Of a stretch of DNA of 64,000 nt, positions 1-64,000 are shown in pieces. The notes under the pieces are model-generated. The model was not told the origin of the DNA. It did no database searches and was given only the letters and a program-made list of their open reading frames with translations. The stretch lies in NCBI RefSeq assembly GCF_014323725.1, contig NZ_JABVED010000007.1:62001-126000 (forward strand). Direction: 5' to 3'. The translations under genes were made by a program, and so were the position numbers. Numbering within the stretch: position 1 is the first letter of the stretch; the number at the start of each line of letters is the position of its first letter. This DNA is from Actinokineospora xionganensis (GTDB lineage: Bacteria > Actinomycetota > Actinomycetes > Mycobacteriales > Pseudonocardiaceae).

Positions 1-2
1 GA

Positions 3-746
3 GCCGACAGCTGCGCCGTCGCCTGCGCCGACCTGTTCCGCGGGGACGGCGAGATCCTGGCCAGCCCCATGGGCACCATGCCCACCCTGGGCGCTCGCCT
101 TGCCCGGTTGACCTTCGCCCCCGACCTGCTCATCTCCGACGGTGAGGCGATGCTGTTCGCCGACACACCGGCGCTGGGCACGGCAGGCCAGGTCGAGGGC
201 TGGCTGCCGTACCGGGCGGTGTTCGACGTGCTGGCCTGGGGCCGCAGACACGTCGTCATGGGCGCCAACCAGCTCGACCGGTTCGGCAACCAGAACATCT
301 CCTGCGTCGGCGACCACGCCCAACCCCAGCGCCAACTACTCGGAGTCCGCGGCGCTCCCGGCAACACGGTCAACCACCGAACGAGCTACTGGGTACCGAA
401 ACACAGCCCCCGCGTGTTCGTCGACCACGTCGACATGGTCTCCGGAGTCGGATACGACAAGGCAACCGGACCTTTCCACGACATCCACCGGGTCGTGACC
501 GACCTGGCCGTCCTCGACTTCAACACCCCAACTCACACCATGCGACTCGTGTCGGTGCATCCGGGCGTGACGGTCGCCGAGGTGCAAGCGGCGACGGGGT
601 TCGCTTTGTCCATTGAGGACGTGGTGGAAACCCGGCGGCCGACACCCGAGGAACTGACCCTGCTGCGCACCCTGGACCCCGACAACTTGCGCGAACGCGA
701 AGCCCCCACTCGCGAGCCCGCGGTTCAGCAGGCGACACTGCGATGA
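3..746 (+). CDS. ipdB: IpdB, beta subunit of the steroid ring-cleaving hydrolase (5' partial)
   Basis: The reading frame is open from the first bases of the window, so the start codon lies upstream; 247 residues are present, close to the full length of about 250 in the family. The frame opens with a stretch containing RGDGEILASPMG and then ARLARLTFAPDLLISDGEA, typical of the beta subunit of CoA-transferase-fold proteins and specifically of mycobacterial IpdB (Rv3552). IpdAB acts as a hydrolase that opens the last steroid ring (COCHEA-CoA) in ring C/D catabolism. ipdA is expected just upstream, outside the window. The gene is followed by a 170-base gap holding a repeat element and then ipdC on the same strand. 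Family assignment is strong; the exact substrate rests on homology. Confidence 0.9.
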   Translation, partial: ADSCAVACADLFRGDGEILASPMGTMPTLGARLARLTFAPDLLISDGEAMLFADTPALGTAGQVEGWLPYRAVFDVLAWGRRHVVMGANQLDRFGNQNISCVGDHAQPQRQLLGVRGAPGNTVNHRTSYWVPKHSPRVFVDHVDMVSGVGYDKATGPFHDIHRVVTDLAVLDFNTPTHTMRLVSVHPGVTVAEVQAATGFALSIEDVVETRRPTPEELTLLRTLDPDNLREREAPTREPAVQQATLR

Positions 747-813
747 ACTCGACGGCGCCGAGGCCAACCCAACAACCGAAGAGTTCTTGTTTTGCGACCG
801 AAACCCGAAAATC

Positions 814-924
814 GCAGCCCCCACCCGTCCCGGGGGGGACGTCCCTTGTCCAGCGCATCGGGGGTAGGGGTGCGGTGGGGGGTTGTGGATCTTCCTGTGG
901 ATAGCCGGAGGTAGGTGTGGATAA
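814..924. repeat. Dispersed repeat, copy 1 (between ipdB and ipdC)
   Basis: This 111-base G-rich stretch aligns along its length with the reverse complement of 11050-11161. Shared blocks include GCAGCCCCC at one end, a run of G followed by GACG or GACGTCCCTT, CCAG, ATCGGGGG, a second G-rich run, and TGTGGA-type motifs at the other end. It contains the ten-base palindrome GGGACGTCCC. Three TGTGGAT-type motifs lie at 883-890, 896-903 and 916-924; the last is the reverse complement of TTATCCACA. The element supplies the ribosome-binding site (907-911) and start codon of ipdC. No coding capacity or transposase is seen. Confidence 0.7.
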
Positions 925-1981
925 GTCGATGGAGACGGCGTTCACGCGGTTGGTTGGGGTTCGGTATCCGGTGGTGCAGACCGGGATGGGGTGGGTGGCC
1001 GGGCCTCGGCTGGTCGGTGCGGTGGCGCGGGCAGGCGGCTTGGGGATTCTCGCGTCGGCGACGATGACGTTCGACGAGCTGGCCAAGGCGATCGCGGAAA
1101 CCAAAGCGCGCACGGACGAGCCGTTCGGGGTCAATCTGCGGGCCGACGCGGTGGACGCCCCAGCGCGGGTGGAGCTGTTGATCCGTGAACGGGTCAAGGT
1201 CGCGTCGTTCGCGTTGGCGCCCACGAGAGAGCTCATCGCGAAGCTCAAGGACCACGAGGTCGTCGTCATCCCCTCCGTCGGGGCCGCACGGCACGCTGAG
1301 AAGGTGGCGGCCTGGGGCGCGGACGCGGTCATCGTGCAGGGCGGCGAAGGTGGCGGGCACACCGGGTCGGTGGCCACCACCCTGCTACTTCCGTCCGTTG
1401 TGGACAGTGTGGACATTCCGGTGGTCGCCGCCGGTGGGTTCTTCGACGGCCGTGGACTCGTGGCCGCCCTGTCCTACGGCGCGGCCGGGATCGCCATGGG
1501 GACGAGGTTTCTCCTCACCCAGGAGAGCACCGTGCCCGACGAGGTGAAGCGCGCCTATCTCGAGCGGGGGCTCGACGGCACGGTCGTCAGCACCCGCGTC
1601 GACGGCATGCCTCATCGGGTGCTGCGCACCGAACTGGTGGACAGGCTTGAGAAGTCCGGCCGAATCCGGGGCCTGGCCGCCGCCGCCCGCAACGCCATCC
1701 GGTTCCGCGCGCTGACGAAGCTGAGCTGGTCGGCGATGGCCCGCGAAGGCCTGGCCATGCGCCACGGCAGGGAACTGAGCTGGTCGCAGGTGATCATGGC
1801 CGCGAACACGCCGATGCTGCTCCGCGCGGGTCTGGTCGAGGGCAACACCGACGCGGGGGTGCTGGCGGGCGGGCAGGTCGTCGGCCTGCTCGACGATCTC
1901 CCGACCTGCGCGGACCTGATCGACACGATCATGACCCGGGCCCACGAGACCCTCGAGCGGCTGGCGAAACTCAACGCCTAG
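917..1981 (+). CDS. ipdC: IpdC, FMN-dependent steroid ring C/D reductase-type enzyme (nitronate monooxygenase family)
   Basis: A 354-residue TIM-barrel protein of the nitronate monooxygenase / 2-nitropropane dioxygenase family. Visible family features are the N-terminal VRYPVVQTGMGWVAGPRLV segment, the QGGEGGGHTG flavin-phosphate loop near residues 137-146, and AAGGFFDGRGL followed by GTRFLLTQES. The position after ipdB and the family match Mycobacterium tuberculosis Rv3553 (IpdC), needed for the redox step that prepares ring C for cleavage in the HIP pathway. The GTG start at 917 has GGAGG five bases upstream; an in-frame ATG at 929 would be too far from it. The ribosome-binding site lies inside the dispersed repeat. 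The gene converges with the WS/DGAT gene, only eight bases away. Confidence 0.87.
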   Translation: MDKSMETAFTRLVGVRYPVVQTGMGWVAGPRLVGAVARAGGLGILASATMTFDELAKAIAETKARTDEPFGVNLRADAVDAPARVELLIRERVKVASFALAPTRELIAKLKDHEVVVIPSVGAARHAEKVAAWGADAVIVQGGEGGGHTGSVATTLLLPSVVDSVDIPVVAAGGFFDGRGLVAALSYGAAGIAMGTRFLLTQESTVPDEVKRAYLERGLDGTVVSTRVDGMPHRVLRTELVDRLEKSGRIRGLAAAARNAIRFRALTKLSWSAMAREGLAMRHGRELSWSQVIMAANTPMLLRAGLVEGNTDAGVLAGGQVVGLLDDLPTCADLIDTIMTRAHETLERLAKLNA

Positions 1982-1989
1982 GCAGCCCG

Positions 1990-3363
1990 TCAGACGAGTT
2001 CCTTCTCCATCGCCGCCAAGCCCGTCTCCAGGTGCGTCAGCAGCCGCTGCAGGTGCGGGACCGTTCGACGGCAGCCGGTCAGGCCGAACTCCAGGCTGCC
2101 GTCGTAGCTGGTCACCGTGATGTTGAGCGCCTGCCCCTCGTACGGGATCGACACCGGGTACACGCCCTCCATCCGCGCGCCATTCCAGTACAGCGGCCGC
2201 TTCGGGCCAGGCACGTTCGAGATCAGCAGGTTGAACGCCGGTGGGGTGAGCTTCTGCGCGCCGGGCACCAGGGCCACCGCGAGCGGGGCGAACGGGATGG
2301 CGCTGAGCGCGGTGATCTGCAGCTGGCTCATGCCGCTGTAGAACTGCTTGCCGCGGCGCATCGACTCCGAGATGGCGGCGAGGCGGTCGACCGGGTCCTC
2401 GACGTCGGTGGCCAGGGTGCACAGGATCAGGCCGACAGCGTTGCCGCCCGCTTCCCCGTCGCTGTCCGAGCGCAGGGAGATCGGGACGGCGGCGACCAGC
2501 GGCTTGTCCGGCAGCGCGCCGAGTTCGATCATGTACTCGCGCAGCGCGCCCGCGCACATGGCCAGCATGACGTCGTTGACGGTGGCGCCCGCGGCGACCC
2601 CGACGGCCCGGATGCGGTCCATCGGCCAGCCCTGGGCGGCGAAGCGGCGCGCGCCGGTGATCGGGACGTTGAACATCGACTTCGGGGCCTCGAAAGGCAG
2701 CGTCGCGGACTGCTCCTGAAACACCTGATTGGCGTAGCGGACGACCGCCGGGGCCAGGCTGATCACGTCGCGGAACGCGCCGAAGGCGTTGGCGATCCCA
2801 CTGAGCGGCGGCCCTTCGCGGCCGCGTGGCGCCGAAGCCGCGTCCGTGCGCATCCGCGGGGACCACGGGGGACGCATGTTGCGCTCGTCCGGATCCTCCG
2901 ACAGCGACTTCTGCAGCAGGCGCAGCGCGGACACGCCGTCTACCAGCGCGTGGTGGACCTTCGTGTAGACGGCGAAGCGGTTCTCCGACAGCCCGTCGAT
3001 CAGGTGCGCCTCCCACAGGGGGCGGTGCCGGTCGAGCAGCGAGCCGTGCAGCCGCGACACCAGCTCCAGCAGCTGACGGACCTGGCCTGGCGCGGGCAGC
3101 GCGGACAACCGGACGTGGTATTCAAGATCGATGTCGTCGTCGTTGGCCCAGGCGAGTGGCCCGACGGTGCCGATCCCGCGCGGCCTGCGCCGAAACAGCG
3201 ACCGGATGTCGACTTCGGACAGCAGCTCGCGGTGCAGGTTGCCCACGAAGTCCGGCCCGGCGCCTTCCGGACGCTGGAACAGCTGCAGCCCGCCGACGTG
3301 CAGGGGATGCTCCCGCGACTCGCCGAGCAGGAACATCGAATCCGTCACGGGCATCATCGCCAT
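1990..3363 (-). CDS. Wax ester synthase / diacylglycerol acyltransferase (WS/DGAT)
   Basis: A 457-residue member of the bacterial WS/DGAT family, which esterifies acyl-CoA with diacylglycerol or fatty alcohol to make storage lipid. The catalytic HHxxxDG motif reads HHALVDG at residues 137-143. The N-terminal PVTDSMFLLGESREHPLHVG and the C-terminal FNLLISNVPGP segment are also family hallmarks. The ATG start has GGAGG six bases upstream. It lies 65 bases downstream of fadA6 on the same strand, so it may be the last gene of the fadE30-ipdF-kstR2-fadA6 operon. The gap contains an imperfect inverted repeat CCACT-gcga-AGTGG (3406-3419) that could instead mark its own promoter. Substrate preference cannot be read from sequence. 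Confidence 0.88.
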   Translation of the reverse strand: MAMMPVTDSMFLLGESREHPLHVGGLQLFQRPEGAGPDFVGNLHRELLSEVDIRSLFRRRPRGIGTVGPLAWANDDDIDLEYHVRLSALPAPGQVRQLLELVSRLHGSLLDRHRPLWEAHLIDGLSENRFAVYTKVHHALVDGVSALRLLQKSLSEDPDERNMRPPWSPRMRTDAASAPRGREGPPLSGIANAFGAFRDVISLAPAVVRYANQVFQEQSATLPFEAPKSMFNVPITGARRFAAQGWPMDRIRAVGVAAGATVNDVMLAMCAGALREYMIELGALPDKPLVAAVPISLRSDSDGEAGGNAVGLILCTLATDVEDPVDRLAAISESMRRGKQFYSGMSQLQITALSAIPFAPLAVALVPGAQKLTPPAFNLLISNVPGPKRPLYWNGARMEGVYPVSIPYEGQALNITVTSYDGSLEFGLTGCRRTVPHLQRLLTHLETGLAAMEKELV

Positions 3364-3428
3364 CGCGTTCCTCCTGGTTCGGGTGGTCCCGAAGGGTCAA
3401 CGCTGCCACTGCGAAGTGGTTACCGCAA

Positions 3429-4583
3429 TCAACCGAGACGTTCGACAATGGTGACGTTGGCCTGGCCGCCACCTTCGCACATCGTCTGCAGGCCGAACCG
3501 GCCGCCGGTGCGTTCGAGTTCGTGCAGCAGAGTGGTGAAGAGCTTGGTTCCGGTTGCGCCGATCGGGTGTCCCAACGCGATCCCGCCGCCGTTGACGTTG
3601 ACCTTCGCCGGGTCCGCGCCGGTCTCCCTGATCCACGCGAGCGGCACGCTGGCGAACGCCTCGTTCACCTCGAACAGGTCGATATCCGAAATGGACATTC
3701 CGGCCCGGTCCAGGGCGAACCGGGTCGCGCGGATCGGCGCGGTGAGCATGTAGACCGGGTCGTCGCCGCGCGCGGACAAATGGTGGATACGCGCGCGCGG
3801 GGTGAGGCCGTGCTCTTTGACCGCGCGTTCGGATGCGACCAGGACCGCGCTTGCGGCGTCGGAGATCTGGCTGGCCATGGCGGCGGTGGAGATCCCGCCC
3901 TCGCGCAGCGGCTTGAGGCCTGCCATCTTCTCCAGGGACGTGTCCCGACGCGGACCCTCATCGACCCGGGCATCGCCCAACGGGACGATCTCGCGGTCGA
4001 ACCGGCCCGCGTCGATCGCGGCCACCGCGCGCTGGTGGCTGGTGAGCGCGAACCCTTCCAACTCCTCGCGCCCGATCTCCCAGCGCTCGGCGATCAGGTC
4101 GGCCGAGCGGAACTGGTCGACCTCCTCGGCTCCGTATCGGGCGGCCCAGCCGGTCGAGCCCGACATCGGGGTCGGGAAGCCGAACTGGTGCCCTACGGTC
4201 ATCGCCGAGCCGATCGGGATCTGGCTCATGCTCTGCACCCCACCTGCGACGACCATGTCGGCGGTGCCGCTGAGCACGGCCTGCGCGGCGAAGTGCAGCG
4301 CCTGCTGGCTCGACCCGCACTGCCGGTCGACGGTCACCCCCGGCACCTCGTCGCTGAACCCGGCGGCCAGCCAGGACAGCCGGGCCACGTCGCCTGCCTG
4401 CGGGCCGATGGTGTCGACACAGCCGAAGACCACGTCGTCGACCGCCGCCGGGTCCACCTCCGTCCGACCCATGAGCGCGCGCAACACGTGTGCGCCGAGG
4501 TCGAGCGGGTGCACGCCGCTGAGGGCTCCCCCGCGCCTGCCGGTGGGCGTGCGCAGGGCGTCGACGATGTAGGCCTCGGCCAC
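3429..4583 (-). CDS. fadA6: FadA6, thiolase of steroid ring C/D beta-oxidation
   Basis: A 384-residue thiolase. The nucleophilic cysteine sits in DRQCGSSQQ (Cys89), the catalytic histidine in GGIALGHPIGATG (about His339) and the second cysteine in TMCEGGG (about Cys369), so all active-site residues are present. Overall similarity as I recall it is highest to mycobacterial FadA6 (Rv3556c), a KstR2-regulated thiolase acting on the acyl-CoAs released after ring C/D opening. The start chosen is GTG at 4583, with AAGGAG five bases upstream; a GTG six bases earlier would overlap that site. It overlaps nothing but follows the kstR2 stop by two bases, indicating one transcript. Confidence 0.9.
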   Translation of the reverse strand: MAEAYIVDALRTPTGRRGGALSGVHPLDLGAHVLRALMGRTEVDPAAVDDVVFGCVDTIGPQAGDVARLSWLAAGFSDEVPGVTVDRQCGSSQQALHFAAQAVLSGTADMVVAGGVQSMSQIPIGSAMTVGHQFGFPTPMSGSTGWAARYGAEEVDQFRSADLIAERWEIGREELEGFALTSHQRAVAAIDAGRFDREIVPLGDARVDEGPRRDTSLEKMAGLKPLREGGISTAAMASQISDAASAVLVASERAVKEHGLTPRARIHHLSARGDDPVYMLTAPIRATRFALDRAGMSISDIDLFEVNEAFASVPLAWIRETGADPAKVNVNGGGIALGHPIGATGTKLFTTLLHELERTGGRFGLQTMCEGGGQANVTIVERLG

Positions 4584-4585
4584 GA

Positions 4586-5194
4586 TCACTCCTTCGTCTT
4601 GGTGGCGATCCCGTCCAGGAGGATGCCCAGGTACTGCCTGGCGACGTCGTCGTGGCCGAGTGGGCCGCCGGGGCTGTACCAGCGGACGGCGACCCAGACG
4701 GTGTCGCGCAGAAAGCGGTAGGCGACCTCGATGTCGAGGTCGGGGCGGAACGCGCCGCGGGCGATGCCGTCGCTGAGGATGGTCGACCACATCTTGCGGA
4801 ACTGGACGTTGCGTTCCTCGATGTAGCCGAACCGCTCGAACTCGGCGAGGTACCCGGCTTCGTTCTGGTAGATCGCGACCTCGGCGTGCCGCTCGTCGAT
4901 CGCGGCGAAGGAGGCGACGACGATCGCCTCAAGGGTCTCGCGGGGGCCGAGGCCGCGGGCGAGGATCTCGTCGTAGCGGCCGAAGAGGGCGTCGAGGAAG
5001 CCGGTCAGGATCTCGTCCACCATCGACTCTTTGGAGTCGAAGTGGTGGTAGAGACTGCCGGAGAGGATGCCCGCCCGGTCGGCGATGTCGCGGACCGTGG
5101 TGGCCCGGAACCCGCGCTCGGCGAACATGTCGGCGGCGAGCGCGAGCAGCTCGGCGCGTCTGCCGGTGCCCTCGGACGGCTTCCGTTCTCGCAT
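4586..5194 (-). CDS. kstR2: KstR2, TetR-family repressor of ring C/D genes
   Basis: A 202-residue TetR-family protein. The helix-turn-helix occupies about residues 12-58, including AERGFRATTVRDIADRAGILSGSLYHHF; the rest is the ligand domain with the IEERNVQFRKMWSTIL and DTVWVAVRWYSPGGPL segments shared with mycobacterial KstR2 (Rv3557c). KstR2 responds to HIP-CoA made by FadD3 and represses genes for rings C and D. A perfect copy of its operator is present at 7147-7160, between fadE30 and fadD3, and would control the operon that contains kstR2 itself (autoregulation). The ATG at 5194 is preferred over an upstream in-frame extension with no family similarity. Confidence 0.92.
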   Translation of the reverse strand: MRERKPSEGTGRRAELLALAADMFAERGFRATTVRDIADRAGILSGSLYHHFDSKESMVDEILTGFLDALFGRYDEILARGLGPRETLEAIVVASFAAIDERHAEVAIYQNEAGYLAEFERFGYIEERNVQFRKMWSTILSDGIARGAFRPDLDIEVAYRFLRDTVWVAVRWYSPGGPLGHDDVARQYLGILLDGIATKTKE

Positions 5195-5213
5195 GTCAGG
5201 GGTGTTCCTTCGC

Positions 5214-5993
5214 TCAGGGGTGCTGGCTGCTGACCGAGATGACCTCGCCGGTGAGGTAGGACGCGTAGTCCCCGGCCAGGAACACCATGACATTGGCGAC
5301 TTCCCACGGCTCGGCGGCCCTGCCGAACGCCTCCCGGCCCGCCAGTTCGGTGAGCAGCTCATCGCTGGTCACCTTGGCCAGGAAGGGATGCATGGCCAGG
5401 CTGGGCGCGACTGCGTTCACCCGGATGCCGTGTTCGGCGACGTCGACCGCGGTGCACCTGGTCAGCGCCATCACCCCCGCCTTGGCCGCCGCATAGTGGG
5501 CTTGGCCCTGCTGGGCGCGCCAGCCGATGACGGAGGCGTTGTTGACGATCGACCCGCCGCCGCCCTGGGCGATGAACCGCCGGACCGCGGCCCGGGTGCA
5601 GCGGAAGGTGCCGTTGAGGGTGACGTCGAGGACCCGGGACCACTCGTCGTCCGCCATGTCCACAATGGACTTGGTGCCGCCGAGGCCCGCGTTGTTGACC
5701 AGGACGTCGATGCGGCCGAAGTGCCCGGCTGCCCCGTCGATCAAGGCCTGCACGTGGGTCTCGTCGGTGACGTCGCAGACCAGCGAGTGCACCTTGCCGG
5801 GGTGGTCGGCGGCGAGCTTCGCGGCGGTCTCGGCCAGCCGGCGCTCGTGCCAGTCGCTGACGACGACCTTCGCGCCCTCCTCCAGCGCGCGGCGGGCGAC
5901 CGCGGAGCCGATGCCGGTGCCCGCGGCGGCGGTGACGACGACGACCTTGCTGTCGAGCAGGGCGTGCCCGGCCGGGTAGGACGGAACGTTCAT
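5214..5993 (-). CDS. ipdF: IpdF, short-chain dehydrogenase of the HIP pathway
   Basis: A 259-residue short-chain dehydrogenase/reductase. The nucleotide-binding motif TAAAGTGIGS is at residues 21-30, NNAG at 100-103, and the catalytic Ser154, Tyr167 and Lys171 (YAAAK) are present. It matches Rv3559c (IpdF), which oxidises the 5-hydroxy group of 5-OH-HIC-CoA during ring C/D catabolism. The ATG at 5993 overlaps the fadE30 stop codon (ATGA), showing translational coupling. kstR2 follows after 19 bases. Confidence 0.9.
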   Translation of the reverse strand: MNVPSYPAGHALLDSKVVVVTAAAGTGIGSAVARRALEEGAKVVVSDWHERRLAETAAKLAADHPGKVHSLVCDVTDETHVQALIDGAAGHFGRIDVLVNNAGLGGTKSIVDMADDEWSRVLDVTLNGTFRCTRAAVRRFIAQGGGGSIVNNASVIGWRAQQGQAHYAAAKAGVMALTRCTAVDVAEHGIRVNAVAPSLAMHPFLAKVTSDELLTELAGREAFGRAAEPWEVANVMVFLAGDYASYLTGEVISVSSQHP

Positions 5994-7108
5994 GCGCGGG
6001 CCTCTCGCGGCAGGCCGAGCACGCGCTCGGCGATGATGTTGCGCTGGATCTCGTCGGAGCCGCCGTAGATCGTGTCGGCCCGGCTGAACAGGAACAGCCG
6101 CTGCCACTCGTCGAGACCGTCCGGAGTGAGCATCGACGCCGCGCCGACCACATCCATGGCGAGTTCGCCAAGGCCGCGGTGCCACCGGGACCAGACGAGC
6201 TTCGCGACGGAGGCATCGGTGCCGCGCACGGCGTAGGCGCACATGACCTCCAGGCCGACGCGCGCGCGTGCGAGTCGTTCGGAGATGGCCGGGTCCTCCG
6301 CCGCGCCATTGCGAAGAGCCAGATCGGCGAGGGCGTCGAGTTCACGGCGGAAGCCGACCTGCTGGCCGAGGGTGGCCACGCCACGCTCGAAGGACAGCGT
6401 GCCCATGGCGACCTTCCAGCCGCCTCCGGGCTCGCCGACCACAAGGTCGGCGGCGGTGCGGGCACCGTCGAAGAAGACCTCGTTGAACTCCGACGTGCCG
6501 GTGAGCTGGACGATCGGGCGGACCTCGATGCCGGGCTGGTCCATGGGGACGAGCAGGTAGGACAGGCCGTGGTGGCGCTGCGAACCCGGTTCGGTGCGGG
6601 CGATCACGAAACACCAGTCGGCCAGGTGCGCGAGTGAGGTCCACACCTTCTGCCCGGTGATCACCCAGTCGTCGCCGTCGCGGCGGGCTGAGGTGTGCAC
6701 CGCCGCGAGGTCGGAGCCGGCGTTCGGCTCGGAGTAGCCCTGGCACCACAGCTCGCGGACCTGCCGAATGCCCGGAAGAAAACGTTTGCGCTGCTCGTCG
6801 GTGCCGAACGCGAGCAGGGTCGGGCCGAGTAGTTCCTCGCCGATGTGGCTGACCCGGGCGGGCGCGTCGGCGCGGGCGTACTCCTCGTGGAAGGCGATCT
6901 GGTCGGCCAGGCTCGCGGCCCGGCCACCGTGTTCGACCGGCCAGCCCAGGCAGGTCCAGCCCGCGGCGGCGAGGTGGCGGTCCCAGGCGATGCGCTCGTC
7001 GAAGGCCTCGTGCTCGCGGCCCGGTCCGCCGAGTCCGCGCAGGTGGCGGTACTCGCCTGCGAGGTTGTCGGCCAGCCACTCCCGCGCCGATGCCCGAAAA
7101 TCGTCCAC
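5990..7108 (-). CDS. fadE30: FadE30, acyl-CoA dehydrogenase for HIP-CoA
   Basis: A 372-residue acyl-CoA dehydrogenase. It shows the ordered family segments: WCQGYSEPNAGSDLA in the FAD/substrate region, TGQKVWTSLAH, and the C-terminal DTIYGGSDEIQRNIIAERVLGLPRE. It corresponds to Rv3560c (FadE30), which introduces the first double bond into the propanoate side chain of HIP-CoA. It is the first gene of an operon with ipdF, kstR2, fadA6 and perhaps WS/DGAT. The GTG at 7108 has GGAGG five bases upstream and is preferred to a GTG at 7114 that overlaps the ribosome-binding site. Divergently transcribed fadD3 shares the KstR2 operator. Confidence 0.91.
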   Translation of the reverse strand: MDDFRASAREWLADNLAGEYRHLRGLGGPGREHEAFDERIAWDRHLAAAGWTCLGWPVEHGGRAASLADQIAFHEEYARADAPARVSHIGEELLGPTLLAFGTDEQRKRFLPGIRQVRELWCQGYSEPNAGSDLAAVHTSARRDGDDWVITGQKVWTSLAHLADWCFVIARTEPGSQRHHGLSYLLVPMDQPGIEVRPIVQLTGTSEFNEVFFDGARTAADLVVGEPGGGWKVAMGTLSFERGVATLGQQVGFRRELDALADLALRNGAAEDPAISERLARARVGLEVMCAYAVRGTDASVAKLVWSRWHRGLGELAMDVVGAASMLTPDGLDEWQRLFLFSRADTIYGGSDEIQRNIIAERVLGLPREARA

Positions 7109-7146
7109 GCGCACCTCCGCTCTTGCTCCCGTCGGTACAGTAGCCT

Positions 7147-7160
7147 ACCAAGCACTTGCT
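7147..7160. promoter_or_regulatory. KstR2 operator, fadE30/fadD3 divergent promoter
   Basis: The 14 bases ACCAAGCACTTGCT fit the published KstR2 consensus AnCAAGnnCTTGnT at every defined position. The site lies in the 66-base gap between fadE30 and fadD3 and would repress both directions. It ends 14 bases before the fadD3 start codon. Confidence 0.9.
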
Positions 7161-7174
7161 TTGGAGGAGGTTGG

Positions 7175-8689
7175 GTGACGACCACCACCCCGGCGGCGTT
7201 ACGCGCGGCGGCCGAGCGGTTCGGCGACGGCGAGGCGGTCGCGGACGGCTCGGTCCGACTGAGCTGGCGCGAGCTGCTCACGGCCGCCGAGACGGTGGCC
7301 CGGGCCTTGATCGCCGAGGGCCTCGAACCCGGCGACCGAGTCGCCCTCTGCGCGCCGAACACGCACCACTGGGTGGCCGCGGTGCTGGGCGCGCAGTACG
7401 CCGGATGCGTGGCGGTGCCGATCAACACGCGGTTCACCGGGCCGGAGATGACCGAGATCCTGACCCGCAGCCGGGCACGGGCACTGTTCGTCGTGGGGAC
7501 GTTCCTTGGGGTGAACCGGCTCTCGCGGGTGCGGGCCGCCCTTGACGGGATGACCGTCATCCGGATTCCCGGCGAGGGCGACCGGCCTTCACCCGATGTG
7601 ATCGAGTGGGATGCGCTGGACGCGGTCGCCGAGCGGGTCCCGGTCGAGGTGGCGCGGGCGCGGGCAGGCACGGTGACGCCCGACCAGATCTCCGACATCC
7701 TGTTCACCTCCGGCACGACCGGGCACAGCAAAGGCGCGATCACCGCGCACCGGCAGGCGCTGGGCGTGGCCGCGGCGTGGGTCGAGTGCGGCGAGGTGAC
7801 GTCGGCCGACCGGTACCTGATCGTCAACCCGTTCTTCCACAGCTTCGGCTACAAGGCGGGCATCCTGGCCGCGCTGCTCAGCGGGGCCACGATCGTGCCG
7901 CAGGCAGTGTTCGACCTCGACCGGACGCTGGAACTGGTGGAGCGCGAGCGGATCACCGTGCTCCCCGGGCCGCCGACGATCTATCAGACGATGCTCGACC
8001 GTCCGGGCACGCGCCCGTCGACGCTGCGCCTGGCGGTGACCGGGGCCGCGCCGGTGCCGGTCGTGTTGGTGCAGCGGATGCGCTCGGAGCTGAGCTTCCA
8101 GACGGTGTTGACCGCGTACGGACTGACCGAGGCGGTCGTGGTGACGATGTGCCGACCCGGTGACGCGCCGGAGATCGTCTCCCGCACGTCCGGCCGGGCG
8201 GTCGCCGGGTTCGAGGTGCGCGTCGCCGAGGACACCAGGGAGATCCTGGTGCGCGGGCCCAACGTCATGCTCGGCTACCTCGACGATCCCGAGGCGACCG
8301 CACAGGCCGTCGACGCCGAAGGATGGCTGCACACCGGCGATATCGGCGTGCTCGACGCCGACGGATACCTCACGATCACCGACCGGCTCAAGGACATGTA
8401 CGTGTGCGGCGGGTTCAACGTGTACCCGGTGGAGGTCGAGCAGGTGCTCGCCCGACTGCCGGGAGTGTCGGAGTGCGCGGTGGTCGGGGTGCCGCACGAG
8501 CGGCTCGGCGAGGTCGGCCGGGCGCACATCATCCTGAGCCCGGGGGCCGCATTGTCCACTGAGGACGTCCTGGCGCACTGCGCCGAACGGCTGGCCAACT
8601 ACAAGATCCCGCGCTCGGTCGAGTTCCGGACCGACTTGCCGCGCAACGCCACCGGAAAGATTCTGAAGAGAATGCTGAGGGACACATGA
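7175..8689 (+). CDS. fadD3: FadD3, HIP-CoA synthetase
   Basis: A 504-residue AMP-forming acyl-CoA ligase, the same size as mycobacterial FadD3 (Rv3561). The ATP-binding motif FTSGTTGHSKGA is at about residues 178-189, YGLTEA and the GWLHTGDIG segment follow, and the adenylation lysine is in NATGKILK (about Lys495). FadD3 activates HIP (the indanedione propanoate left after ring A/B removal); the CoA product is the effector of KstR2. The GTG start at 7175 has a GGAGGAGG ribosome-binding site. Codon 9 is the rare TTA. The gene opens an operon with an enoyl-CoA hydratase, fadE31 and fadE32, joined by ATGA overlaps. Confidence 0.93.
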   Translation: MTTTTPAALRAAAERFGDGEAVADGSVRLSWRELLTAAETVARALIAEGLEPGDRVALCAPNTHHWVAAVLGAQYAGCVAVPINTRFTGPEMTEILTRSRARALFVVGTFLGVNRLSRVRAALDGMTVIRIPGEGDRPSPDVIEWDALDAVAERVPVEVARARAGTVTPDQISDILFTSGTTGHSKGAITAHRQALGVAAAWVECGEVTSADRYLIVNPFFHSFGYKAGILAALLSGATIVPQAVFDLDRTLELVERERITVLPGPPTIYQTMLDRPGTRPSTLRLAVTGAAPVPVVLVQRMRSELSFQTVLTAYGLTEAVVVTMCRPGDAPEIVSRTSGRAVAGFEVRVAEDTREILVRGPNVMLGYLDDPEATAQAVDAEGWLHTGDIGVLDADGYLTITDRLKDMYVCGGFNVYPVEVEQVLARLPGVSECAVVGVPHERLGEVGRAHIILSPGAALSTEDVLAHCAERLANYKIPRSVEFRTDLPRNATGKILKRMLRDT

Positions 8690-9525
8690 GCGAGGTCCTC
8701 TACGAGCGGCGTGGCGCCACGGCCGTGGTCACGATGAACCGGCCTGAGTTCCGCAACGCGCAGAACTCGGCGATGACCTACGCGCTCGACGCGGCGTTCG
8801 CCCGGGCGGTGGACGACCCCGAGGTCAAGGTGATCGTGCTGGCCGGTGCGGGCAAGCACTTCTCGGCCGGGCACGACATCGGCACGCCGGGTCGGGACGT
8901 GGACGTCTCGTTCGACCGCAAGGCCGTGCTGTGGTGGGACCACGTCGACCGCGCGGGCGGTGACCAGCGGTTCGCCCGGGAGAGCGAGGTCTACCTCGGG
9001 ATGTGCAGGCGGTGGCGGGAAATCCCGAAGCCGGTGATCGCGATGGTGCAGGGCGCGTGCATCGCCGGTGGGCTGATGCTGGCCTGGGTGTGCGACCTGA
9101 TCGTCTGCTCCGACGACGCGTTCTTCTCCGACCCGGTGGTGCGTATGGGGATTCCCGGCGTCGAGTACTTCGCGCACCCGTGGGTGCTGGGTCCGCGCGC
9201 GGCGAAGGAGTTCCTGTTCACCGGCGACCGGTTCGACGCGGCCTGGGCGCTGCGGAACGGGATGGTGAACCGGGTGGTGCCTCGGGATTCGCTTGAGGCC
9301 GAGGTGGAGGCGCTGGCGGGGCGGATCGCGGAGATGCCGCAGTTCGGGCTGGCGCTGACGAAGAAGGCGGTCAACCAGGCCGAGGACCAGATGGGAATGC
9401 GGGCGGGCATGGACTCCGTGTTCGGCCTGCACCACTTCGCCCACGCGCACAACGCGGAGGTGTCGAAGGATTCCCTCGGCGGCCTCGATGCCCGCTCGAT
9501 GAAGCGGGCCGCTGATGGATCTTGA
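8686..9525 (+). CDS. Enoyl-CoA hydratase/isomerase (crotonase family)
   Basis: A 279-residue crotonase-fold protein with the oxyanion-hole segment GKHFSAGHDIG near residues 63-73 and MVQGACIAGGLMLAWVCDLIV near 116-136. The region after it (SDDAFFSDPVVRMG) carries the usual active-site loop. It starts within the fadD3 stop codon (ATGA) and ends 11 bases inside fadE31, so it is translated as part of the fadD3-fadE31-fadE32 operon. This implies hydration of an unsaturated CoA ester in HIP catabolism, but it does not resemble EchA20 or EchA19 closely as I recall them, so I leave it without a symbol. Confidence 0.85.
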   Translation: MSEVLYERRGATAVVTMNRPEFRNAQNSAMTYALDAAFARAVDDPEVKVIVLAGAGKHFSAGHDIGTPGRDVDVSFDRKAVLWWDHVDRAGGDQRFARESEVYLGMCRRWREIPKPVIAMVQGACIAGGLMLAWVCDLIVCSDDAFFSDPVVRMGIPGVEYFAHPWVLGPRAAKEFLFTGDRFDAAWALRNGMVNRVVPRDSLEAEVEALAGRIAEMPQFGLALTKKAVNQAEDQMGMRAGMDSVFGLHHFAHAHNAEVSKDSLGGLDARSMKRAADGS

Positions 9526-10642
9526 CCTGTCCCCCGCCGTGACGGCCTTCCGCGACGAGGTGCGCGCGTGGCTGGCGGTTCACGTGCCCGGCGGGTTGCC
9601 ATCGATGGACACCGCCGAGGGCTTCGCCGCGCACCGGGAGTGGGAGCGGACCCTGGCCGACGCGCGGTTGGCGGTGGTGTCGTGGCCCGTCGAGTACACC
9701 GGGCGGGACGCGTCGCTGCTGGAGTGGGTGCTGTTCGAGGAGGAGTACTACGCCGCGGGGGCGCCCGGGCGGGTCAGCCAGAACGGGATCTTCCTGCTGG
9801 CCCCCACCCTGTTCGCCCACGGCACCCAGGAGCAGCGCGACCGGCTGCTCCCCCGGATGGCGCGGGCTCTCGACGTCTGGGCACAGGCGTGGTCCGAGCC
9901 GGAGGCGGGCAGCGATCTCGCGGCCCTGCGCAGCCGGGCGGTCCGCACCGACGGCGGCTGGCTGCTGTCGGGTCAGAAGACCTGGAGCTCGCGGGCCGCG
10001 TTCGCCGACCGGGGTTTCGGGCTGTTCCGCACGAACCCGGACGCCCACCGGCACAAGGGTTTGACGTACTTCCTGTTCGACCTGCGGGCCGAGGGCGTGA
10101 CCGTCCGCCCGATCGACCAACTCGACGGCGAGCCCGGCTTCGCCGAGATCTTCCTCGATGAGGTCTTCGTCCCCGACCGCGACGTTCTGGGTGCGGTCGA
10201 CGACGGCTGGCGGGTCGCGATGAGCACGGCCAGCAACGAACGCGGCTTGTCGCTGCGCAGTCCCGGCCGATTCCTCGCCGCCGCCGACCGGCTCGTCGAC
10301 CTGTGGGCTTCGCACGGTGACCTCTCGTCGCGTGACCGGGTCGTCGACGCGTGGATCGGCGCGCAGGCCTACCGGCTGCACACCTTCGGCACCGTCACCC
10401 GGCTGGCCGAGGGCGGCGAACTGGGGGCGGAATCGAGTGTCACCAAGCTGTTCTGGTCGGAACTGGACGTGGCCATGCACGAGACGGCACTCGACCTGCT
10501 CGGCCCGGACGGCGAGCTGGACGGGCCGTGGCAGGACGGCTACCTGTTCTCGCTGGCGGGCCCGATCTACGCGGGCACCAACGAGATCCAGCGCAACGTC
10601 GTGGCCGAACGCCTGCTGGGACTGCCGAGGGAGCCGCGATGA
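9515..10642 (+). CDS. fadE31: FadE31, acyl-CoA dehydrogenase
   Basis: A 375-residue acyl-CoA dehydrogenase whose segments VWAQAWSEPEAGSDLAALRS, LSGQKTWSSRA and GPIYAGTNEIQRNVVAERLL match mycobacterial FadE31 (Rv3562). FadE31 is known to form a heteromeric complex with FadE32 or FadE33, the small partner subunits that supply half of the FAD site. The ATG at 9515 lies inside the end of the hydratase gene, and the stop overlaps the fadE32 start (ATGA). Its role is in KstR2-controlled ring C/D degradation; the exact substrate is not established from sequence. Confidence 0.88.
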   Translation: MDLDLSPAVTAFRDEVRAWLAVHVPGGLPSMDTAEGFAAHREWERTLADARLAVVSWPVEYTGRDASLLEWVLFEEEYYAAGAPGRVSQNGIFLLAPTLFAHGTQEQRDRLLPRMARALDVWAQAWSEPEAGSDLAALRSRAVRTDGGWLLSGQKTWSSRAAFADRGFGLFRTNPDAHRHKGLTYFLFDLRAEGVTVRPIDQLDGEPGFAEIFLDEVFVPDRDVLGAVDDGWRVAMSTASNERGLSLRSPGRFLAAADRLVDLWASHGDLSSRDRVVDAWIGAQAYRLHTFGTVTRLAEGGELGAESSVTKLFWSELDVAMHETALDLLGPDGELDGPWQDGYLFSLAGPIYAGTNEIQRNVVAERLLGLPREPR

Positions 10643-11682
10643 GGTTCGCCCTGACCGCCGAACAACGCCAGTTCGCCGCATCTCTCGACGACCTCCTGTC
10701 CGCCGCCTCAGTCCCGTCCGCGGCCAGGGCGTGGGCGGCAGGCGACCCCGCTCCCGGCCTCGCGATTTGGCGGGAACTCGCCGACTTGGGCGTCATGGCT
10801 CTGGCCGTTCCCGAACGCTTCGGCGGCCTCGACGCGACCTCGGTCGACCTGGTGGTCGCCTTCGAGCAACTCGGCAGGCATGCCGTCCCCGGCCCCTTGG
10901 TGGAATCCGTCGCGGTCGCACCAACCCTGGCCGACGAGTCACTGCTCCCCGACTTGGCCCGCGGCAAGGTGATCGCCACCGTGGCCCTCCCACCGCACGT
11001 CCCCCACGCCTTGGACGCCGACATCGCCGACCTCATCCTCACCCCACCTTTGTCCACACCCACCCGGCCTTGTCCACAGCCCAGCGCGCCCCCCTCCCCC
11101 ACACCCCCCACCCCCGATAGACTGGCCAAGGGCCGTCCCCCCGGGGAAGGGCGGGGGCTGCTCGGAGGTCGGCTGCGCGATGTCGGGGCACCCATGTCCT
11201 CTGTGGATGGTGTGCGGCGGTTGTTTCGGGTCGACGCGCCTGTGGTGGAGCATCCCGGGTTCGAGGTGGGGGTGCTGGCTGTGTCCGCGCAGCTGGTGGG
11301 GTTGGGGCAGGCCATGGTGGAGCGGGCCGTCGAGTACGCCAAGACCCGCACCCAGTTCGGCGGTCCCATCGGCCGGTTCCAAGCCGTCAAGCACCTGCTC
11401 GCCGACGCGCTCGTCGGAGTCGAACTGGCGCGGCCCTTGGTATACGGCGCCGCGGTGACGATGAGCCGACGGGACATCTCGGCGGCCAAGGTGGCCGCCG
11501 GGGGAGCCGCCGACCGGGCCGCCCGGGCCGCGCTTCAAGTGCATGGGGCGGTCGGCTACACCCAGGAGTACGACCTCGGCCTCTGGCTCACCAAGGCCCG
11601 CGCGCTGCGGTCGGCGTGGGGCACGCCATCCACCCACCGCGAGCGCGTGCTTGACTCGCTTACCGCGAGTCGGAGTCGATGA
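10639..11682 (+). CDS. fadE32: FadE32-like acyl-CoA dehydrogenase subunit carrying an in-frame repeat insertion
   Basis: A 347-residue acyl-CoA dehydrogenase subunit, longer than mycobacterial FadE32 (about 319). The N-terminal part (RFALTAEQRQFAASLDDLL to DADIADLIL) and the C-terminal part (VGLGQAMVERAVEYAKTRTQFG to RSAWGTPSTHR) are both recognisable. Between them, at about residues 138-174, is a Pro/Arg/Gly-rich segment of low complexity encoded by copy 2 of the dispersed repeat (11050-11161). The frame stays open through it. The start overlaps the fadE31 stop (ATGA). The last 23 bases overlap the convergent kinase gene. Whether the protein still folds and pairs with FadE31 is unknown. Confidence 0.85.
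   Translation: MRFALTAEQRQFAASLDDLLSAASVPSAARAWAAGDPAPGLAIWRELADLGVMALAVPERFGGLDATSVDLVVAFEQLGRHAVPGPLVESVAVAPTLADESLLPDLARGKVIATVALPPHVPHALDADIADLILTPPLSTPTRPCPQPSAPPSPTPPTPDRLAKGRPPGEGRGLLGGRLRDVGAPMSSVDGVRRLFRVDAPVVEHPGFEVGVLAVSAQLVGLGQAMVERAVEYAKTRTQFGGPIGRFQAVKHLLADALVGVELARPLVYGAAVTMSRRDISAAKVAAGGAADRAARAALQVHGAVGYTQEYDLGLWLTKARALRSAWGTPSTHRERVLDSLTASRSR
11050..11161. repeat. Dispersed repeat, copy 2 (inside fadE32)
   Basis: This 112-base stretch is the inverted counterpart of 814-924. It contains two perfect TTGTCCACA nonamers (11050-11058 and 11070-11078, 20 bases apart), C-rich runs, the block CCCCCGATAGACTGGCCAAGG and the end GGGGGCTGC. It lies wholly within the fadE32 reading frame. 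Confidence 0.7.
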
Positions 11683-13207
11683 GGTACTTGCCGCCGTACA
11701 AGATGACCTTGACCGTCCGCTTTTCCATTTTCTCGCCCGCCTCGGTTTTCGTGGTCACGTCGACCGGCACGTTCACCGAGCCGTCCTGGTTCGCCGTGAC
11801 GCCGCGCGCGTTGCGTGAGCTGACGTAGCGAAACTGCGACCAGTACGCGTCGAAAGCCGCCCGGTCGCCGAAGGTCGCCTGACCGTTGGGGCCGAGCATG
11901 TCCCAGCGCGCGTCCAGGGAGGCATCGCCGTAATAGGCGATGACGAGCTCGCCCGCCGCCTGGTAACTGGTGACCTTCTCCATACCCGGCACCGGGGTCG
12001 ACGGTGCCGTGCTCGGCTGCTGCGACTCCGAGGACGGGGGCGGGGACGCGCTGGCCTGATCGCCGCCCGCGGAGTTCATCGCGATCACCGCGATGGTGCC
12101 GCCGATCAGCAGCAGCACACCCACGACGGCCGCGATCAGCTTGGTACGCATCGGGTCCGACTGCCTGCGGACGGCCGCGGGCCGCTTGGGCTCCGGGACA
12201 TAGGCCGCCGTCGGCGGCTGGTGCCGGACCGGACGGGTCTCGTGCTCGGTCGACTGGGCCGGACGCCGGTCGTACTGGGTGGGCGGCGGGGCCTGCGGCC
12301 GGGTGACGGGGCGCACCGGCCTCGTGCGGGGCTCCGAGGACATCGCCTGCTGGGCCATCTGCGCGGTGGGCGTCGACAGCGTGGTGGCGGCCTCGGCCAT
12401 GGTCGGCCGGTCCTCGGGTTCGGTGCGCAGCAACGACATCAGCGTGTGTGTGAGCGGCCCGGCGTTCTGCGGCCGGTCGATCCGGCCGGACGCCACCGCG
12501 TGCAGCAACGCCAGCGGGTTCGGGTTCAGGCCGAACGGCGGCGTGCCCTCGGTCGCGTGGTAGAGCGTGGCGCCCAAGGAGAACACGTCGGAGGCGTGGC
12601 CTGGGTCCTTGCCGCGCGCGATCTCCGGAGCCAGGTAGGCGGGGGTGCCCGCGAGCATGCCGGTCTCGGTGATCGTGCCGTCGCCGAGCGCGCGGGAGAT
12701 GCCGAAGTCGGTGATCTTCACCGTGCCCTCGTCGGCGAGCAAGATGTTGCCTGGCTTGACATCGCGGTGGACGATCCCGGCGGCGTGTGCGGCGGCGAGG
12801 GCCGCGGCGACCTGGTGGCCGATGGAGGCGACCTGCCCCGGCGGCAGCGTGCCGCGCTCGGCGAGGACCGCCGAGAGGCTCTGCGACTCCAGGTACTCCA
12901 TGACCAGGCACGGGTCGCCGTCGTGCTCGGCGACGTCCAGCATGGCGATCGCGTTGCGGTGCTGCAGCCGCGCGGCGATCCGCGCCTCGCGCATCGCACG
13001 CCTGCGCGCCTCGTCGGTCTGGGCGGCGCTCAGGCCCGGCCGGACGTGCAGGTGCTTGATCGCGATGACCCGCCCCAGCCGTTCATCCTTGGCACGCCAC
13101 ACGACTCCCATGGCACCGCTGCCGATGGTCTCCAGCAGCCGGTAGCGATTGGCGACAAGCTGACCCTCTTCGATGACCGGGCACTCCCTCGGATTCGACG
13201 TTGACAT
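11660..13207 (-). CDS. Membrane-anchored Ser/Thr protein kinase (PknA/PknB type)
   Basis: A 515-residue protein with an N-terminal Hanks-type kinase domain. It has the glycine loop IGSGAMGVVWRAKD (about 28-41), the ATP lysine in IAIKHL (Lys51), catalytic HRDVKPGN (Asp149), DFG (167-169) and GTPAYLAPE. A Pro/Arg-rich linker follows, then one transmembrane helix (about 355-376) and an external domain of about 130 residues. All catalytic residues are present, so an active kinase is expected. The ATG at 13207 begins very near a TACTGT hexamer, so a leaderless message is possible. It sits between fadE32 and the fadE33-like gene but nothing shows a role in steroid metabolism; the signal sensed is unknown. 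Confidence 0.92.
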   Translation of the reverse strand: MSTSNPRECPVIEEGQLVANRYRLLETIGSGAMGVVWRAKDERLGRVIAIKHLHVRPGLSAAQTDEARRRAMREARIAARLQHRNAIAMLDVAEHDGDPCLVMEYLESQSLSAVLAERGTLPPGQVASIGHQVAAALAAAHAAGIVHRDVKPGNILLADEGTVKITDFGISRALGDGTITETGMLAGTPAYLAPEIARGKDPGHASDVFSLGATLYHATEGTPPFGLNPNPLALLHAVASGRIDRPQNAGPLTHTLMSLLRTEPEDRPTMAEAATTLSTPTAQMAQQAMSSEPRTRPVRPVTRPQAPPPTQYDRRPAQSTEHETRPVRHQPPTAAYVPEPKRPAAVRRQSDPMRTKLIAAVVGVLLLIGGTIAVIAMNSAGGDQASASPPPSSESQQPSTAPSTPVPGMEKVTSYQAAGELVIAYYGDASLDARWDMLGPNGQATFGDRAAFDAYWSQFRYVSSRNARGVTANQDGSVNVPVDVTTKTEAGEKMEKRTVKVILYGGKYLIDSDSR

Positions 13208-13256
13208 GTGACAGTAGCGAACCCGGTCGGACCAACCGCATTGGTCCGGGTGGTCA

Positions 13257-13270
13257 ACCAAGCGATTGTT
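13257..13270. promoter_or_regulatory. Probable KstR2 operator upstream of the fadE33-like gene
   Basis: The 14 bases ACCAAGCGATTGTT match the KstR2 consensus AnCAAGnnCTTGnT except for A instead of C at position 9. They overlap a longer inverted repeat, CAACCAA (13255-13261) and TTGGTTG (13270-13276). The site ends 15 bases before the GTG start of the fadE33-like gene. Confidence 0.6.
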
Positions 13271-14315
13271 TGGTTGAATCGAGCCGTGACTCAAGAGCGG
13301 ATCGCGCTGCGTGACACCGTGCGGTTGCTGCTGTCGCGCGCCTCGGACGTCCGCACGGCGATGGAGTCTGAACTCGGGTATGACCCAGCTCTCTGGAAAC
13401 GCCTCTGCTCGGACATCGGCGTCGCCGCTCTGGCGATCCCCGAGCGGTTCGGCGGGCTCGGCGCGGGCATCGCGGAAACCGCCGTCGTCCTGGGTGAACT
13501 CGGCCGGACCCTGACACCCGCGCCGCTGCTGGGATCCATCCTCGCCGCCCAGGCACTGCTGGCCTGCGGCGACGACGACGCGTGCGCCCGACTGCTGCCG
13601 GAAATCGCCGGCGGCCGGATCGCGACACTCGTGTGGTCCGACGCACAGGGCACCTGGGGTCACCCACCCTGCGTAGCGAACGGACAGCGGGTAACCGGGC
13701 AGGCGCATTATGTGCTGGATGGTGACATTGCCGACACGGTGCTGGTTTTCGCCTTGGCAGGCCCCGAAATCGGCCTGTTCGAGGTGCGGGAGGGCGCTCC
13801 CGGGTTGGTCCGGACGAGCACTCGGACACTCGATCCGACCCGCAGGCTGACGACCGTCGCCGTCGACTCACCCGCCCTTCGGCTGGGCGGCGATCTCACC
13901 TCCGCGCTCCCCCGCATCCGCGACCTCGCCTGCGTCGCGCTGAGCGCCGAACAGTCGGGCGCGGCGGCGCACTGTCTCAATGAGACGGTCGCGTACAGCA
14001 AGGAGCGGGTCCAGTTCGGCAGGCCGATCGGCTCGTTCCAGGCGCTGAAGCACCGGATGGCCGACCTGCACGTGCTCGTGGAGACCGCACAGGCCACCGC
14101 CGAAGCCGCCGCGGAGGCGGACGAGAGCGCCCTGCCGGTGCTGGCGGCGGCCGCGAAAGTCCATTGCGCGGAGGCGTTCCAGACGGTGGCGGCGGAGATG
14201 GTCCAGCTCCACGGCGGCATCGCCATCACCTGGGAACACGACGCCCACCTGTACTTCAAACGCGCTCACGGCAGCGCCCTGCTGTTCGGTTCAGTCAGCA
14301 ATCATCTGGCCCTAC

Positions 14316-17786
<3,471 letters not shown>

Positions 17787-17802
17787 CGACCGCACCCCAA
17801 AC

Positions 17803-17816
17803 TGAAACGTGTTCTG
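17803..17816. promoter_or_regulatory. KstR-like operator, hsaA-proximal
   Basis: TGAAACGTGTTCTG matches the KstR core TnnAACnnGTTnnA at all positions except the last (G for A). It lies 17 bases upstream of the hsaA start. Confidence 0.65.
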
Positions 17817-17832
17817 CTGACACCAGTCAGAC

Positions 17833-17846
17833 TAGAACACGTTCTT
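17833..17846. promoter_or_regulatory. KstR operator, hsaA-distal
   Basis: TAGAACACGTTCTT is close to the reported ideal KstR site TAGAACACGTTCTA and differs only at the last base. Its centre is 30 bases from the centre of the hsaA-proximal box. Confidence 0.8.
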
Positions 17847-17868
17847 GTTTGTGTCGACAGGTCGCCGG

Positions 17869-18066
17869 TCAGACCGGCGATCCACCGCCCCGGGTCCGGT
17901 CCCAGTGACCGCCCCGAACCCAGGACAGCAGCCGCGACCAGGTATCAGCACGCAACGCCAGCGCCCGACATCCGCGATCGCGCAACGACGATCCGGTCCG
18001 GGCGACCGCGACCTCGACGCACGATCCGGATGAACAGAAACTGCTTCTGCGGTAGACGAAAGCCAT
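17869..18066 (-). CDS. Divergent DUF397-domain small protein
   Basis: A 65-residue protein whose N-terminal RRSSFCSSGSCVEVAVA is the DUF397 signature (usually W/Y-R-K-S-S-x-S...NCVEVA). The second half departs from the family: the usual VRDSKD-x-FTP-x-EWxAF is replaced by a Arg/Trp-rich stretch. DUF397 proteins accompany XRE/DUF5753 regulators in actinomycetes and are thought to modulate them. A better-preserved DUF397 gene and an XRE gene lie immediately upstream on the same strand, so this may be a decaying duplicate. Confidence 0.6.
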   Translation of the reverse strand: MAFVYRRSSFCSSGSCVEVAVARTGSSLRDRGCRALALRADTWSRLLSWVRGGHWDRTRGGGSPV

Positions 18067-18201
18067 GACAGGACTCCTCGCTCGGGAACATGCCGAACGG
18101 GGTCGCGCCAGACAAACCTGTGACTGAGGGTGACACGACCCTCGAATATCCAGGTTAGCGGTCGATAACTAGCGTGGACTATCGACCAATTGGGGCATCG
18201 C

Positions 18202-18405
18202 CTAGCGGCTGTTCGCCACTGCGGGATAGTCGAATTCGCCGTGTTTCACGCCTTCGGTGAAGGCGATCCACTCCTGCGGTGTGAACACGTGCGGCGGCAG
18301 CGACGAGTCCTTGGAGTCGCGCAGGGCGACGTCACCGTCCGCGAGCACGGCGATCTCGACACAGTTGCCCGTAGAGCAGAAGCTGCTCTTTCGATAGGTG
18401 ATCAT
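18202..18405 (-). CDS. DUF397-domain protein
   Basis: A 67-residue protein with the full DUF397 pattern: YRKSSFCSTGNCVEIAVL, then DVALRDSKD, then FTPQEWIAFTEGVKHGEFD. Its ATG overlaps the stop of the XRE regulator gene (ATGA), so the two are co-translated. DUF397 proteins are small partners of XRE/DUF5753 regulators, as in the WhiJ-type and Scr1-type systems of streptomycetes. The regulated process here is unknown. Confidence 0.85.
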   Translation of the reverse strand: MITYRKSSFCSTGNCVEIAVLADGDVALRDSKDSSLPPHVFTPQEWIAFTEGVKHGEFDYPAVANSR

Positions 18406-19283
18406 TGAGCTGGTTGATCCTTGCTGGTGTAGGTGCCGATCAGGGACCGGATTTTGTCCCTGCTGTCTTCAACGCTGAGACACTTGCGGCTCAGGTCGTC
18501 GAAGAGGCGCGCATAGCGCAGCACATCGGCTTCCTGTTCGAGCCACCGGTCTCCCGCGCCAAGTTCGATGTGGACCGAGTTCCGGTCGTATTCGCTCTCG
18601 AAGGTGAACACCACGAAAGTGCACTGGATGCCGAGGTCCGGCCCCGCGGAGAAGGGGTAGATCCGCAGGGTGACATCCGAGCGCTCACTGATTTCGAGCA
18701 GCTCGCGCAGCTGCCCGTCCATGACCTCCGGGCCGCCGACGAACCGGTGGAGCGTGGCTTCGTCGAGAACCGCGCTGATCCGCGGCTTGTCCTCACGCTC
18801 GGCCAGCAAAGCCTGCCTGCCCATGCGCAGGTCGACCCGCTTCCGCAGCGCCACTTCACTGTCACGGGGATAGAGCGCCCGGAACACCCCGCGCGCGTAG
18901 TCCGCGGTCTGGAACATGCCGGGGACCACCGACTGGACGTAGTAGCGCAGGTTCGACGCCTCGGATTCGAGCGCGATGAACGTGTCCAGGTTGGTGCTGA
19001 CGATGTCGGAGAGGTCCTGCCACCAGGCCTGGCGGCGGCCGTCGCCCGCCAGCCGCACCAGCCGGTCGATCACCTTCTGGTCGTCCACCTGATAGAGGGC
19101 GAGCAGGTCGCGGACGTCACGCTGCTTGGGGATACCGCGGCCGGTCTCGAGTCGGCTGACCTTCGAGACGCTGCACTCGAGCCGCTCCGCCGCGTCCTCA
19201 AGGTGCATCCCGGCGGCCTCCCGGAGCTCGCGCAGGCTCTGCCCGAGCCGCCGCCTGGGAATCAGTGGACCCTGGGACGGCAT
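18402..19283 (-). CDS. XRE-family regulator with DUF5753 domain
   Basis: A 293-residue regulator. The N terminus carries a Cro/CI helix-turn-helix (about residues 12-66, LRELREAAGMHLEDAAERLECSVSKVSRLE), and the remainder is the DUF5753 domain with IALESEASNLRYYVQSVVPGMFQT and VLDEATLHRFVGG. This is the Scr1-like regulator partnered with DUF397. The ATG has AAGGAGGGG close upstream. It is divergent from the OmpA-like lipoprotein gene; the shared gap carries two GCAATTGC palindromes that may be its operators. Confidence 0.9.
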   Translation of the reverse strand: MPSQGPLIPRRRLGQSLRELREAAGMHLEDAAERLECSVSKVSRLETGRGIPKQRDVRDLLALYQVDDQKVIDRLVRLAGDGRRQAWWQDLSDIVSTNLDTFIALESEASNLRYYVQSVVPGMFQTADYARGVFRALYPRDSEVALRKRVDLRMGRQALLAEREDKPRISAVLDEATLHRFVGGPEVMDGQLRELLEISERSDVTLRIYPFSAGPDLGIQCTFVVFTFESEYDRNSVHIELGAGDRWLEQEADVLRYARLFDDLSRKCLSVEDSRDKIRSLIGTYTSKDQPAQ

Positions 19284-19312
19284 CGCCCCTCCTTGACATC
19301 AACGGTCACCGT

Positions 19313-19320
19313 GCAATTGC
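19313..19320. promoter_or_regulatory. GCAATTGC palindrome, proximal to the XRE gene
   Basis: Eight-base perfect palindrome 30 bases upstream of the XRE start. A second copy lies at 19414-19421. Repetition of the same AT-cored palindrome in one divergent gap suggests an operator, but no consensus is known to me. Confidence 0.35.
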
Positions 19321-19410
19321 GGCACGCCATTGCCGCGTGACCGTACACCACCGTCCCCGGAGATCCCCACGTCAGGCTGCACCGATCGGGTGGAATTGCC
19401 CGAGCTGTGT

Positions 19411-19424
19411 CATGCAATTGCATG
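19411..19424. promoter_or_regulatory. CATGCAATTGCATG palindrome in the XRE/lipoprotein gap
   Basis: A perfect 14-base palindrome containing the second GCAATTGC. It sits about 100 bases upstream of the lipoprotein start, in a 240-base intergenic region that otherwise shows no gene. Confidence 0.4.
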
Positions 19425-19523
19425 GAGGCATTGCTTCGTTCCCTCTCATAACGCAACCTGAGAGTGGACACGCGTCACGTCCAGCCGGGAATCGGGTCCC
19501 GGCCGGTGGAGGGAGGACGTGCG

Positions 19524-20648
19524 ATGACCATCAAGAGGATCACCACCCTGGCGATCGCCTGCGCGCTCATGGCCGGATGCGCGGGCACCGAGGCGGACCG
19601 ACCGGGCACGACGCTGCTGATCGCGATGACCGCCGTGGCCAACGAACCGCGGCCCACGCTCACCACCCTGGCCCGGCGGGAGCTTTCCGCCGCCATCCAC
19701 AGCGACCGCGCCGCACTGCGGATCGTGCTCAGCAGGACCGAACGGCCGGTGGTCGTGGACGAACGTGACCTGCGGTTGCGGCGCGGCGCCCAGATCGAGC
19801 ACGATCCGGGCCGACGGGCCGACCTCGCGGACCGCGAAGTGGAGCGGGTCGCGGGTGTGCTTTCCAACGGTGCCAGCAACTCCGCGCACCTGGACCTGTT
19901 GACCCTGCTCGACCACATCGCCCGCACGCCCGGCCGGGTCACCGCCGTGGTGATCTCATCGGGCCTGCAGACCACCGGGCCGCTCGCGGTGGACCGCCTC
20001 GACTGGGACCACGTCGGCGCCGACTCGGTGACCGAGCAGGCCCGCGCCTTGGGCCTGGTCCCGGATCTGCGCGGCAAGCGCGTGGTGTTCGCCGGCCTCG
20101 GGGAGGTCGCCCGCCCGCAGGACCCGCTGTCCCCGCCGCTGCGGACCCGGCTTGTCGACATGTGGTTGAAACTCTGCCGCGCGGGCGGCGGGGAGTGCGT
20201 CAGCGACAGCGACCCGGCCGTGGGCGGGCCGCCGCTGTCGACGACCCCGGTGCCGACGGTCCCGGTGCCGCAGCCGCCGCCGATCCCGGCCGAGCCGAAG
20301 GCGGTCAACCTGCCCAGCGACATCCTGTTCGGCCCGGACTCGGCGGTGCTGCTGCCCACCGCGGAGCCGCTGCTCGCCCGGCTCGCCGCGGCGACGCCGC
20401 CAGGGGCGCGGGTAAGCCTGGTGGGCCACACCGCGTCGGTCGGACCGGCGGAGTCGGCTCGGGAACTGAGCAGGCAGCGGGCCGCCGCGGTGCGCGACGG
20501 GCTGACCCGCCACGGCGTGCCCGCGACGGCCATCACGGTCGACGGGGTCGGCTACGACCGTCCGCTGGTCGCCGACCGGGACGCGGCGGGAGCGCTGATT
20601 CCCGCGGCGGCGCAACAGAACCGGACTGTCACGGTCAGTCTGGGGTAA
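19524..20648 (+). CDS. Lipoprotein with OmpA/MotB peptidoglycan-binding domain
   Basis: A 374-residue protein. The N terminus (MTIKRITTLAIACALMAGC) is a lipoprotein signal with lipobox LMAGC, so the mature protein starts at Cys19. The middle part is a Ser/Ala/Arg-rich domain with an AVVISSGLQTTGPL stretch resembling a von Willebrand-like sheet; a Pro-rich linker precedes a C-terminal OmpA-like domain (NLPSDILFGPDSAVL to VTVDGVGYDRPL). OmpA-like domains bind peptidoglycan, so the protein probably links membrane and wall. GGGAGG lies upstream of the ATG. The next gene follows after 28 bases and is likely co-transcribed. No steroid link is visible. Confidence 0.8.
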   Translation: MTIKRITTLAIACALMAGCAGTEADRPGTTLLIAMTAVANEPRPTLTTLARRELSAAIHSDRAALRIVLSRTERPVVVDERDLRLRRGAQIEHDPGRRADLADREVERVAGVLSNGASNSAHLDLLTLLDHIARTPGRVTAVVISSGLQTTGPLAVDRLDWDHVGADSVTEQARALGLVPDLRGKRVVFAGLGEVARPQDPLSPPLRTRLVDMWLKLCRAGGGECVSDSDPAVGGPPLSTTPVPTVPVPQPPPIPAEPKAVNLPSDILFGPDSAVLLPTAEPLLARLAAATPPGARVSLVGHTASVGPAESARELSRQRAAAVRDGLTRHGVPATAITVDGVGYDRPLVADRDAAGALIPAAAQQNRTVTVSLG

Positions 20649-20676
20649 AGGAGTCTGGGGCAGAGGGGAGCACACC

Positions 20677-21975
20677 ATGACACGACGAATCCGCCATTTG
20701 CCACTATCGAGGTGGCTGCGGCACCCGGTGCACTCGGGTACGGTCGCGTTCCTGGCCCGTCGGGGGCCGCAGGACCACGCCGAGATCGAACACGAGGCAG
20801 CGGGACAGGCCGCCGCGAGCCGGGTGGTCGGCAGGCGCGGCAGGCGAATCGGCCGGTTGTGCGAGCGTTCGATGACGGCCGCCATCCGCGCGACCCGGCA
20901 CCTGGAGGACGCCTTGGTCGCCGACGACCGGCCGCGGGTCCTTGGTGGCAGGCGATCGGCCAAGCACGCCAACGCGGAGAAGGGCTGGTCGGCGACCGGC
21001 CGGACCGCGCGGCGCGACCTGGTGTCGACACTGCGGGCGATCCAGCGGGACCAGGACGCAGGGGTGACCGTGCACCAGCATTCGCGTAGTTCGGTGGTGA
21101 CGGTGTTCGCCTACGTGCTCTTGGCTGTGGACGCGGTGGCGTTGTTCGCGGTGTTCAGCCTGCTGCTCAACATCGATTGGGCAGCGCCCGCCACCGCTCC
21201 ACTGGTCACCGCGGCGGCGTTCTCGGTGTTCGGAGCTGGGGTGCAGGCGAAGCTGGCGGTGGAGTTGGGGAAGCGGATCTGGTGCTGGCGGGTGGCGAGC
21301 GCGCATCGGGTGCCTGACGGGCTTGAACCGCATGACCCGACGGAGGAGTTTCCGCCTCGTGGGTTCGTGGTCGCCGTGTCCGCGGCGGTGTTGGGGCTGG
21401 TCAGTGTGTTCGCTGCGCTGTCGATTCTGTTGCGGGTGCGGTATGAGGGCTCGCTTGTCGGGCAGGTCGGGGTGGCCACGGTGGTGGGGCTCGTTCTGGC
21501 CGGGTGTGCGATCGCGGCGCCGTGGATTCTGGTGCAGCAGGAGGCTTTTGACGGTTCACCGCTGACCCGGCGGGCCGGCGCGCTGACTCGCGTTGTCCAG
21601 GCGGCTGATGGGTCTCGGTTCCGGGCGCTTCGACTGGGGGATCGGGATATCGCCAAGGCGCGGCGATTGGATGCTCGGGCCCGGCGGCAGTATGGGCGGG
21701 TGGAACTGCGGGTCGGGCAGTGTTATGCGCGTCGGCACCGGGCGATCCTGTTGGCCCGGGAGTTGGGGGCGGTGGACATTCCGAGTCCTCGGCCGGACAG
21801 CACGCCACCTCGGGCCGCCCTTCCCATTCGGGTTCCGGTGGACTTGGGGTATCTGACTACCGCGCTGGATCAGTCGGACAGTGCGATTGAGGAGGCTCGG
21901 ACTGCTCGGGCGGCTCTGACTTCGCGGTTGTCGCCGCCTGTTGAGCGGTTCGATCCTGAGCTGTACATGTCCTGA
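20677..21975 (+). CDS. Four-helix membrane protein of unknown function
   Basis: A 432-residue protein I do not recognise. The first 130 residues are Arg-rich and soluble. Four hydrophobic helices are seen: SVVTVFAYVLLAVDAVALFAV, PLVTAAAFSVFGAGVQAKLAV, VVAVSAAVLGLVSVFAALSIL and VGVATVVGLVLAGCAIAAPW. A charged tail of about 120 residues follows. Codon use shifts toward G-ending, less biased codons near the 3' end compared with neighbours. It lies 28 bases downstream of the OmpA-like lipoprotein gene, suggesting one envelope-related unit. Orientation and function are not determinable. Confidence 0.65.
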   Translation: MTRRIRHLPLSRWLRHPVHSGTVAFLARRGPQDHAEIEHEAAGQAAASRVVGRRGRRIGRLCERSMTAAIRATRHLEDALVADDRPRVLGGRRSAKHANAEKGWSATGRTARRDLVSTLRAIQRDQDAGVTVHQHSRSSVVTVFAYVLLAVDAVALFAVFSLLLNIDWAAPATAPLVTAAAFSVFGAGVQAKLAVELGKRIWCWRVASAHRVPDGLEPHDPTEEFPPRGFVVAVSAAVLGLVSVFAALSILLRVRYEGSLVGQVGVATVVGLVLAGCAIAAPWILVQQEAFDGSPLTRRAGALTRVVQAADGSRFRALRLGDRDIAKARRLDARARRQYGRVELRVGQCYARRHRAILLARELGAVDIPSPRPDSTPPRAALPIRVPVDLGYLTTALDQSDSAIEEARTARAALTSRLSPPVERFDPELYMS

Positions 21976-22048
21976 GCCGTCGCAGCCGGCCGAACCGCCG
22001 TGTGGGTGCCTGTTTGGGGTGGGTAAGGTCCGCCCGTTGCTTTACGGG

Positions 22049-23083
22049 CTATCCAGCTTCCCTTCGCAGTTCCAGCGCGATGTCGATGAGTTGATCCTCT
22101 TGTCCACCAACCAACTTGCGTTCTCCGGCGCGCACCAGGATCTGCGCGCCGGAGACGCCGTAGCGCTCTGCCTGGCGGTAGGCGTGGCGCAGGAAGCTGG
22201 AGTACACCCCCGCATACCCCATCATCAGCGCCATCCGGTCGAGTAAACACTCCTGTGGCATCGCGGGCCGCACGACGTCCTCGGCCGCATCCACGATCGC
22301 GAAGAAGTCGATGTCCGTGCGAATCCCGAGCTTGTCGCACACGCCGACGAACGCCTCCACCGGCGTGTTCCCAGCCCCAGCGCCAAATCGGCGAGTGCTG
22401 CCGTCGATCTGGACCGCGCCCGCACGCGCGGCGGCGATCGAGTTGGCGACGCCGAGCCCAAGGTTCTCGTGCCCATGGAATCCGACCTGCGCGTCAGAAC
22501 CGAGTTCGGCCACCAACGCAGCCACCCGGTCACCCACCTGTTCAAGCACCAAGGCACCCGCCGAATCAACGACGTAAACGCACTGGCAGCCCGCGTCGGC
22601 CATGATTCTCGCCTGCTTCGCCAATGCTTCCGGTGGCTGGGAGTGGGCCATCATCAGGAAGCCCACCGTCTCCAGGCCCCGGTCGCGCGCCAAGCCGAAG
22701 TGTTGGACCGAGATGTCCGCTTCCGTGCAGTGGGTGGCGATGCGACAGATGGAGGCGCCGTTGTCCTGGGCTGTCAGGATGTCGTCCTTCACGCCGACGC
22801 CGGGGAGCATCAGGAAGGCGATCTTGGCCTGCTTGGCCGTTTCCACCGCGACCTTGATGAGGTCTTGTTCGGGGGTGGTCGAGAAGCCGTAGTTGAACGA
22901 GGAACCGCCCAGGCCGTCACCGTGGGCGACCTCGATCACCGCGACGCCGGCGCCGTCGATGGCCGCGACCATGGCGCGGGCTTCGTCGAGGGTGAACTTG
23001 TGGCGCTTGTGGTGCGAGCCGTCGCGGAGGGAGGTGTCGGTGACGCGGATGTCGAGGGTGTCGGAAAAGGTGATGGGCAGCAC
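22049..23083 (-). CDS. hsaF: HsaF, 4-hydroxy-2-oxohexanoate aldolase
   Basis: A 344-residue DRE-TIM metallolyase. It has the start [17 protein letters not shown] with catalytic residues, [29 protein letters not shown] (metal-binding HxH) and [14 protein letters not shown]. It cleaves the hydroxy-oxo acid from HsaE into pyruvate and propionaldehyde, which is channelled to HsaG. The GTG start is four bases after the hsaG stop. Codon 280 is the rare TTA (22244-22246). It is the last gene of the operon and converges with the membrane-protein gene. Confidence 0.93.
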
Positions 23084-23087
23084 GGTT

Positions 23088-23972
23088 CTAGTCCCCTCGC
23101 GTGGCCAGCAGTTCGCCGACCCGGGTGGCGGCGGCGGTCATGATGTCGAGGTTTCCGGCGTAGGGCGGCAGGAAGTCGCCCGCGCCCTCGACTTCGACGA
23201 AGACGGTCACTCGGGCGGGTCCGCCGTCGTCGGACGGGTCGAACTGGGGGTCCGACAGCAGTCGGTAGCCGGGAACATAGGTGGCTACTTCGGCGACCAT
23301 GTCGTGCACCGACTGGGCGATCTTGTCGGTGTCCGCGTCCTCCGGGATGGCGCAGAAGATCGTGTCCCGCATGACCATCGGCGGGTCCGAGGGGTTGAGC
23401 ACGATGATCGCCTTGCCGCGTTCGGCGCCGCCGACGACCTCGATGCCGCGACTGGTGGTGCGGGTGAACTCGTCGATGTTGGCTCGGGTGCCCGGACCTG
23501 CCGACGCGGAGGAGACGGTGGCGACGATCTCCGCGTACGACACCGGGACCACGCGGGACACGGCGGCCACGATCGGGATCGTCGCCTGGCCGCCGCAGGT
23601 GATCAGGTTGACGTTGCCTGCGTCGCGGTGCGCACCCAGATTGACCGGCGGCACGACATACGGTCCGATCGCGGCGGGCGTCAGGTCGACTACCGGGATG
23701 CCCGCCTCCGCGAAGCGCGGCGCGTTAGCCCGGTGCACGTAGGCCGACGTCGCCTCGAAGACGAGGTCCGGCATGGTGTCCTGAGCGAGCAGCCAGTCGA
23801 CACCCTCAGCACTGGCCTCGACGCCTAGATCGCGGGCGCGGGCCAAGCCCTCGCTCGCCGGGTCGACGCCGATCATCCAGCGCGGCTCGATCACCGGCGA
23901 GCGCAGGAGCTTGTGGAGCAGGTCGGTGCCGATGTTGCCGGAACCGACGATCGCGGCGTTCGTCTTGCTCAC
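23088..23972 (-). CDS. hsaG: HsaG, CoA-acylating propionaldehyde dehydrogenase
   Basis: A 294-residue acylating aldehyde dehydrogenase. The Rossmann motif [12 protein letters not shown] is at residues 8-19 and the catalytic cysteine in [12 protein letters not shown] (Cys126). It forms a complex with HsaF and turns propionaldehyde into propionyl-CoA. The GTG start overlaps the hsaE stop (GTGA). The length agrees with the family (about 300). Confidence 0.93.
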
Positions 23973-24757
23973 TGGGGGCTCCGTCCGAAGTGGAGGGACA
24001 CGTCGCCGAGCTCGGCGAAGGTGGCGACGAACGTGTCGCCGGGGCGCGCGTCGATGGCGCGGGTGCAGGAGCCGGGCAGGACCACGTGTCCCGCCTTGAG
24101 CCGGACACCGAAGGACGCGACCTTGCGGGCCAGCCACGCGACGGCGACGACCGGGTCGCCGAGGACCGCGTCGGACCGGCCCGCCGCGACTTCCTCGCCA
24201 TTGCGGGTCAACACCGCGTGGATGCCTTTGGTGTCCACCTCTCCAGGCCGGACTCGGGCGTCGCCGAGGACGAAGCCGGCGGAGGACGCGTTGTCGGCGA
24301 TGGTGTCCGCGATGCTGATCTTCCAGTCGAGGATGCGGCTGTCGATCAGCTCGATGCCGGGGACCAGCGCCTCGGTGCGCTCCAGCACGTCAGCCTCGGT
24401 GCAGTCCTCACCGGGAAGGTCGTCGCCGAGGATGAAGCCGACTTCGACCTCGACCCTCGGGTAGCAGTAGCCAGTGGCGTCGACCGGGGTGTTCTGGTCG
24501 AGACGCATGTCGGCGAGCAGGTGCCCGTAGTCGGGCTCGTCGACACCCATCATCTGCTGCATCGCCAGGGAGGACAGGCCGACCTTGTGGCCGACCACCT
24601 TCGCCGTCCGCCGCCGGATGTTGATCAGCTGGATCTCGTAGGCGTCGGCCGGGTCGAGGTCGGGGTAGGCCAGGACCAGCGGGTCGATCGGCGACCGCCC
24701 GGTCTCGGCGGCCCGCAGCAGGTCCGCCAGCTGGGTGCGTTCGTCAGCCGTGAGCAA
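23969..24757 (-). CDS. hsaE: HsaE, 2-hydroxypentadienoate-type hydratase
   Basis: A 262-residue member of the MhpD/HsaE hydratase family. Hallmarks are [43 protein letters not shown] (metal-binding acidic residues) and [12 protein letters not shown]. It hydrates 2-hydroxyhexa-2,4-dienoate. The only well-placed start is TTG at 24757, with GGGAGA five bases upstream, giving a length equal to mycobacterial HsaE. It overlaps the end of the FAD-dehydrogenase gene by 14 bases in another frame. Confidence 0.91.
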
Positions 24758-26321
24758 GGGAATCTCCCATCGGGACAGCGAGGGACTGGCCGGCGCGGCG
24801 GCCGGAGAACACGCAGTCGGCGAGCGAGAGCCCGCTGACGTAGGACTCGGAGCAGAGGCCGACGGCCGACCGGCCCGCCGCATACAGCCCGGCGATGACC
24901 CCGCCGTCCTCGCGCAGCACTTCACCGGTGATCTCGTCGACGCGCAGACCGCCGAGGGTGAGCATCGGGCAGGGGTAGCCGGTGGAGGGGCGGATCGAGA
25001 CGTCGATCAGCGAGAACGGTCCGGTGGTGAGCGGCCGGACCAGGTCCGCGGGTTTGCCGAGCGCATCGGTCTCCGCCGCGTTGTAGGCGGCGAGGGTGCG
25101 GGCGAGCCCTTGGGCGTCGACACCAGCTTTGCGAGCGGCCTCGGCGAGGGACTTTCCGCTCACCCGCGAGACTTTCAGCAGGTAGCGGACCTGCAGATAC
25201 TGGAACCACAGCGACTGCGACCGGGCCTGCGCGCGGGCGGCGCGCACACCCTGCTCGTCGATCAGCAGCCAGCCTTTGCCGCCGTGGCGGGTGATCAGCT
25301 CGTGGCCGATGGCGGCGCCGTACCGGGATTCATCGCAGATCCGCTCGCCGCGCTCGTTCACCAGGATGCCTTCGAGGAGCGCCGAGGGCGGGGTGATGAA
25401 CCGCCACGCCGACACCCTGTCCATGGCCCCGACCGCTCCGCCGACGGATTGGCCGAGCCGGATGCCCGACCCGTCGTCGCCCGAGGTGCCGAGCGGGAGG
25501 CAGCCGCGGTAGGCGGGTGCGTGTTCGCGCAGCATCTCCCGGTTGGCGACGAAGCCGCCCGCCGCGATGACCACGCCCCGGCGAGCGGTGATGGTGACGG
25601 TTTTGCCGTGCCGCCGCTCGATTCGCTCGGCCCGCTTGGTCAGCGCCCGGCGCAGCGCGGGGAGGTAGAGGCCGGGTTTGGCCGCGTACTTGCCGAGCAG
25701 CCGGTATTTCAATCGTGCCCACGGGGACGCCTCGGCGAGCGTGCGGCATTCGACGCCGGTGACCCGGCCGTCCGCACTGGTCAGCGCGGTCACCCGGGTC
25801 TGCGGCAGGACCCGCGCCCCGGCACGCACGGCCGACTCGGCGAGGCGGGCGTAAAGGATCTTCCCCGAGGTCCCAGAGCCTTTCGCACGGTGGCCGCGAG
25901 GTGCGGGGTCGGCGCTGCGGGAGCGCTCGCTGCCGGAGTAGTAGAGGTAGTGGTCGTTCGTCGGGTACGACGTCTTGGTCGGACACAGGCTGCCCTCGAA
26001 CGGCACGCCCTGCTCCTTGAGCCACTCGACGGACTCGGCCGAGCCGTCGACGAACGCGCGGAGGGTGGCCGGCGTGACCGCGTCGCCGACTTCGAGCCGC
26101 AGGTACGCCGCCATGGCCGCACGAGTGTCGGTGACGCCCGCTTCCCGCTGGACCGACGTCCCGCCTCCCGCGTAGACCACGCCCCCGCTCGCCGCGGTCG
26201 CGCCGCCGCCCGCGAAGCGGTCGAGCACGAGCACGTCAGCGCCCCCGGAGGCGGCTTCGATGGCCGCGCAGGCCCCGGCGGCACCGAATCCGATGACCAC
26301 CACATCAGCCGACTCTTGCAA
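24744..26321 (-). CDS. FAD-dependent steroid dehydrogenase of the KstD/fumarate-reductase family (Rv1817-like)
   Basis: A 525-residue flavoprotein. The dinucleotide-binding motif VVVIGFGAAGACAAIEAA is at the N terminus, GGGATAASGGVVYAGGG follows, and the C-terminal FAD loop reads GLYAAGRSAVGLCSESYVSG. It differs clearly from the true KstD encoded next door; the KTSYPTNDHYLYYSGSE segment recalls Rv1817-type proteins and 3-ketosteroid delta4-(5alpha)-dehydrogenases. It may desaturate 5alpha-steroids or remove another hydride in the pathway. TTG at 26321 is the start, with AGGAGG six bases upstream. It heads the hsaE-hsaG-hsaF operon behind a KstR box. Family strong, substrate inferred. Confidence 0.8.
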   Translation of the reverse strand: MQESADVVVIGFGAAGACAAIEAASGGADVLVLDRFAGGGATAASGGVVYAGGGTSVQREAGVTDTRAAMAAYLRLEVGDAVTPATLRAFVDGSAESVEWLKEQGVPFEGSLCPTKTSYPTNDHYLYYSGSERSRSADPAPRGHRAKGSGTSGKILYARLAESAVRAGARVLPQTRVTALTSADGRVTGVECRTLAEASPWARLKYRLLGKYAAKPGLYLPALRRALTKRAERIERRHGKTVTITARRGVVIAAGGFVANREMLREHAPAYRGCLPLGTSGDDGSGIRLGQSVGGAVGAMDRVSAWRFITPPSALLEGILVNERGERICDESRYGAAIGHELITRHGGKGWLLIDEQGVRAARAQARSQSLWFQYLQVRYLLKVSRVSGKSLAEAARKAGVDAQGLARTLAAYNAAETDALGKPADLVRPLTTGPFSLIDVSIRPSTGYPCPMLTLGGLRVDEITGEVLREDGGVIAGLYAAGRSAVGLCSESYVSGLSLADCVFSGRRAGQSLAVPMGDSLAHG

Positions 26322-26372
26322 CTCGTTCCTCCTGCGAATCCGCAGATCCCGTAGCGCTCGACGGAACAGAAC

Positions 26373-26386
26373 TATAACCTGTTCTA
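26373..26386. promoter_or_regulatory. KstR operator, FAD-dehydrogenase/kstD divergent promoter
   Basis: TATAACCTGTTCTA fits the KstR core TnnAACnnGTTnnA at all defined positions. It lies midway in the 101-base gap and would control both the kstD-kshA-kshB-hsd4B and the hsaEGF operons. Confidence 0.88.
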
Positions 26387-26422
26387 GTATTGTGCGGAAC
26401 CGTGAGACGACCGGAGGTGGAC

Positions 26423-28117
26423 ATGCCCGACGCGGCGAACGACCTGGATGCCGACTACGACGTGGTGGTGGTCGGCAGCGGGGCCGCGGGCATGACCGCG
26501 GCACTCGCCGCGGCCCGCCGCGGGCTGCGGACGGTGCTGGTGGAGAAGGCCCCGACCTACGGCGGGTCGACGGCCCGGTCCGGTGGCGGGGTCTGGGTGC
26601 CGAACAACCCGGCCCTGCTCGCCGCGGGGGTGCCCGACAGCGCGGAGAAGGCGCGTGACTACCTCGCGCACATCGTCGGCGACGTGGTCTCCGAAGACCG
26701 GCGGCAGGCGTTCCTGGACAACGGCCCGGCCGCGGTGTCCTTCGTGCTGGCGAACACGCCGCTGGAACTGGCCTGGGTGCCGGGCTACTCCGACTACTAC
26801 CCCGAGGCCCCCGGCGGGCTGCCCGGCGGGCGGTCGGTGGAGCCGAAGCCGCTGAGCGCCAAGCTGCTCGGCGCCGAGCGCGCGCGGCTCAACCCGCCGT
26901 ACCTCAAGGCGCCCACCGGGATGGCGATCACCCAGGCCGACTACAAGTGGATGAACCTGATGGCCCGGCACCCGCGCGGGCTCCTGCGGACGACGCGGGT
27001 CGCGGGCAGGCGGATGCTGTCGCTGCTGCGCCGCCGCGAGATGCTGACCATGGGGCAGGCGCTTTCGGCAGGTCTGCGGGTCGGGCTGACCCGGGCCGGG
27101 GTGCCGCTGCTGCTGGAGACGCCACTGGTCGACCTGTGCCTCGAGGACGGCCGGGTCACGGGTGCCGAGGTCGCGCGCGACGGGGTGAAAACCGTGCTGC
27201 GGGCCCGGTTCGGCGTGGTGCTGACCTCGGGCGGGTTCGAGCGAAACGAGCGGATGCGCAAGGAGTACCAGCGCGAGCCGATCACAGCCGACTGGACCGT
27301 GGGCGCCGTGGAGAACACCGGCGACGGCATCGAAGCGGGCCTGCGCGCGGGCGCGGCGGTCGACCTGATGGACGACGCCTGGTGGGGGCCGTCGATCGAG
27401 CTGCCGCGCGGGCCGTACTTCTGCCTCGCCGAGCGGACGCTGCCGGGCTGCGTCCTGGTGAACCAGGCCGGGGAGCGGTTCGTCAACGAGGCCTCGCCCT
27501 ACGTAGACGCCGTGCACGCGATGTATGACGGCCACACCGACGACAAGCCGCACATCCCGGCGTGGCTGATCCTGGACCAGCGCTACCGCAACCGGTACGT
27601 CTTCGCCGGACTCGGCCCCCGCCAGCCGCTGCCGGGCAAGTGGTTCAAGTCCGGCTCCCTGCACAAGGCTTCCACGCTGGCCGAGCTGGCCAAGCGAATC
27701 GACGTTCCCGCCGACGCTCTCATGTCCACGGTGGAGCGCTTCAACGGCTTCGCCAAAACCGGGCGAGACGAGGATTTCCGGCGCGGCGAGAGCGCTTACG
27801 ACCGCTACTACGGCGATCCGCGCAACAAACCGAACCCCTGCCTGGGCCCGGTCGACAAGGCGCCGTTCTACGCCGTGCGCATCGTTCCCGGCGACCTCGG
27901 CACGAAGGGCGGGCTGCGCACCGACCCCCACGCCCGAGTCCTGCGTGGCGACGGCACGGCGATCCCCGGGTTGTACGCGGCGGGCAACGCGAGCGCGGCC
28001 GTCATGGGGCACACGTACGCCGGGCCGGGCGCGACGCTCGGGCCCGCCATGGTTTTCGGCTACCTGGCGGCGCGGGATATCGCCGACCGGGCAGGTACCA
28101 CTGGAGGAAAGCGATGA
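26423..28117 (+). CDS. kstD: KstD, 3-ketosteroid delta1-dehydrogenase
   Basis: A 564-residue flavoprotein, as long as mycobacterial KstD (Rv3537, 563). Matching segments are VVVVGSGAAGMTAALAAARRG, YGGSTARSGGGVWVPNN, the long WVPGYSDYYPEAPGG, YDRYYGDPRNKPNP and PGDLGTKGGLRT, and the C-terminal YAAGNASAAVMGHTYAGPG. The catalytic Tyr/Gly environment of the family is kept. KstD introduces the 1,2 double bond in ring A; with KshAB this opens ring B. The ATG at 26423 has GGAGG five bases upstream. The stop overlaps the kshA start (ATGA). Confidence 0.95.
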   Translation: MPDAANDLDADYDVVVVGSGAAGMTAALAAARRGLRTVLVEKAPTYGGSTARSGGGVWVPNNPALLAAGVPDSAEKARDYLAHIVGDVVSEDRRQAFLDNGPAAVSFVLANTPLELAWVPGYSDYYPEAPGGLPGGRSVEPKPLSAKLLGAERARLNPPYLKAPTGMAITQADYKWMNLMARHPRGLLRTTRVAGRRMLSLLRRREMLTMGQALSAGLRVGLTRAGVPLLLETPLVDLCLEDGRVTGAEVARDGVKTVLRARFGVVLTSGGFERNERMRKEYQREPITADWTVGAVENTGDGIEAGLRAGAAVDLMDDAWWGPSIELPRGPYFCLAERTLPGCVLVNQAGERFVNEASPYVDAVHAMYDGHTDDKPHIPAWLILDQRYRNRYVFAGLGPRQPLPGKWFKSGSLHKASTLAELAKRIDVPADALMSTVERFNGFAKTGRDEDFRRGESAYDRYYGDPRNKPNPCLGPVDKAPFYAVRIVPGDLGTKGGLRTDPHARVLRGDGTAIPGLYAAGNASAAVMGHTYAGPGATLGPAMVFGYLAARDIADRAGTTGGKR

Positions 28118-29268
28118 CCCAGGCCGAACAGCCCGTCCGGACCATCGACGTGGGCGCCCCGCCCACGCGCTTCGCCCGCGGCTGGCACTGCCTCGGCCTG
28201 GCCGAGTCGTTTCGCGACGGCAAGCCGCACGCGATCGAGGCCTTCGGCACCAAGCTCGTGGTGTTCGCCGCCGAGGACGGCACGCTCAACGTGCTCGACG
28301 GCTACTGCAGGCACATGGGCGGCGACCTCACCCAGGGCACGGTCAAGGGCGACAACATCGCCTGCCCGTTCCACGACTGGCGCTGGGCGGGCAACGGCAA
28401 GTGCGCGGCGATCCCCTACGCCAAGCGGATTCCGCTGCGCGCCCGGACCCGGTCGTGGCTGACCCAGGAGCAGAACGGGCAGCTGTTCATCTGGAACGAC
28501 CCGGAGGGCAACCCGCCGCCGGAGCACGTCGTCATCCCCAGGATCGACGGCGCGTTCTCCGACGAGTGGAGCAACTGGACCTGGGACAGCGTGCGGATCG
28601 ACGGCGCGAACTGCCGGGAGATCATCGACAACATGGTCGACATGGCGCACTTCTTCTACATCCACTTCGCCTTCCCGACCTTCTTCAAGAACATCTTCGA
28701 AGGCCACATCGCCACCCAGTACCTGAACTCGCGCGGCAGGCCGGACGTGCACTCGAAGTCCAACTACGCCTCCGAGGACCTCGCGCTGCGCTCCGAGGCC
28801 TCGTACTACGGACCGTCGTACATGATCAATTACCTGTGGAACGACTACAAGGGCACGGTGATCGAGACCGCGCTGATCAACTGCCACTACCCGGTCAGCG
28901 AGAATTCGTTCGTGCTGCAGTGGGGTGTGATCGTCAAGCGGCTGCCCGGAGTCTCGCCGGAGGACGCGGACAAGATCGCGGGCAAGTTCGCGAAGAGCTT
29001 CAGCGTCGGGTTCCTGCAGGACGTGGAGATCTGGCGCAACAAGACCCGCATCGACAACCCGCTGCTGTGCGAGGAGGACGGCCCGGTCTACCAGCTTCGC
29101 CGCTGGTACGAGCAGTTCTACGTCGACGTCGCGGAGGTCAGCGAGGACATGACCCGGCGCTTCGAGTTCGAGGTGGACACCACACGGGCGAACGAGGTGT
29201 GGGCCAAGGAGGTCGCCGAGAACCTAGCCTCCCGTTCAACCGAGACCGTGACCGAAAAGGCACAGTAG
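28114..29268 (+). CDS. kshA: KshA, Rieske oxygenase of 3-ketosteroid 9alpha-hydroxylase
   Basis: A 384-residue Rieske oxygenase. The [2Fe-2S] ligands are Cys65, His67, Cys84 and His87 (CRH...CPFH), and the mononuclear iron site is Asn173/His179/His184 in NMVDMAHFFYIH with Asp at about 303. It hydroxylates C9 of the steroid; together with KstD this causes ring B opening to 3-HSA. It overlaps kstD by four bases and is followed two bases later by a small Cys-rich ORF and then kshB. Confidence 0.96.
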   Translation: MTQAEQPVRTIDVGAPPTRFARGWHCLGLAESFRDGKPHAIEAFGTKLVVFAAEDGTLNVLDGYCRHMGGDLTQGTVKGDNIACPFHDWRWAGNGKCAAIPYAKRIPLRARTRSWLTQEQNGQLFIWNDPEGNPPPEHVVIPRIDGAFSDEWSNWTWDSVRIDGANCREIIDNMVDMAHFFYIHFAFPTFFKNIFEGHIATQYLNSRGRPDVHSKSNYASEDLALRSEASYYGPSYMINYLWNDYKGTVIETALINCHYPVSENSFVLQWGVIVKRLPGVSPEDADKIAGKFAKSFSVGFLQDVEIWRNKTRIDNPLLCEEDGPVYQLRRWYEQFYVDVAEVSEDMTRRFEFEVDTTRANEVWAKEVAENLASRSTETVTEKAQ

Positions 29269-29270
29269 CG

Positions 29271-29531
29271 GTGTCGGAGCGGCGGGAGTTCCTGGAGGGC
29301 GGCCTGGCGCCGCTGGACTGCGACCGGTGCGGGACACGGGTGCTGGTCAAGAAGAACAGCGCCCGGCACACCAGCGTCCAGTGGACGAGCGACCCCGCCG
29401 CGACGTGCCCGGAGTTCGCCGAGGCCGTGGCGGGTGGCACGGTCAGCGCGTTGGTCGACACCTGCTGGACCCTGCACGCGACGATCGAGCGCGCGGCCCG
29501 CGAGGGCGCGCTGGAGGTGCCCGGTGACTGA
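29271..29531 (+). CDS. Small cysteine-containing protein between kshA and kshB
   Basis: An 86-residue protein with LDCDRCGTRVLVKK (Cys17 and Cys20), DPAATCPEF (Cys46) and VDTCWTLH (Cys65). The CxxC plus later cysteines suggest a zinc ribbon or an iron-sulphur site. The N terminus is reached through a GTG two bases after the kshA stop, and its end overlaps the kshB GTG start by eight bases. This tight coupling means it is made together with both components of the 9alpha-hydroxylase. A role in KshA-KshB electron transfer or assembly is an inference. I recognise no family. Confidence 0.8.
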   Translation: MSERREFLEGGLAPLDCDRCGTRVLVKKNSARHTSVQWTSDPAATCPEFAEAVAGGTVSALVDTCWTLHATIERAAREGALEVPGD

Positions 29532-30540
29532 GCTGACCTCGCAGCTGCTCACGGTGGCGGCGGTGGTCGAGGAGACCGCCGACGCCCGGTCGATCGTCTT
29601 CGACGCCGACTTCCCCTACGCCCCAGGCCAGTTCCTCACCCTGCGGGTGCCCAGCGTCCAGTGCGGATCGGTCGCCCGGTGCTACTCGCTGTCGAGTTCC
29701 CCTCACGAGGGCGGCAAACCGCAGGTCACCGTGAAGCGCACAGCGGACGGGTACGCGTCGAACTGGTTGTGCGACAACGTCTCGGCGGGCTCGACGATCG
29801 AAGTCCTCCCGCCATCGGGCATCTTCACCCCGAAGTCCCTGGAAGCCGACCTGCTGCTGTTCGCGGGCGGCAGCGGGATCACGCCGGTGATGTCGATCCT
29901 GAAGTCCGCGCTGGCCGCGGGCTCCGGTCGAATCGTCCTGGTCTACGCCAACCGTGACGAGTCTTCGGTGATCTTCGCCGGTGAACTTCGGACGCTGGCG
30001 CTCAAGCACCCGGAGCGGCTGACGGTCATCCACTGGCTGGAAAGCGTGCAAGGGCTGCCGACCGTGGGCCAACTCCGCACCCTGGCCCGCCCGTTCGCCG
30101 ACTACGACGCCTTCACCTGCGGTCCCGCGCCGTTCATGAAGGCCGTCACCGAAGCGCTGAAGACACTGGGCTTTCCCCGCGAACGCCGCCACCTGGAGCG
30201 GTTCGCGTCCCTGGGCGCGAACCCGTTCGACCAGGCCGTGACCGCCGCCCCCGACCCGGACGGCGAGAAGGCCGTCGTCGAGTTGGAGTTAGACGGCAGA
30301 CGCCACACCGTCGACTGGCCGGTCACCAGCAAGCTGTTGGATGTGCTGCTCGACAAGGGCCTGCCCGCGCCGTACTCCTGCCGGGAGGGCGCGTGCAGCG
30401 CTTGCGCGTACCGGCTGGTGTCGGGTGAGGTGAAGCTGCTGAACAACGAGGTGCTGGACCAGGAAGACCTCGACGAGGGAATCCGGCTGGCCTGCCAGTC
30501 GGTGCCGGTGACCTCGAAGGTCGAGATCAGCTACGAATGA
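29524..30540 (+). CDS. kshB: KshB, reductase of 3-ketosteroid 9alpha-hydroxylase
   Basis: A 338-residue reductase. It has the FAD motif RCYSLSSSP, the NAD-binding region LLLFAGGSGITPVMSIL and TCGPAPFM, and a C-terminal plant-type ferredoxin domain with CREGACSACAYRL and a distal cysteine in RLACQSVP. It transfers electrons from NADH to KshA. The GTG start lies inside the end of the small Cys protein gene. Codon 256 is the rare TTA (30289-30291). In mycobacteria kshB is divergent from hsaA; here it sits with kshA. Confidence 0.94.
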   Translation: MTELTSQLLTVAAVVEETADARSIVFDADFPYAPGQFLTLRVPSVQCGSVARCYSLSSSPHEGGKPQVTVKRTADGYASNWLCDNVSAGSTIEVLPPSGIFTPKSLEADLLLFAGGSGITPVMSILKSALAAGSGRIVLVYANRDESSVIFAGELRTLALKHPERLTVIHWLESVQGLPTVGQLRTLARPFADYDAFTCGPAPFMKAVTEALKTLGFPRERRHLERFASLGANPFDQAVTAAPDPDGEKAVVELELDGRRHTVDWPVTSKLLDVLLDKGLPAPYSCREGACSACAYRLVSGEVKLLNNEVLDQEDLDEGIRLACQSVPVTSKVEISYE

Positions 30541-30549
30541 GGGTGTCGC

Positions 30550-31413
30550 ATGCCTATTGACCCCAAGGTCGCGATCGGGGCAGAACTGCCCGGGACGTCC
30601 TTCACCTGGACGGCCTCGGATGTCCTGCTGTACCACCTGGCCCTGGGCGCGGGCGGCGACCCGACCTCACCTCGCGAACTCCGGTACGCGCTGGAGGACG
30701 ACCTCCGGGTCCTGCCCACGTTCGGTGTCGTGGCGCCGAGTCTGCGGGTGTTCGAGCCGCCGTCGGTGACGTTCCCGGGTATCTCGGTCGACCTGGCGAA
30801 GGTGCTGCACGGCAGCCAGGGGATCACCGTGCACAGCCCGATCCCGGTCGAGGGCAAGGCCCGCATCGACTCCCGGATCACCGAAGTGTGGGACAAGGGG
30901 AAGGCAGCGGTGATCGTCCAGGAGGCGACCGCGACCAGCCCGGACGGCGTGCTGCTGTGGACCACCCGGTCGAGCATCTTCGCCCGGGGTGAGGGCGGAT
31001 TCGGCGGCGAGCGCGGCCCCGCTTCCGCCCCCTTCGAGCCTTCCCGGGAACCCGACTTGGTGATCGACACACCCACTCTTCCGCAGCAGGCACTGTTGTA
31101 TCGGCTGTGCGGGGACCGCAATCCCCTGCACGCGAGTCCCGAGTTCGCCGCCGCGGCGGGCTTTCCCGCGCCGATCCTGCATGGACTGTGTACCTACGGG
31201 ATCGTCGCCAAGGCGCTGGCCGACGCCTGCCTGGACGGCGACCCGTGGCTGGTGAAGTCGTTCGACGCCCGGTTCGCAGGCGTGGTCTACCCCGGCGAGT
31301 CGCTGCGAACTTCCGCGTGGACGGACGCCGACAAGATCCACGCTGTCACAACTGTTCCGGCCCGCGACACGGAGGTCTTGAGCGGGATCACGCTCACCCG
31401 CACCAGCGGGTGA
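30550..31413 (+). CDS. hsd4B: MaoC-family 2-enoyl-CoA hydratase (Rv3538/Hsd4B type)
   Basis: A 287-residue double hot-dog hydratase. The N-terminal half has WTASDVLLYHLALGAGGDP, the C-terminal half carries the hydratase motif YRLCGDRNPLHASPEFAAAAGFPAPILHG (Asp and His catalytic pair in the D-x-N-P-L-H block). It corresponds to mycobacterial Rv3538, called hsd4B in Rhodococcus, which hydrates enoyl-CoA intermediates of steroid side-chain beta-oxidation. It is nine bases downstream of kshB, so it belongs to the kstD operon. The substrate is inferred. Confidence 0.85.
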   Translation: MPIDPKVAIGAELPGTSFTWTASDVLLYHLALGAGGDPTSPRELRYALEDDLRVLPTFGVVAPSLRVFEPPSVTFPGISVDLAKVLHGSQGITVHSPIPVEGKARIDSRITEVWDKGKAAVIVQEATATSPDGVLLWTTRSSIFARGEGGFGGERGPASAPFEPSREPDLVIDTPTLPQQALLYRLCGDRNPLHASPEFAAAAGFPAPILHGLCTYGIVAKALADACLDGDPWLVKSFDARFAGVVYPGESLRTSAWTDADKIHAVTTVPARDTEVLSGITLTRTSG

Positions 31414-31437
31414 ACTCACCAGTCCGAACGGGTGAGT
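31414..31437. terminator. Weak hairpin after hsd4B
   Basis: ACTCACC (31414-31420) and GGTGAGT (31431-31437) can pair as a seven-base stem with a ten-base loop directly after the hsd4B stop codon. There is no T-run, so it may only attenuate transcription into the next gene. Confidence 0.35.
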
Positions 31438-31530
31438 CCCAGATGGACGCCTCACGTGCTCGACCACCTCGGCGACAGTGTCAGAGGGCCCGTGGACTCG
31501 CGGGCCAAAGGCGCTGGAGGTGGGACCAGG

Positions 31531-33099
31531 ATGGCGAAGGAGATCAGGGTCGAGATCGAACCGGCAGGCTTCGGCCAGGAGGTGACCGACCGGCTGCGGG
31601 ACGAGGTGACGCGGCATCCCAGGATGCGCGAACTGCTCGACGGGGCCGAGTACAGGGTGCTGAACCTGCAGCCGCTCGACGACGAGCGCGGCAAGGACGG
31701 CGAAGAGGGAGAGGAGCGGCGGTTCCGGGCCACGGTCTACGACTACACCAACGACCGCGCGATCGAGGCTGTCGGCCACCTGGACCGGCCCGACGAACTC
31801 GACGTCGCCGACTACGCCCGCCAGCCGCTGCCCAGCTCCGAGGAGTTCGACCTGGCGGTGCGGCTGCTGAGCGAGGACCGGCGGTGGCGCGACGGCATGG
31901 GCGAAACGGTCGTCGCGATGCCGCACGTGCCGCCGGTGATCGAGGTCGAGCAGCCGGACGGCCGGATGCGGCGCACAATCGGCGTCGTGCTGGCCCCGCG
32001 CGAGCGTGGCGGGCCGTTCCGGGTCGCGTCGGTGGACATCCACCGCGGGGAGATCCACGAACGCGAGCCCAGGGGCGGGACCGACGGGCAGTGCGGGTTC
32101 ACCCCGGGCGGACAGCAGACGGTCACCAACACGCCGGGCCAGGCCTGGGTGACGGTGTGGCAGGGCGGGACCCGGCTGTGGCGGATGCTCGTCAAGCGTC
32201 CCGCGGGTTCGTCGGGCACGAACGGCTCGGGTATCGAACTGAAGTACGTGGACTATCGGGACAAGCGCGTCCTGTGGCAGGCGCACGTGCCGATCCTCAA
32301 CGTCCGCTACGACGCGGACGCGTGCGGTCCCTATCTGGACTGGCAGAACGAGGAGTCGCCGTTCGAGGCCAACGGGTCCGACCCGGTGCCCGGGTTCCGG
32401 CTCTGCACCAGCCCGGCCAAGTCGATCCTCGAGTCCGAAAGCGACACGGGCAACTTCACCGGGGTCGCGGTGTACGTCGACGGCCCTGAGGTCGTCCTGC
32501 TCAGCGAGATGCAGGCGGGCTGGTACCGCTACATCAGCTCGTGGCGCTTCCACGTCGACGGCACCATCAAACCACGCTTCGGCTTCTCCGCCGTCACCTT
32601 CCCGTGTGTGTGCAACCGCCACCACCACCATGCCTACTGGCGACTGGACTTCGACATCCGGACCCCGGGCGACAACGTGGTGGCCGAGTACAACGACCCT
32701 CCGTTGGCGCCCGGGTGGGACAACTGGCACGACAAGGCCTACGAGATCCAGCGGGCACGCGACTACGGGCGCTCCCGCAAGTGGCGGGTGACCGACGCCC
32801 GGTCCGGCGCGGCCTACGAGATCGTGCCGGGACCCGACGACGGGGTCGCGACCGCCATGCCCGACTGGCCGTTCCCGCAGGGCGACCTGTGGATCGCGCG
32901 GTACAAGCCGTCCGCCGAGATCGACAACGGTGTGCCCGCCACCGGACCACCGTACGAGGCGAACATCGGCAACTTCGTCAACGGGGAGAACATCCACGGC
33001 AAGGACGTCGTGGTCTGGTACGGCGCGCACTTCACCCATGACGTCGCCGCGCACGCCGGGCATGTCGTCGGGCCGGACCTGGTTCCGGTGACGTGGTAG
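31531..33099 (+). CDS. Copper-amine-oxidase-like protein with altered cofactor motif
   Basis: A 522-residue soluble protein, no signal peptide. From about residue 250 it follows the catalytic domain of copper amine oxidases. It has GWYRYISSWRFHVDGTIKPR (aligned to the topaquinone segment, Tyr332), NRHHHHAYWRLDFDI (364-367, the HxH copper ligands), WRVTDARSGAAYEI, DLWIARY and NIHGKDVVVWYGAHFTHD with a third histidine at about 503. The usual Asn before and Asp/Glu after the modified Tyr are Trp and Arg. The N-terminal 250 residues are unlike the usual D2/D3 domains. So copper may bind but topaquinone formation is doubtful. GGAGG lies 11-15 bases before the ATG. It is in line with hsd4B but 117 bases away. 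Confidence 0.75.
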   Translation: MAKEIRVEIEPAGFGQEVTDRLRDEVTRHPRMRELLDGAEYRVLNLQPLDDERGKDGEEGEERRFRATVYDYTNDRAIEAVGHLDRPDELDVADYARQPLPSSEEFDLAVRLLSEDRRWRDGMGETVVAMPHVPPVIEVEQPDGRMRRTIGVVLAPRERGGPFRVASVDIHRGEIHEREPRGGTDGQCGFTPGGQQTVTNTPGQAWVTVWQGGTRLWRMLVKRPAGSSGTNGSGIELKYVDYRDKRVLWQAHVPILNVRYDADACGPYLDWQNEESPFEANGSDPVPGFRLCTSPAKSILESESDTGNFTGVAVYVDGPEVVLLSEMQAGWYRYISSWRFHVDGTIKPRFGFSAVTFPCVCNRHHHHAYWRLDFDIRTPGDNVVAEYNDPPLAPGWDNWHDKAYEIQRARDYGRSRKWRVTDARSGAAYEIVPGPDDGVATAMPDWPFPQGDLWIARYKPSAEIDNGVPATGPPYEANIGNFVNGENIHGKDVVVWYGAHFTHDVAAHAGHVVGPDLVPVTW

Positions 33100-33102
33100 C
33101 GC

Positions 33103-34272
33103 CTACGCGGAGAGCACCAGCGCGCTGGTCGGGACCCCGGTTCCGGCCGTGACCAACACGTTCCGCACGGCGGCGACCTGATTCGCCGCCGTGCCGCGCA
33201 GCTGCCGAACCGCTTCGGCGATCCCGTTCATACCGTGGATGTAAGCCTCGCCCAGCTGCCCGCCGTGCGGGTTGAGCGGCAGCCTGCCGTCGAGTTCCAG
33301 GGTGCCGTCCGCGATGAAGTCCTTTGCCTCGCCCGGCTTGCAGAAGCCGAGCTCTTCGAGCTGGACCAGGACGAACGGGGTGAAGTGGTCATAGAGCACC
33401 GCCGCCGACATGTCCTCCGGCGACAGGCCCGACTGGCCCCACAGCTGTCTGCCGACCAGCCCCATCTCGGGCAGACCCGTGATGTCGGGCCGGTAGTAGC
33501 TGTTCATCACGTACTGGTCGGCCCCGCTGCCCTGCGCTGCGGCCCGCACGACCGCGGGCCGGTGCGGCAGGTCACGGGCCCGCTCGGTGGTGGTGACGAC
33601 CAACGCCACCCCGCCATCGCTTTCCTGGCAGCAGTCCAGCAGGCGCAGCGGCTCGGCGATCCAGCGGGACGACTGGTGGTCTTCGATGGTGATCGGCCTG
33701 CCATGGAACCAGGCGTGCGGGTTCGTGGCCGCGTGTTTGCGGTCGACCACCGCGACGCGGCCGAAGTCCTCGCTGGTGGCGCCGTACTCGTGCATGTACC
33801 GGCGGGCGAACATCGCGACCGTGGCGGCCGGGGTGCCCAGGCCCATCGGGTAGTGCCAGCCGTTGTCCACGCCGGTGGACGTCGGCTGCTGGGCGGCGGC
33901 GGCCTGGACCCGGCCGTAGCGCTGGCCTGACCGCTCGTTGAAAGCCCGGTAGCACACGACAACCGAAGCGACCCCGGTCGCGACAGCCATCGCGGCCTGC
34001 TGGACGGTCGCGCACGCCGCGCCGCCGCCGTAGCTGATCCGGCTGAAGAACGACAGCTCCGGGATTCCGACCTCGCGGGCGACCGCGATCTCGGAGTTGG
34101 TGTCCATGGTGAAGGTGACCAATCCGTCCACATCGGACGGCGACAGTCCCGCGTCGGCGATGGCTGAGCGCACGCACTGCGCGGCGAGGCGAAGCTCGGT
34201 GCGGCCGGAGGCCTTGGAGAATGCGGTGGCGCCGATGCCGACGATCGCGGCAGCGCCGGACAGCGTGCTCAC
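33103..34272 (-). CDS. ltp2: Ltp2, steroid side-chain retro-aldolase (thiolase fold)
   Basis: A 389-residue thiolase-superfamily protein of the SCP-x/Ltp type without the usual nucleophilic cysteine pattern. Segments VGIGATAFSKASGRTELRLAA, DGLVTFTMDTNSEIAVAREV, RKHAATNPHAWF and NPHGGQLGEAYIHGMNGI match Ltp2 (Rv3540c). Ltp2 works with the DUF35 part of ChsH2 to release propionyl-CoA and androstenedione from 17-hydroxy-3-oxo-pregn-4-ene-20-carboxyl-CoA. The GTG at 34272 is the start; 70 bases separate it from chsH1. Last gene of the ltp2 operon. Confidence 0.93.
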   Translation of the reverse strand: MSTLSGAAAIVGIGATAFSKASGRTELRLAAQCVRSAIADAGLSPSDVDGLVTFTMDTNSEIAVAREVGIPELSFFSRISYGGGAACATVQQAAMAVATGVASVVVCYRAFNERSGQRYGRVQAAAAQQPTSTGVDNGWHYPMGLGTPAATVAMFARRYMHEYGATSEDFGRVAVVDRKHAATNPHAWFHGRPITIEDHQSSRWIAEPLRLLDCCQESDGGVALVVTTTERARDLPHRPAVVRAAAQGSGADQYVMNSYYRPDITGLPEMGLVGRQLWGQSGLSPEDMSAAVLYDHFTPFVLVQLEELGFCKPGEAKDFIADGTLELDGRLPLNPHGGQLGEAYIHGMNGIAEAVRQLRGTAANQVAAVRNVLVTAGTGVPTSALVLSA

Positions 34273-34342
34273 TAGGCCACCTCACAGGTGCGGTGGCTCC
34301 ACTCGCGAAGGCACTGTGACATTGATTCGCTCGCAAGCTCGC

Positions 34343-34729
34343 TCATGGCAGCTCCACCCGGACCGTCCCGGTGACGTGGTCGCCGATGCTGTTGCGCCCC
34401 ACCACGTCCACCACCACCAGCTTCCCGTCGCGTTCGCTGACGTGACCGGTGAACGTGAGCGTCTCGTAGGCATAGCAGGGCACGCCCAGCCGGATCGCGA
34501 TGTCGCGGACCAGGGCGTTCGGCCCCGCCCAGTCGGTCACGAACCGCTGCACAAGGCCGGTGTCGGTGAGGATGTTGAGGAAGATGTCCTTCGAACCCCG
34601 CTCGACGGCGGCGTCGCGGTCGTGGTGGACGTCCTGGTAGTCGCGGGTGGCGAAGGCGGTGCTGACCACGAACGTCGGGGTCACCTCGATGACCAGTTCG
34701 GGCAGGGTGTCCCCGACTGCGACCATCAT
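34343..34729 (-). CDS. chsH1: ChsH1, small MaoC-like subunit of side-chain enoyl-CoA hydratase
   Basis: A 128-residue single hot-dog protein with FATRDYQDVHHDRDAAVERGSKDIFLN (hydratase motif) and VRDIAIRLGVPCYAYETLTFTG. It corresponds to Rv3541c. ChsH1 and ChsH2 form a heterotetramer that hydrates the 17(20)-enoyl-CoA made by ChsE1-ChsE2. The first of two ATG codons overlaps the chsH2 stop (ATGA). Confidence 0.93.
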   Translation of the reverse strand: MMVAVGDTLPELVIEVTPTFVVSTAFATRDYQDVHHDRDAAVERGSKDIFLNILTDTGLVQRFVTDWAGPNALVRDIAIRLGVPCYAYETLTFTGHVSERDGKLVVVDVVGRNSIGDHVTGTVRVELP

Positions 34730-35631
34730 GACCGCACCCGCCAGACCGGCAGGGTCAACTCGTCGTCGATCCGCTGGAAGTCCACCCGCACCGGCAGCCC
34801 GACCCGCACCTCCGCCGGGTCCGCATCGATCAACTCGGCCAACAACCGCACTCCTTCAGCCAGTTCCACCAGCGCCACCACGAACGGCAGGCGCTTGCCG
34901 GGCATCGGCGGGTGGTGGTGCACGACGTAGCTGTAGATCTCGCCGACGCCGTCCGCCACCACATGGGTCAGCTCGGTCGACCCGCAGCCAGGGCACATCG
35001 GGCCGGGCGGGTGCCGGACCTCGCCGCACGCCAAGCACTTCTGAATCCGCAGTTCGCCTACGCGAGTGCCCGCCCAGAAGAACTCCGTGTCCAGGCTGAC
35101 CACCGGCCGCAGCACGTCGCCGACTGGCTCCTCGGCGGGCGGGCGGAACTTGAGCACCCGGAACAGCATCTCCGCCACCGGCTCGTCGCCGACGTACCAG
35201 GTGCTGACCGTGGTGACGAACCAACCGTCACCCAGCGCGGTCCGCTTGGGGCCCACGACATCGGTCAGCCGCGCGCCGACCGTGACCTCTTCGCCCGGAC
35301 GCAGGTAGCGGTGGTACGTCTGCTCGCAGTTCGTCGCGACGACCGAGGTGAAGCCCGCCTCGTCGAGGACGGACATCATGGCGCCCAACGGATCGTCGGC
35401 CGGGCGGGTGCAGCGCAGGCCGAACATCGTCCACACCTGGACCATCGCCGGTGGCGCGACAAGTCCACCGTGGACGGACGCGGCGGCCGCCACCGGGTCG
35501 GTATAGATGGGGTTGCGGTCGCCGAGCGCCTCGACCCAGTGTCGGACCATGGGCACGTTCACCGGGTCCGGGGCGGCGCGCCGCGACGACTCGCCGCGCG
35601 CGATGACCTGGTCGGCCACGTCCCGGATCAT
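34726..35631 (-). CDS. chsH2: ChsH2, MaoC-DUF35 subunit of side-chain hydratase/aldolase complex
   Basis: A 301-residue two-domain protein. Residues 1-160 are a MaoC-like hydratase half (HWVEALGDRNPIYTDP). The C-terminal half is a DUF35 OB-fold domain with a zinc site KCLACGEVRHPPGPMCPGCGS. It matches Rv3542c: the N-terminal half pairs with ChsH1, and the DUF35 half is required for Ltp2 activity. ATG at 35631 overlaps the chsE2 stop (ATGA). Confidence 0.94.
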   Translation of the reverse strand: MIRDVADQVIARGESSRRAAPDPVNVPMVRHWVEALGDRNPIYTDPVAAAASVHGGLVAPPAMVQVWTMFGLRCTRPADDPLGAMMSVLDEAGFTSVVATNCEQTYHRYLRPGEEVTVGARLTDVVGPKRTALGDGWFVTTVSTWYVGDEPVAEMLFRVLKFRPPAEEPVGDVLRPVVSLDTEFFWAGTRVGELRIQKCLACGEVRHPPGPMCPGCGSTELTHVVADGVGEIYSYVVHHHPPMPGKRLPFVVALVELAEGVRLLAELIDADPAEVRVGLPVRVDFQRIDDELTLPVWRVRS

Positions 35632-36794
35632 CGCGGCACCCGGGGCAGCTTCAGGCCGACGGTGGCGATCAGCTCGCGCTGGATCTCGTTCACGCCGCCG
35701 CCGAAAGTCAGCACCAGGTTGCGCTTGGCCTGCGCGTCGAGCCAGCGCACCAGGTCCGCGGTGTCCGGGTCGGCCGGATCGCCGTGCCTGCCCACGATCT
35801 CCTCCAGCATCCGACACGCGCGCTGGGTGCGTTCGGAGGCGAACACCTTGGTCGCCGAGGCGTCGGCCACGTCGACCGGACCGTCGAGGGCGGCGACCTG
35901 CCAGTTGAGCAGTTCGTTGACCCGGACCCAGGCCGACACCTGGGCCAGTGTCGTGCGGACGTCGCGGAACGAGAGGATCGGGGCGCCATCCGGGCCTTTG
36001 GTCGAGCCCGCCCACTCCCGCACGCGGTCGCAGAGCCCGGCGAGCCTGCCCGCCGGGCCGAGCATGACCCGCTCGTGGTTGAGCTGGGTCGTGATCAGCC
36101 GCCAGCCCTCGTTCTCCTGGCCGACCACCATGTCGGCGGGCACCCGGACGTCGCTGTAGTAGGTGGCGTTGACGTGGTGTGCGCCGTCGCAGGTGATGAT
36201 GGGCGTCCAGCTGAATCCGGGGTCGGTGGTGTCGAGGATGAGGATCGAGATCCCCTTGTGCCGCGGCGCTTCCGGGTCCGTGCGCACGGCGAGCCAGATG
36301 AAGTCGGCGTCATGCGCGCCGGTGGTGAAGATCTTCTGTCCGTTGACCACATAGGACTCACCATCGCGGACCGCGGTGGTGCGCAGCGACGCCAGGTCGG
36401 TGCCCGCCTCCGGCTCGGTGTAGCCGATCGCGAAGTGCACCTCACCAGCGAGAATGGCGGGGAGGAAGCGCTCTTTCTGCTCCGGCGTGCCGAACCGCTG
36501 CAATGTCGGCCCCACGGTCTGCAGCGTGACGTAGGGCAGCGGGATGTCCGCCCGCGCCGCCTCGTTGACGAAGATCTGCTGCTCGACACCGCCGAACCCG
36601 CGGCCGCCGAACTCCTCCGGCCAGCCGACACCGAGCCACCCGTCCCGACCCATTCGCCGGACGACGTCGCGGTAGACACCACCGTGCCGCTCGGTCAGCA
36701 TCAGGTCGCGTTCGGCCTGGGTGAGCAGCCCGGCGAAATATGCCCGCAACTCGTCGCGCAGCGCACGCCGGCTGTCGGTGAGGTCGAGGAGCAT
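35628..36794 (-). CDS. chsE2: ChsE2 (FadE29), acyl-CoA dehydrogenase subunit
   Basis: A 388-residue acyl-CoA dehydrogenase matching FadE29 (Rv3543c, 387). Landmarks are IGYTEPEAGTDLASLRTTAV, NGQKIFTTGAHDADFIWLA, GAHHVNATYYSDVRVP and VLTFGGGVNEIQRELIA. ChsE1-ChsE2 is an alpha2beta2 enzyme that oxidises 3-oxo-pregnene-carboxyl-CoA. The ATG at 36794 is preferred to GTG 36800 because GGAGGG lies five bases upstream of it. It follows the chsE1 stop by two bases. Confidence 0.93.
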   Translation of the reverse strand: MLLDLTDSRRALRDELRAYFAGLLTQAERDLMLTERHGGVYRDVVRRMGRDGWLGVGWPEEFGGRGFGGVEQQIFVNEAARADIPLPYVTLQTVGPTLQRFGTPEQKERFLPAILAGEVHFAIGYTEPEAGTDLASLRTTAVRDGESYVVNGQKIFTTGAHDADFIWLAVRTDPEAPRHKGISILILDTTDPGFSWTPIITCDGAHHVNATYYSDVRVPADMVVGQENEGWRLITTQLNHERVMLGPAGRLAGLCDRVREWAGSTKGPDGAPILSFRDVRTTLAQVSAWVRVNELLNWQVAALDGPVDVADASATKVFASERTQRACRMLEEIVGRHGDPADPDTADLVRWLDAQAKRNLVLTFGGGVNEIQRELIATVGLKLPRVPR

Positions 36795-36796
36795 GG

Positions 36797-37858
36797 TCAC
36801 CCTCCCACCGCGGCCAGCCGGTCAAGCCGCTGCCCGGCGCCGCCGACGAACCGGGCAAGGTCCTTGCCGGTCGAGTAGTACCGGTGCATGGGGTAGGCGG
36901 CGTCGACCCCGAGCCCACCGTGCAGGTGATGACAAACCTGCAGCCCGATCGGAAGTTCCTCGGCCAGCCAGTACCCGGCGACGTCGAGGTCATACCCGGC
37001 ATCCCGCCCGGAGTCGAGCCGCCAACAGGCGGACCGCGCGGCCAGATGCAGAGTCCGGGCACAGGTATAGACGTCGGCGATCTGCTGGGCCACGGCCTGG
37101 AAGGTGGCCAGTGGTTTGCCGAACTGCTCGCGCTGCCGAATATGCGTGGTGGTCAACTCCAGCGCCCCGGCGGCCAACCCGTCACCAACCGCACAGGCCC
37201 CAGCCAACGCGAACCGGTTCAACTCGCGAACGGCCTGACCGCTGGGGTCACGGCCCAGCAGATCACCCGCCGAGACGACGACGTCTGTGAAGTCCACTGT
37301 GTACTCGGGCATCCCGGACGAGGAAGAGGTCGCTGTGACCCGCACTCCGGCGGCGTCCGGAGCGATGAGCAACACACCCGCCGACCCCCCGCCACGGATC
37401 GTGGCTGGAACAAGAATCCGAGAAGACTCCGCCGCATAGGGGACACCGACCTTGGTGCCGGACACCAGAAACCGATCACCATCGCGTCGGGCAACGGTTG
37501 CGGGCACGCCAGGAAGCGAAACCGACGGCTCCCGGGTAGCCGCCGTGAGCAGCGCGTCGCCCGTCGCGACCCCACAAAGATGCGCGTCCTGCTGCGCGAG
37601 AGTGCCGAGGCGGGCCAACGGCAACACCCCGAGCGCCAACGTCGCCAGCGCGGGCAACGCCACCGCGCGCCTGCCCACTTCGGTCAGGACAAGAGAGGTC
37701 TCCAGCACCCCGAGCCCATCACCGCCAAGCCGCACGGGCATGGCCAAGGCGACAAGACCCGTCCGAACCAGATCAGACCAGCCCGCCCCATCGCGCCCCA
37801 GCACATCCGCCGCGAGCGCGGCCACCGCCGCCCGCGTCTCATCGAGTCCGAAGTCCAC
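36797..37858 (-). CDS. chsE1: ChsE1 (FadE28), acyl-CoA dehydrogenase subunit
   Basis: A 353-residue acyl-CoA dehydrogenase subunit, partner of ChsE2. Segments include LVALAMPVRLGGDGLGVLET, HIRQREQFGKPLATFQAVAQQIADVY and QVCHHLHGGLGVDAAYPMHRYYS near the C terminus, as in FadE28 (Rv3544c). GTG at 37858 has GGAGG four bases away; upstream codons to 37993 have no similarity. It heads the operon chsE1-chsE2-chsH1-chsH2-ltp2, with a KstR box 15 bases upstream of the start. Confidence 0.91.
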   Translation of the reverse strand: MDFGLDETRAAVAALAADVLGRDGAGWSDLVRTGLVALAMPVRLGGDGLGVLETSLVLTEVGRRAVALPALATLALGVLPLARLGTLAQQDAHLCGVATGDALLTAATREPSVSLPGVPATVARRDGDRFLVSGTKVGVPYAAESSRILVPATIRGGGSAGVLLIAPDAAGVRVTATSSSSGMPEYTVDFTDVVVSAGDLLGRDPSGQAVRELNRFALAGACAVGDGLAAGALELTTTHIRQREQFGKPLATFQAVAQQIADVYTCARTLHLAARSACWRLDSGRDAGYDLDVAGYWLAEELPIGLQVCHHLHGGLGVDAAYPMHRYYSTGKDLARFVGGAGQRLDRLAAVGG

Positions 37859-37872
37859 ACCGCCTCCGAAAT

Positions 37873-37886
37873 TGGAACCTGTTCTA
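37873..37886. promoter_or_regulatory. KstR operator upstream of chsE1
   Basis: TGGAACCTGTTCTA matches TnnAACnnGTTnnA at all defined positions. It lies 15 bases upstream of the chsE1 GTG and so controls the side-chain operon. Confidence 0.88.
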
Positions 37887-37927
37887 GTTTTAGCCCACAG
37901 GCTCCTCCACCGCAAGACCTTGGGCCC

Positions 37928-37955
37928 GAGAAGGCCACGAGAAGGCCACGAGAAG
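37928..37955. repeat. Short tandem repeat (11 bases, 2.5 copies)
   Basis: GAGAAGGCCAC is repeated twice in tandem and followed by GAGAAG. It sits between the fadE34 stop and the chsE1 operator, in a 155-base gap without a gene. Function unknown. Confidence 0.5.
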
Positions 37956-38013
37956 ACTCTTCGCAGCTCAACGCAAGGGGCCGAACCCAACAAGCGCCCA
38001 CCGACAAAGAGGC

Positions 38014-40083
38014 CTAACGCGGCAACCCCAACACCCGCTCCCCAGCCACACTAAGCAGAATCTGCTCAGTCCCCCCAGCGATCGTCAGGCACCTCGACAG
38101 CAAAAACTCATGCAGCGCCTGCCCGGTCCGCTCATCCGCCACGGCGCCATCAGCCCACAACAGTTCCACAGCGGCCTCGGCGACCGCCTGACGATGCCGA
38201 ACGCCGATCAGCTTGCGAACCCCGGACTCCGAACCGGGGCCCTGTCCATCGAGAGTCCGCAAGGTAGCCCGAAGGTCCACAAGCGACACCGCAGTCCCAT
38301 CGGCGACAAGACCGCCAAGCCGATCCAGCACCACAGGATCCGTCACAGAGCCAAGCGCGGACACCAACTTCTCCACCGACTCACCCACCGCCGACGAGCC
38401 CCCCATAGCCACCCGTTCATCGGCAAGGGTCGACCGAGCAAGTGCCCACCCACCGTCCACCGACCCGACAACACAGTCGTCAGGCACGAGGACACCATCG
38501 AGAAACACCTCGTTGAACATCGACTCCCCCGTGATCTCCCGCAACGGCCGCAGCGTGATCCCCGGCGCCGTCATGTCCACGAGGAAGTACGTGATCCCCT
38601 TGTGCTTGGCCACATCCGGGTTCGTCCGCGCCAGGCAGATCCCCCAGTCCGCCTCCAGCGCCCGCGATGTCCACACCTTCTGCCCGCTCAGCGACCACCC
38701 GCCGTCGACCTTCGTCGCCCGCGTCCGCAGTGCCGCCAAGTCCGAGCCCGCTTCAGGCTCGCTGAACAGCTGACACCAGGCGAGTTCGCCGCGCAGGGTC
38801 GGCCACGCGAAGCGTTCCCGCTGTTCGTCGGTGCCGTGCCGCAGGATGGTCGGCACCGCCCAGGCCCCGATCACGAGGTCCGGCCTGCGCACCCCGGCGG
38901 CGGCGAGTTCGGCGTCGATCACCAGCTGCGTGCGAGCCGACGCGCCGAGGCCGAACGGCTCGGGCCAGTGCGGGACGAGGTAGCCGGTGTCGACGAGGGC
39001 GGCCCGCTGCTCCTCGACCGGCAGCGCCGCGATCCGGCGGACCTCGTCGCGAACGTCCGCGTCGACGCCCACGTCGATTCCGAGCCGCCGTCGTGCGCCG
39101 CCGACAACCAGGGTGGCCGCGCGCTGCCGCCACCGCGCGGAGCCGCCGAGCAGGCTCCGCAGCGCCGACGCGCGCCGCAGGTAGAGGTGGGCGTCATGCT
39201 CCCAGGTGAACCCGATGCCGCCGAGGACCTGGACGCAGTCCTTCGCGTTGTCCACCGCGGCGTCCAACGTGATCGCGCCCGCGACGGCGGCGGCGACCGG
39301 GTCGTCCGACCGGGCGGCGTCCCACGCGACGGCGGCGGCCCGCTCGGACCGGCACAGCATCTGCGCGCACAGGTGTTTCACCGCCTGGAACGCACCGATC
39401 GGCTTGCCGAACTGCTCGCGCACCTTGGCGTAGGCGACCGCGGTGTCCAGGCACCACCGCGCGATCCCCGCTGCCTCGGCGGCGCCGAGGGTGACCGCCA
39501 CGTCCGCGACCCGGGCGGCCGTGAGACCCGACAGGGCCACGTCCGGACGAATCCCGTCGAGCCGGACGCGGACCAACGGCCGGGAGAAGTCGAACGCCTC
39601 GACCGGTTCGGCGCGACCCGCCGTCGGCACCACCCACCAACGGTCGTCCACACCGACTATCAGTTGCTCCGCCGCGGCGACGGCGATCTCGCCTGCCAAG
39701 GTCCCGTCCGGCCGCACGACCACACCGTCCGGACACAGCGCGACGGCGACCGACACCGTCCCGTCGACCACCCCGGGCAGCAGTTCCTTCGCCTCGGGCG
39801 TGCCCGATTCGGCGAGGAGCAATCCGGCGAGCGCCGAGGTCAGCAGCGGCCCGCCGAACAGCTCGTAGGCACTCTGCTCGAGCGCGGCGGCCAGGTCCGA
39901 CACGGACCCGCCCGCGCCACCGAACTCGGCGGACACGGCCATCCCAAGTACCCCGAGGTCGATCAACTCGCGGGTACAGTGTGGAACGTGTTCACGGACC
40001 GACCGATGGGGATCGACCCGGGCGGCGACCGCCCGAACCGCGTCCTGGATCGCGCGCTGCTCTTCGGTGACCGCGATCGGCAC
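38014..40083 (-). CDS. fadE34: FadE34-type double-domain acyl-CoA dehydrogenase (ChsE3)
   Basis: A 689-residue protein holding two acyl-CoA dehydrogenase units in one chain. The N-terminal unit (about 1-330) has VAYAKVREQFGKPIGAFQAVKHL and IGFTWEHDAHLYLRR. The C-terminal unit (about 350-689) has WCQLFSEPEAGSDLAALRT, SGQKVWTSRALEADW and the end CLTIAGGTEQILLSVAGERVLGLPR. Size and layout match FadE34 (Rv3573c, about 711), a KstR-regulated steroid acyl-CoA dehydrogenase. GTG at 40083 has GAGGAGG seven bases upstream. It is divergent from kstR and shares a KstR box with it. Confidence 0.9.
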   Translation of the reverse strand: MPIAVTEEQRAIQDAVRAVAARVDPHRSVREHVPHCTRELIDLGVLGMAVSAEFGGAGGSVSDLAAALEQSAYELFGGPLLTSALAGLLLAESGTPEAKELLPGVVDGTVSVAVALCPDGVVVRPDGTLAGEIAVAAAEQLIVGVDDRWWVVPTAGRAEPVEAFDFSRPLVRVRLDGIRPDVALSGLTAARVADVAVTLGAAEAAGIARWCLDTAVAYAKVREQFGKPIGAFQAVKHLCAQMLCRSERAAAVAWDAARSDDPVAAAVAGAITLDAAVDNAKDCVQVLGGIGFTWEHDAHLYLRRASALRSLLGGSARWRQRAATLVVGGARRRLGIDVGVDADVRDEVRRIAALPVEEQRAALVDTGYLVPHWPEPFGLGASARTQLVIDAELAAAGVRRPDLVIGAWAVPTILRHGTDEQRERFAWPTLRGELAWCQLFSEPEAGSDLAALRTRATKVDGGWSLSGQKVWTSRALEADWGICLARTNPDVAKHKGITYFLVDMTAPGITLRPLREITGESMFNEVFLDGVLVPDDCVVGSVDGGWALARSTLADERVAMGGSSAVGESVEKLVSALGSVTDPVVLDRLGGLVADGTAVSLVDLRATLRTLDGQGPGSESGVRKLIGVRHRQAVAEAAVELLWADGAVADERTGQALHEFLLSRCLTIAGGTEQILLSVAGERVLGLPR

Positions 40084-40119
40084 GGGCTGACCTCCTCGTG
40101 TCGGAACCACGAGCTACTA

Positions 40120-40133
40120 TAGAACGTGTTTCA
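40120..40133. promoter_or_regulatory. KstR operator, fadE34/kstR divergent promoter
   Basis: TAGAACGTGTTTCA matches TnnAACnnGTTnnA at all defined positions. It lies 36 bases from the fadE34 start and 24 bases from the kstR start, indicating autoregulation of kstR. Confidence 0.9.
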
Positions 40134-40157
40134 GTTTTCGACGGACAGGAATGTTGG

Positions 40158-40784
40158 ATGACCGCCACGAACCGACCGCGCGCGGCGAACGGTCTGCTCA
40201 CCGAGGACGAACCCGGCTCGGCCGCGCAGCGCGACCGCCGCAAGCGGATCCTCGACGCGACCATCGCGCTGGCCTCCAAGGGCGGCTTCGAGGCGGTCCA
40301 GATGCGCGCGGTGGCCGAGAAGGCCGACGTCGCGCTCGGCACGCTGTACCGCTACTTCCCGTCGAAGATCCATCTCCTGGTCACCGGCCTGGCGCGGGAA
40401 CTGGAGCGCGGACTGGAGCGGCTCGACCGGGCGACCATCCCCGGTGAGACGCCGTATGACCGGGTCCTGCAGGTGCTCGGCCGGGTCACTCGCGCCATGC
40501 AGCGCGACCCGCACCTGACCGAGGCGATGACTCGCGCGTTCATGTTCGCCGACGCCTCCGCCGCCGCCGAGGTCGACGCCGTCGGCAGGCTGATGGACCG
40601 CATGTTCGCCTACGCCATGCACGACGAGCCGACCGAAGAGGACATGGCGATCGCCAGGGTCATCGCCGACGTGTGGCTGTCCAACCTGGTCGCCTGGGTG
40701 ACCAGGCGGGCCACCGCGAACGACGTCGCCGAGCGCCTCGAACTCACGGTCCGCCTGTTGCTGCGCAAGGACTCCCGCACTTGA
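40158..40784 (+). CDS. kstR: KstR, TetR-family master repressor of steroid catabolism
   Basis: A 208-residue TetR-family protein. The DNA-binding domain has RRKRILDATIALASKGGFEAVQMRAVAEKADVALGTLYRYFPSK, almost the same as mycobacterial KstR (Rv3574), and the ligand domain keeps MQRDPHLTEAMTRAFMFADASAAAEVDAV and VIADVWLSNLVAWVTRR. KstR is released by steroid CoA thioesters. The ATG at 40158 is preferred since the ORF upstream runs through the operator. Five KstR-type boxes in this window fit its recognition sequence. Confidence 0.95.
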   Translation: MTATNRPRAANGLLTEDEPGSAAQRDRRKRILDATIALASKGGFEAVQMRAVAEKADVALGTLYRYFPSKIHLLVTGLARELERGLERLDRATIPGETPYDRVLQVLGRVTRAMQRDPHLTEAMTRAFMFADASAAAEVDAVGRLMDRMFAYAMHDEPTEEDMAIARVIADVWLSNLVAWVTRRATANDVAERLELTVRLLLRKDSRT

Positions 40785-40821
40785 CCCATTCGGTAGTTGG
40801 CCCACGGACGCGGGTACCGGC

Positions 40822-41448
40822 ATGCTGTGCGGCGTGCCTACCGAGAACACCACTCCCGCGTTCGACCTGATCGGCAAGCGCTACGACGAGTCGTTCGTCG
40901 AGCGCGACGCGCAGATCGCCGAGACGAACTGGCTGATCGAGCGTCTGCCGCCCGGCGCCCGCGTGCTCGATCTGGGCTGCGGCAGCGGCCTGCCCACGGC
41001 CAAGCAGCTGATCGACGCGGGCTTCGAGGTCGTCGGTGTGGACGAGTCGCAGACGATGCTCGATCTGGCCGCCGAACAGGCGCCCGGCGGCACGTACCTG
41101 CGCGGCGACTTGCGGGAGACCGCGGAGCTGGGCGAGTTCGACGCCGTCGTCGCGTTCTTCGCGCTGCTCATGCTGCCCAAGGCCGACATCGCCACCACCC
41201 TGGCCAACATCCGCGGGCAGCTGCGCGGCCCGAAGCTGCTGCTGGTCAGCATGGTGCAGGGCGACTTCGACGCGTTCCCGGTGAACTTCCTCGGCGCCCC
41301 GACGTCGGTCTCGGCCTACCCGCCGGACCAGCTGCGCAAGGTGGTCACGGAGGCAGGCTTCGAGGTCTCCGAACTGCGCGAGGTCGAGGCCATGGCCGAA
41401 CCCGGCCGCATCGAAGTCCAGCTCTACCTACGCGCTCGTTCCGCCTAG
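40822..41448 (+). CDS. Class I SAM-dependent methyltransferase
   Basis: A 208-residue methyltransferase. The SAM-binding motif VLDLGCGSGLPTAKQL is at about residues 48-63, followed by VVGVDESQTML (motif II acid) and FDAVVAFFALLML. The remainder is typical for the small Methyltransf_11/25 type. ATG at 40822 or GTG at 40834 may be the start. It follows kstR by 37 bases on the same strand but has no visible KstR link. Substrate unknown. Confidence 0.8.
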   Translation: MLCGVPTENTTPAFDLIGKRYDESFVERDAQIAETNWLIERLPPGARVLDLGCGSGLPTAKQLIDAGFEVVGVDESQTMLDLAAEQAPGGTYLRGDLRETAELGEFDAVVAFFALLMLPKADIATTLANIRGQLRGPKLLLVSMVQGDFDAFPVNFLGAPTSVSAYPPDQLRKVVTEAGFEVSELREVEAMAEPGRIEVQLYLRARSA

Positions 41449-41567
41449 TCCTAGCCACGCGGCCAACCGCCACCCCAAGGGACCGTGACGCGACTTGACC
41501 ACGGTGACCGCCAAAACCGGCGCATGTCGTCGATCGCAACCAACACTCAAAATTCCGGGGAGGCGGA

Positions 41568-42230
41568 CTAGAGCCAGTCCGTCGCGGTGAGGGCGCCGCG
41601 CAGCCGGGTGAGCGCGCGGTGCTGGGCGACTCGCACGGCCGTCGCGGTCAGTCCGATCGCGGCGGCCGTCTCCTGCGCGGAGAGGCCGACGACCAGCCGC
41701 AGCACCAGGATCTCGCGCTGGCGCGGGGCCAGCGTGTCGAGCAGGGACACCAGCCGGGTGCGCATCTCGCCGCGCAGGGTGATCTGCTCCGGGCCGAGGC
41801 CCACGTCCATGGTCTCCGGCAGGTCGGCCACCGGCTCGGAGCGGTCGCGCCCGGAGCGGCGGTAGAAGTCGGCGACCTTGTGCGAGGCGATGCCGTAGAC
41901 GAACGGCAGGAACGACTCGCAGTTGTCCTTGTAGCGCGGGAGCGCGCCGAGGACAGCGAGCAGAATCTCCTGGGCCACGTCGTCGGCGGAGGAGTACGCG
42001 GATCCGGTGCGGCCGATGCGGGCCCGGCAGTAGCGGATGATCGCCGGGTTGATCCACGCGAACAGCGTGCCCATCGCTTCGCGGTCGCCCTGCAGCGAGG
42101 CGCCTACCAGTTCGTGGAACGCCGAGCTCTTGAGTCGGGTGAAGATCGCGTCGGTCCCCTGGGACCGAGCGGCGGGAGCAGGCACCGACGTGTCGATTTC
42201 CGACCCGATCGGCCTGATGGCAGAACTCAC
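41568..42230 (-). CDS. ECF-type RNA polymerase sigma factor, SigD-like
   Basis: A 220-residue sigma factor. Region 2 includes INPAIIRYCRARIGRTGSAYSSADDVAQEILLAVLGALPRYKD (about 64-107), then FVYGIASHKVADFYRR, and region 4 LDTLAPRQREILVLRLVVGLSAQETAAAIGLTATAVRVAQHRAL. Spacing and wording resemble mycobacterial SigD. No anti-sigma gene lies beside it. GTG at 42230 is the start in a frame with no upstream alternative. A long intergenic region follows on its 5' side. Confidence 0.88.
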   Translation of the reverse strand: MSSAIRPIGSEIDTSVPAPAARSQGTDAIFTRLKSSAFHELVGASLQGDREAMGTLFAWINPAIIRYCRARIGRTGSAYSSADDVAQEILLAVLGALPRYKDNCESFLPFVYGIASHKVADFYRRSGRDRSEPVADLPETMDVGLGPEQITLRGEMRTRLVSLLDTLAPRQREILVLRLVVGLSAQETAAAIGLTATAVRVAQHRALTRLRGALTATDWL

Positions 42231-42732
42231 ATGAGCCCCCAGAGTGTGCGGTGCACCTTGCGACGGTGCGCCGGTGAGATCCGGTGTGGCGCGGGCTCCC
42301 CGACTCGCGTCCCCTGTTCCGTGAAGGATCGTCGGATTCGATGGTGACCCTTGACGGAGAGTGATGCTAGCTGGGGAAGTCCTTCCGCACCAGGGTTTCC
42401 CCTAGTACTTCTTCGGAGATGTTTTCTCATTCAACCTTCTTCCGGTAAGGGTCCAAGGTCCCGAGACGCAACATTGCGTGGGTGAACCCGGAGAATCAGT
42501 CACGAACGGTGGACGTTCGTCGACGCTCCGAAGTTGCCTGTCAACCGACAGTGGATTCGGCGAGAAAAACACCGAAGCGCATCGACATTGGTCACTATGT
42601 CGGCACGGAGGGTAACGTCGAATTCGGTGACGGGTTGTTGTCACCGCGTTGACAGTGCCGCCTCCAGGTTTCTAGCGTTGCCTGGGTTGTCCAGTTGGGC
42701 AGCGAACCACCCGAAATGGGGATGCACCCGCT
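42231..42732. other. 502-base divergent intergenic region
   Basis: No supportable gene is seen; short open frames here lack ribosome-binding sites and family similarity. The middle (42400-42450) is unusually A/T-rich for this genome. A promoter candidate is annotated separately near 42649-42678. The rest presumably holds the promoter for the sigma factor gene. Confidence 0.6.
42649..42678 (+). promoter_or_regulatory. Candidate sigma70-type promoter for the 2-hydroxyacid dehydrogenase gene
   Basis: TTGACA at 42649-42654 and TAGCGT at 42673-42678 are separated by 18 bases. A transcript would start near 42685, about 48 bases before the ATG at 42733. Confidence 0.5.
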
Positions 42733-43698
42733 ATGGACGCCACCCGGCGGGCGACCGTCGTCGTCCTGCACGGCGCCGAACGACCGCCCCGGATGACCGC
42801 GATCGAACAAGGCGCGACGGTCCGCTACACCACGTCGCACCATCTCGCCGAGGCCCTGCCCGGCGCCGACGTGCTGCTGGTCTGGGACCTCCGCAGCACC
42901 GCGCTGGGCCAGGTCTGGCCCGCGGCGAACGCGCTGCGCTGGGTCCACGCGGCCGCGGCGGGCGTCGGCCACCTCGCGACACCCGAGCTGATCGAGTCCG
43001 AAGTCGTGCTGACCAACGCGCGCGGGATCTTCGACGAGCCGGTCGCGGAGTACGTGCTCACGGTCATGCTGGCCTTCGCCAAGGACCTGCCCACCACCAT
43101 GCGGCTGCAACAGCGCCGGACCTGGCAGAAGCGTGAGACCGAACGCCTCGCCGGGTCGAGCGCGCTGATCATCGGGACCGGCCCGATCGGGCGGGCGATC
43201 GGGCGCAAACTGCGGGCCGTCGGGGTTGCGGTGTCCGGCGCGGGCCAGGCCGCCCGCGATTGCGACCCGGACTTCGACTCGGTCGTCGCGCTCACGGACC
43301 TGCGCTCAGCGCTGCCCAAGCACGACCATGTGATCGTCGCCCTGCCGCTGTCACCCGCCACGACCGGGTTGATCGACGCGCACGCCCTGCGGGCCATGCG
43401 GCCGACCGCCAGACTGGTCACCATCGGCCGCCGCGGCCTGATCGTCACCGCGGACCTGCTCGACGCCCTGGACTCCGGGACCATCTCGGGCGCGGCGATC
43501 GAGGTGTTCGCCGACGAGCCGCTCTCGCCGTCCTCGCCGCTGTGGGACATGCCCAACGTCCTGATCTCGCCGCACATGTCCGGCGACGTGAAGGGCTGGC
43601 GGGACGAGTTGGTCCGGCTCTTCGCCGACAACCTCGCCCGCTACACCAGGGGAGAACCGCTGCTCAACGTGGTCGACAAGCGCCTCTACCGTCGGTGA
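42733..43698 (+). CDS. D-isomer-specific 2-hydroxyacid dehydrogenase
   Basis: A 321-residue NAD(P)-dependent dehydrogenase. The nucleotide-binding motif LIIGTGPIGRAIGRKL is central; the catalytic Arg lies in TIGRRGLI, the acid in AIEVFADEPL and the His in LISPHMSGD, so the triad is complete. Reductive interconversion of a 2-oxoacid and a D-2-hydroxyacid is expected; the substrate is not apparent. It precedes fadE24 by 76 bases but a palindromic operator and likely promoter in that gap suggest separate control. Confidence 0.85.
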   Translation: MDATRRATVVVLHGAERPPRMTAIEQGATVRYTTSHHLAEALPGADVLLVWDLRSTALGQVWPAANALRWVHAAAAGVGHLATPELIESEVVLTNARGIFDEPVAEYVLTVMLAFAKDLPTTMRLQQRRTWQKRETERLAGSSALIIGTGPIGRAIGRKLRAVGVAVSGAGQAARDCDPDFDSVVALTDLRSALPKHDHVIVALPLSPATTGLIDAHALRAMRPTARLVTIGRRGLIVTADLLDALDSGTISGAAIEVFADEPLSPSSPLWDMPNVLISPHMSGDVKGWRDELVRLFADNLARYTRGEPLLNVVDKRLYRR

Positions 43699-43730
43699 CC
43701 CGGGCCACAGGGGTCGACTGGAACCACTTG

Positions 43731-43744
43731 CTACTCTAGAGTAG
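43731..43744. promoter_or_regulatory. Perfect 14-base palindrome upstream of fadE24
   Basis: CTACTCTAGAGTAG is its own reverse complement. It lies 30 bases before the fadE24 start, where a repressor would block transcription of the fadE24-fadE23 pair. No regulator gene is adjacent. Confidence 0.6.
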
Positions 43745-43774
43745 GTAAGAGGTCCGAACCGATAAGGGAGCAGC

Positions 43775-45118
43775 ATGGCCGGGAAAGAGGGAGTCGGCGC
43801 GAAGCCGCCGCGGCGCGACGCCATGGGGACGGCGCTGGCGGTGCTGAACCGTTTGGCGAGTACCGAGGTGCTTGACCGGTTCGGGCTGCGCAAGCCGATG
43901 CAGAACACCGTCTACCAGGCCACGAAGACCGGGTTCACCGCCGTCGGCGCGGCCAGCCGCACGTTCGTGGCCGCACAGAAGTCGGGCAAGCCCCAGCGGC
44001 TGCCGTCCGCGTCGAGCAAGGGTCTGTTCGACCTGACGCCGACCGAAGAGCAGCAGATGATCCGCGAGACCGTCGCCGAGTTCGCCGCCGAGCGGCTGCG
44101 CCCGGTCGCCGCGGACGCCGACGCAAAGTGCGAGACCCCGCAGGAGCTGCTGTCCCAGACCGCCGAGCTCGGCGTGACCCTGGTCGGCGTGCCCGAGGAC
44201 CTCGGCGGCGTGGGAAGCGAGCGCTCCGCGGTCACCAACGTGCTGATCGCCGAAGCCATGGCGCACGGCGACATGGGTCTGGCCGTGGCCTGCCTCGCGC
44301 CGTCCGCGGTGAGCAACGCCCTGGTGCTGTGGGGCGACGCCGACCAGCAGGCGACCTACCTGCCCGCGTTCGTCGGCGACAACGTCCCCGCCGCCGCGCT
44401 GGCCATCCAGGAGCCGCGCGCGCTGTTCGACCCGTTCTCCTTGAGCACCAAGGCCCACCGCACGCCCGGCGGCTTCACCATCACCGGCGTGAAGTCCCTG
44501 GTCCCGCGGGCCGCGCAGGCCGAGCTGTTCATCGTCGCCGCCGACCTCGACGGCCGCGGCCCGGCGCTGTTCCTGGTGGAGTCCGGGAACAAGGGCGTCA
44601 GCGTCGAGTCCGAGCCCGCCATGGGTCTGCGGGCCGCGGCGCTCGGCAAGCTGCACTTGGACCAGGTGTCGCTGCCCGCGACCGCGCTGCTCGCCGAGGG
44701 CAAGAGCGACGTCTACGCCGACTGTGTCCGCCTGGCCCGCATCGGCTGGTGCGCGCTCGCCGTCGGCACCTCGCAGGCCGTGCTCGACTACGTGATCCCC
44801 TACGTCAACGACCGCGTCGCGTTCGGTGAGCCGATCAGCCACCGGCAGGGCGTGGCGTTCAAGGTCGCCGACATCGGCATCGAGCTGGAGAGCATGCGCC
44901 TGCTCACCTACCGCGCCGCCAGCCGCGCGGAGCAGGGCAAGACCTACGCCCGTGAGGCGGCGCTGGCCCGGAAACTGTGTTCGGACAAGGGAATGATGAT
45001 CGGCAACGACGGCGTGCAGCTGCTCGGCGGACACGGATTCGTCAAGGAGCACCCGGTGGAGCGGTGGTACCGGGATCTGCGGGTTATCGGTCTGGCCGAG
45101 GGCGTCGTCCTCGTCTGA
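43775..45118 (+). CDS. fadE24: FadE24-like acyl-CoA dehydrogenase
   Basis: A 447-residue acyl-CoA dehydrogenase with an N-terminal extension of about 85 residues (EVLDRFGLRKPMQNTVYQATK and so on) before the catalytic domain, as in mycobacterial FadE24 (Rv3139). Landmarks are LFDLTPTEEQQMIRETVAEFA, LAIQEPRALFDPFSL, DYVIPYVNDRVAFGEPISHRQ and LLGGHGFVKEHPVERWYRDLR. In mycobacteria it is paired with FadE23, as here; the pair takes part in fatty acid beta-oxidation. The ATG has AAGGGAG upstream. Confidence 0.85.
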   Translation: MAGKEGVGAKPPRRDAMGTALAVLNRLASTEVLDRFGLRKPMQNTVYQATKTGFTAVGAASRTFVAAQKSGKPQRLPSASSKGLFDLTPTEEQQMIRETVAEFAAERLRPVAADADAKCETPQELLSQTAELGVTLVGVPEDLGGVGSERSAVTNVLIAEAMAHGDMGLAVACLAPSAVSNALVLWGDADQQATYLPAFVGDNVPAAALAIQEPRALFDPFSLSTKAHRTPGGFTITGVKSLVPRAAQAELFIVAADLDGRGPALFLVESGNKGVSVESEPAMGLRAAALGKLHLDQVSLPATALLAEGKSDVYADCVRLARIGWCALAVGTSQAVLDYVIPYVNDRVAFGEPISHRQGVAFKVADIGIELESMRLLTYRAASRAEQGKTYAREAALARKLCSDKGMMIGNDGVQLLGGHGFVKEHPVERWYRDLRVIGLAEGVVLV

Positions 45119-45145
45119 GGGCTCAGGACAACGGGAGAAATTCAG

Positions 45146-46348
45146 ATGATCAACCTTGAGGTTCCCAAGAAGTTCGAGCAGCTCGTGGACCAGGCACACC
45201 AGGCCGCCGCTGAGTTCTTCCGCCCCAACTCGCGCAAGTACGACCACGCCGAGCACACCTATCCCAAGGAACTCGACATGCTCGCCGCGCTCCTCGACGG
45301 CCTGTCGGCCTCGGGCGGCGGCGCGGGCGCGAGCGGCGTCCGGGCGGACACGAGCAAGGAGAAGGGCAACCGCAACGGGTCCAACCTGTCGCTGCTGCTC
45401 GGCACCATCGAGATGTGCTGGGGTGACGTGGGTCTGCTGCTGACCATGCCGCGGCAGGGTCTCGGCAACGCCGCCATCGCCTCGGTCGCCAACGACGAGC
45501 AGTTGGAGCGGTACAAGGGCAAGTGGGCCGCCATGGCCATCACCGAGCCCGACACCGGCTCCGACTCCGGCGCGATCCGCACCACCGCGGTCAAGGACGG
45601 CGACTACTACGTCCTCAACGGCGAGAAGATCTTCGTGACCTCCGGCGAGCGCGCGGACTGCGTCGTCGTGTGGGCCACTTTGGACCGCTCGCTCGGCAAG
45701 GCCGCCATCAAGTCCTTTGTGGTCGACCGCGGCACCCCCGGCTTCGAGCTGGTCCGGTTGGAACACAAGCTCGGCATCCGCGCCTCGGACACCGCGCACT
45801 TCCGCCTGGAGAACGTGCGGGTCCACAAGGACAACCTGCTGGGCAGCCCGGAAGTCAGCGCGGAGCAGGGTTTCGCCGGGGTCATGCAGACCTTCGACAA
45901 CACCCGCCCGCTGGTCGCCGCCATGGCCGTGGGCGTCGCCCGCGCCGCCCTGGAGGAGACCCGCCGCATCCTGTCCGAAGCGGGGGTGGAGATCGACTAC
46001 GACCGCCCCGCCAACACCCAGTCCGCCGCCGCGGCGACGTTCCTGCAGCTGGAAGCCGACTGGGAGGCCGCCTACCTGCTGTCGCTGGAAGCGGCCTGGA
46101 TGGCCGACAACCGCAAGCCCAACTCGCTGCAGGCCAGCATGGCCAAGGCGAAGGCGGGCCGCTCCGGTTCGGACGTCACGCTGCGGTGTGTCGAACTGGC
46201 CGGTTCGATCGGCTACAGCGAGAACTCGCTGCTGGAGAAGTGGGCCCGCGACTCGAAGATTCTCGACATCTTCGAGGGCACCCAGCAGATCCAGCAGCTC
46301 ATCGTCGCCCGCCGTCTGCTGAACAAGTCGTCGGCCGACCTGAAGTGA
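45146..46348 (+). CDS. fadE23: FadE23-like acyl-CoA dehydrogenase
   Basis: A 400-residue acyl-CoA dehydrogenase, the size of mycobacterial FadE23 (Rv3140). Segments include GDVGLLLTMPRQGLGNAAI, AAMAITEPDTGSDSGAIRTTAV, LNGEKIFVTSGERADCVVVWA, TFDNTRPLVAAMAVG and DIFEGTQQIQQLIVARRLL. It starts 27 bases after fadE24 and is followed by a hairpin, so the two form a transcription unit. They probably work as a heteromer. Confidence 0.87.
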   Translation: MINLEVPKKFEQLVDQAHQAAAEFFRPNSRKYDHAEHTYPKELDMLAALLDGLSASGGGAGASGVRADTSKEKGNRNGSNLSLLLGTIEMCWGDVGLLLTMPRQGLGNAAIASVANDEQLERYKGKWAAMAITEPDTGSDSGAIRTTAVKDGDYYVLNGEKIFVTSGERADCVVVWATLDRSLGKAAIKSFVVDRGTPGFELVRLEHKLGIRASDTAHFRLENVRVHKDNLLGSPEVSAEQGFAGVMQTFDNTRPLVAAMAVGVARAALEETRRILSEAGVEIDYDRPANTQSAAAATFLQLEADWEAAYLLSLEAAWMADNRKPNSLQASMAKAKAGRSGSDVTLRCVELAGSIGYSENSLLEKWARDSKILDIFEGTQQIQQLIVARRLLNKSSADLK

Positions 46349-46361
46349 CCTGAGCGCACGG

Positions 46362-46394
46362 CGCCCCCACTGTCCACTATGGACCGTGGGGGCG
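46362..46394. terminator. Hairpin terminator after fadE23
   Basis: CGCCCCCAC (46362-46370) pairs with GTGGGGGCG (46386-46394). The inner GTCC and GGAC extend the stem around a small loop. It lies 14 bases after the fadE23 stop and lacks a T-run. Confidence 0.65.
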
Positions 46395-46519
46395 TCGTTC
46401 GCGTTCACCGGACACCCCAACAGGTGAACAACGCCCGGTAGCGCCTCACCGCGACCGCGATTGACCTAGCCTCGGATGCAGCGCCGTCGCCCGGGGAGGT
46501 CGTCATCACCGAGTTCAAG

Positions 46520-47635
46520 GTGGAACCACCGGCGCTGCGCCAACTCGCCCAGCTGGTCGACCGAGCGCGCGAAGACGTCAACGCGGGCAAGAAGCACCTC
46601 TCCCAGATCCAGGACTTCGCGGGCGGCGAAGGCGTGATCAACCAGCTCACCCAGGGCCACCAGGACGCCTACCGGGCGCTCGACGACTGGCTGGGCAAGC
46701 TCGCCGACGTGACCCTGACCTGCGTCTCCCAGGCGGTCACGGACGCGGCCGGGTACTACGAGCGCACCGACCGTGGTTCCGCCGAGAAACTGGACGGCAC
46801 GTACCCCGAGACCTATGTGACGGAGATCCGCGAGCACACCGGTCACGTCGCGATCGAGCCCCCGGAGAACACCGGGCGGTTCCAGGACGTCAGTGAGCCG
46901 CAGCGGCATCTGTCCGCGGTCAAGGACTACCGGAGCGAGTTGGACGGCAGCCCGGACTGGTGGGACACGTTCAGTCCGATGGTGCAGATCGGCAACGCGA
47001 TCGAGGTCGTCACCGGCGTCGCGGTCATGATGGGCCTGCTCGACCACCGGATCGACCCGCAGGCCGAGATCGTGAAACCGTGGGTCGGCGACTGGGCGGG
47101 GATCCGCGCGGCGGCCGACGTGCTGCGCAATGTGGGACACGAGATCAACGGCGTCAGCACCGACATCAAGTGGGCCTCACAGGGGACCGAGGCGGTGTGG
47201 CAGGGCAACGCCGGGGACGGTGCGGCCGTCTACCTGATGAACCTGGCGAAGCCGCTCGAGGAGGCCTGGCGGCCGATCGACGAGCTGGCGGGCAAGTACG
47301 TCGAGGCCTCCGAGGAGATGGTCAAGCTCCGGGAAGCTGTCGTCGGTGTGCTCAACGCCATCGGCGACGCGGCGATCGAGGCGGCCATCGCCGCTGGGGT
47401 CGCGGGCGGCTCGGCGTCCACCGGCGTCGGCGTCCCGCTCGCGGTCGTCGCAGGCCTGTTCGGCGCGTACAAGATCTACCGGGTCGTCGACGGGATCAAG
47501 GAGATCTTCGGCATCATCGGGAAGATCGACACGATGATCAAGGTCGTCCAGTCGGCGCAGACGAAGTACGGCACGATCCAGAACGGCGTCAAGCTGCCCG
47601 CGCTTCCGCAGTCCACGCTGTCGGCCCCGAAATAG
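46520..47635 (+). CDS. WXG100/ESX-like helical protein, putative type VII secretion substrate
   Basis: At least 371 residues. The N-terminal 85 residues are helical (PPALRQLAQLVDRAREDVNAGKKHL) and resemble EspC-like secretion-target domains. A second helical hairpin near residues 195-275 contains AVWQGNAGDGAAVYL, the WxG turn. A hydrophobic Gly/Ala segment follows (AAIAAGVAGGSASTGVGVPLAVVAG). The nearest canonical start is GTG 46520, but GGGGAGG (46493-46499) lies 20 bases away and five bases from an in-frame ATC at 46505 (ATC ACC GAG TTC AAG). So initiation at ATC or a sequencing error is possible. It starts a three-gene cassette. Toxin activity is not evident. Confidence 0.65.
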   Translation: MEPPALRQLAQLVDRAREDVNAGKKHLSQIQDFAGGEGVINQLTQGHQDAYRALDDWLGKLADVTLTCVSQAVTDAAGYYERTDRGSAEKLDGTYPETYVTEIREHTGHVAIEPPENTGRFQDVSEPQRHLSAVKDYRSELDGSPDWWDTFSPMVQIGNAIEVVTGVAVMMGLLDHRIDPQAEIVKPWVGDWAGIRAAADVLRNVGHEINGVSTDIKWASQGTEAVWQGNAGDGAAVYLMNLAKPLEEAWRPIDELAGKYVEASEEMVKLREAVVGVLNAIGDAAIEAAIAAGVAGGSASTGVGVPLAVVAGLFGAYKIYRVVDGIKEIFGIIGKIDTMIKVVQSAQTKYGTIQNGVKLPALPQSTLSAPK

Positions 47636-47644
47636 GTGAGGCGA

Positions 47645-48040
47645 GTGACCCAGTCGGCCAAGCCGTTCCCGAGCGACATGCGCGAGTTCCTCAAACTCGT
47701 CGAGGGCACCGAGTTCGAGGAACTCGCCAAGGACGAGTCGAAGCTCGAGCGGATCGTGGTCGAGGCCATGCGAACCGCCGAGGACCCGATCACCCGGGAG
47801 ATCGGCGATGGCCTCGCGTCGGGCACGATGACCTGGCGGACCATCGCGACCACGTCGGCCTACGCCGACTTCCTCGACGAGAATCTCGCCGCGCTGCAAC
47901 GGTTCGACATGAACGGCCTGGTCGAAAGCCTGCGGCTGGCTCAACTGGAGGCCGCACACAAGCGCGCGGACGAACGGGAGCTGCGCGAGCGAGACGACGA
48001 CGAGGACGTGTGGCAGGGATTGGGCGGCAACGACAGGTGA
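47645..48040 (+). CDS. Small acidic protein of the WXG cassette
   Basis: A 131-residue soluble protein I do not recognise, rich in Glu, Asp and Arg (FLKLVEGTEFEELAKDESKLERIVVEAMRTAEDP; ELRERDDDEDVW at the end). It is predicted helical. Its position directly after the WXG-like gene and overlapping the membrane-protein gene suggests a chaperone or immunity-like partner, but this is inference. GTG 47645 or GTG 47636 may be the start. Confidence 0.6.
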   Translation: MTQSAKPFPSDMREFLKLVEGTEFEELAKDESKLERIVVEAMRTAEDPITREIGDGLASGTMTWRTIATTSAYADFLDENLAALQRFDMNGLVESLRLAQLEAAHKRADERELRERDDDEDVWQGLGGNDR

Positions 48041-48552
48041 TGGGCGAGACCAGGCGCAAACCGTTGCGCCGCACCGCATGGAGCATGCTGATCGGCGGTC
48101 TGGTGGTCACCGGTGTGATGCTGGGTGTCGGCGTGCTCATGGTCGGCCAAGGGGAACCCGCCGGTCCTGGACAGGCCGCCCGCTGGTCGTCGGACACGGA
48201 GATCGCCGTGTTCCGGCCGGTCGGCAGGCAGCCGGACGGCGGGAACGCAGGCACCGTCGCGTGCACAATCGGGCTGCCCGACGGTCGAACCGAGCGGCTG
48301 CTCCCCCGGTGGGCCGATCGCCTCAGCGCCGACTTCTCCGGCCAGGCGACGATCACCTGCGAGCGTCCGGCGATGGTGCTCAGCGGGAGCCGACTCACCG
48401 TCGCGGGGATCGCGCGGGGACCGTTGATCGCACTGCCGCTGTTCGTCGCCATCCTCGGCGTGCTGCTGTTCATCCCCCGGTTCACCCAGGTCTGGGCCGG
48501 GCTCACCCAGCCGATCGGGCGCTGGATCACCCGCCGCTTCGACCGCGGTTAA
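48040..48552 (+). CDS. Two-helix membrane protein of the WXG cassette
   Basis: A 170-residue protein with transmembrane helices at about 15-37 (AWSMLIGGLVVTGVMLGVGVL) and about 130-150 (GPLIALPLFVAILGVLLFIP). Between them is an external domain of about 90 residues with two cysteines (TVACTIG, ATITCERP) that could form a disulphide. The start overlaps the preceding stop (TGATG). Function unknown; it converges with a TetR gene. Confidence 0.65.
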   Translation: MGETRRKPLRRTAWSMLIGGLVVTGVMLGVGVLMVGQGEPAGPGQAARWSSDTEIAVFRPVGRQPDGGNAGTVACTIGLPDGRTERLLPRWADRLSADFSGQATITCERPAMVLSGSRLTVAGIARGPLIALPLFVAILGVLLFIPRFTQVWAGLTQPIGRWITRRFDRG

Positions 48553-49184
48553 AGGTGCGCGGCTCGCATGGCCTGGTCCATCTCGTCATGGGTGGCCGCG
48601 GCGCACGGCAATGGGGTCGCGTGGTCGCCGCGAATGCCGTCGAGCAGGACGGCGAGGTACCGCCGCCACAAGTCGGGATTGATCGCCCGGGTCAACTCCG
48701 CCGAGGCGGCGATCATGACCAGGAATGCGCCGATGTCGGAGGCCTCGAAGTCCGGTCGGACCGCGCCCTGCGCCTTCGCGCGGGCGACCAGGGCGTCGAC
48801 CGCGGGGATGAAGTGTTCGGAGATGCGCTCCACCTGACCGAAGTCGGCCCGGGTGCAGATCTCGAACAGGCCGCGGTCGGCCGACTGGCGCTCGGCGATC
48901 TCGGTGATCAGACCGGATAGGCCTTCCCACGCGTCCGGGGTGGACGCGGCGGCGTCGATCACCACGGCCAACTCCTCGACGACGTGGTCGAAAACCGCCG
49001 TGACCAGCGCTTCCTTGTTGGGGAACCGCCGGTAGACCGTGCCGACGCCGACACCGGCGTGCCGGGCGACATCGTCGAGGGTGACGTCCAGGCCGTGCTC
49101 GGCGAAGACCTCGCGCGCGGCTCTGACGACGCGGACGCGGTTGCGTTCGGCGTCGGCGCGCAGGGGCTTGGTGGCGATCGTCAC
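48549..49184 (-). CDS. TetR-family regulator of the adjacent MFS transporter
   Basis: A 211-residue TetR-family protein with a helix-turn-helix at RVVRAAREVFAEHGLDVTLDDVARHAGVGVGTVYRRFPNKEALV (about 19-62). It is divergent from an MFS exporter gene with a 100-base gap containing inverted repeats, the usual layout of an efflux repressor. GTG at 49184 is the start. The end overlaps the convergent membrane-protein gene by four bases. Ligand unknown. Confidence 0.87.
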   Translation of the reverse strand: MTIATKPLRADAERNRVRVVRAAREVFAEHGLDVTLDDVARHAGVGVGTVYRRFPNKEALVTAVFDHVVEELAVVIDAAASTPDAWEGLSGLITEIAERQSADRGLFEICTRADFGQVERISEHFIPAVDALVARAKAQGAVRPDFEASDIGAFLVMIAASAELTRAINPDLWRRYLAVLLDGIRGDHATPLPCAAATHDEMDQAMRAAHL

Positions 49185-49249
49185 GCTCTCAGCATAACAA
49201 ATACGGAGGACGCACCTCCACTTCCTTGGTACCGTCGAAAGCATAACCG

Positions 49250-49262
49250 GAGACCGGGTCTC
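49250..49262. promoter_or_regulatory. Inverted repeat GAGACC-G-GGTCTC ahead of the MFS gene
   Basis: Six-base arms around one base, 22 bases upstream of the transporter start. It is a plausible TetR operator. A second repeat, GGAGG-acgca-CCTCC, lies near 49205-49219. Confidence 0.45.
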
Positions 49263-49284
49263 AACTTTCTCCCCAGGGGCATTC

Positions 49285-50757
49285 ATGACTCTCTCGGACA
49301 CGCGCGCGCCCGAGCCACCGCTGCAGGTCGCGTCCAACAAACGATGGCTCATCCTCGCCGTCATCGCGATCGCCCAGGTCATGGTGGTGCTCGACGCGAC
49401 CATCGTGAACATCGCGCTGCCGTCGGCGCAGGTGGACCTCCAGTTCACCAACGACCAGCGCCAGTGGCTGATCACCGGCTACGCGCTCAGCTTCGGCAGT
49501 CTGCTGCTGATCGGCGGCCGGGTGGCCGACCTGTTCGGCCGCAGGCTGACCTTCCTGGTGGGCGTAGCGGGCTTCGCGCTTGCCTCCGCGGTCGGCGGCG
49601 CCGCCGGCAGCTTCGAGATCCTCGTGGCCGCGCGAGTCGGCCAGGGTGTGTTCGCCGCCCTGCTCGCGCCCGCCGCGCTGTCCCTGCTGACCACGACCTT
49701 CACCGACCCGAAGGAACGCGCCAAGGCGTTCGGCATCTTCGGCGCCATCGCCGGTGGCGGCGGCGCGATCGGCCTGCTCCTGGGCGGCGTGCTCACCGAG
49801 TACCTCGACTGGCGCTGGTGCATGTTCGTCAACCTGATCTTCGCCGGAGCCGCGTTCCTCGGCGGCGTGGCGCTGCTCGACCGCAGCACCGCCGACCACC
49901 GGCCCAAGCTCGACCTCTTCGGCGTCGCCACGGCGACCGCGGGCATGTTCGCCCTGGTCTACGGCCTGGCCAACGCCGAGGCCGAGTCGTGGAGCCACAG
50001 CCTGACGTGGGGTGGCATCACCGTCGGCGTCGTGCTTCTCGCGGTGTTCGCCTGGTGGCAGACCAAGGCGCCGAGCCCGCTGCTGCCGCTGCGCATCCTG
50101 CTGCACCGCAACCGCGGCGGCGCGTTCCTGGCGATCTTCATCCTGTGCGCCGGAATGTTCGTGATCTTCCTGTTCCTGACCTACTTCCTGCAGGTCAACC
50201 TCCAGTTCGGCCCGGTGAAGTCCGGGGTGTCGTTCCTGCCGATGATCGGCACGCTGATGGTCTCGGCGACCCTGGCGACCACGGTGTTCCTGCCGCGCGT
50301 CGGACCGCGGCCGCTGATCGCCGGCGGCATGCTGGTGGCGGGTGCGGGCATCGCACTGCTGGCCCTGCTCGACGAGACCAGCACCTACGCCAGCGGTGTG
50401 CTGCCCGGTCTGCTGATCGCCGGTGCGGGCATCGGCCTGACGATGGCGGCGGGCATGAACGTCGGCATCCTGGGCGTCGACGCCGACGACTCCGGCGCGG
50501 CGTCCGCGGCGATCAACGCCGTGCAGCAGGTGGGTGGCTCGATCGGCACCGCGCTGTTCAGCTCGGTCGCCGCCGGCGCGGTGACCACGGCCATGATGGA
50601 GGGCAAGGCCCCCGCGTCGGCCGCCATCGCGGGCTACAGCGCGGCGTTCCTGGGCAGCGCGATCCTGTTCGCGGTCGGCGCCGTCGTGGCGGGCTTGGTC
50701 CTGCGGCCCGGCGTGCCCGAGGAACTCGGCACCGCGGGGCCCGCCGTCCACATGTGA
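49285..50757 (+). CDS. MFS drug:H+ antiporter, DHA2 (EmrB/QacA) family
   Basis: A 490-residue membrane protein with about 14 hydrophobic helices. Motif A appears as GGRVADLFGRRLTFLVG, and the opening segment IAIAQVMVVLDATIVNIALPSAQVDL with the acidic residue in helix 1 is typical for DHA2 exporters. It probably exports drugs or hydrophobic metabolites using the proton gradient. It is controlled by the divergent TetR gene. The C-terminal tail is short. Confidence 0.9.
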   Translation: MTLSDTRAPEPPLQVASNKRWLILAVIAIAQVMVVLDATIVNIALPSAQVDLQFTNDQRQWLITGYALSFGSLLLIGGRVADLFGRRLTFLVGVAGFALASAVGGAAGSFEILVAARVGQGVFAALLAPAALSLLTTTFTDPKERAKAFGIFGAIAGGGGAIGLLLGGVLTEYLDWRWCMFVNLIFAGAAFLGGVALLDRSTADHRPKLDLFGVATATAGMFALVYGLANAEAESWSHSLTWGGITVGVVLLAVFAWWQTKAPSPLLPLRILLHRNRGGAFLAIFILCAGMFVIFLFLTYFLQVNLQFGPVKSGVSFLPMIGTLMVSATLATTVFLPRVGPRPLIAGGMLVAGAGIALLALLDETSTYASGVLPGLLIAGAGIGLTMAAGMNVGILGVDADDSGAASAAINAVQQVGGSIGTALFSSVAAGAVTTAMMEGKAPASAAIAGYSAAFLGSAILFAVGAVVAGLVLRPGVPEELGTAGPAVHM

Positions 50758-50785
50758 CATTCCCCGGTGGCGTGGGCGAGCCTGC

Positions 50786-51844
50786 TCACGCCATCGGGTT
50801 GTGGACCGCCAGGAAGTCGTCGAGGTGCTTCCACGTCGTGTCCCGCGCGCCTCGACCGGCCAGCACGCCGAGGTGTCCGCCGGGGCAGGCGTGGAACTCG
50901 ACCTCGGCCGCGTTGTCGAGCACGTCGACCAGGTGCCTGACCGCCCGCTCGGGCGCGATGCTGTCGCCCTTGCCCGCGATGATCAGCACCGGGACCTTCA
51001 CCTCGGCCAGGGTGATCCGCCTGCCGCCCAGGTCGAAGGTGCCCTCCGCGAGGTCGTTAGCGCGGAAGAACCGGTGGTAGAGCTGCCCGAAGGTCCGACC
51101 GGGGTAGGCGATCATGTTGTCGGTGAAGCGGTCGACCGCCTCGATCTGCGCCAGGAAGTCGGCGTCGTCGAGGTGCGACAGGATCGCGTAGGGCTTGGTG
51201 ACGACCTTGTCGATCGCCGAGAGCTGGAACGCGCGCTTCACCAGGGCCCGCGGCGCGCCGCCGAGCAGGCGGTAGGCCGGGGTGAGGATCCATCCCTGGG
51301 TGAAGTCGACCAGGGGCTTCATCGGCGCGATCAGCGGGATGGCCGTCACGTCGAAGGGCGCCGCCACGGTCGAGATCGACGCGATCGGCAGGCCGGGCTG
51401 GTCGGCGGCGGTGAGCAGCGACATGATGCCGCCGAGGCACCATGCCACCACGTGCACCGGCCGGTCGCCCGCGTCCCGGCTGACCGCCCGGATCGTGTGC
51501 GGCAGCACGTCGTCGATCCAGTGCTCCAGGCCGAGCGTGCGGTCGGCGAAGCTCACGGTGCCGAAGTCGACCAGGTAGGTCGAGCGCCCCTGCTCGACCA
51601 GGTGCTCGGCGAGGCTGCAGCCACGCCGCAGGTCGAAGCACAGCGACGGCGCGGCCAGCGGCGGCACGAGCAGCACCGGGTCGCCGGACGCGGGCATGTT
51701 CCCCTCCGCGAACCGGTACACCGACCGCATACGGCCCTTGTCGATCAGTGTCCGCGGCATCGGCCGAAGATCGGCCACGCCCCCGCGCGTGACCTTCGCG
51801 GCCACGTTCTCCGCCGCCGCCGTGACCCACTCGGTTACGCCCAC
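50786..51844 (-). CDS. Alpha/beta-hydrolase of the PhaC-like (PHA synthase) type
   Basis: A 352-residue alpha/beta-hydrolase. The nucleophile elbow VVAWCLGGI has Cys in place of Ser, as in PHA synthases, an acid occurs in AGKGDSIAPERA and the base in PGGHLGVLAGRGA. It is shorter than class I PHA synthases and lacks their N-terminal region, so it may be a class III-like catalytic protein or a related acyltransferase. GTG 51844 is preferred, with GGAGG eight bases upstream; GTG 51853 overlaps that site. It converges with the MFS gene and is not part of the leucine operon upstream (102-base gap). Confidence 0.8.
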   Translation of the reverse strand: MGVTEWVTAAAENVAAKVTRGGVADLRPMPRTLIDKGRMRSVYRFAEGNMPASGDPVLLVPPLAAPSLCFDLRRGCSLAEHLVEQGRSTYLVDFGTVSFADRTLGLEHWIDDVLPHTIRAVSRDAGDRPVHVVAWCLGGIMSLLTAADQPGLPIASISTVAAPFDVTAIPLIAPMKPLVDFTQGWILTPAYRLLGGAPRALVKRAFQLSAIDKVVTKPYAILSHLDDADFLAQIEAVDRFTDNMIAYPGRTFGQLYHRFFRANDLAEGTFDLGGRRITLAEVKVPVLIIAGKGDSIAPERAVRHLVDVLDNAAEVEFHACPGGHLGVLAGRGARDTTWKHLDDFLAVHNPMA

Positions 51845-51946
51845 CGCGCCCACCTCCGCCCCAAGTCTGCCCTGCTCGACGGGACCACACCCGCCGGTCA
51901 GGTCAACGAGGCCCGTCTTCGCGCGGATACGTCAGTGAGACCGCCG

Positions 51947-53101
51947 TTACCTGAGGCCCAGCTCACGCGCGATGAGCATGCGCTGGACCTCGCTGGTGCC
52001 CTCACCGATCTCCAGGATCTTGGCGTCGCGGTAGAAGCGGCCGACGGGGAACTCGTTCATGAAGCCGTAGCCGCCGAAGATCTGGGTGGCGTCGCGGGCG
52101 TTGTCCATCGCGGCGTTGGAGGCGTGCAGCTTGGCGATGGCCGCCTCCTTCTTGAACGGCTCGCCGCGCAGCATCTTCGCCGCCGCCGCGTAGTAGGCCA
52201 GGCGGGCGGTGTGGGCGCGCAGCTCCATGTCGGCGATCTTGAACTGGATCGCCTGGTACTCGCCGATCTTGCGTCCGAACGCCTCGCGCTCGCCGACGTA
52301 CTTCAGCGACTCGTCGATGCACCCCTGCGCCAGGCCGACCGACAGCGCGGCGATCGCGACCCGGCCCTCGTCCAGGGTGGACAGGAACTGCGCGTACCCG
52401 CGGCCCTGCTCGCCGAGGAGGTTCTCCTTCGGCACGCGGACGTCGGCGAAGGACAGCTCACGGGTGTCGGAGGCGCTCCAGCCGACCTTCGAGTACTTCT
52501 TCGACACGGTGAACCCGGGCGTGCCCGACGGCACGATGATCGCCGAGATCTCCTTGCGGCCGTTGTCCTTCACGCCGGTGACGGCGGTGACGGTGACCAG
52601 CCCGGTGATGTCGGTGCCGGAGTTGGTGATGAACGCCTTGGAGCCGTTGATGACCCATTCGTCGCCGTCGAGGCGCGCTGTGGTGCGGGTGGCGCCCGCG
52701 TCGGAGCCGCCGCCGGGCTCGGTGAGGCCGAACGCGCCGAGTCGCTCGGCGGTGGTCAGCTTCGGCAGCCAGGTCTGCTTCTGCTCCTCGGTGCCGAACC
52801 GGTAGAGCGGCATCGCACCCAGCGAGACACCGGCCTCCAGGGTGATCGCCACCGACGAGTCCACCCGGGCCAGCTCCTCCAGGGCCAGGCACAGGGCGAA
52901 GTAGTCGCCGCCCATGCCGCCGTACTCCTCGGAGATCGGCAGGCCGAACAGGCCCATGTGGCCCATCTTGGCGACGATCTCGTAGGGGAACTCCCCGCGC
53001 TCGTAGAAGTCCCCGATGACCGGGGCGACCTCCTCACGCGCGAACTCTTGGACGGTCTTGCGGAGCGCCTCGTGCTCCTCGCCCAGCGTGAAGTTGATCA
53101 T
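51947..53101 (-). CDS. fadE19: FadE19-type acyl-CoA dehydrogenase (isovaleryl-CoA/short branched chain)
   Basis: A 384-residue acyl-CoA dehydrogenase with full family landmarks: [72 protein letters not shown] and [38 protein letters not shown]. Its place after accA1-accD1 is the same as Rv2500c (fadE19) in mycobacteria, giving leucine catabolism: isovaleryl-CoA oxidation. The ATG overlaps the accA1 stop (ATGA). Confidence 0.88.
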
Positions 53102-55083
53102 GACTGGTCCTCCGATGGGGTCACCACGGTGAGAATCTGGTTCAGCGCGACCTGTTGGCCCGCATGGACGTTCAGTTCGGAGACGACACCGTCGACCTTG
53201 GCCGTGATGGTGTGCTCCATCTTCATCGCCTCGACGACGAGCAGCGGCTGCCCGGCGGTCACGTGGTCGCCCGCGGCGACCTTGACCACCAGGACCGTGC
53301 CCGGCATCGGGCTGGTCACCGGCCCGCCCGCGGCGGCCGACGAGCCCGCGCCTTCGAGCATCGAGTGCTCGGCCACGGCCCAGGCCTGGCCGCAGGCCGC
53401 GAGCCAGAGGACGTCGCCGTCCTGGGCCCGGGCATAGCGCAGGTTGCGGCCGCCGTAGGTGACCCGCAGTTCACCGTCCACACGCGACACGGACGCCTGG
53501 ACGGGGTCGCCGTCGTCGATCGTCACGGTCGCGGCCGACGGGCTGCCCGAGAGCCGGACCCGCACGTCGCGGTCGCCGCAGGTCAGGCGCAGCGGGACCA
53601 CCGCGGCCCGGCCGAGGCGCCAGCCGTTGGGGACCGACCACGGGTCGATCACCGGTCCGGCGGGCTGCATGGTGAGCAGTTCGTCGAGGGCCGCCGCGGC
53701 GAAGACCTCGTCCGACACCGGCACCGCGCGGGTGAGCTCGTCGAGCTTGCGTTCGACGAGTTGGGTGTCGAGCCTGCCCGCGCGCACGTCCTCGTCCGCC
53801 AGCAGCGCGCGCAGGAACGTGATGTTCGTGCCGACGCCGAGCACGACGGTGTCGGCGAGTGCGTCGGAGAGTCGGGCCAACGCCTGCTCGCGGTCCTCAC
53901 CCCAGGTGATGACCTTCGCCAGCATCGGGTCGTAGTCCGAGCCGACGACAGAACCGGCCAGCAGCCCGGAGTCCGTCCGCGCCCACTCCTCGGTGGACTG
54001 CGCCAGACCCAGCACGCGACCGCCGGTCGGCAGGAAGCCGGTCGACGGGTCCTCGGCGTAGACGCGGGCCTCGACCGAGTGCCCGCGAAGCTCCACCTCG
54101 GACTGCTTGACCGACAGCGGCTCCCCCGCGGCCACCCGCACCTGCTGCTCGACCAGGTCGAGCCCGGTGACCTGCTCGGTGACCGGGTGCTCGACCTGCA
54201 GCCGGGTGTTCATCTCCATGAAGAAGAACTCGTCGGGCCGGTCGGCGGAGACGATGAACTCCACCGTGCCCGCGCCGGTGTAGCCGACGGACTTGGCCGC
54301 GTCGACCGCCGCGGTGCCCATCCGTTCCCGCATGAGCGCGTCGAGCAGCGGCGACGGCGCTTCCTCGATGATCTTCTGGTGCCGCCGCTGCAGGCTGCAC
54401 TCGCGCTCGCCGAGGTGGATCACATTGCCGTGCGCGTCGGCGAGGACCTGGATCTCGATGTGCCGGGGCCGCTGGACGAACCGCTCGATCAGCAGGGTCT
54501 CGTCGCCGAAGGAGCCACGGGCCTCGCGGCGCGCCGACTCGATCGCCGAGCGGAGCGCGTCGGGCTCGGTGACCAGCCGCATGCCCTTGCCACCGCCGCC
54601 GGCGGACGGCTTGAGCAGCACCGGGTAGCCGATCTCGGTCGCGGCGGACACCAGGTCGTCATCGGACATCCCGGGCTCGGTGCGGCCGGGAACGACCGGC
54701 ACGCCCGCGGCGATGACCGTCAGCTTCGCGCGGATCTTGTCGCCCATGGCGTCGATCGCCGAGGCGGGCGGGCCGATGAAGACCAGCCCGGCGTCCGCGC
54801 AGGCCCGGGCGAACTCGACGTTCTCGGCGAGGAACCCGTAGCCGGGGTGCACCGCCTCGGCGCCGGTCTCGCGGGCCGCCGCGACGATGTTCGGAATGGA
54901 CAGGTAGCTCTCGCGCGCGGCGGCGGGCCCGATGCGGACGGCGACGTCGGCCTCCCGGACGTGCCGGGCGCCCGCGTCGGCGTCGCTGTAGACCGCGACC
55001 GACCGGATGCGCATCCGGCGGAGCGTGTCGATGACGCGGCAGGCGATCTCGCCGCGGTTGGCGATCAGAACGCTGGTGAACAT
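53098..55083 (-). CDS. accA1: Methylcrotonyl-CoA carboxylase alpha subunit (AccA1)
   Basis: A 661-residue biotin-dependent carboxylase subunit. The biotin carboxylase domain has [32 protein letters not shown] (ATP grasp), RDCSLQRR-like [16 protein letters not shown] and [12 protein letters not shown]. The biotin carboxyl carrier domain at the C terminus has VEAMKMEHT with the biotinyl lysine at about 621. It carboxylates 3-methylcrotonyl-CoA with AccD1 in leucine breakdown. ATG 55083 is chosen; GTG 55092 overlaps the accD1 stop. Confidence 0.92.
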
Positions 55084-55088
55084 CGCAC

Positions 55089-56702
55089 TCACATCCGGAA
55101 GACGCCGTAGCCGACAGGGTTCAACGGTGCGTTGGCCGCGGCGGAAAGCGCGAGGCCGAGCACCTGGCGGGTGTCCGCCGGGTCGATCACACCGTCGTCC
55201 CACAGCCGGGCCGTGGAGTAATAGGGGTTGCCCTGCTCCTCGTACTGCTGCCGGATCGGCTCCTTGAACGCGTCCTCGTCCTCGGCGGACCACTCCTCAC
55301 CGCGCGCCTCGATCTGGTCGCGGCGGACGGTGGACAGCACGGACGCGGCCTGCTCGCCGCCCATGACCGAGATGCGCGCGTTGGGCCACATCCAGAGGAA
55401 CCGCGGTGAATAAGCACGACCGCACATCGAGTAGTTGCCCGCGCCGAACGAGCCGCCGACGACGACCGTGAACTTCGGTACGCGCGCGCACGCCGTCGCC
55501 ATGACCATCTTGGCGCCGTGCTTGGCGATGCCACCGGCCTCGTAGTCGCGCCCGACCATGAAGCCGGTGATGTTCTGCAGGTACAGCAACGGGATGCTGC
55601 GCTGGTCGCACAGCTCGATGAAGTGCGCGCCCTTCATGGCCGACTCGCTGAACAGCACGCCGTTGTTGGCCACGATGCCGACCGGGTGCCCGTGGATCCG
55701 GGCGAACCCGGTGACCAGGGTCGAGCCGTACTCCTTCTTGAACTCGCGGAACCGGCTGCCGTCCACGATGCGGGCGATCACCTCGCGCACGTCGTACGGC
55801 GTGCGCGAGTCGGTCGGGACGACGCCGTACAGCGTGGCCGGGTCGACCGCGGGCTCCTCGACCGGCGCGACGTCCCAGGGACGTGGAGCACGCGGGCCGA
55901 GGGTGCTGACGATGGAGCGGACGATCCGCAGCGCGTGCGCGTCGTCGTCGGCCAGGTGGTCGGTGACGCCGGAGGTGCGCGAGTGCACGTCGCCGCCACC
56001 GAGGTCCTCGGCGGTGACGACCTCGCCGGTCGCGGCCTTCACCAGCGGCGGGCCGCCGAGGAAGATCGTCCCCTGGTTGCGCACGATCACGGCCTCGTCG
56101 CTCATCGCGGGGACGTAGGCGCCGCCCGCGGTGCAGGAACCGAGGACCGCGGCGATCTGCGGGATCCCCTGGGCGGACATGGTGGCCTGGTTGAAGAAGA
56201 TCCGGCCGAAGTGGTCGCGGTCGGGGAACACGTCGTCCTGCTTGGGCAGGAACGCGCCGCCGGAGTCGACCAGGTAGACGCACGGCAGGTTGTTCTGCAG
56301 CGCCACTTCCTGGGCGCGCAGGTGCTTCTTGACCGTCATCGGGTAGTAGGTGCCGCCCTTGACGGTGGCGTCGTTGGTGACGATGACGCACTCGCGGCCG
56401 GACACCCGGCCGACGCCGGTGATGACCCCAGCGGCGGGGGCGTCGTCGCCGTACATCCCGGTGGCGGCCAGCGGGGAGAGTTCCAAAAACGGGGACCCGG
56501 GATCGACCAGCGAGTCGACCCGGTCACGGGGCAGCAGCTTGCCCCGCTCGACATGGCGGGTGCGGGCCTTCTCGGGTCCGCCGAGCGCCGCCGTACCGAG
56601 GCGTTCCCGCAGGTCGTCGACGAGCACCCGGTGCTCTTTGACGTTGCGCTGGAATGCCTCGTCGGCGGGATCGGCGTCGCTGCGCAGGACGGGCGCGTCC
56701 AT
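55089..56702 (-). CDS. accD1: Methylcrotonyl-CoA carboxylase beta subunit (AccD1)
   Basis: A 537-residue carboxyltransferase. It shows [83 protein letters not shown] and [34 protein letters not shown], the pattern of methylcrotonyl-CoA carboxylase beta subunits (Rv2502c). It heads accD1-accA1-fadE19. ATG 56702 is chosen. A GTTAGCG-CT-CGCTAAC inverted repeat lies 50 bases upstream. Confidence 0.93.
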
Positions 56703-56751
56703 CTCAGGTCCTCGCGATCGCAGGTTAGTCACCGTTAACTATGTGACCAAT

Positions 56752-56767
56752 GTTAGCGCTCGCTAAC
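56752..56767. promoter_or_regulatory. Inverted repeat GTTAGCG-N2-CGCTAAC upstream of accD1
   Basis: Seven-base arms with a two-base spacer. The same arms occur at 57827-57842 ahead of the TetR gene at 57859. This is a probable operator of that TetR protein. A further GTTAAC lies about 15 bases nearer accD1. Confidence 0.75.
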
Positions 56768-56786
56768 GTCCGCGTCCACTCACGGC

Positions 56787-56816
56787 GAAGGCCACCCCCG
56801 ATCGGGGGTGGCCTTC
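56787..56816. terminator. Perfect hairpin terminator of the SGNH hydrolase gene
   Basis: Thirty bases form a complete inverted repeat: GAAGGCCACCCCCGA and its reverse complement. It lies 20 bases past the stop codon of the hydrolase gene and separates it from the accD1 promoter. Confidence 0.85.
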
Positions 56817-56835
56817 GTGGAACTCGGGCGGGGGA

Positions 56836-57624
56836 TCAGCCGGTCACGGCACGCACGGCGGCGTAGTAGCCACCGTTCTGACCAGCCGCGTTCGGGTGGT
56901 AGGACTCCTCGACGGGCCAGGCCCAGCTGTTGATCCAGCGGGTCCCGGAGGCACAGATCTCATGCCCGGCGAAGGCGGTGCGGCCGTCGACGAACGTGAA
57001 GCCCTTGGCGGCCGCACGGCCCCGGGTGACGTCGGCCAGCACGTCGGCCGACTGGTTGATCGCCGCCCGCTTGGTCTCGCTCAGACCCGCGTAGCAGTAG
57101 CCGGGGACCTTGTACATGCGCGGATAGCCGACCACCAGCACCCGAGCGCTGGGCGCGCGGCTGCGGATCTGGGCGTAGACCGCGTCCAGCTTCGGGGGCA
57201 ACTGGGTGCGGGCGTAGTTCTGCGCCTCCTGGTTGCGCTGCACGCAAGTGGAGTCGGAGCCAAAGTTGCAGTCGGTCATGACACCGGCGAACCCGGCGTC
57301 GTTGCCGCCGATGGAGATGGTGACCAGGGCGGTGTCGGCGGTGACCGCGCCGATCTGGTTCGCGAGGACATCGCCGGTGCGCGCGCCGGAACAGGCGACG
57401 AAGGCGAAGGAGGACGGGGAGTGGGAGTTGGCCCAGAGCTGGGGATACGCGTTGGAACTGCGCTTGCACGAACCGCTGCTGCCGTAGCTGCCCGCGCCCA
57501 GCCCCGAGGAGTAGGAGTCGCCGAGCGCCACGTACTTGCCGGTCGCGGCCGATGCGGGCACCGCGAATCCGGCCATGGATAACAGGGTGAGCAGGGTGAT
57601 CGCTAGGGACTTGGAGAAACGCAT
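56836..57624 (-). CDS. Secreted SGNH/GDSL-type lipase or esterase
   Basis: A 262-residue secreted hydrolase. The first 26 residues are a Sec signal peptide ending at VPASAA. The four SGNH blocks are seen: GDSYSSG (Ser nucleophile), GART (Gly block III region), GGNDAGF (Asn) and EESYHPNAAGQ (His). It resembles Streptomyces extracellular lipases of about 260 residues, with six cysteines likely in disulphides. A strong terminator follows. Substrate is probably lipids or polymer esters. Confidence 0.9.
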   Translation of the reverse strand: MRFSKSLAITLLTLLSMAGFAVPASAATGKYVALGDSYSSGLGAGSYGSSGSCKRSSNAYPQLWANSHSPSSFAFVACSGARTGDVLANQIGAVTADTALVTISIGGNDAGFAGVMTDCNFGSDSTCVQRNQEAQNYARTQLPPKLDAVYAQIRSRAPSARVLVVGYPRMYKVPGYCYAGLSETKRAAINQSADVLADVTRGRAAAKGFTFVDGRTAFAGHEICASGTRWINSWAWPVEESYHPNAAGQNGGYYAAVRAVTG

Positions 57625-57825
57625 GCCTAACCTCCGCCGTTGGAGGGGATTCCCGACACGACATGACTACCAGCGACCAACCGGATACGGAACTGCTCGG
57701 TAACTTATTAAGGGTTGCCGGTTTTACCAGCCGACATCGAACACCAGAGAGACAGCACGCGGGGGCGTGTTTGGCCCGCGATCAACGCCGGCGAGCGAAC
57801 AGGGGTACCGGGCGCATCGGCGAAC

Positions 57826-57843
57826 GGTTAGCGGTCGCTAACC
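57826..57843. promoter_or_regulatory. Operator GGTTAGCGGTCGCTAACC upstream of the TetR gene
   Basis: Eight-base perfect arms (GGTTAGCG/CGCTAACC) with spacer GT, ending 15 bases before the TetR start. A TACGAT hexamer (57853-57858) lies directly after it, so binding would hide the promoter. Confidence 0.78.
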
Positions 57844-57858
57844 GCCCTGCAATACGAT

Positions 57859-58455
57859 GTGCCCGTGCCCCCAGCAGCCGAACCAGCGAAAACCGGCCCC
57901 AGTCGGCGTGAGCAGATCCTCGCCGCGGCGGCGGAGTTGTTCGCCCGGCACGGTTTCCACGGTGTCGGCATCGATGACATCGGCTCCGCCGTGGGCATTT
58001 CCGGACCCGCGCTCTACCGGCATTTCCGGTCGAAGGACGCGATGCTCGGCGAGATGCTGACCTCGATCTCGGAAGAGCTGCTCGACGGGGGCCTCGCCCG
58101 CATCAGCTCCGCGACGGGCGCACAGGAGGCGCTGGGCGACCTTGTGCGGTTCCACGTCGACTTCGCGCTGGACAACCCGTCGCTGATCACGGTGCAGGAG
58201 CGCAACCTCGGCAACCTGACCGACCCCGACCGGCGCAAGGTCCGCGCCCTGCAGCGCCGCTACGTCGAGGCCTGGGTCGAGGTCATCCGCGACGCCGTCC
58301 CGGCCATCCCCGAACCCACCGCCCGCGCCGCCGCGCACGCGGTGTTCGGGCTGATCAACTCCACCCCGCACAGCAGGCACCTCGACCGGGACCAGATGGC
58401 CGACCTGCTCACCGCGATGGCCCTCACCGCCCTGGTCCACACCCCTGTCTCCTGA
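57859..58455 (+). CDS. TetR-family regulator, probable repressor of leucine catabolism genes
   Basis: A 198-residue TetR-family protein. The helix-turn-helix is at SRREQILAAAAELFARHGFHGVGIDDIGSAVGISGPALYRHFRSKDAML (about 14-62). An identical-arm inverted repeat is present ahead of this gene and ahead of accD1, which suggests it controls both. In mycobacteria the accA1-accD1-fadE19 locus likewise has a TetR gene (Rv2506). GTG 57859 and GTG 57865 are both possible starts; the mRNA may be nearly leaderless. The ligand is inferred to be a leucine-derived acyl-CoA. Confidence 0.85.
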   Translation: MPVPPAAEPAKTGPSRREQILAAAAELFARHGFHGVGIDDIGSAVGISGPALYRHFRSKDAMLGEMLTSISEELLDGGLARISSATGAQEALGDLVRFHVDFALDNPSLITVQERNLGNLTDPDRRKVRALQRRYVEAWVEVIRDAVPAIPEPTARAAAHAVFGLINSTPHSRHLDRDQMADLLTAMALTALVHTPVS

Positions 58456-58456
58456 C

Positions 58457-59323
58457 CTACCCCCTAGGCGCGCCTAGATCCCGGGTCTCCGGGAGTTGCA
58501 GGAAGCCCGCTGACCGGTAGGTGGCCACCGCGCCGACATTGGCGCTCGGGGTGCTGACGATCGCACTGGACGAACCCAGTTCCCGCAGTGCCGCCGCCGC
58601 GGCGAGAGTGATCGCCTTCCCGTAGCCGCGACCCCGGTGTTCGCTATGCACGCCCATCGGCTCGAGCAACCCGGGCTTCCCCGGACCGGCCGACCACACC
58701 GTCACCGCCGCCACCGCCTCGCCCTGATCGTCGTAGGCGACCAGACACCGAGCGTCGGCGTACGGCGACCCGGCCGCCATCGCCAGCCAGCGCTCGCCCG
58801 TGAACGTCGATTCGCCGAAAGCCGCCCGCTGCACTGCGGCCCGCAAACGCGCCCGCTCCGGCCCGATCGCCTCGATCCGCACATCCGGGTCCTCCACCGG
58901 CGCAGTGAGATCACGGCGCAGCGGCGTCCACGGCTCGTCGGCGTTCCAGCCACCATCTAGCAGCAGGTCTTGGACCAACGCGTCCATTGGCGCCTCGACG
59001 TACGCCTTCCCGGTGAACACACCGCGTTCTGGCTCGGCCAGGTCCTCGACCAGGCGCCGCGCCAGTTCCTCGTCCTGCCGGGCTTCCGGCGCGATCGTCA
59101 TCCGCAACAATTCGGGTTCATCCAGCAGCCCGACGGCGAGAATCCGCCCGCCCCGGCTCCACGTCCGGACCGCCGCGGCCGTCGCCTCCGCGCCGAACCG
59201 CCAGAACCACCCCAGGTCCCCCGGATGCAGCTGCGTCGGCGGCCCGTCGTGCTGCCACTCCCGCAGCACACCCACCGCCTCGCTCAGCCCGCCGACTCCG
59301 GGCGTGCCCAGCACGATCGTCAT
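58457..59323 (-). CDS. GNAT-family N-acetyltransferase
   Basis: A 288-residue protein. The C-terminal GNAT domain has EPMGVHSEHRGRGYGKAITLAAAAALRELG (acetyl-CoA loop RGRGYGK) and SPSANVGAVATYRSAGF-like TPSANVGAVATYRSAGF. The N-terminal half resembles a second, degenerate GNAT fold (RMTIAPEARQDEELARRLVEDL). It converges with the TetR gene with no gap. Substrate not known. ATG 59323 is the start; the ORF upstream to 59752 lies in the next gene's promoter and is not supported. Confidence 0.82.
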   Translation of the reverse strand: MTIVLGTPGVGGLSEAVGVLREWQHDGPPTQLHPGDLGWFWRFGAEATAAAVRTWSRGGRILAVGLLDEPELLRMTIAPEARQDEELARRLVEDLAEPERGVFTGKAYVEAPMDALVQDLLLDGGWNADEPWTPLRRDLTAPVEDPDVRIEAIGPERARLRAAVQRAAFGESTFTGERWLAMAAGSPYADARCLVAYDDQGEAVAAVTVWSAGPGKPGLLEPMGVHSEHRGRGYGKAITLAAAAALRELGSSSAIVSTPSANVGAVATYRSAGFLQLPETRDLGAPRG

Positions 59324-59372
59324 ACGGCTGATCACACACCACGCGCCCACCGCAGGCAGCCCAATTTGAGAT

Positions 59373-59383
59373 TGGTAAGACCA
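59373..59383. promoter_or_regulatory. GntR-type operator TGGTAAGACCA
   Basis: TGGT-AAG-ACCA is an inverted repeat of the form bound by FadR-type GntR regulators. It lies just upstream of TTGACC (59386-59391), which with TACCGT (59408-59413) forms a promoter placing the transcript start at or near the ATG at 59421. Confidence 0.6.
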
Positions 59384-59420
59384 CTTGACCTCTAGCCACC
59401 TCGCTTCTACCGTCGTGAAC

Positions 59421-60134
59421 ATGGTGTTCCAGCCCGTTGCCCGGCGGTCCGTTCCCGACGAGGTGTTCGCCCAACTGCTGCGCGCTGTGATCGACGGCGG
59501 TGTCGCGGCGGGTGAGTCCCTGCCCAGCGAGCGCGCGCTCGCCGAAGTGCTCGGGGTGTCGCGGCCCGCGGTCCGCGAAGCACTGCAACGGATGTCGCAG
59601 GCTCGACTGGTCGACGTTCGCCAAGGCGATGGCACGGTCGTACGGGACTTCCGGCGCAGCGCGGGCCTCGACCTGCTGCCGCGCCTGCTGCTGCGCGGTG
59701 AGACCGTCGACCTCGCGGTGGTCCGCGACATCCTCGACGCCCGGCTGCTCATCGGCCCCGAGGTCGCCGCCCTGGCCGCGGCACGCGCGGGCGACCGCCT
59801 CTCCCGGCCGCTGTCGGACGCGATCGACGCGCTCGCCGTGACCGAGGACCCAGTGGCATCGCAGCGGCACGCGCTCGCGTACTGGGACCACTTGGTCGAC
59901 GGCGCCGACTCGATCGTCTACCGGCTCGTGTTCAACAGCCTCCGCGCCGCCTACGAGCCCGCGCTCGACCTCCTCGGGCCGCTGATGGCCGCCGAGGTGT
60001 CGCGCACCGACGCGTACCGCGCGGTCGCCGCCGCGGTCACCGAAGCGAATCCCGACCACGCGCGCTCGGCCGCGCTCGATTTGCTGAGCCCGGCCACCGA
60101 GGCGTTCCTGACCGTCATCAAGGAGCTGACATGA
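59421..60134 (+). CDS. GntR-family regulator, FadR subfamily
   Basis: A 237-residue regulator. The winged helix-turn-helix has VFAQLLRAVIDGGVAAGESLPSERALAEVLGVSRPAVREALQRMSQARLVDVRQGDGTVV (about 14-74). An all-helical FadR C-terminal domain follows. Its start overlaps nothing; the TGGT-AAG-ACCA repeat suggests autoregulation. The stop overlaps the fatty acid hydroxylase gene (ATGA), so the pair is co-translated. ATG 59421 is preferred over ATG-like codons further upstream, which lie in the promoter. Confidence 0.85.
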   Translation: MVFQPVARRSVPDEVFAQLLRAVIDGGVAAGESLPSERALAEVLGVSRPAVREALQRMSQARLVDVRQGDGTVVRDFRRSAGLDLLPRLLLRGETVDLAVVRDILDARLLIGPEVAALAAARAGDRLSRPLSDAIDALAVTEDPVASQRHALAYWDHLVDGADSIVYRLVFNSLRAAYEPALDLLGPLMAAEVSRTDAYRAVAAAVTEANPDHARSAALDLLSPATEAFLTVIKELT

Positions 60135-60805
60135 GCCGAAGGCAGGTGTCCCTGGCGGACTGCGCGCGGGAGTTCGCACGCCACCCTTCTCCGTGGCTGA
60201 TCGGTGGCACGCTCGTCGCCGCGGTCATCGCCCGCGTCGCGGTCGGCCACTGGTGGTCGAGCGACACCCTGCTGCCGTTCGTCATGCTGGCCTTGTTCCC
60301 GTTCTTCGAGTGGACCGTGCACGTCTGCGTCCTGCACTGGCGTCCGCGCAAGATCGCCGCGTTGACGATCGATCCGCTGCTCGCGCGTAAGCACCGCGAA
60401 CACCACGCCGATCCGCGCGATGTCCCGTTGGTCTTCATCCCGTGGCCGGTCCTGCTGTGGCTGTTGCCGGTCGTCACCGCGATCGCCCTCACCGCGTTCA
60501 GCCGGATCGCGTTGGGGCTCACATTCCTCTGCTTCGTCGCGGCCCTCGGGCTCGCCTACGAATGGACGCACTACCTGATCCACAGCGACTACCAGCCCAA
60601 ATCCCGGCTGTACCGGGCGGTGTGGCGCAACCATCGGCTGCACCACTTCAAGAACGAGCACTACTGGTTCACCGTCACCACCACGGGTACAGCCGATCGG
60701 GTCATGCGCACCTACCCCGATCCGCGTACCGTCACCAACTCGCCCTCCGTCAAGGATTTGCACAACACGTCGCGTGATCCACTGTCGGATCCCCTGGTCG
60801 GGTGA
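60131..60805 (+). CDS. Membrane fatty acid hydroxylase / sterol desaturase family protein
   Basis: A 224-residue membrane protein with four hydrophobic segments and the histidine clusters of the family: HWRPRK...RKHREHHADP (HxxxH/HxxHH), HYLIHSDY and NHRLHHFKNEHYWF. These bind a di-iron centre that hydroxylates or desaturates lipids. The substrate is unknown, but the FadR-type regulator in the same operon suggests fatty acids or their derivatives. A transport function is unlikely. Confidence 0.85.
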   Translation: MSRRQVSLADCAREFARHPSPWLIGGTLVAAVIARVAVGHWWSSDTLLPFVMLALFPFFEWTVHVCVLHWRPRKIAALTIDPLLARKHREHHADPRDVPLVFIPWPVLLWLLPVVTAIALTAFSRIALGLTFLCFVAALGLAYEWTHYLIHSDYQPKSRLYRAVWRNHRLHHFKNEHYWFTVTTTGTADRVMRTYPDPRTVTNSPSVKDLHNTSRDPLSDPLVG

Positions 60806-60848
60806 GTAATCTCTACGGGTCACCAAGCGATCGCGGAGAGTGGGTGTC

Positions 60849-61658
60849 GTGGCCGAATCGACGACGTGGGTGCCCGAGGGCATCGACCTGGACAGACCAA
60901 GCGCAGCACGGCTCTATGACTACCTCTTGGGCGGCGGGCACAACTTCGCCCATGACCGGGAGCTCGCACACCGGTTCCTGCAGGCGCAGCCGCAAGCTCG
61001 GGAGATCGCCCGGCACAACCGGTCCTTCCTCCGCCGAAGCGTGCTGTTCATGATCGAGAACGGCATCCGGCAGTTCCTCGACCTCGGCTCGGGCATCCCG
61101 ACGGTCGGCAACGTGCACGAGATCGCGCACAACGCCGACCCCGCGTGCCGGGTCGTCTACGTCGACTACGAGGAAGTCGCCTGCGCGCACAGCAACCTCA
61201 TGCTGGCGAGCAACCCGAACGCGACGATCGTGCAGGCCGACCTGACCATCCCCGAGGACGTGCTGGCCGCCACGCGGGGCACGGGGCTGCTCGACTTCGA
61301 CCAGCCGATCGGCGTGATCATGGCCGGGGTGTTCCACTTCGTGCCCGACGCGAAGGACCCGAAGCGGATCATCGGGCGCTACCGCGACGCCACCCCCACG
61401 GGCAGCATGCTGGCGTTCTCGCAGTTCACCCGGGACCTGATGCCCGAGGAGATGGACCGCATCGTCGAGGTCATGAAGTCCAGCCGCGACCCGATGTTCC
61501 CCCGCACCCGCGAAGAGATCATCGACCTGTTCGACGGCTACGAGATCGTCGAGCCGGGCATCGTCCCGACGGCGCTGTGGCGACCGGACGCGGGCCTGGA
61601 CGACGGCCAGGATCCCAACACGGCGGGCATCCTCGCCGGCGTGGGACGCAAGCGCTGA
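60849..61658 (+). CDS. SAM-dependent methyltransferase of the DUF574 family
   Basis: A 269-residue protein with the DUF574 signature DLDRPSAARLYDYLLGGGHNFAHDRELA at the N terminus, RQFLDLGSGIPTVGNVHEIA (SAM site) and VVYVDYEEVACAHSNLML. These proteins are common in actinomycetes and are often of unknown substrate. GTG 60849 is the preferred start, 10 bases after GGAG; GTG 60840 is too close. It lies seven bases before the GGDEF protein, likely co-transcribed. Confidence 0.85.
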   Translation: MAESTTWVPEGIDLDRPSAARLYDYLLGGGHNFAHDRELAHRFLQAQPQAREIARHNRSFLRRSVLFMIENGIRQFLDLGSGIPTVGNVHEIAHNADPACRVVYVDYEEVACAHSNLMLASNPNATIVQADLTIPEDVLAATRGTGLLDFDQPIGVIMAGVFHFVPDAKDPKRIIGRYRDATPTGSMLAFSQFTRDLMPEEMDRIVEVMKSSRDPMFPRTREEIIDLFDGYEIVEPGIVPTALWRPDAGLDDGQDPNTAGILAGVGRKR

Positions 61659-61665
61659 GACGTTG

Positions 61666-63714
61666 ATGGCCGAGCCCACCGTGCGCGTCCGGACGGACCA
61701 GGACACCCTGGTCCGTTCGTGGCTGCGCGCGGTGGCTGCCACCGCATACGTGCCGCGAACGTCGCAGGAGATCACCGCCGACCTCACCGAGATGGTCGAC
61801 GCACTCGTCGCCGCGATGGCCGCCGAGCCGTTCGACACCGCGCCGGGCACCGCGGTCGGCGAGCGCATGGTCACCGACGGACTGATCGGAGAGACCACGC
61901 TGCAGCGGTCGGTCGCCGCCCTCGCCGAAGGTCTGCACGGGTCGGCCGACCGGAAGGTGTCGCTCCTGGTCGCGGTCTCCTCCGGCTACGCGAACGCCCT
62001 GCGGAACCGGACGTTGGCGCAGCAGGAGAACATGAAGATCGCGCTGCACAACGCGATGCGCCAGGCCGAGCGCGACCGCCGGGCCACCGAGAGCCGCTTC
62101 CGGGAGGTGTTCGCCAGTTCCGCCGTCGGTATCGCGATCACCGAGCTCGACGGTCGGTTCGTGGAGACCAACCCGGCCCTGGCCACGATCCTGGCCTGCG
62201 ATACCGGCGACCTGGCGGGCCGCTCACTGGCCGAGTTCATCTCCAACGAGCCCGACGTCTCGGGCAGTCCGCTCGCGCACCTGCCCGACCGGCAGCGGCT
62301 GCGCAGGCTCAACGGCGAGACGGCGTGGGTCTACGCGAAGTCGTCGCTGCTGCCCGACGAATCCGGCGGGCCCGCCTACCGGGTGACGATGGTCCAGGAC
62401 CTCAGCGAGCTGCACCTACTGGGCGATCGGCTCAGCCACCAGTTGCTGCACGACGCGCTCACCGGGGTGGCGAACCGGATCAGCTTCGAGTCACGGCTCG
62501 AGACCATGCACGGGAAAGCGGCGCCGACCAGCACGCTCACCCTGTGCTGCCTCGATCTCGACGCCTTCTCCATGGTCAACACCACCTACGGGCACGAGGT
62601 CGGCAACCGGGTGCTGCGCACGGTCGCGCAGCGACTCGAAGCGGTGGCGGGCGAGAAGGCGGTGGTCGCGCGCGTCGGCAGCGACGAGTTCGCCGTCCTC
62701 ATCCTCGACGCGCCGCCGGTGTCCCAACTCGTCGACGCGATCAACTCCGAACTGTCCGAGCCGGACTACACCGACGGCGTGGGTCTGGCGGTCAGCGCGA
62801 GCATCGGCGTGGTGCGGGCAGGGCCGTCGGCGATGTCGAGCGCCGAACTGTTCCGCGCGGGCGAATCAGCGCTGCGACAGGCGCGCGCGGCGGGCAGGCG
62901 GCAGTGGGTCGAGTTCGACCACGACGTCGACAAGCGCGACCGCGCCATCGGGTCCGCGGCGAGCGCGCTGCCCGCGGCGTGGGAGAACGGCGAACTGGAC
63001 CTGCGCTACGACGTCGTCGCCCGGCTGGCCGACAACAAGCCGGTGCGGGTCAGCGCGGTGCCCGACGTCGAGCGGTCCGCCGCGGGCCTGCCGTCTGCGG
63101 TGGACCTGGCGGAGACGACGGGGCTGTCGGTGGCGCTGGGACCGTGGCTGCTGTCCCGGTCCACCGAGCAGGTACCCGTGTGGCGGGCGCTGTTCGGGTC
63201 GGAACCGGTGCACCGGGTGCTGCTCTCGCCGCTGCAGTCCGCCGACGCGGAACTGTCGGGGGTGATCAACCGGGCCATCGCGGCCACCGGGATCCCGCCG
63301 GGCCTGCTGGAGGTCGGGCTGCACACCGGGACGGTCACCTTCAACGGCGACGCCCAGGACAACCTGCGCACCCTCGGCGACATCGGCGTGGTCACCGCGC
63401 TGCACGGATTCTCGGGCGGACCGCGCGAGGTCACCATGGCCGAGCGGTTCAAGGTCGGCTCAGTGCTGCTGGCCGACCCGTTCGAGGGATGGCGGCCGGA
63501 TTGGCTGCCACACGACTGCGTCCAGGTCGAGACCACCCGCGGCTTGATCGACACGATGCGTTCGATCGGCGTGTCCGTGGGCGTGCGCGGGGTACGTGAC
63601 CTGGCCGAAGCCCGGTGGTGGGCCGAGTTGGGCGCCGACACCGCGGAGGGACCGGTGTTCGGTGTCGGCTTCGCGGTGGAGGACGTGCTCAGCCGCGTCC
63701 GGTCCGCCAAGTGA
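61666..63714 (+). CDS. PAS-GGDEF-EAL-like signalling protein
   Basis: A 682-residue cytosolic protein. An N-terminal helical region of about 140 residues precedes a PAS domain (FREVFASSAVGIAITELDGRFVETNPA). The GGDEF domain (HDALTGVANRISFESRLE to the signature RVGSDEFAVLI) carries GSDEF in place of GGDEF. A C-terminal EAL-like domain of about 230 residues lacks the EAL motif and the usual metal ligands. So cyclic-di-GMP synthesis is possible but hydrolysis is unlikely. ATG 61666 is the start. It starts seven bases after the DUF574 gene. Confidence 0.85.
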   Translation: MAEPTVRVRTDQDTLVRSWLRAVAATAYVPRTSQEITADLTEMVDALVAAMAAEPFDTAPGTAVGERMVTDGLIGETTLQRSVAALAEGLHGSADRKVSLLVAVSSGYANALRNRTLAQQENMKIALHNAMRQAERDRRATESRFREVFASSAVGIAITELDGRFVETNPALATILACDTGDLAGRSLAEFISNEPDVSGSPLAHLPDRQRLRRLNGETAWVYAKSSLLPDESGGPAYRVTMVQDLSELHLLGDRLSHQLLHDALTGVANRISFESRLETMHGKAAPTSTLTLCCLDLDAFSMVNTTYGHEVGNRVLRTVAQRLEAVAGEKAVVARVGSDEFAVLILDAPPVSQLVDAINSELSEPDYTDGVGLAVSASIGVVRAGPSAMSSAELFRAGESALRQARAAGRRQWVEFDHDVDKRDRAIGSAASALPAAWENGELDLRYDVVARLADNKPVRVSAVPDVERSAAGLPSAVDLAETTGLSVALGPWLLSRSTEQVPVWRALFGSEPVHRVLLSPLQSADAELSGVINRAIAATGIPPGLLEVGLHTGTVTFNGDAQDNLRTLGDIGVVTALHGFSGGPREVTMAERFKVGSVLLADPFEGWRPDWLPHDCVQVETTRGLIDTMRSIGVSVGVRGVRDLAEARWWAELGADTAEGPVFGVGFAVEDVLSRVRSAK

Positions 63715-63763
63715 ACGAATCGCCCGGCGTCGATCTCCCCGCGGGCACGCGGGCTGTTGCAGG

Positions 63764-64000
63764 ATGAGGAACGTGGAACCCGACAGCGAGCCGGACCCGA
63801 ACCGCCGCGAACGCCTCATCGACACCGCGTGCGCGGCTCTCGCCGCCATGCGCGCGGGCGAGGACGACGGGGCACTCGACCAAATCGCGTCGGCCGTCCA
63901 GTCCGCGCCCAACAGCCACGCCGACGCGCGCGAACTGATGCTGCTGCTGTTCCACGAGTGCAGCGCGATGGTGGCCGAACTCGGCTCCGGTGGCTCGGCC
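63764..64000 (+). CDS. Hypothetical protein, 3' partial
   Basis: The frame opens at ATG 63764 (or GTG 63773) and runs to the end of the window, 79 residues so far. It is mainly helical and rich in Ala, Glu and Arg (RRERLIDTACAALAAMRAGEDDGALDQIASAVQ). No known domain is recognised. It lies 49 bases after the GGDEF protein. Confidence 0.6.
   Translation, partial: MRNVEPDSEPDPNRRERLIDTACAALAAMRAGEDDGALDQIASAVQSAPNSHADARELMLLLFHECSAMVAELGSGGSA

Follow-up and report, generated by a model that had tools for sequence, protein, structure and literature searches.

Positions 814 to 924 and 11,050 to 11,161 of the window, the 64,000-nucleotide stretch of Actinokineospora xionganensis DNA analysed here (70% G+C), belong to a single family of dispersed, non-coding DNA repeats that is found in Actinokineospora and in part of the remaining Pseudonocardiaceae. 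The repeat is about 110–130 bp long, has no open reading frame of its own, and occurs in many copies at unrelated sites and in both orientations. Its parts are, in order, two 9-mers of the DnaA-box type (TTRTCCACA), one near −64 and the other near −44, a spacer that varies in sequence but hardly in length, a 19-base core (CCGATAGACTGGCCAAGGG) and a C/G-rich arm. We give an even chance to the reading that it is a small non-autonomous repeat that spread in trans and has been retained as a predicted DnaA-type nucleoprotein site useful to the host.

Two window copies of a dispersed repeat

The original prediction had reported that 814–924 resembles the reverse complement of 11050–11161 from end to end. 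Gapped local alignment reproduced this likeness over both stretches with a score of 78, against a best score of 36 (mean 19.9) in 500 Markov shuffles, and the coordinates proved accurate to within 1–2 bases. Without gaps, the arm at 814–870 is 84% complementary to 11105–11161 over 57 nt. The pair had been judged not to be a recent duplication, and this holds because the sister genome (G014) has both copies at the same two sites. No transposase was found among six window genes scanned with NCBIfam or in the gene holding copy 2, as had been claimed. The names KstR2 and ipdC were left unconfirmed, with the best NCBIfam matches of both proteins under the curated cut-offs.

Copy 1 (W1, 814–924, minus strand; G014 orthologue L133) has its boxes at the high-coordinate end and its C/G-rich arm (814–842) at the low end. 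Box 1 (TTATCCACA) occupies 916–924, box 2 (CTATCCACA) 896–904, and the core (CGATGCGCTGGACAAGGG), which differs from the core pattern at four positions, 843–860, all on the minus strand. The copy overlaps the start of an ipdC-like gene on the plus strand, whose putative Shine-Dalgarno sequence and GTG start lie at 907–919. The proposal that copy 1 provides the ribosome-binding site and start codon of this gene is plausible, with both signals still putative: GGAGG (907–911) falls between the boxes and GTG (917) inside box 1, and G014 retains the two signals.

Copy 2 (W2, 11050–11161, plus strand; G014 orthologue L056) carries the same 9-mer, TTGTCCACA, as box 1 (11050–11058) and box 2 (11070–11078), followed by the core CGATAGACTGGCCAAGGG (11115–11132) and the C/G-rich arm (11133–11161). 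It lies in frame within an acyl-CoA dehydrogenase gene (10639–11682, plus strand, with the start codon of our choice), between the N-terminal (PF02771) and C-terminal (PF00441) domain matches. No stop codon interrupts the frame through the copy, and the frame is open in G014 too. The paired 9-mers, the conserved core and the in-frame position of copy 2 had no place in the original prediction.

The suggestion that similar elements are scattered in the genome was borne out by 29 core matches with up to two mismatches, compared with one for the reversed control. Together with copy 1 (four-mismatch core) and three places with three mismatches and boxes, they give at least 33 copies in the own genome, one of them decayed (L048); L053, with three mismatches and no boxes, was left out of the family set. 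The congener G005 has 59 core matches, the most among the genomes searched. At up to two mismatches, 5 of the 16 genus genomes have no core match, and single matches elsewhere are no more than the background that the reversed control gives. The family is patchy across the genus. An order-wide scan found it in 5 of 397 genomes with a pattern so strict that divergent copies were missed. A contig-wide scan gave at least 103 matching stretches, and the 80 listed include Kibdelosporangium and Amycolatopsis records; the distribution named from it is a lower bound. No phage match to the element was found, and the plasmid search gave one weak match (E 7e-3), whose 45 bp cover spacer sequence and run three bases into the core. 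No description of the element was met in the literature searched, which lay mostly outside the subscription journals.

Architecture and conservation in place

The spacing of the parts is well kept. A box starts at −46 to −44 in all 29 own copies analysed and at −65 to −63 in 25 of them (one mismatch allowed). The two 9-mers are about two helical turns apart. The decayed L048 was left out of these counts and of the placement counts below, and kept in the conservation counts and end tests. Genome-wide, TTRTCCACA occurs 141 times against 39 for the reversed pattern, and 29 of these occurrences sit in the 29 copies. The 9-mer is also present downstream of dnaA in the own genome and G014, and the 9-mers of the copies match those downstream of the host dnaA. 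Outside the genus, a box at −43/−44 was found in 5 of 11 Kibdelosporangium banguiense copies and in 3 of 5 copies of a record labelled R. rhodnii (one mismatch allowed), and the palindrome GTGCGAACGG..TTCGCAC or close forms of it replaces the box in the other six and two, respectively.

The right end of the element is well defined, since pairwise similarity stops at +45 to +49 in 102 of 190 pairs when 20 of the 59 G005 matches are compared; the flanks of the 20 G005 copies examined are mostly unrelated. The left end is looser. These results support the proposed non-autonomous scattered repeat family. Terminal inverted repeats were not found in the 29 copies (best 10-mer end complementarity averaging 7.48, versus 7.44 in shuffles), and neither this end comparison nor the RNA folds and consensus pairs described below support a palindromic sequence.

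Both flanks are orthologous in G014 for 16 of 30 own copies. Identity in these 16 pairs is 139/144 in box 1, 137/144 in box 2, 116/154 between the boxes, 452/536 in the spacer and 297/304 in the core, the last value being inflated because the core served to find the copies in either species. Box identity is, if anything, lowered, as the counts include three false boxes, one at L033 ("box 1") and two at L048. Three further pairs, found through their flanks rather than the core, have a core identity of 43/57, the core being partly deleted at L034, interrupted at L041 and changed at L042; at L042 the own genome has also lost a box 1 that is still present in G014. Over all 19 pairs, identity is 325/342 (95%) in the boxes, 340/361 (94%) in the core, 137/181 (76%) between the boxes and 534/637 (84%) in the spacer. 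The boxes differ from the interbox and spacer with p 5.4e-10 and the core from the spacer with p 7.5e-7 (Fisher), values that are optimistic because sites within one copy are non-independent. The downstream 100 bp show 57% identity including poorly aligned stretches, and no conclusion is based on this figure. Uncommon box forms are common to orthologues (CGATCCACA in L049 and CGGTCCACA in L047), which, together with the orthologous flanks, is evidence against gene conversion. The boxes and core have thus changed less than the intervening DNA since the copies settled, suggesting that they have a job.

Eleven own copies fall outside the 19 pairs. For L025, L027 and L045 the corresponding site in G014 lacks the element, and none was seen at those of L031, L038 and L051. 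Synteny is broken at the element for L036, L039 and L044, the G014 site of L052 seems to hold an inverted element, and L043 completes the set.

Placement, mobility and competing explanations

Among the 109 copies with both neighbours, 33 lie between convergent, 70 between co-directional and 6 between divergent genes, compared with 21.0 divergent expected from gap length and 26.5 from gap number; orthologous copies enter these counts more than once. Called genes contain 20 of 139 copies. In-frame copies occur also in PKS/NRPS and other enzyme genes, and the frame across the element is open in G014 also for L026, L030, L037 and L049. At L025, 251 bp are absent from G014, with a 2-base overlap (GA) at the TGA stop; the L027 and L045 junctions are too diverged for such a comparison, and no clear target-site duplication was found. 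Mobilisation of the RAYT/REP type was rejected, as Y1_Tnp (PF01797, RAYT-type) has no match in seven of the nine genomes searched, including the own genome (G000) and G005; G014 and G007 have one match each. A composite transposon was likewise rejected, on the ground that four of the longer ORFs enclosed by two inverted pairs of A. globicatena gave no transposase match (NCBIfam); two are mannosyltransferase-like and one AfsR/SARP-regulator-like, all below the cut-offs, and one is matchless. Replichore polarity of the FtsK- or Chi-like kind was also discarded. In G014, 21 of 32 copies are on the leading strand (p 0.11), and for G007 the figure is 17 of 22 (p 0.017), a skew put down to a presumed effect of gene orientation. 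Copies do not cluster at oriC.

Dispersed bacterial repeats are often taken as selfish debris. The copies could accordingly be small mobile repeats of a MITE-, REP- or MIRU-like kind that are selfish through and through and have no host function, whose transposase is now absent or elsewhere and whose boxes and core are transposase recognition sequences. The patchy distribution, the high copy number in some genomes, the defined right end and the mostly unrelated flanks in G005, the G014 sites without the element, the placement at tolerant sites and the decayed, cut and interrupted copies all agree with such an origin. We nevertheless consider it unlikely, since mobility alone would not maintain boxes and core in place while interbox and spacer diverged; the lack of terminal inverted repeats, of Y1_Tnp matches in the own genome and G005, and of a transposase match between the A. 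globicatena pairs also speaks against it. Since boxes and core have outlasted the intervening DNA and kept their spacing, a host role can be put to a direct test, and the 9-mers suggest DnaA as the protein concerned.

An RNA reading fares worse. The predicted structural repeat or hairpin RNA was not upheld, and an RNA hairpin or riboswitch was rejected: seven RNA folds were no better than shuffles (z −0.76 to +1.43), none of the seven consensus pairs showed compensatory changes, and Rfam gave no match at the gathering score for the window and eight loci, the only weak match of copy 2 having E 2.5. The same results make it improbable that the C/G arm folds as RNA and ends upstream transcripts as a terminator, a role that would leave the DnaA-type boxes and the copies within reading frames unexplained, even though 75 of 115 upstream neighbours are read toward the element and a short T run stands behind the G run in some copies. 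The TAGACT within the core resembles actinobacterial −10 elements, and paired boxes upstream at fixed phase could be activator sites, so that the element might be a promoter of downstream genes or of a small RNA. The column counts hold no conserved −35, however, and of 112 downstream neighbours 65 point toward the element and 47 away from it, which makes a promoter very improbable. Chance similarity among GC-rich intergenic DNA might be suspected in a window of such composition, with C/G runs occupying much of the element; it is already refuted by the shuffle test, the excess of genome matches over the reversed control and the orthologous retention, and is hardly credible.

In the preferred reading of a retained DnaA-type site, some machinery acting in trans would have spread the repeat, which settled at the least harmful places. 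The two 9-mers may bind host DnaA, as predicted from the 9-mer alone, and the core may bind a second factor at fixed phasing, making each copy a candidate DnaA-type nucleoprotein site. Selection would then keep boxes and core for a benefit that these complexes bring to the host, in the simplest case as scattered sites that bind DnaA, with a titration or local regulatory use. Against this reading stand the palindrome in place of the box in some copies outside the genus, the patchy distribution, the decayed L048 and the box 1 lost at L042, and the failure to find a transposase, inverted ends or a clear target-site duplication. If true, a mobile repeat would have spread replication-initiator binding sites over the chromosome. 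A bolder form, which we put forward tentatively, is that the repeat seeded tens of two-box DnaA complexes, each kept by selection, and that the resulting network either soaks up DnaA by titration or ties what happens locally in the genome to the replication initiator, with the copies inside enzymes tolerated as proline-rich linkers.

Comparison with known repeats

The element is an ERIC/RPE-like small dispersed repeat with a sequence and architecture of its own. As in the ERIC/REP-like class, it is short, lies at many unrelated sites, has no ORF of its own and occupies few divergent spaces. REP/BIME elements with RAYT transposases are dispersed, avoid promoters and bind host proteins. The present repeat is likewise dispersed and promoter-avoiding, and host-protein binding is predicted for it, whereas the stem-loop and RAYT mobilisation of REPs have no counterpart here, with no supported stem-loop and no Y1_Tnp in the own genome or G005. 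The 29 copies also differ from MITEs in their ends, which lack terminal inverted repeats. Mycobacterial interspersed repetitive units (MIRU) are dispersed actinobacterial repeats that overlap the start and stop codons of their neighbours; DnaA boxes are, to our knowledge, not a MIRU feature, and this likening and distinction are by description, not sequence. The datA and DARS loci and a Streptomyces DnaA-box cluster are, like the copies here, groups of DnaA boxes or DnaA-type boxes away from oriC. They are single or few loci, in contrast to the tens of dispersed copies here, which have a core in addition.

We take RU-1 to be ERIC. The enterobacterial ERIC, RU-1, RU-2 and RU-3 repeats are 103–168 bp long and dispersed between genes, and also occur within genes with the frame maintained (PMC2759123). 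The present repeat shares their size class, dispersal and some copies within genes, and differs in sequence and hosts; the TTRTCCACA pair is unmentioned for them in the abstract (PMC2759123). The Rickettsia palindromic elements (RPE) are dispersed repeats of about 150 bp, many of them sitting in frame within genes that are unrelated to one another (PMC10969869). Our element resembles RPE in being small, dispersed and inserted in frame in protein-coding genes. Unlike RPE, it belongs to an unrelated organism, has no supported palindromic structure, is mostly intergenic and is built from paired boxes and a core.

Copies in the window and across genomes

Copy 1 (814-924) and copy 2 (11050-11161, taken as its reverse complement) matched over their full length with a score of 78, whereas the best of 500 Markov shuffles reached 36. 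The ungapped comparison covered the better half only (57 nt at 84%), and the core of copy 1 has 4 mismatches to the core pattern. The original prediction that this pair belongs to a scattered family was borne out, as the own genome of Actinokineospora xionganensis contains at least 33 copies, one of them decayed (L048). With copy 1 as a DNA query, 23 places were found in this genome (6.8 Mb, 70 contigs) at E≤10, a search that missed copy 2 and had coding noise within its weak tail. The core CGATAGACTGGCCAAGGG matched 29 places with up to two mismatches and 36 with up to three, versus 1 and 5 for the reversed control; boxes were also present at three 3-mismatch places.

Among 16 genus genomes, core matches with up to two mismatches numbered 59 (G005), 32 (the sister genome G014), 29 (own genome), 22 (G007), then 8, 8, 2, 2, 1, 1 and 1, with none in five; since the reversed controls reached 0-2 in each genome, a count of 1 or 2 is meaningless alone. 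A variant core had 14 matches in G009. Beyond the genus, 1-3 matches at the two-mismatch threshold occurred in 3 of 25 genomes. The matches listed from a GTDB genome scan included Actinokineospora species, Kibdelosporangium banguiense, two Amycolatopsis and a record labelled Rhodococcus rhodnii NRRL B-16535 (L211 in G410). With up to one mismatch, K. banguiense had 38 matches and the latter record 27 (control 0 in each), Amycolatopsis CA-126428 had 10 (control 0) and A. pretoriensis 7 (control 1). The Rhodococcus label looks wrong because the record is part of a 12.4 Mb assembly, far above the genome size of R. rhodnii, and therefore we claim the family no wider than Pseudonocardiaceae.

Element anatomy and conservation in place

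Counting from the core start as 0 and allowing one mismatch, a TTRTCCACA-type box starts at -46 to -44 in all 29 own copies analysed, and a second one at -65 to -63 in 25. The interbox has 10-12 bases without consensus. The C-rich spacer has mostly lost sequence similarity while its length is held within a base or two, and 3' of it come the core CCGATAGACTGGCCAAGGG, a run of C5-6, a G-rich segment and finally G5. For 18 of 20 G005 copies, the forward box lies at -56 and is part of two overlapping, inverted boxes, for example TTATCCACATGTGGAT; in Amycolatopsis, some inverted, spaced boxes occur. K. banguiense and the 'R. rhodnii' record have a box at -43/-44 or, in its place, a GTGCGAACGG..TTCGCAC palindrome, possibly the site of another protein. 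Palindromes of this type were seen at L213, L214, L256, L265, L276, L277, L267 and L279, at a core distance close to that of the box. For the 20 G005 loci, similarity stops on the right at +45 to +49 in 102 of 190 pairs, and the left limit is looser (median -79). The ends of the element show no inverted repeats beyond those of shuffles. G005 elements (L061, L070, L077, L163-L179) lie in mosaics, with several alternative downstream modules after the arm and GATCACTCGC-like modules upstream of some.

The suggested hairpin RNA found no support, with z values of -0.76 to +1.43 in seven core and arm folds. RNAalifold on 29 copies gave seven pairs, none with a double change, and an Rfam search, covering the window plus eight loci, matched no family at gathering score. 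The element acts, if at all, as DNA.

Both flanks match a G014 copy for 16 of 30 own copies. Identity in these pairs is 139/144 in box 1, 137/144 in box 2, 291/320 in the arm, 452/536 in the spacer, 116/154 in the interbox and 1317/1600 in the upstream 100 bp; the core value (297/304) is biased because the copies were found by the core, while the boxes had no part in the finding. Three extra pairs found through flanks (L034, L041, L042) have weaker G014 cores, which are partly deleted, interrupted and changed, respectively, and their identities are 43/57 (core), 22/27 (box 1), 27/27 (box 2), 21/27 (interbox) and 82/101 (spacer). For the 19 pairs together, boxes reach 325/342 (95%) and the core 340/361 (94%), against 137/181 (76%) in the interbox and 534/637 (84%) in the spacer (boxes versus interbox and spacer, p 5.4e-10; core versus spacer, p 7.5e-7). 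The additional pairs lower the core figure and leave the box result as strong. In L194, the G014 orthologue of L041, a stretch of ~150 bases breaks the core. The interbox of the copy 1 pair is fully conserved, as expected if the putative Shine-Dalgarno GGAGG (907-911) of the ipdC-like gene (GTG at 917) lies inside it.

Movement and gene context

The L027 site has 11 bp in G014 versus ~175 in the own genome, and the L045 site 37 bp versus ~133. At L025, 251 bp are missing in G014, with a GA overlap at the TGA stop; this stretch exceeds the element length, and it may be a gain in the own genome or a loss from G014. The G014 sites of L031, L038 and L051 showed no element on inspection, and synteny breaks off at the element in L036, L039 and L044. 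One intergenic space (L052; L206 in G014) seems to carry the element in one orientation in the own genome and in the reverse one in G014. An NCBIfam scan of selected proteins and a Y1_Tnp search of the own genome and G005 found no transposase candidate.

Gene placement was analysed for 139 copies with a simple codon-usage gene caller. Twenty lie within called genes, 15 of them on the strand of the gene and 5 on the other; 10 lack one or both neighbours, and 109 have both (33 convergent, 70 co-directional, 6 divergent). From the background gaps, 21.0 divergent placements would be expected by gap length and 26.5 by gap number, and for convergent placements the corresponding values are 27.6 and 19.9. 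Orthologous copies enter the observed counts repeatedly, and gaps that carry the element are themselves part of the background. Ten spanning frames were inspected with Pfam, and in six the element lies between domain matches: after AMP-binding in L026 and L147 (acyltransferase match below cut-off), between KR and PP-binding in L049, between PP-binding and thioesterase in L148, between acyltransferase and dehydratase in L146 (opposite strand), and between the N- and C-terminal acyl-CoA dehydrogenase matches in L037, which is copy 2. It precedes the ChsH2 zinc ribbon in L045. In three frames it is an insertion inside a match: NRPS AMP-binding (L043), DctM (L030, opposite strand) and ABC ATPase (L042, opposite strand). 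The G014 frame is likewise open across the element for L026, L030, L037 and L049.

DnaA-type boxes and the nature of the family

In the own genome, the 4 kb from the end of dnaA onwards contain two occurrences of TTGTCCACA and one of TCGTCCACA within a short distance, and the G014 counterpart has the same three 9-mers and more boxes. Genome-wide, the 9-mer occurs 141 times versus 39 for the reversed control, and 29 of these occurrences fall in the 29 own copies analysed. Judged from sequence, DnaA may bind the boxes. The own-genome dnaA contig (L344, L345, L346) also has TTRTCCACA boxes in tight pairs (13 apart) and in a group of three, with no core nearby within the stretch inspected.

The copies make up a dispersed repeat family of small, non-autonomous elements. 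We give an even chance to the copies being DnaA-type nucleoprotein sites with a host role. A purely selfish repeat is a less likely reading. In habit, the family is closest to ERIC and RPE; unlike these, it is marked by a DnaA-box/core architecture that is conserved in place.
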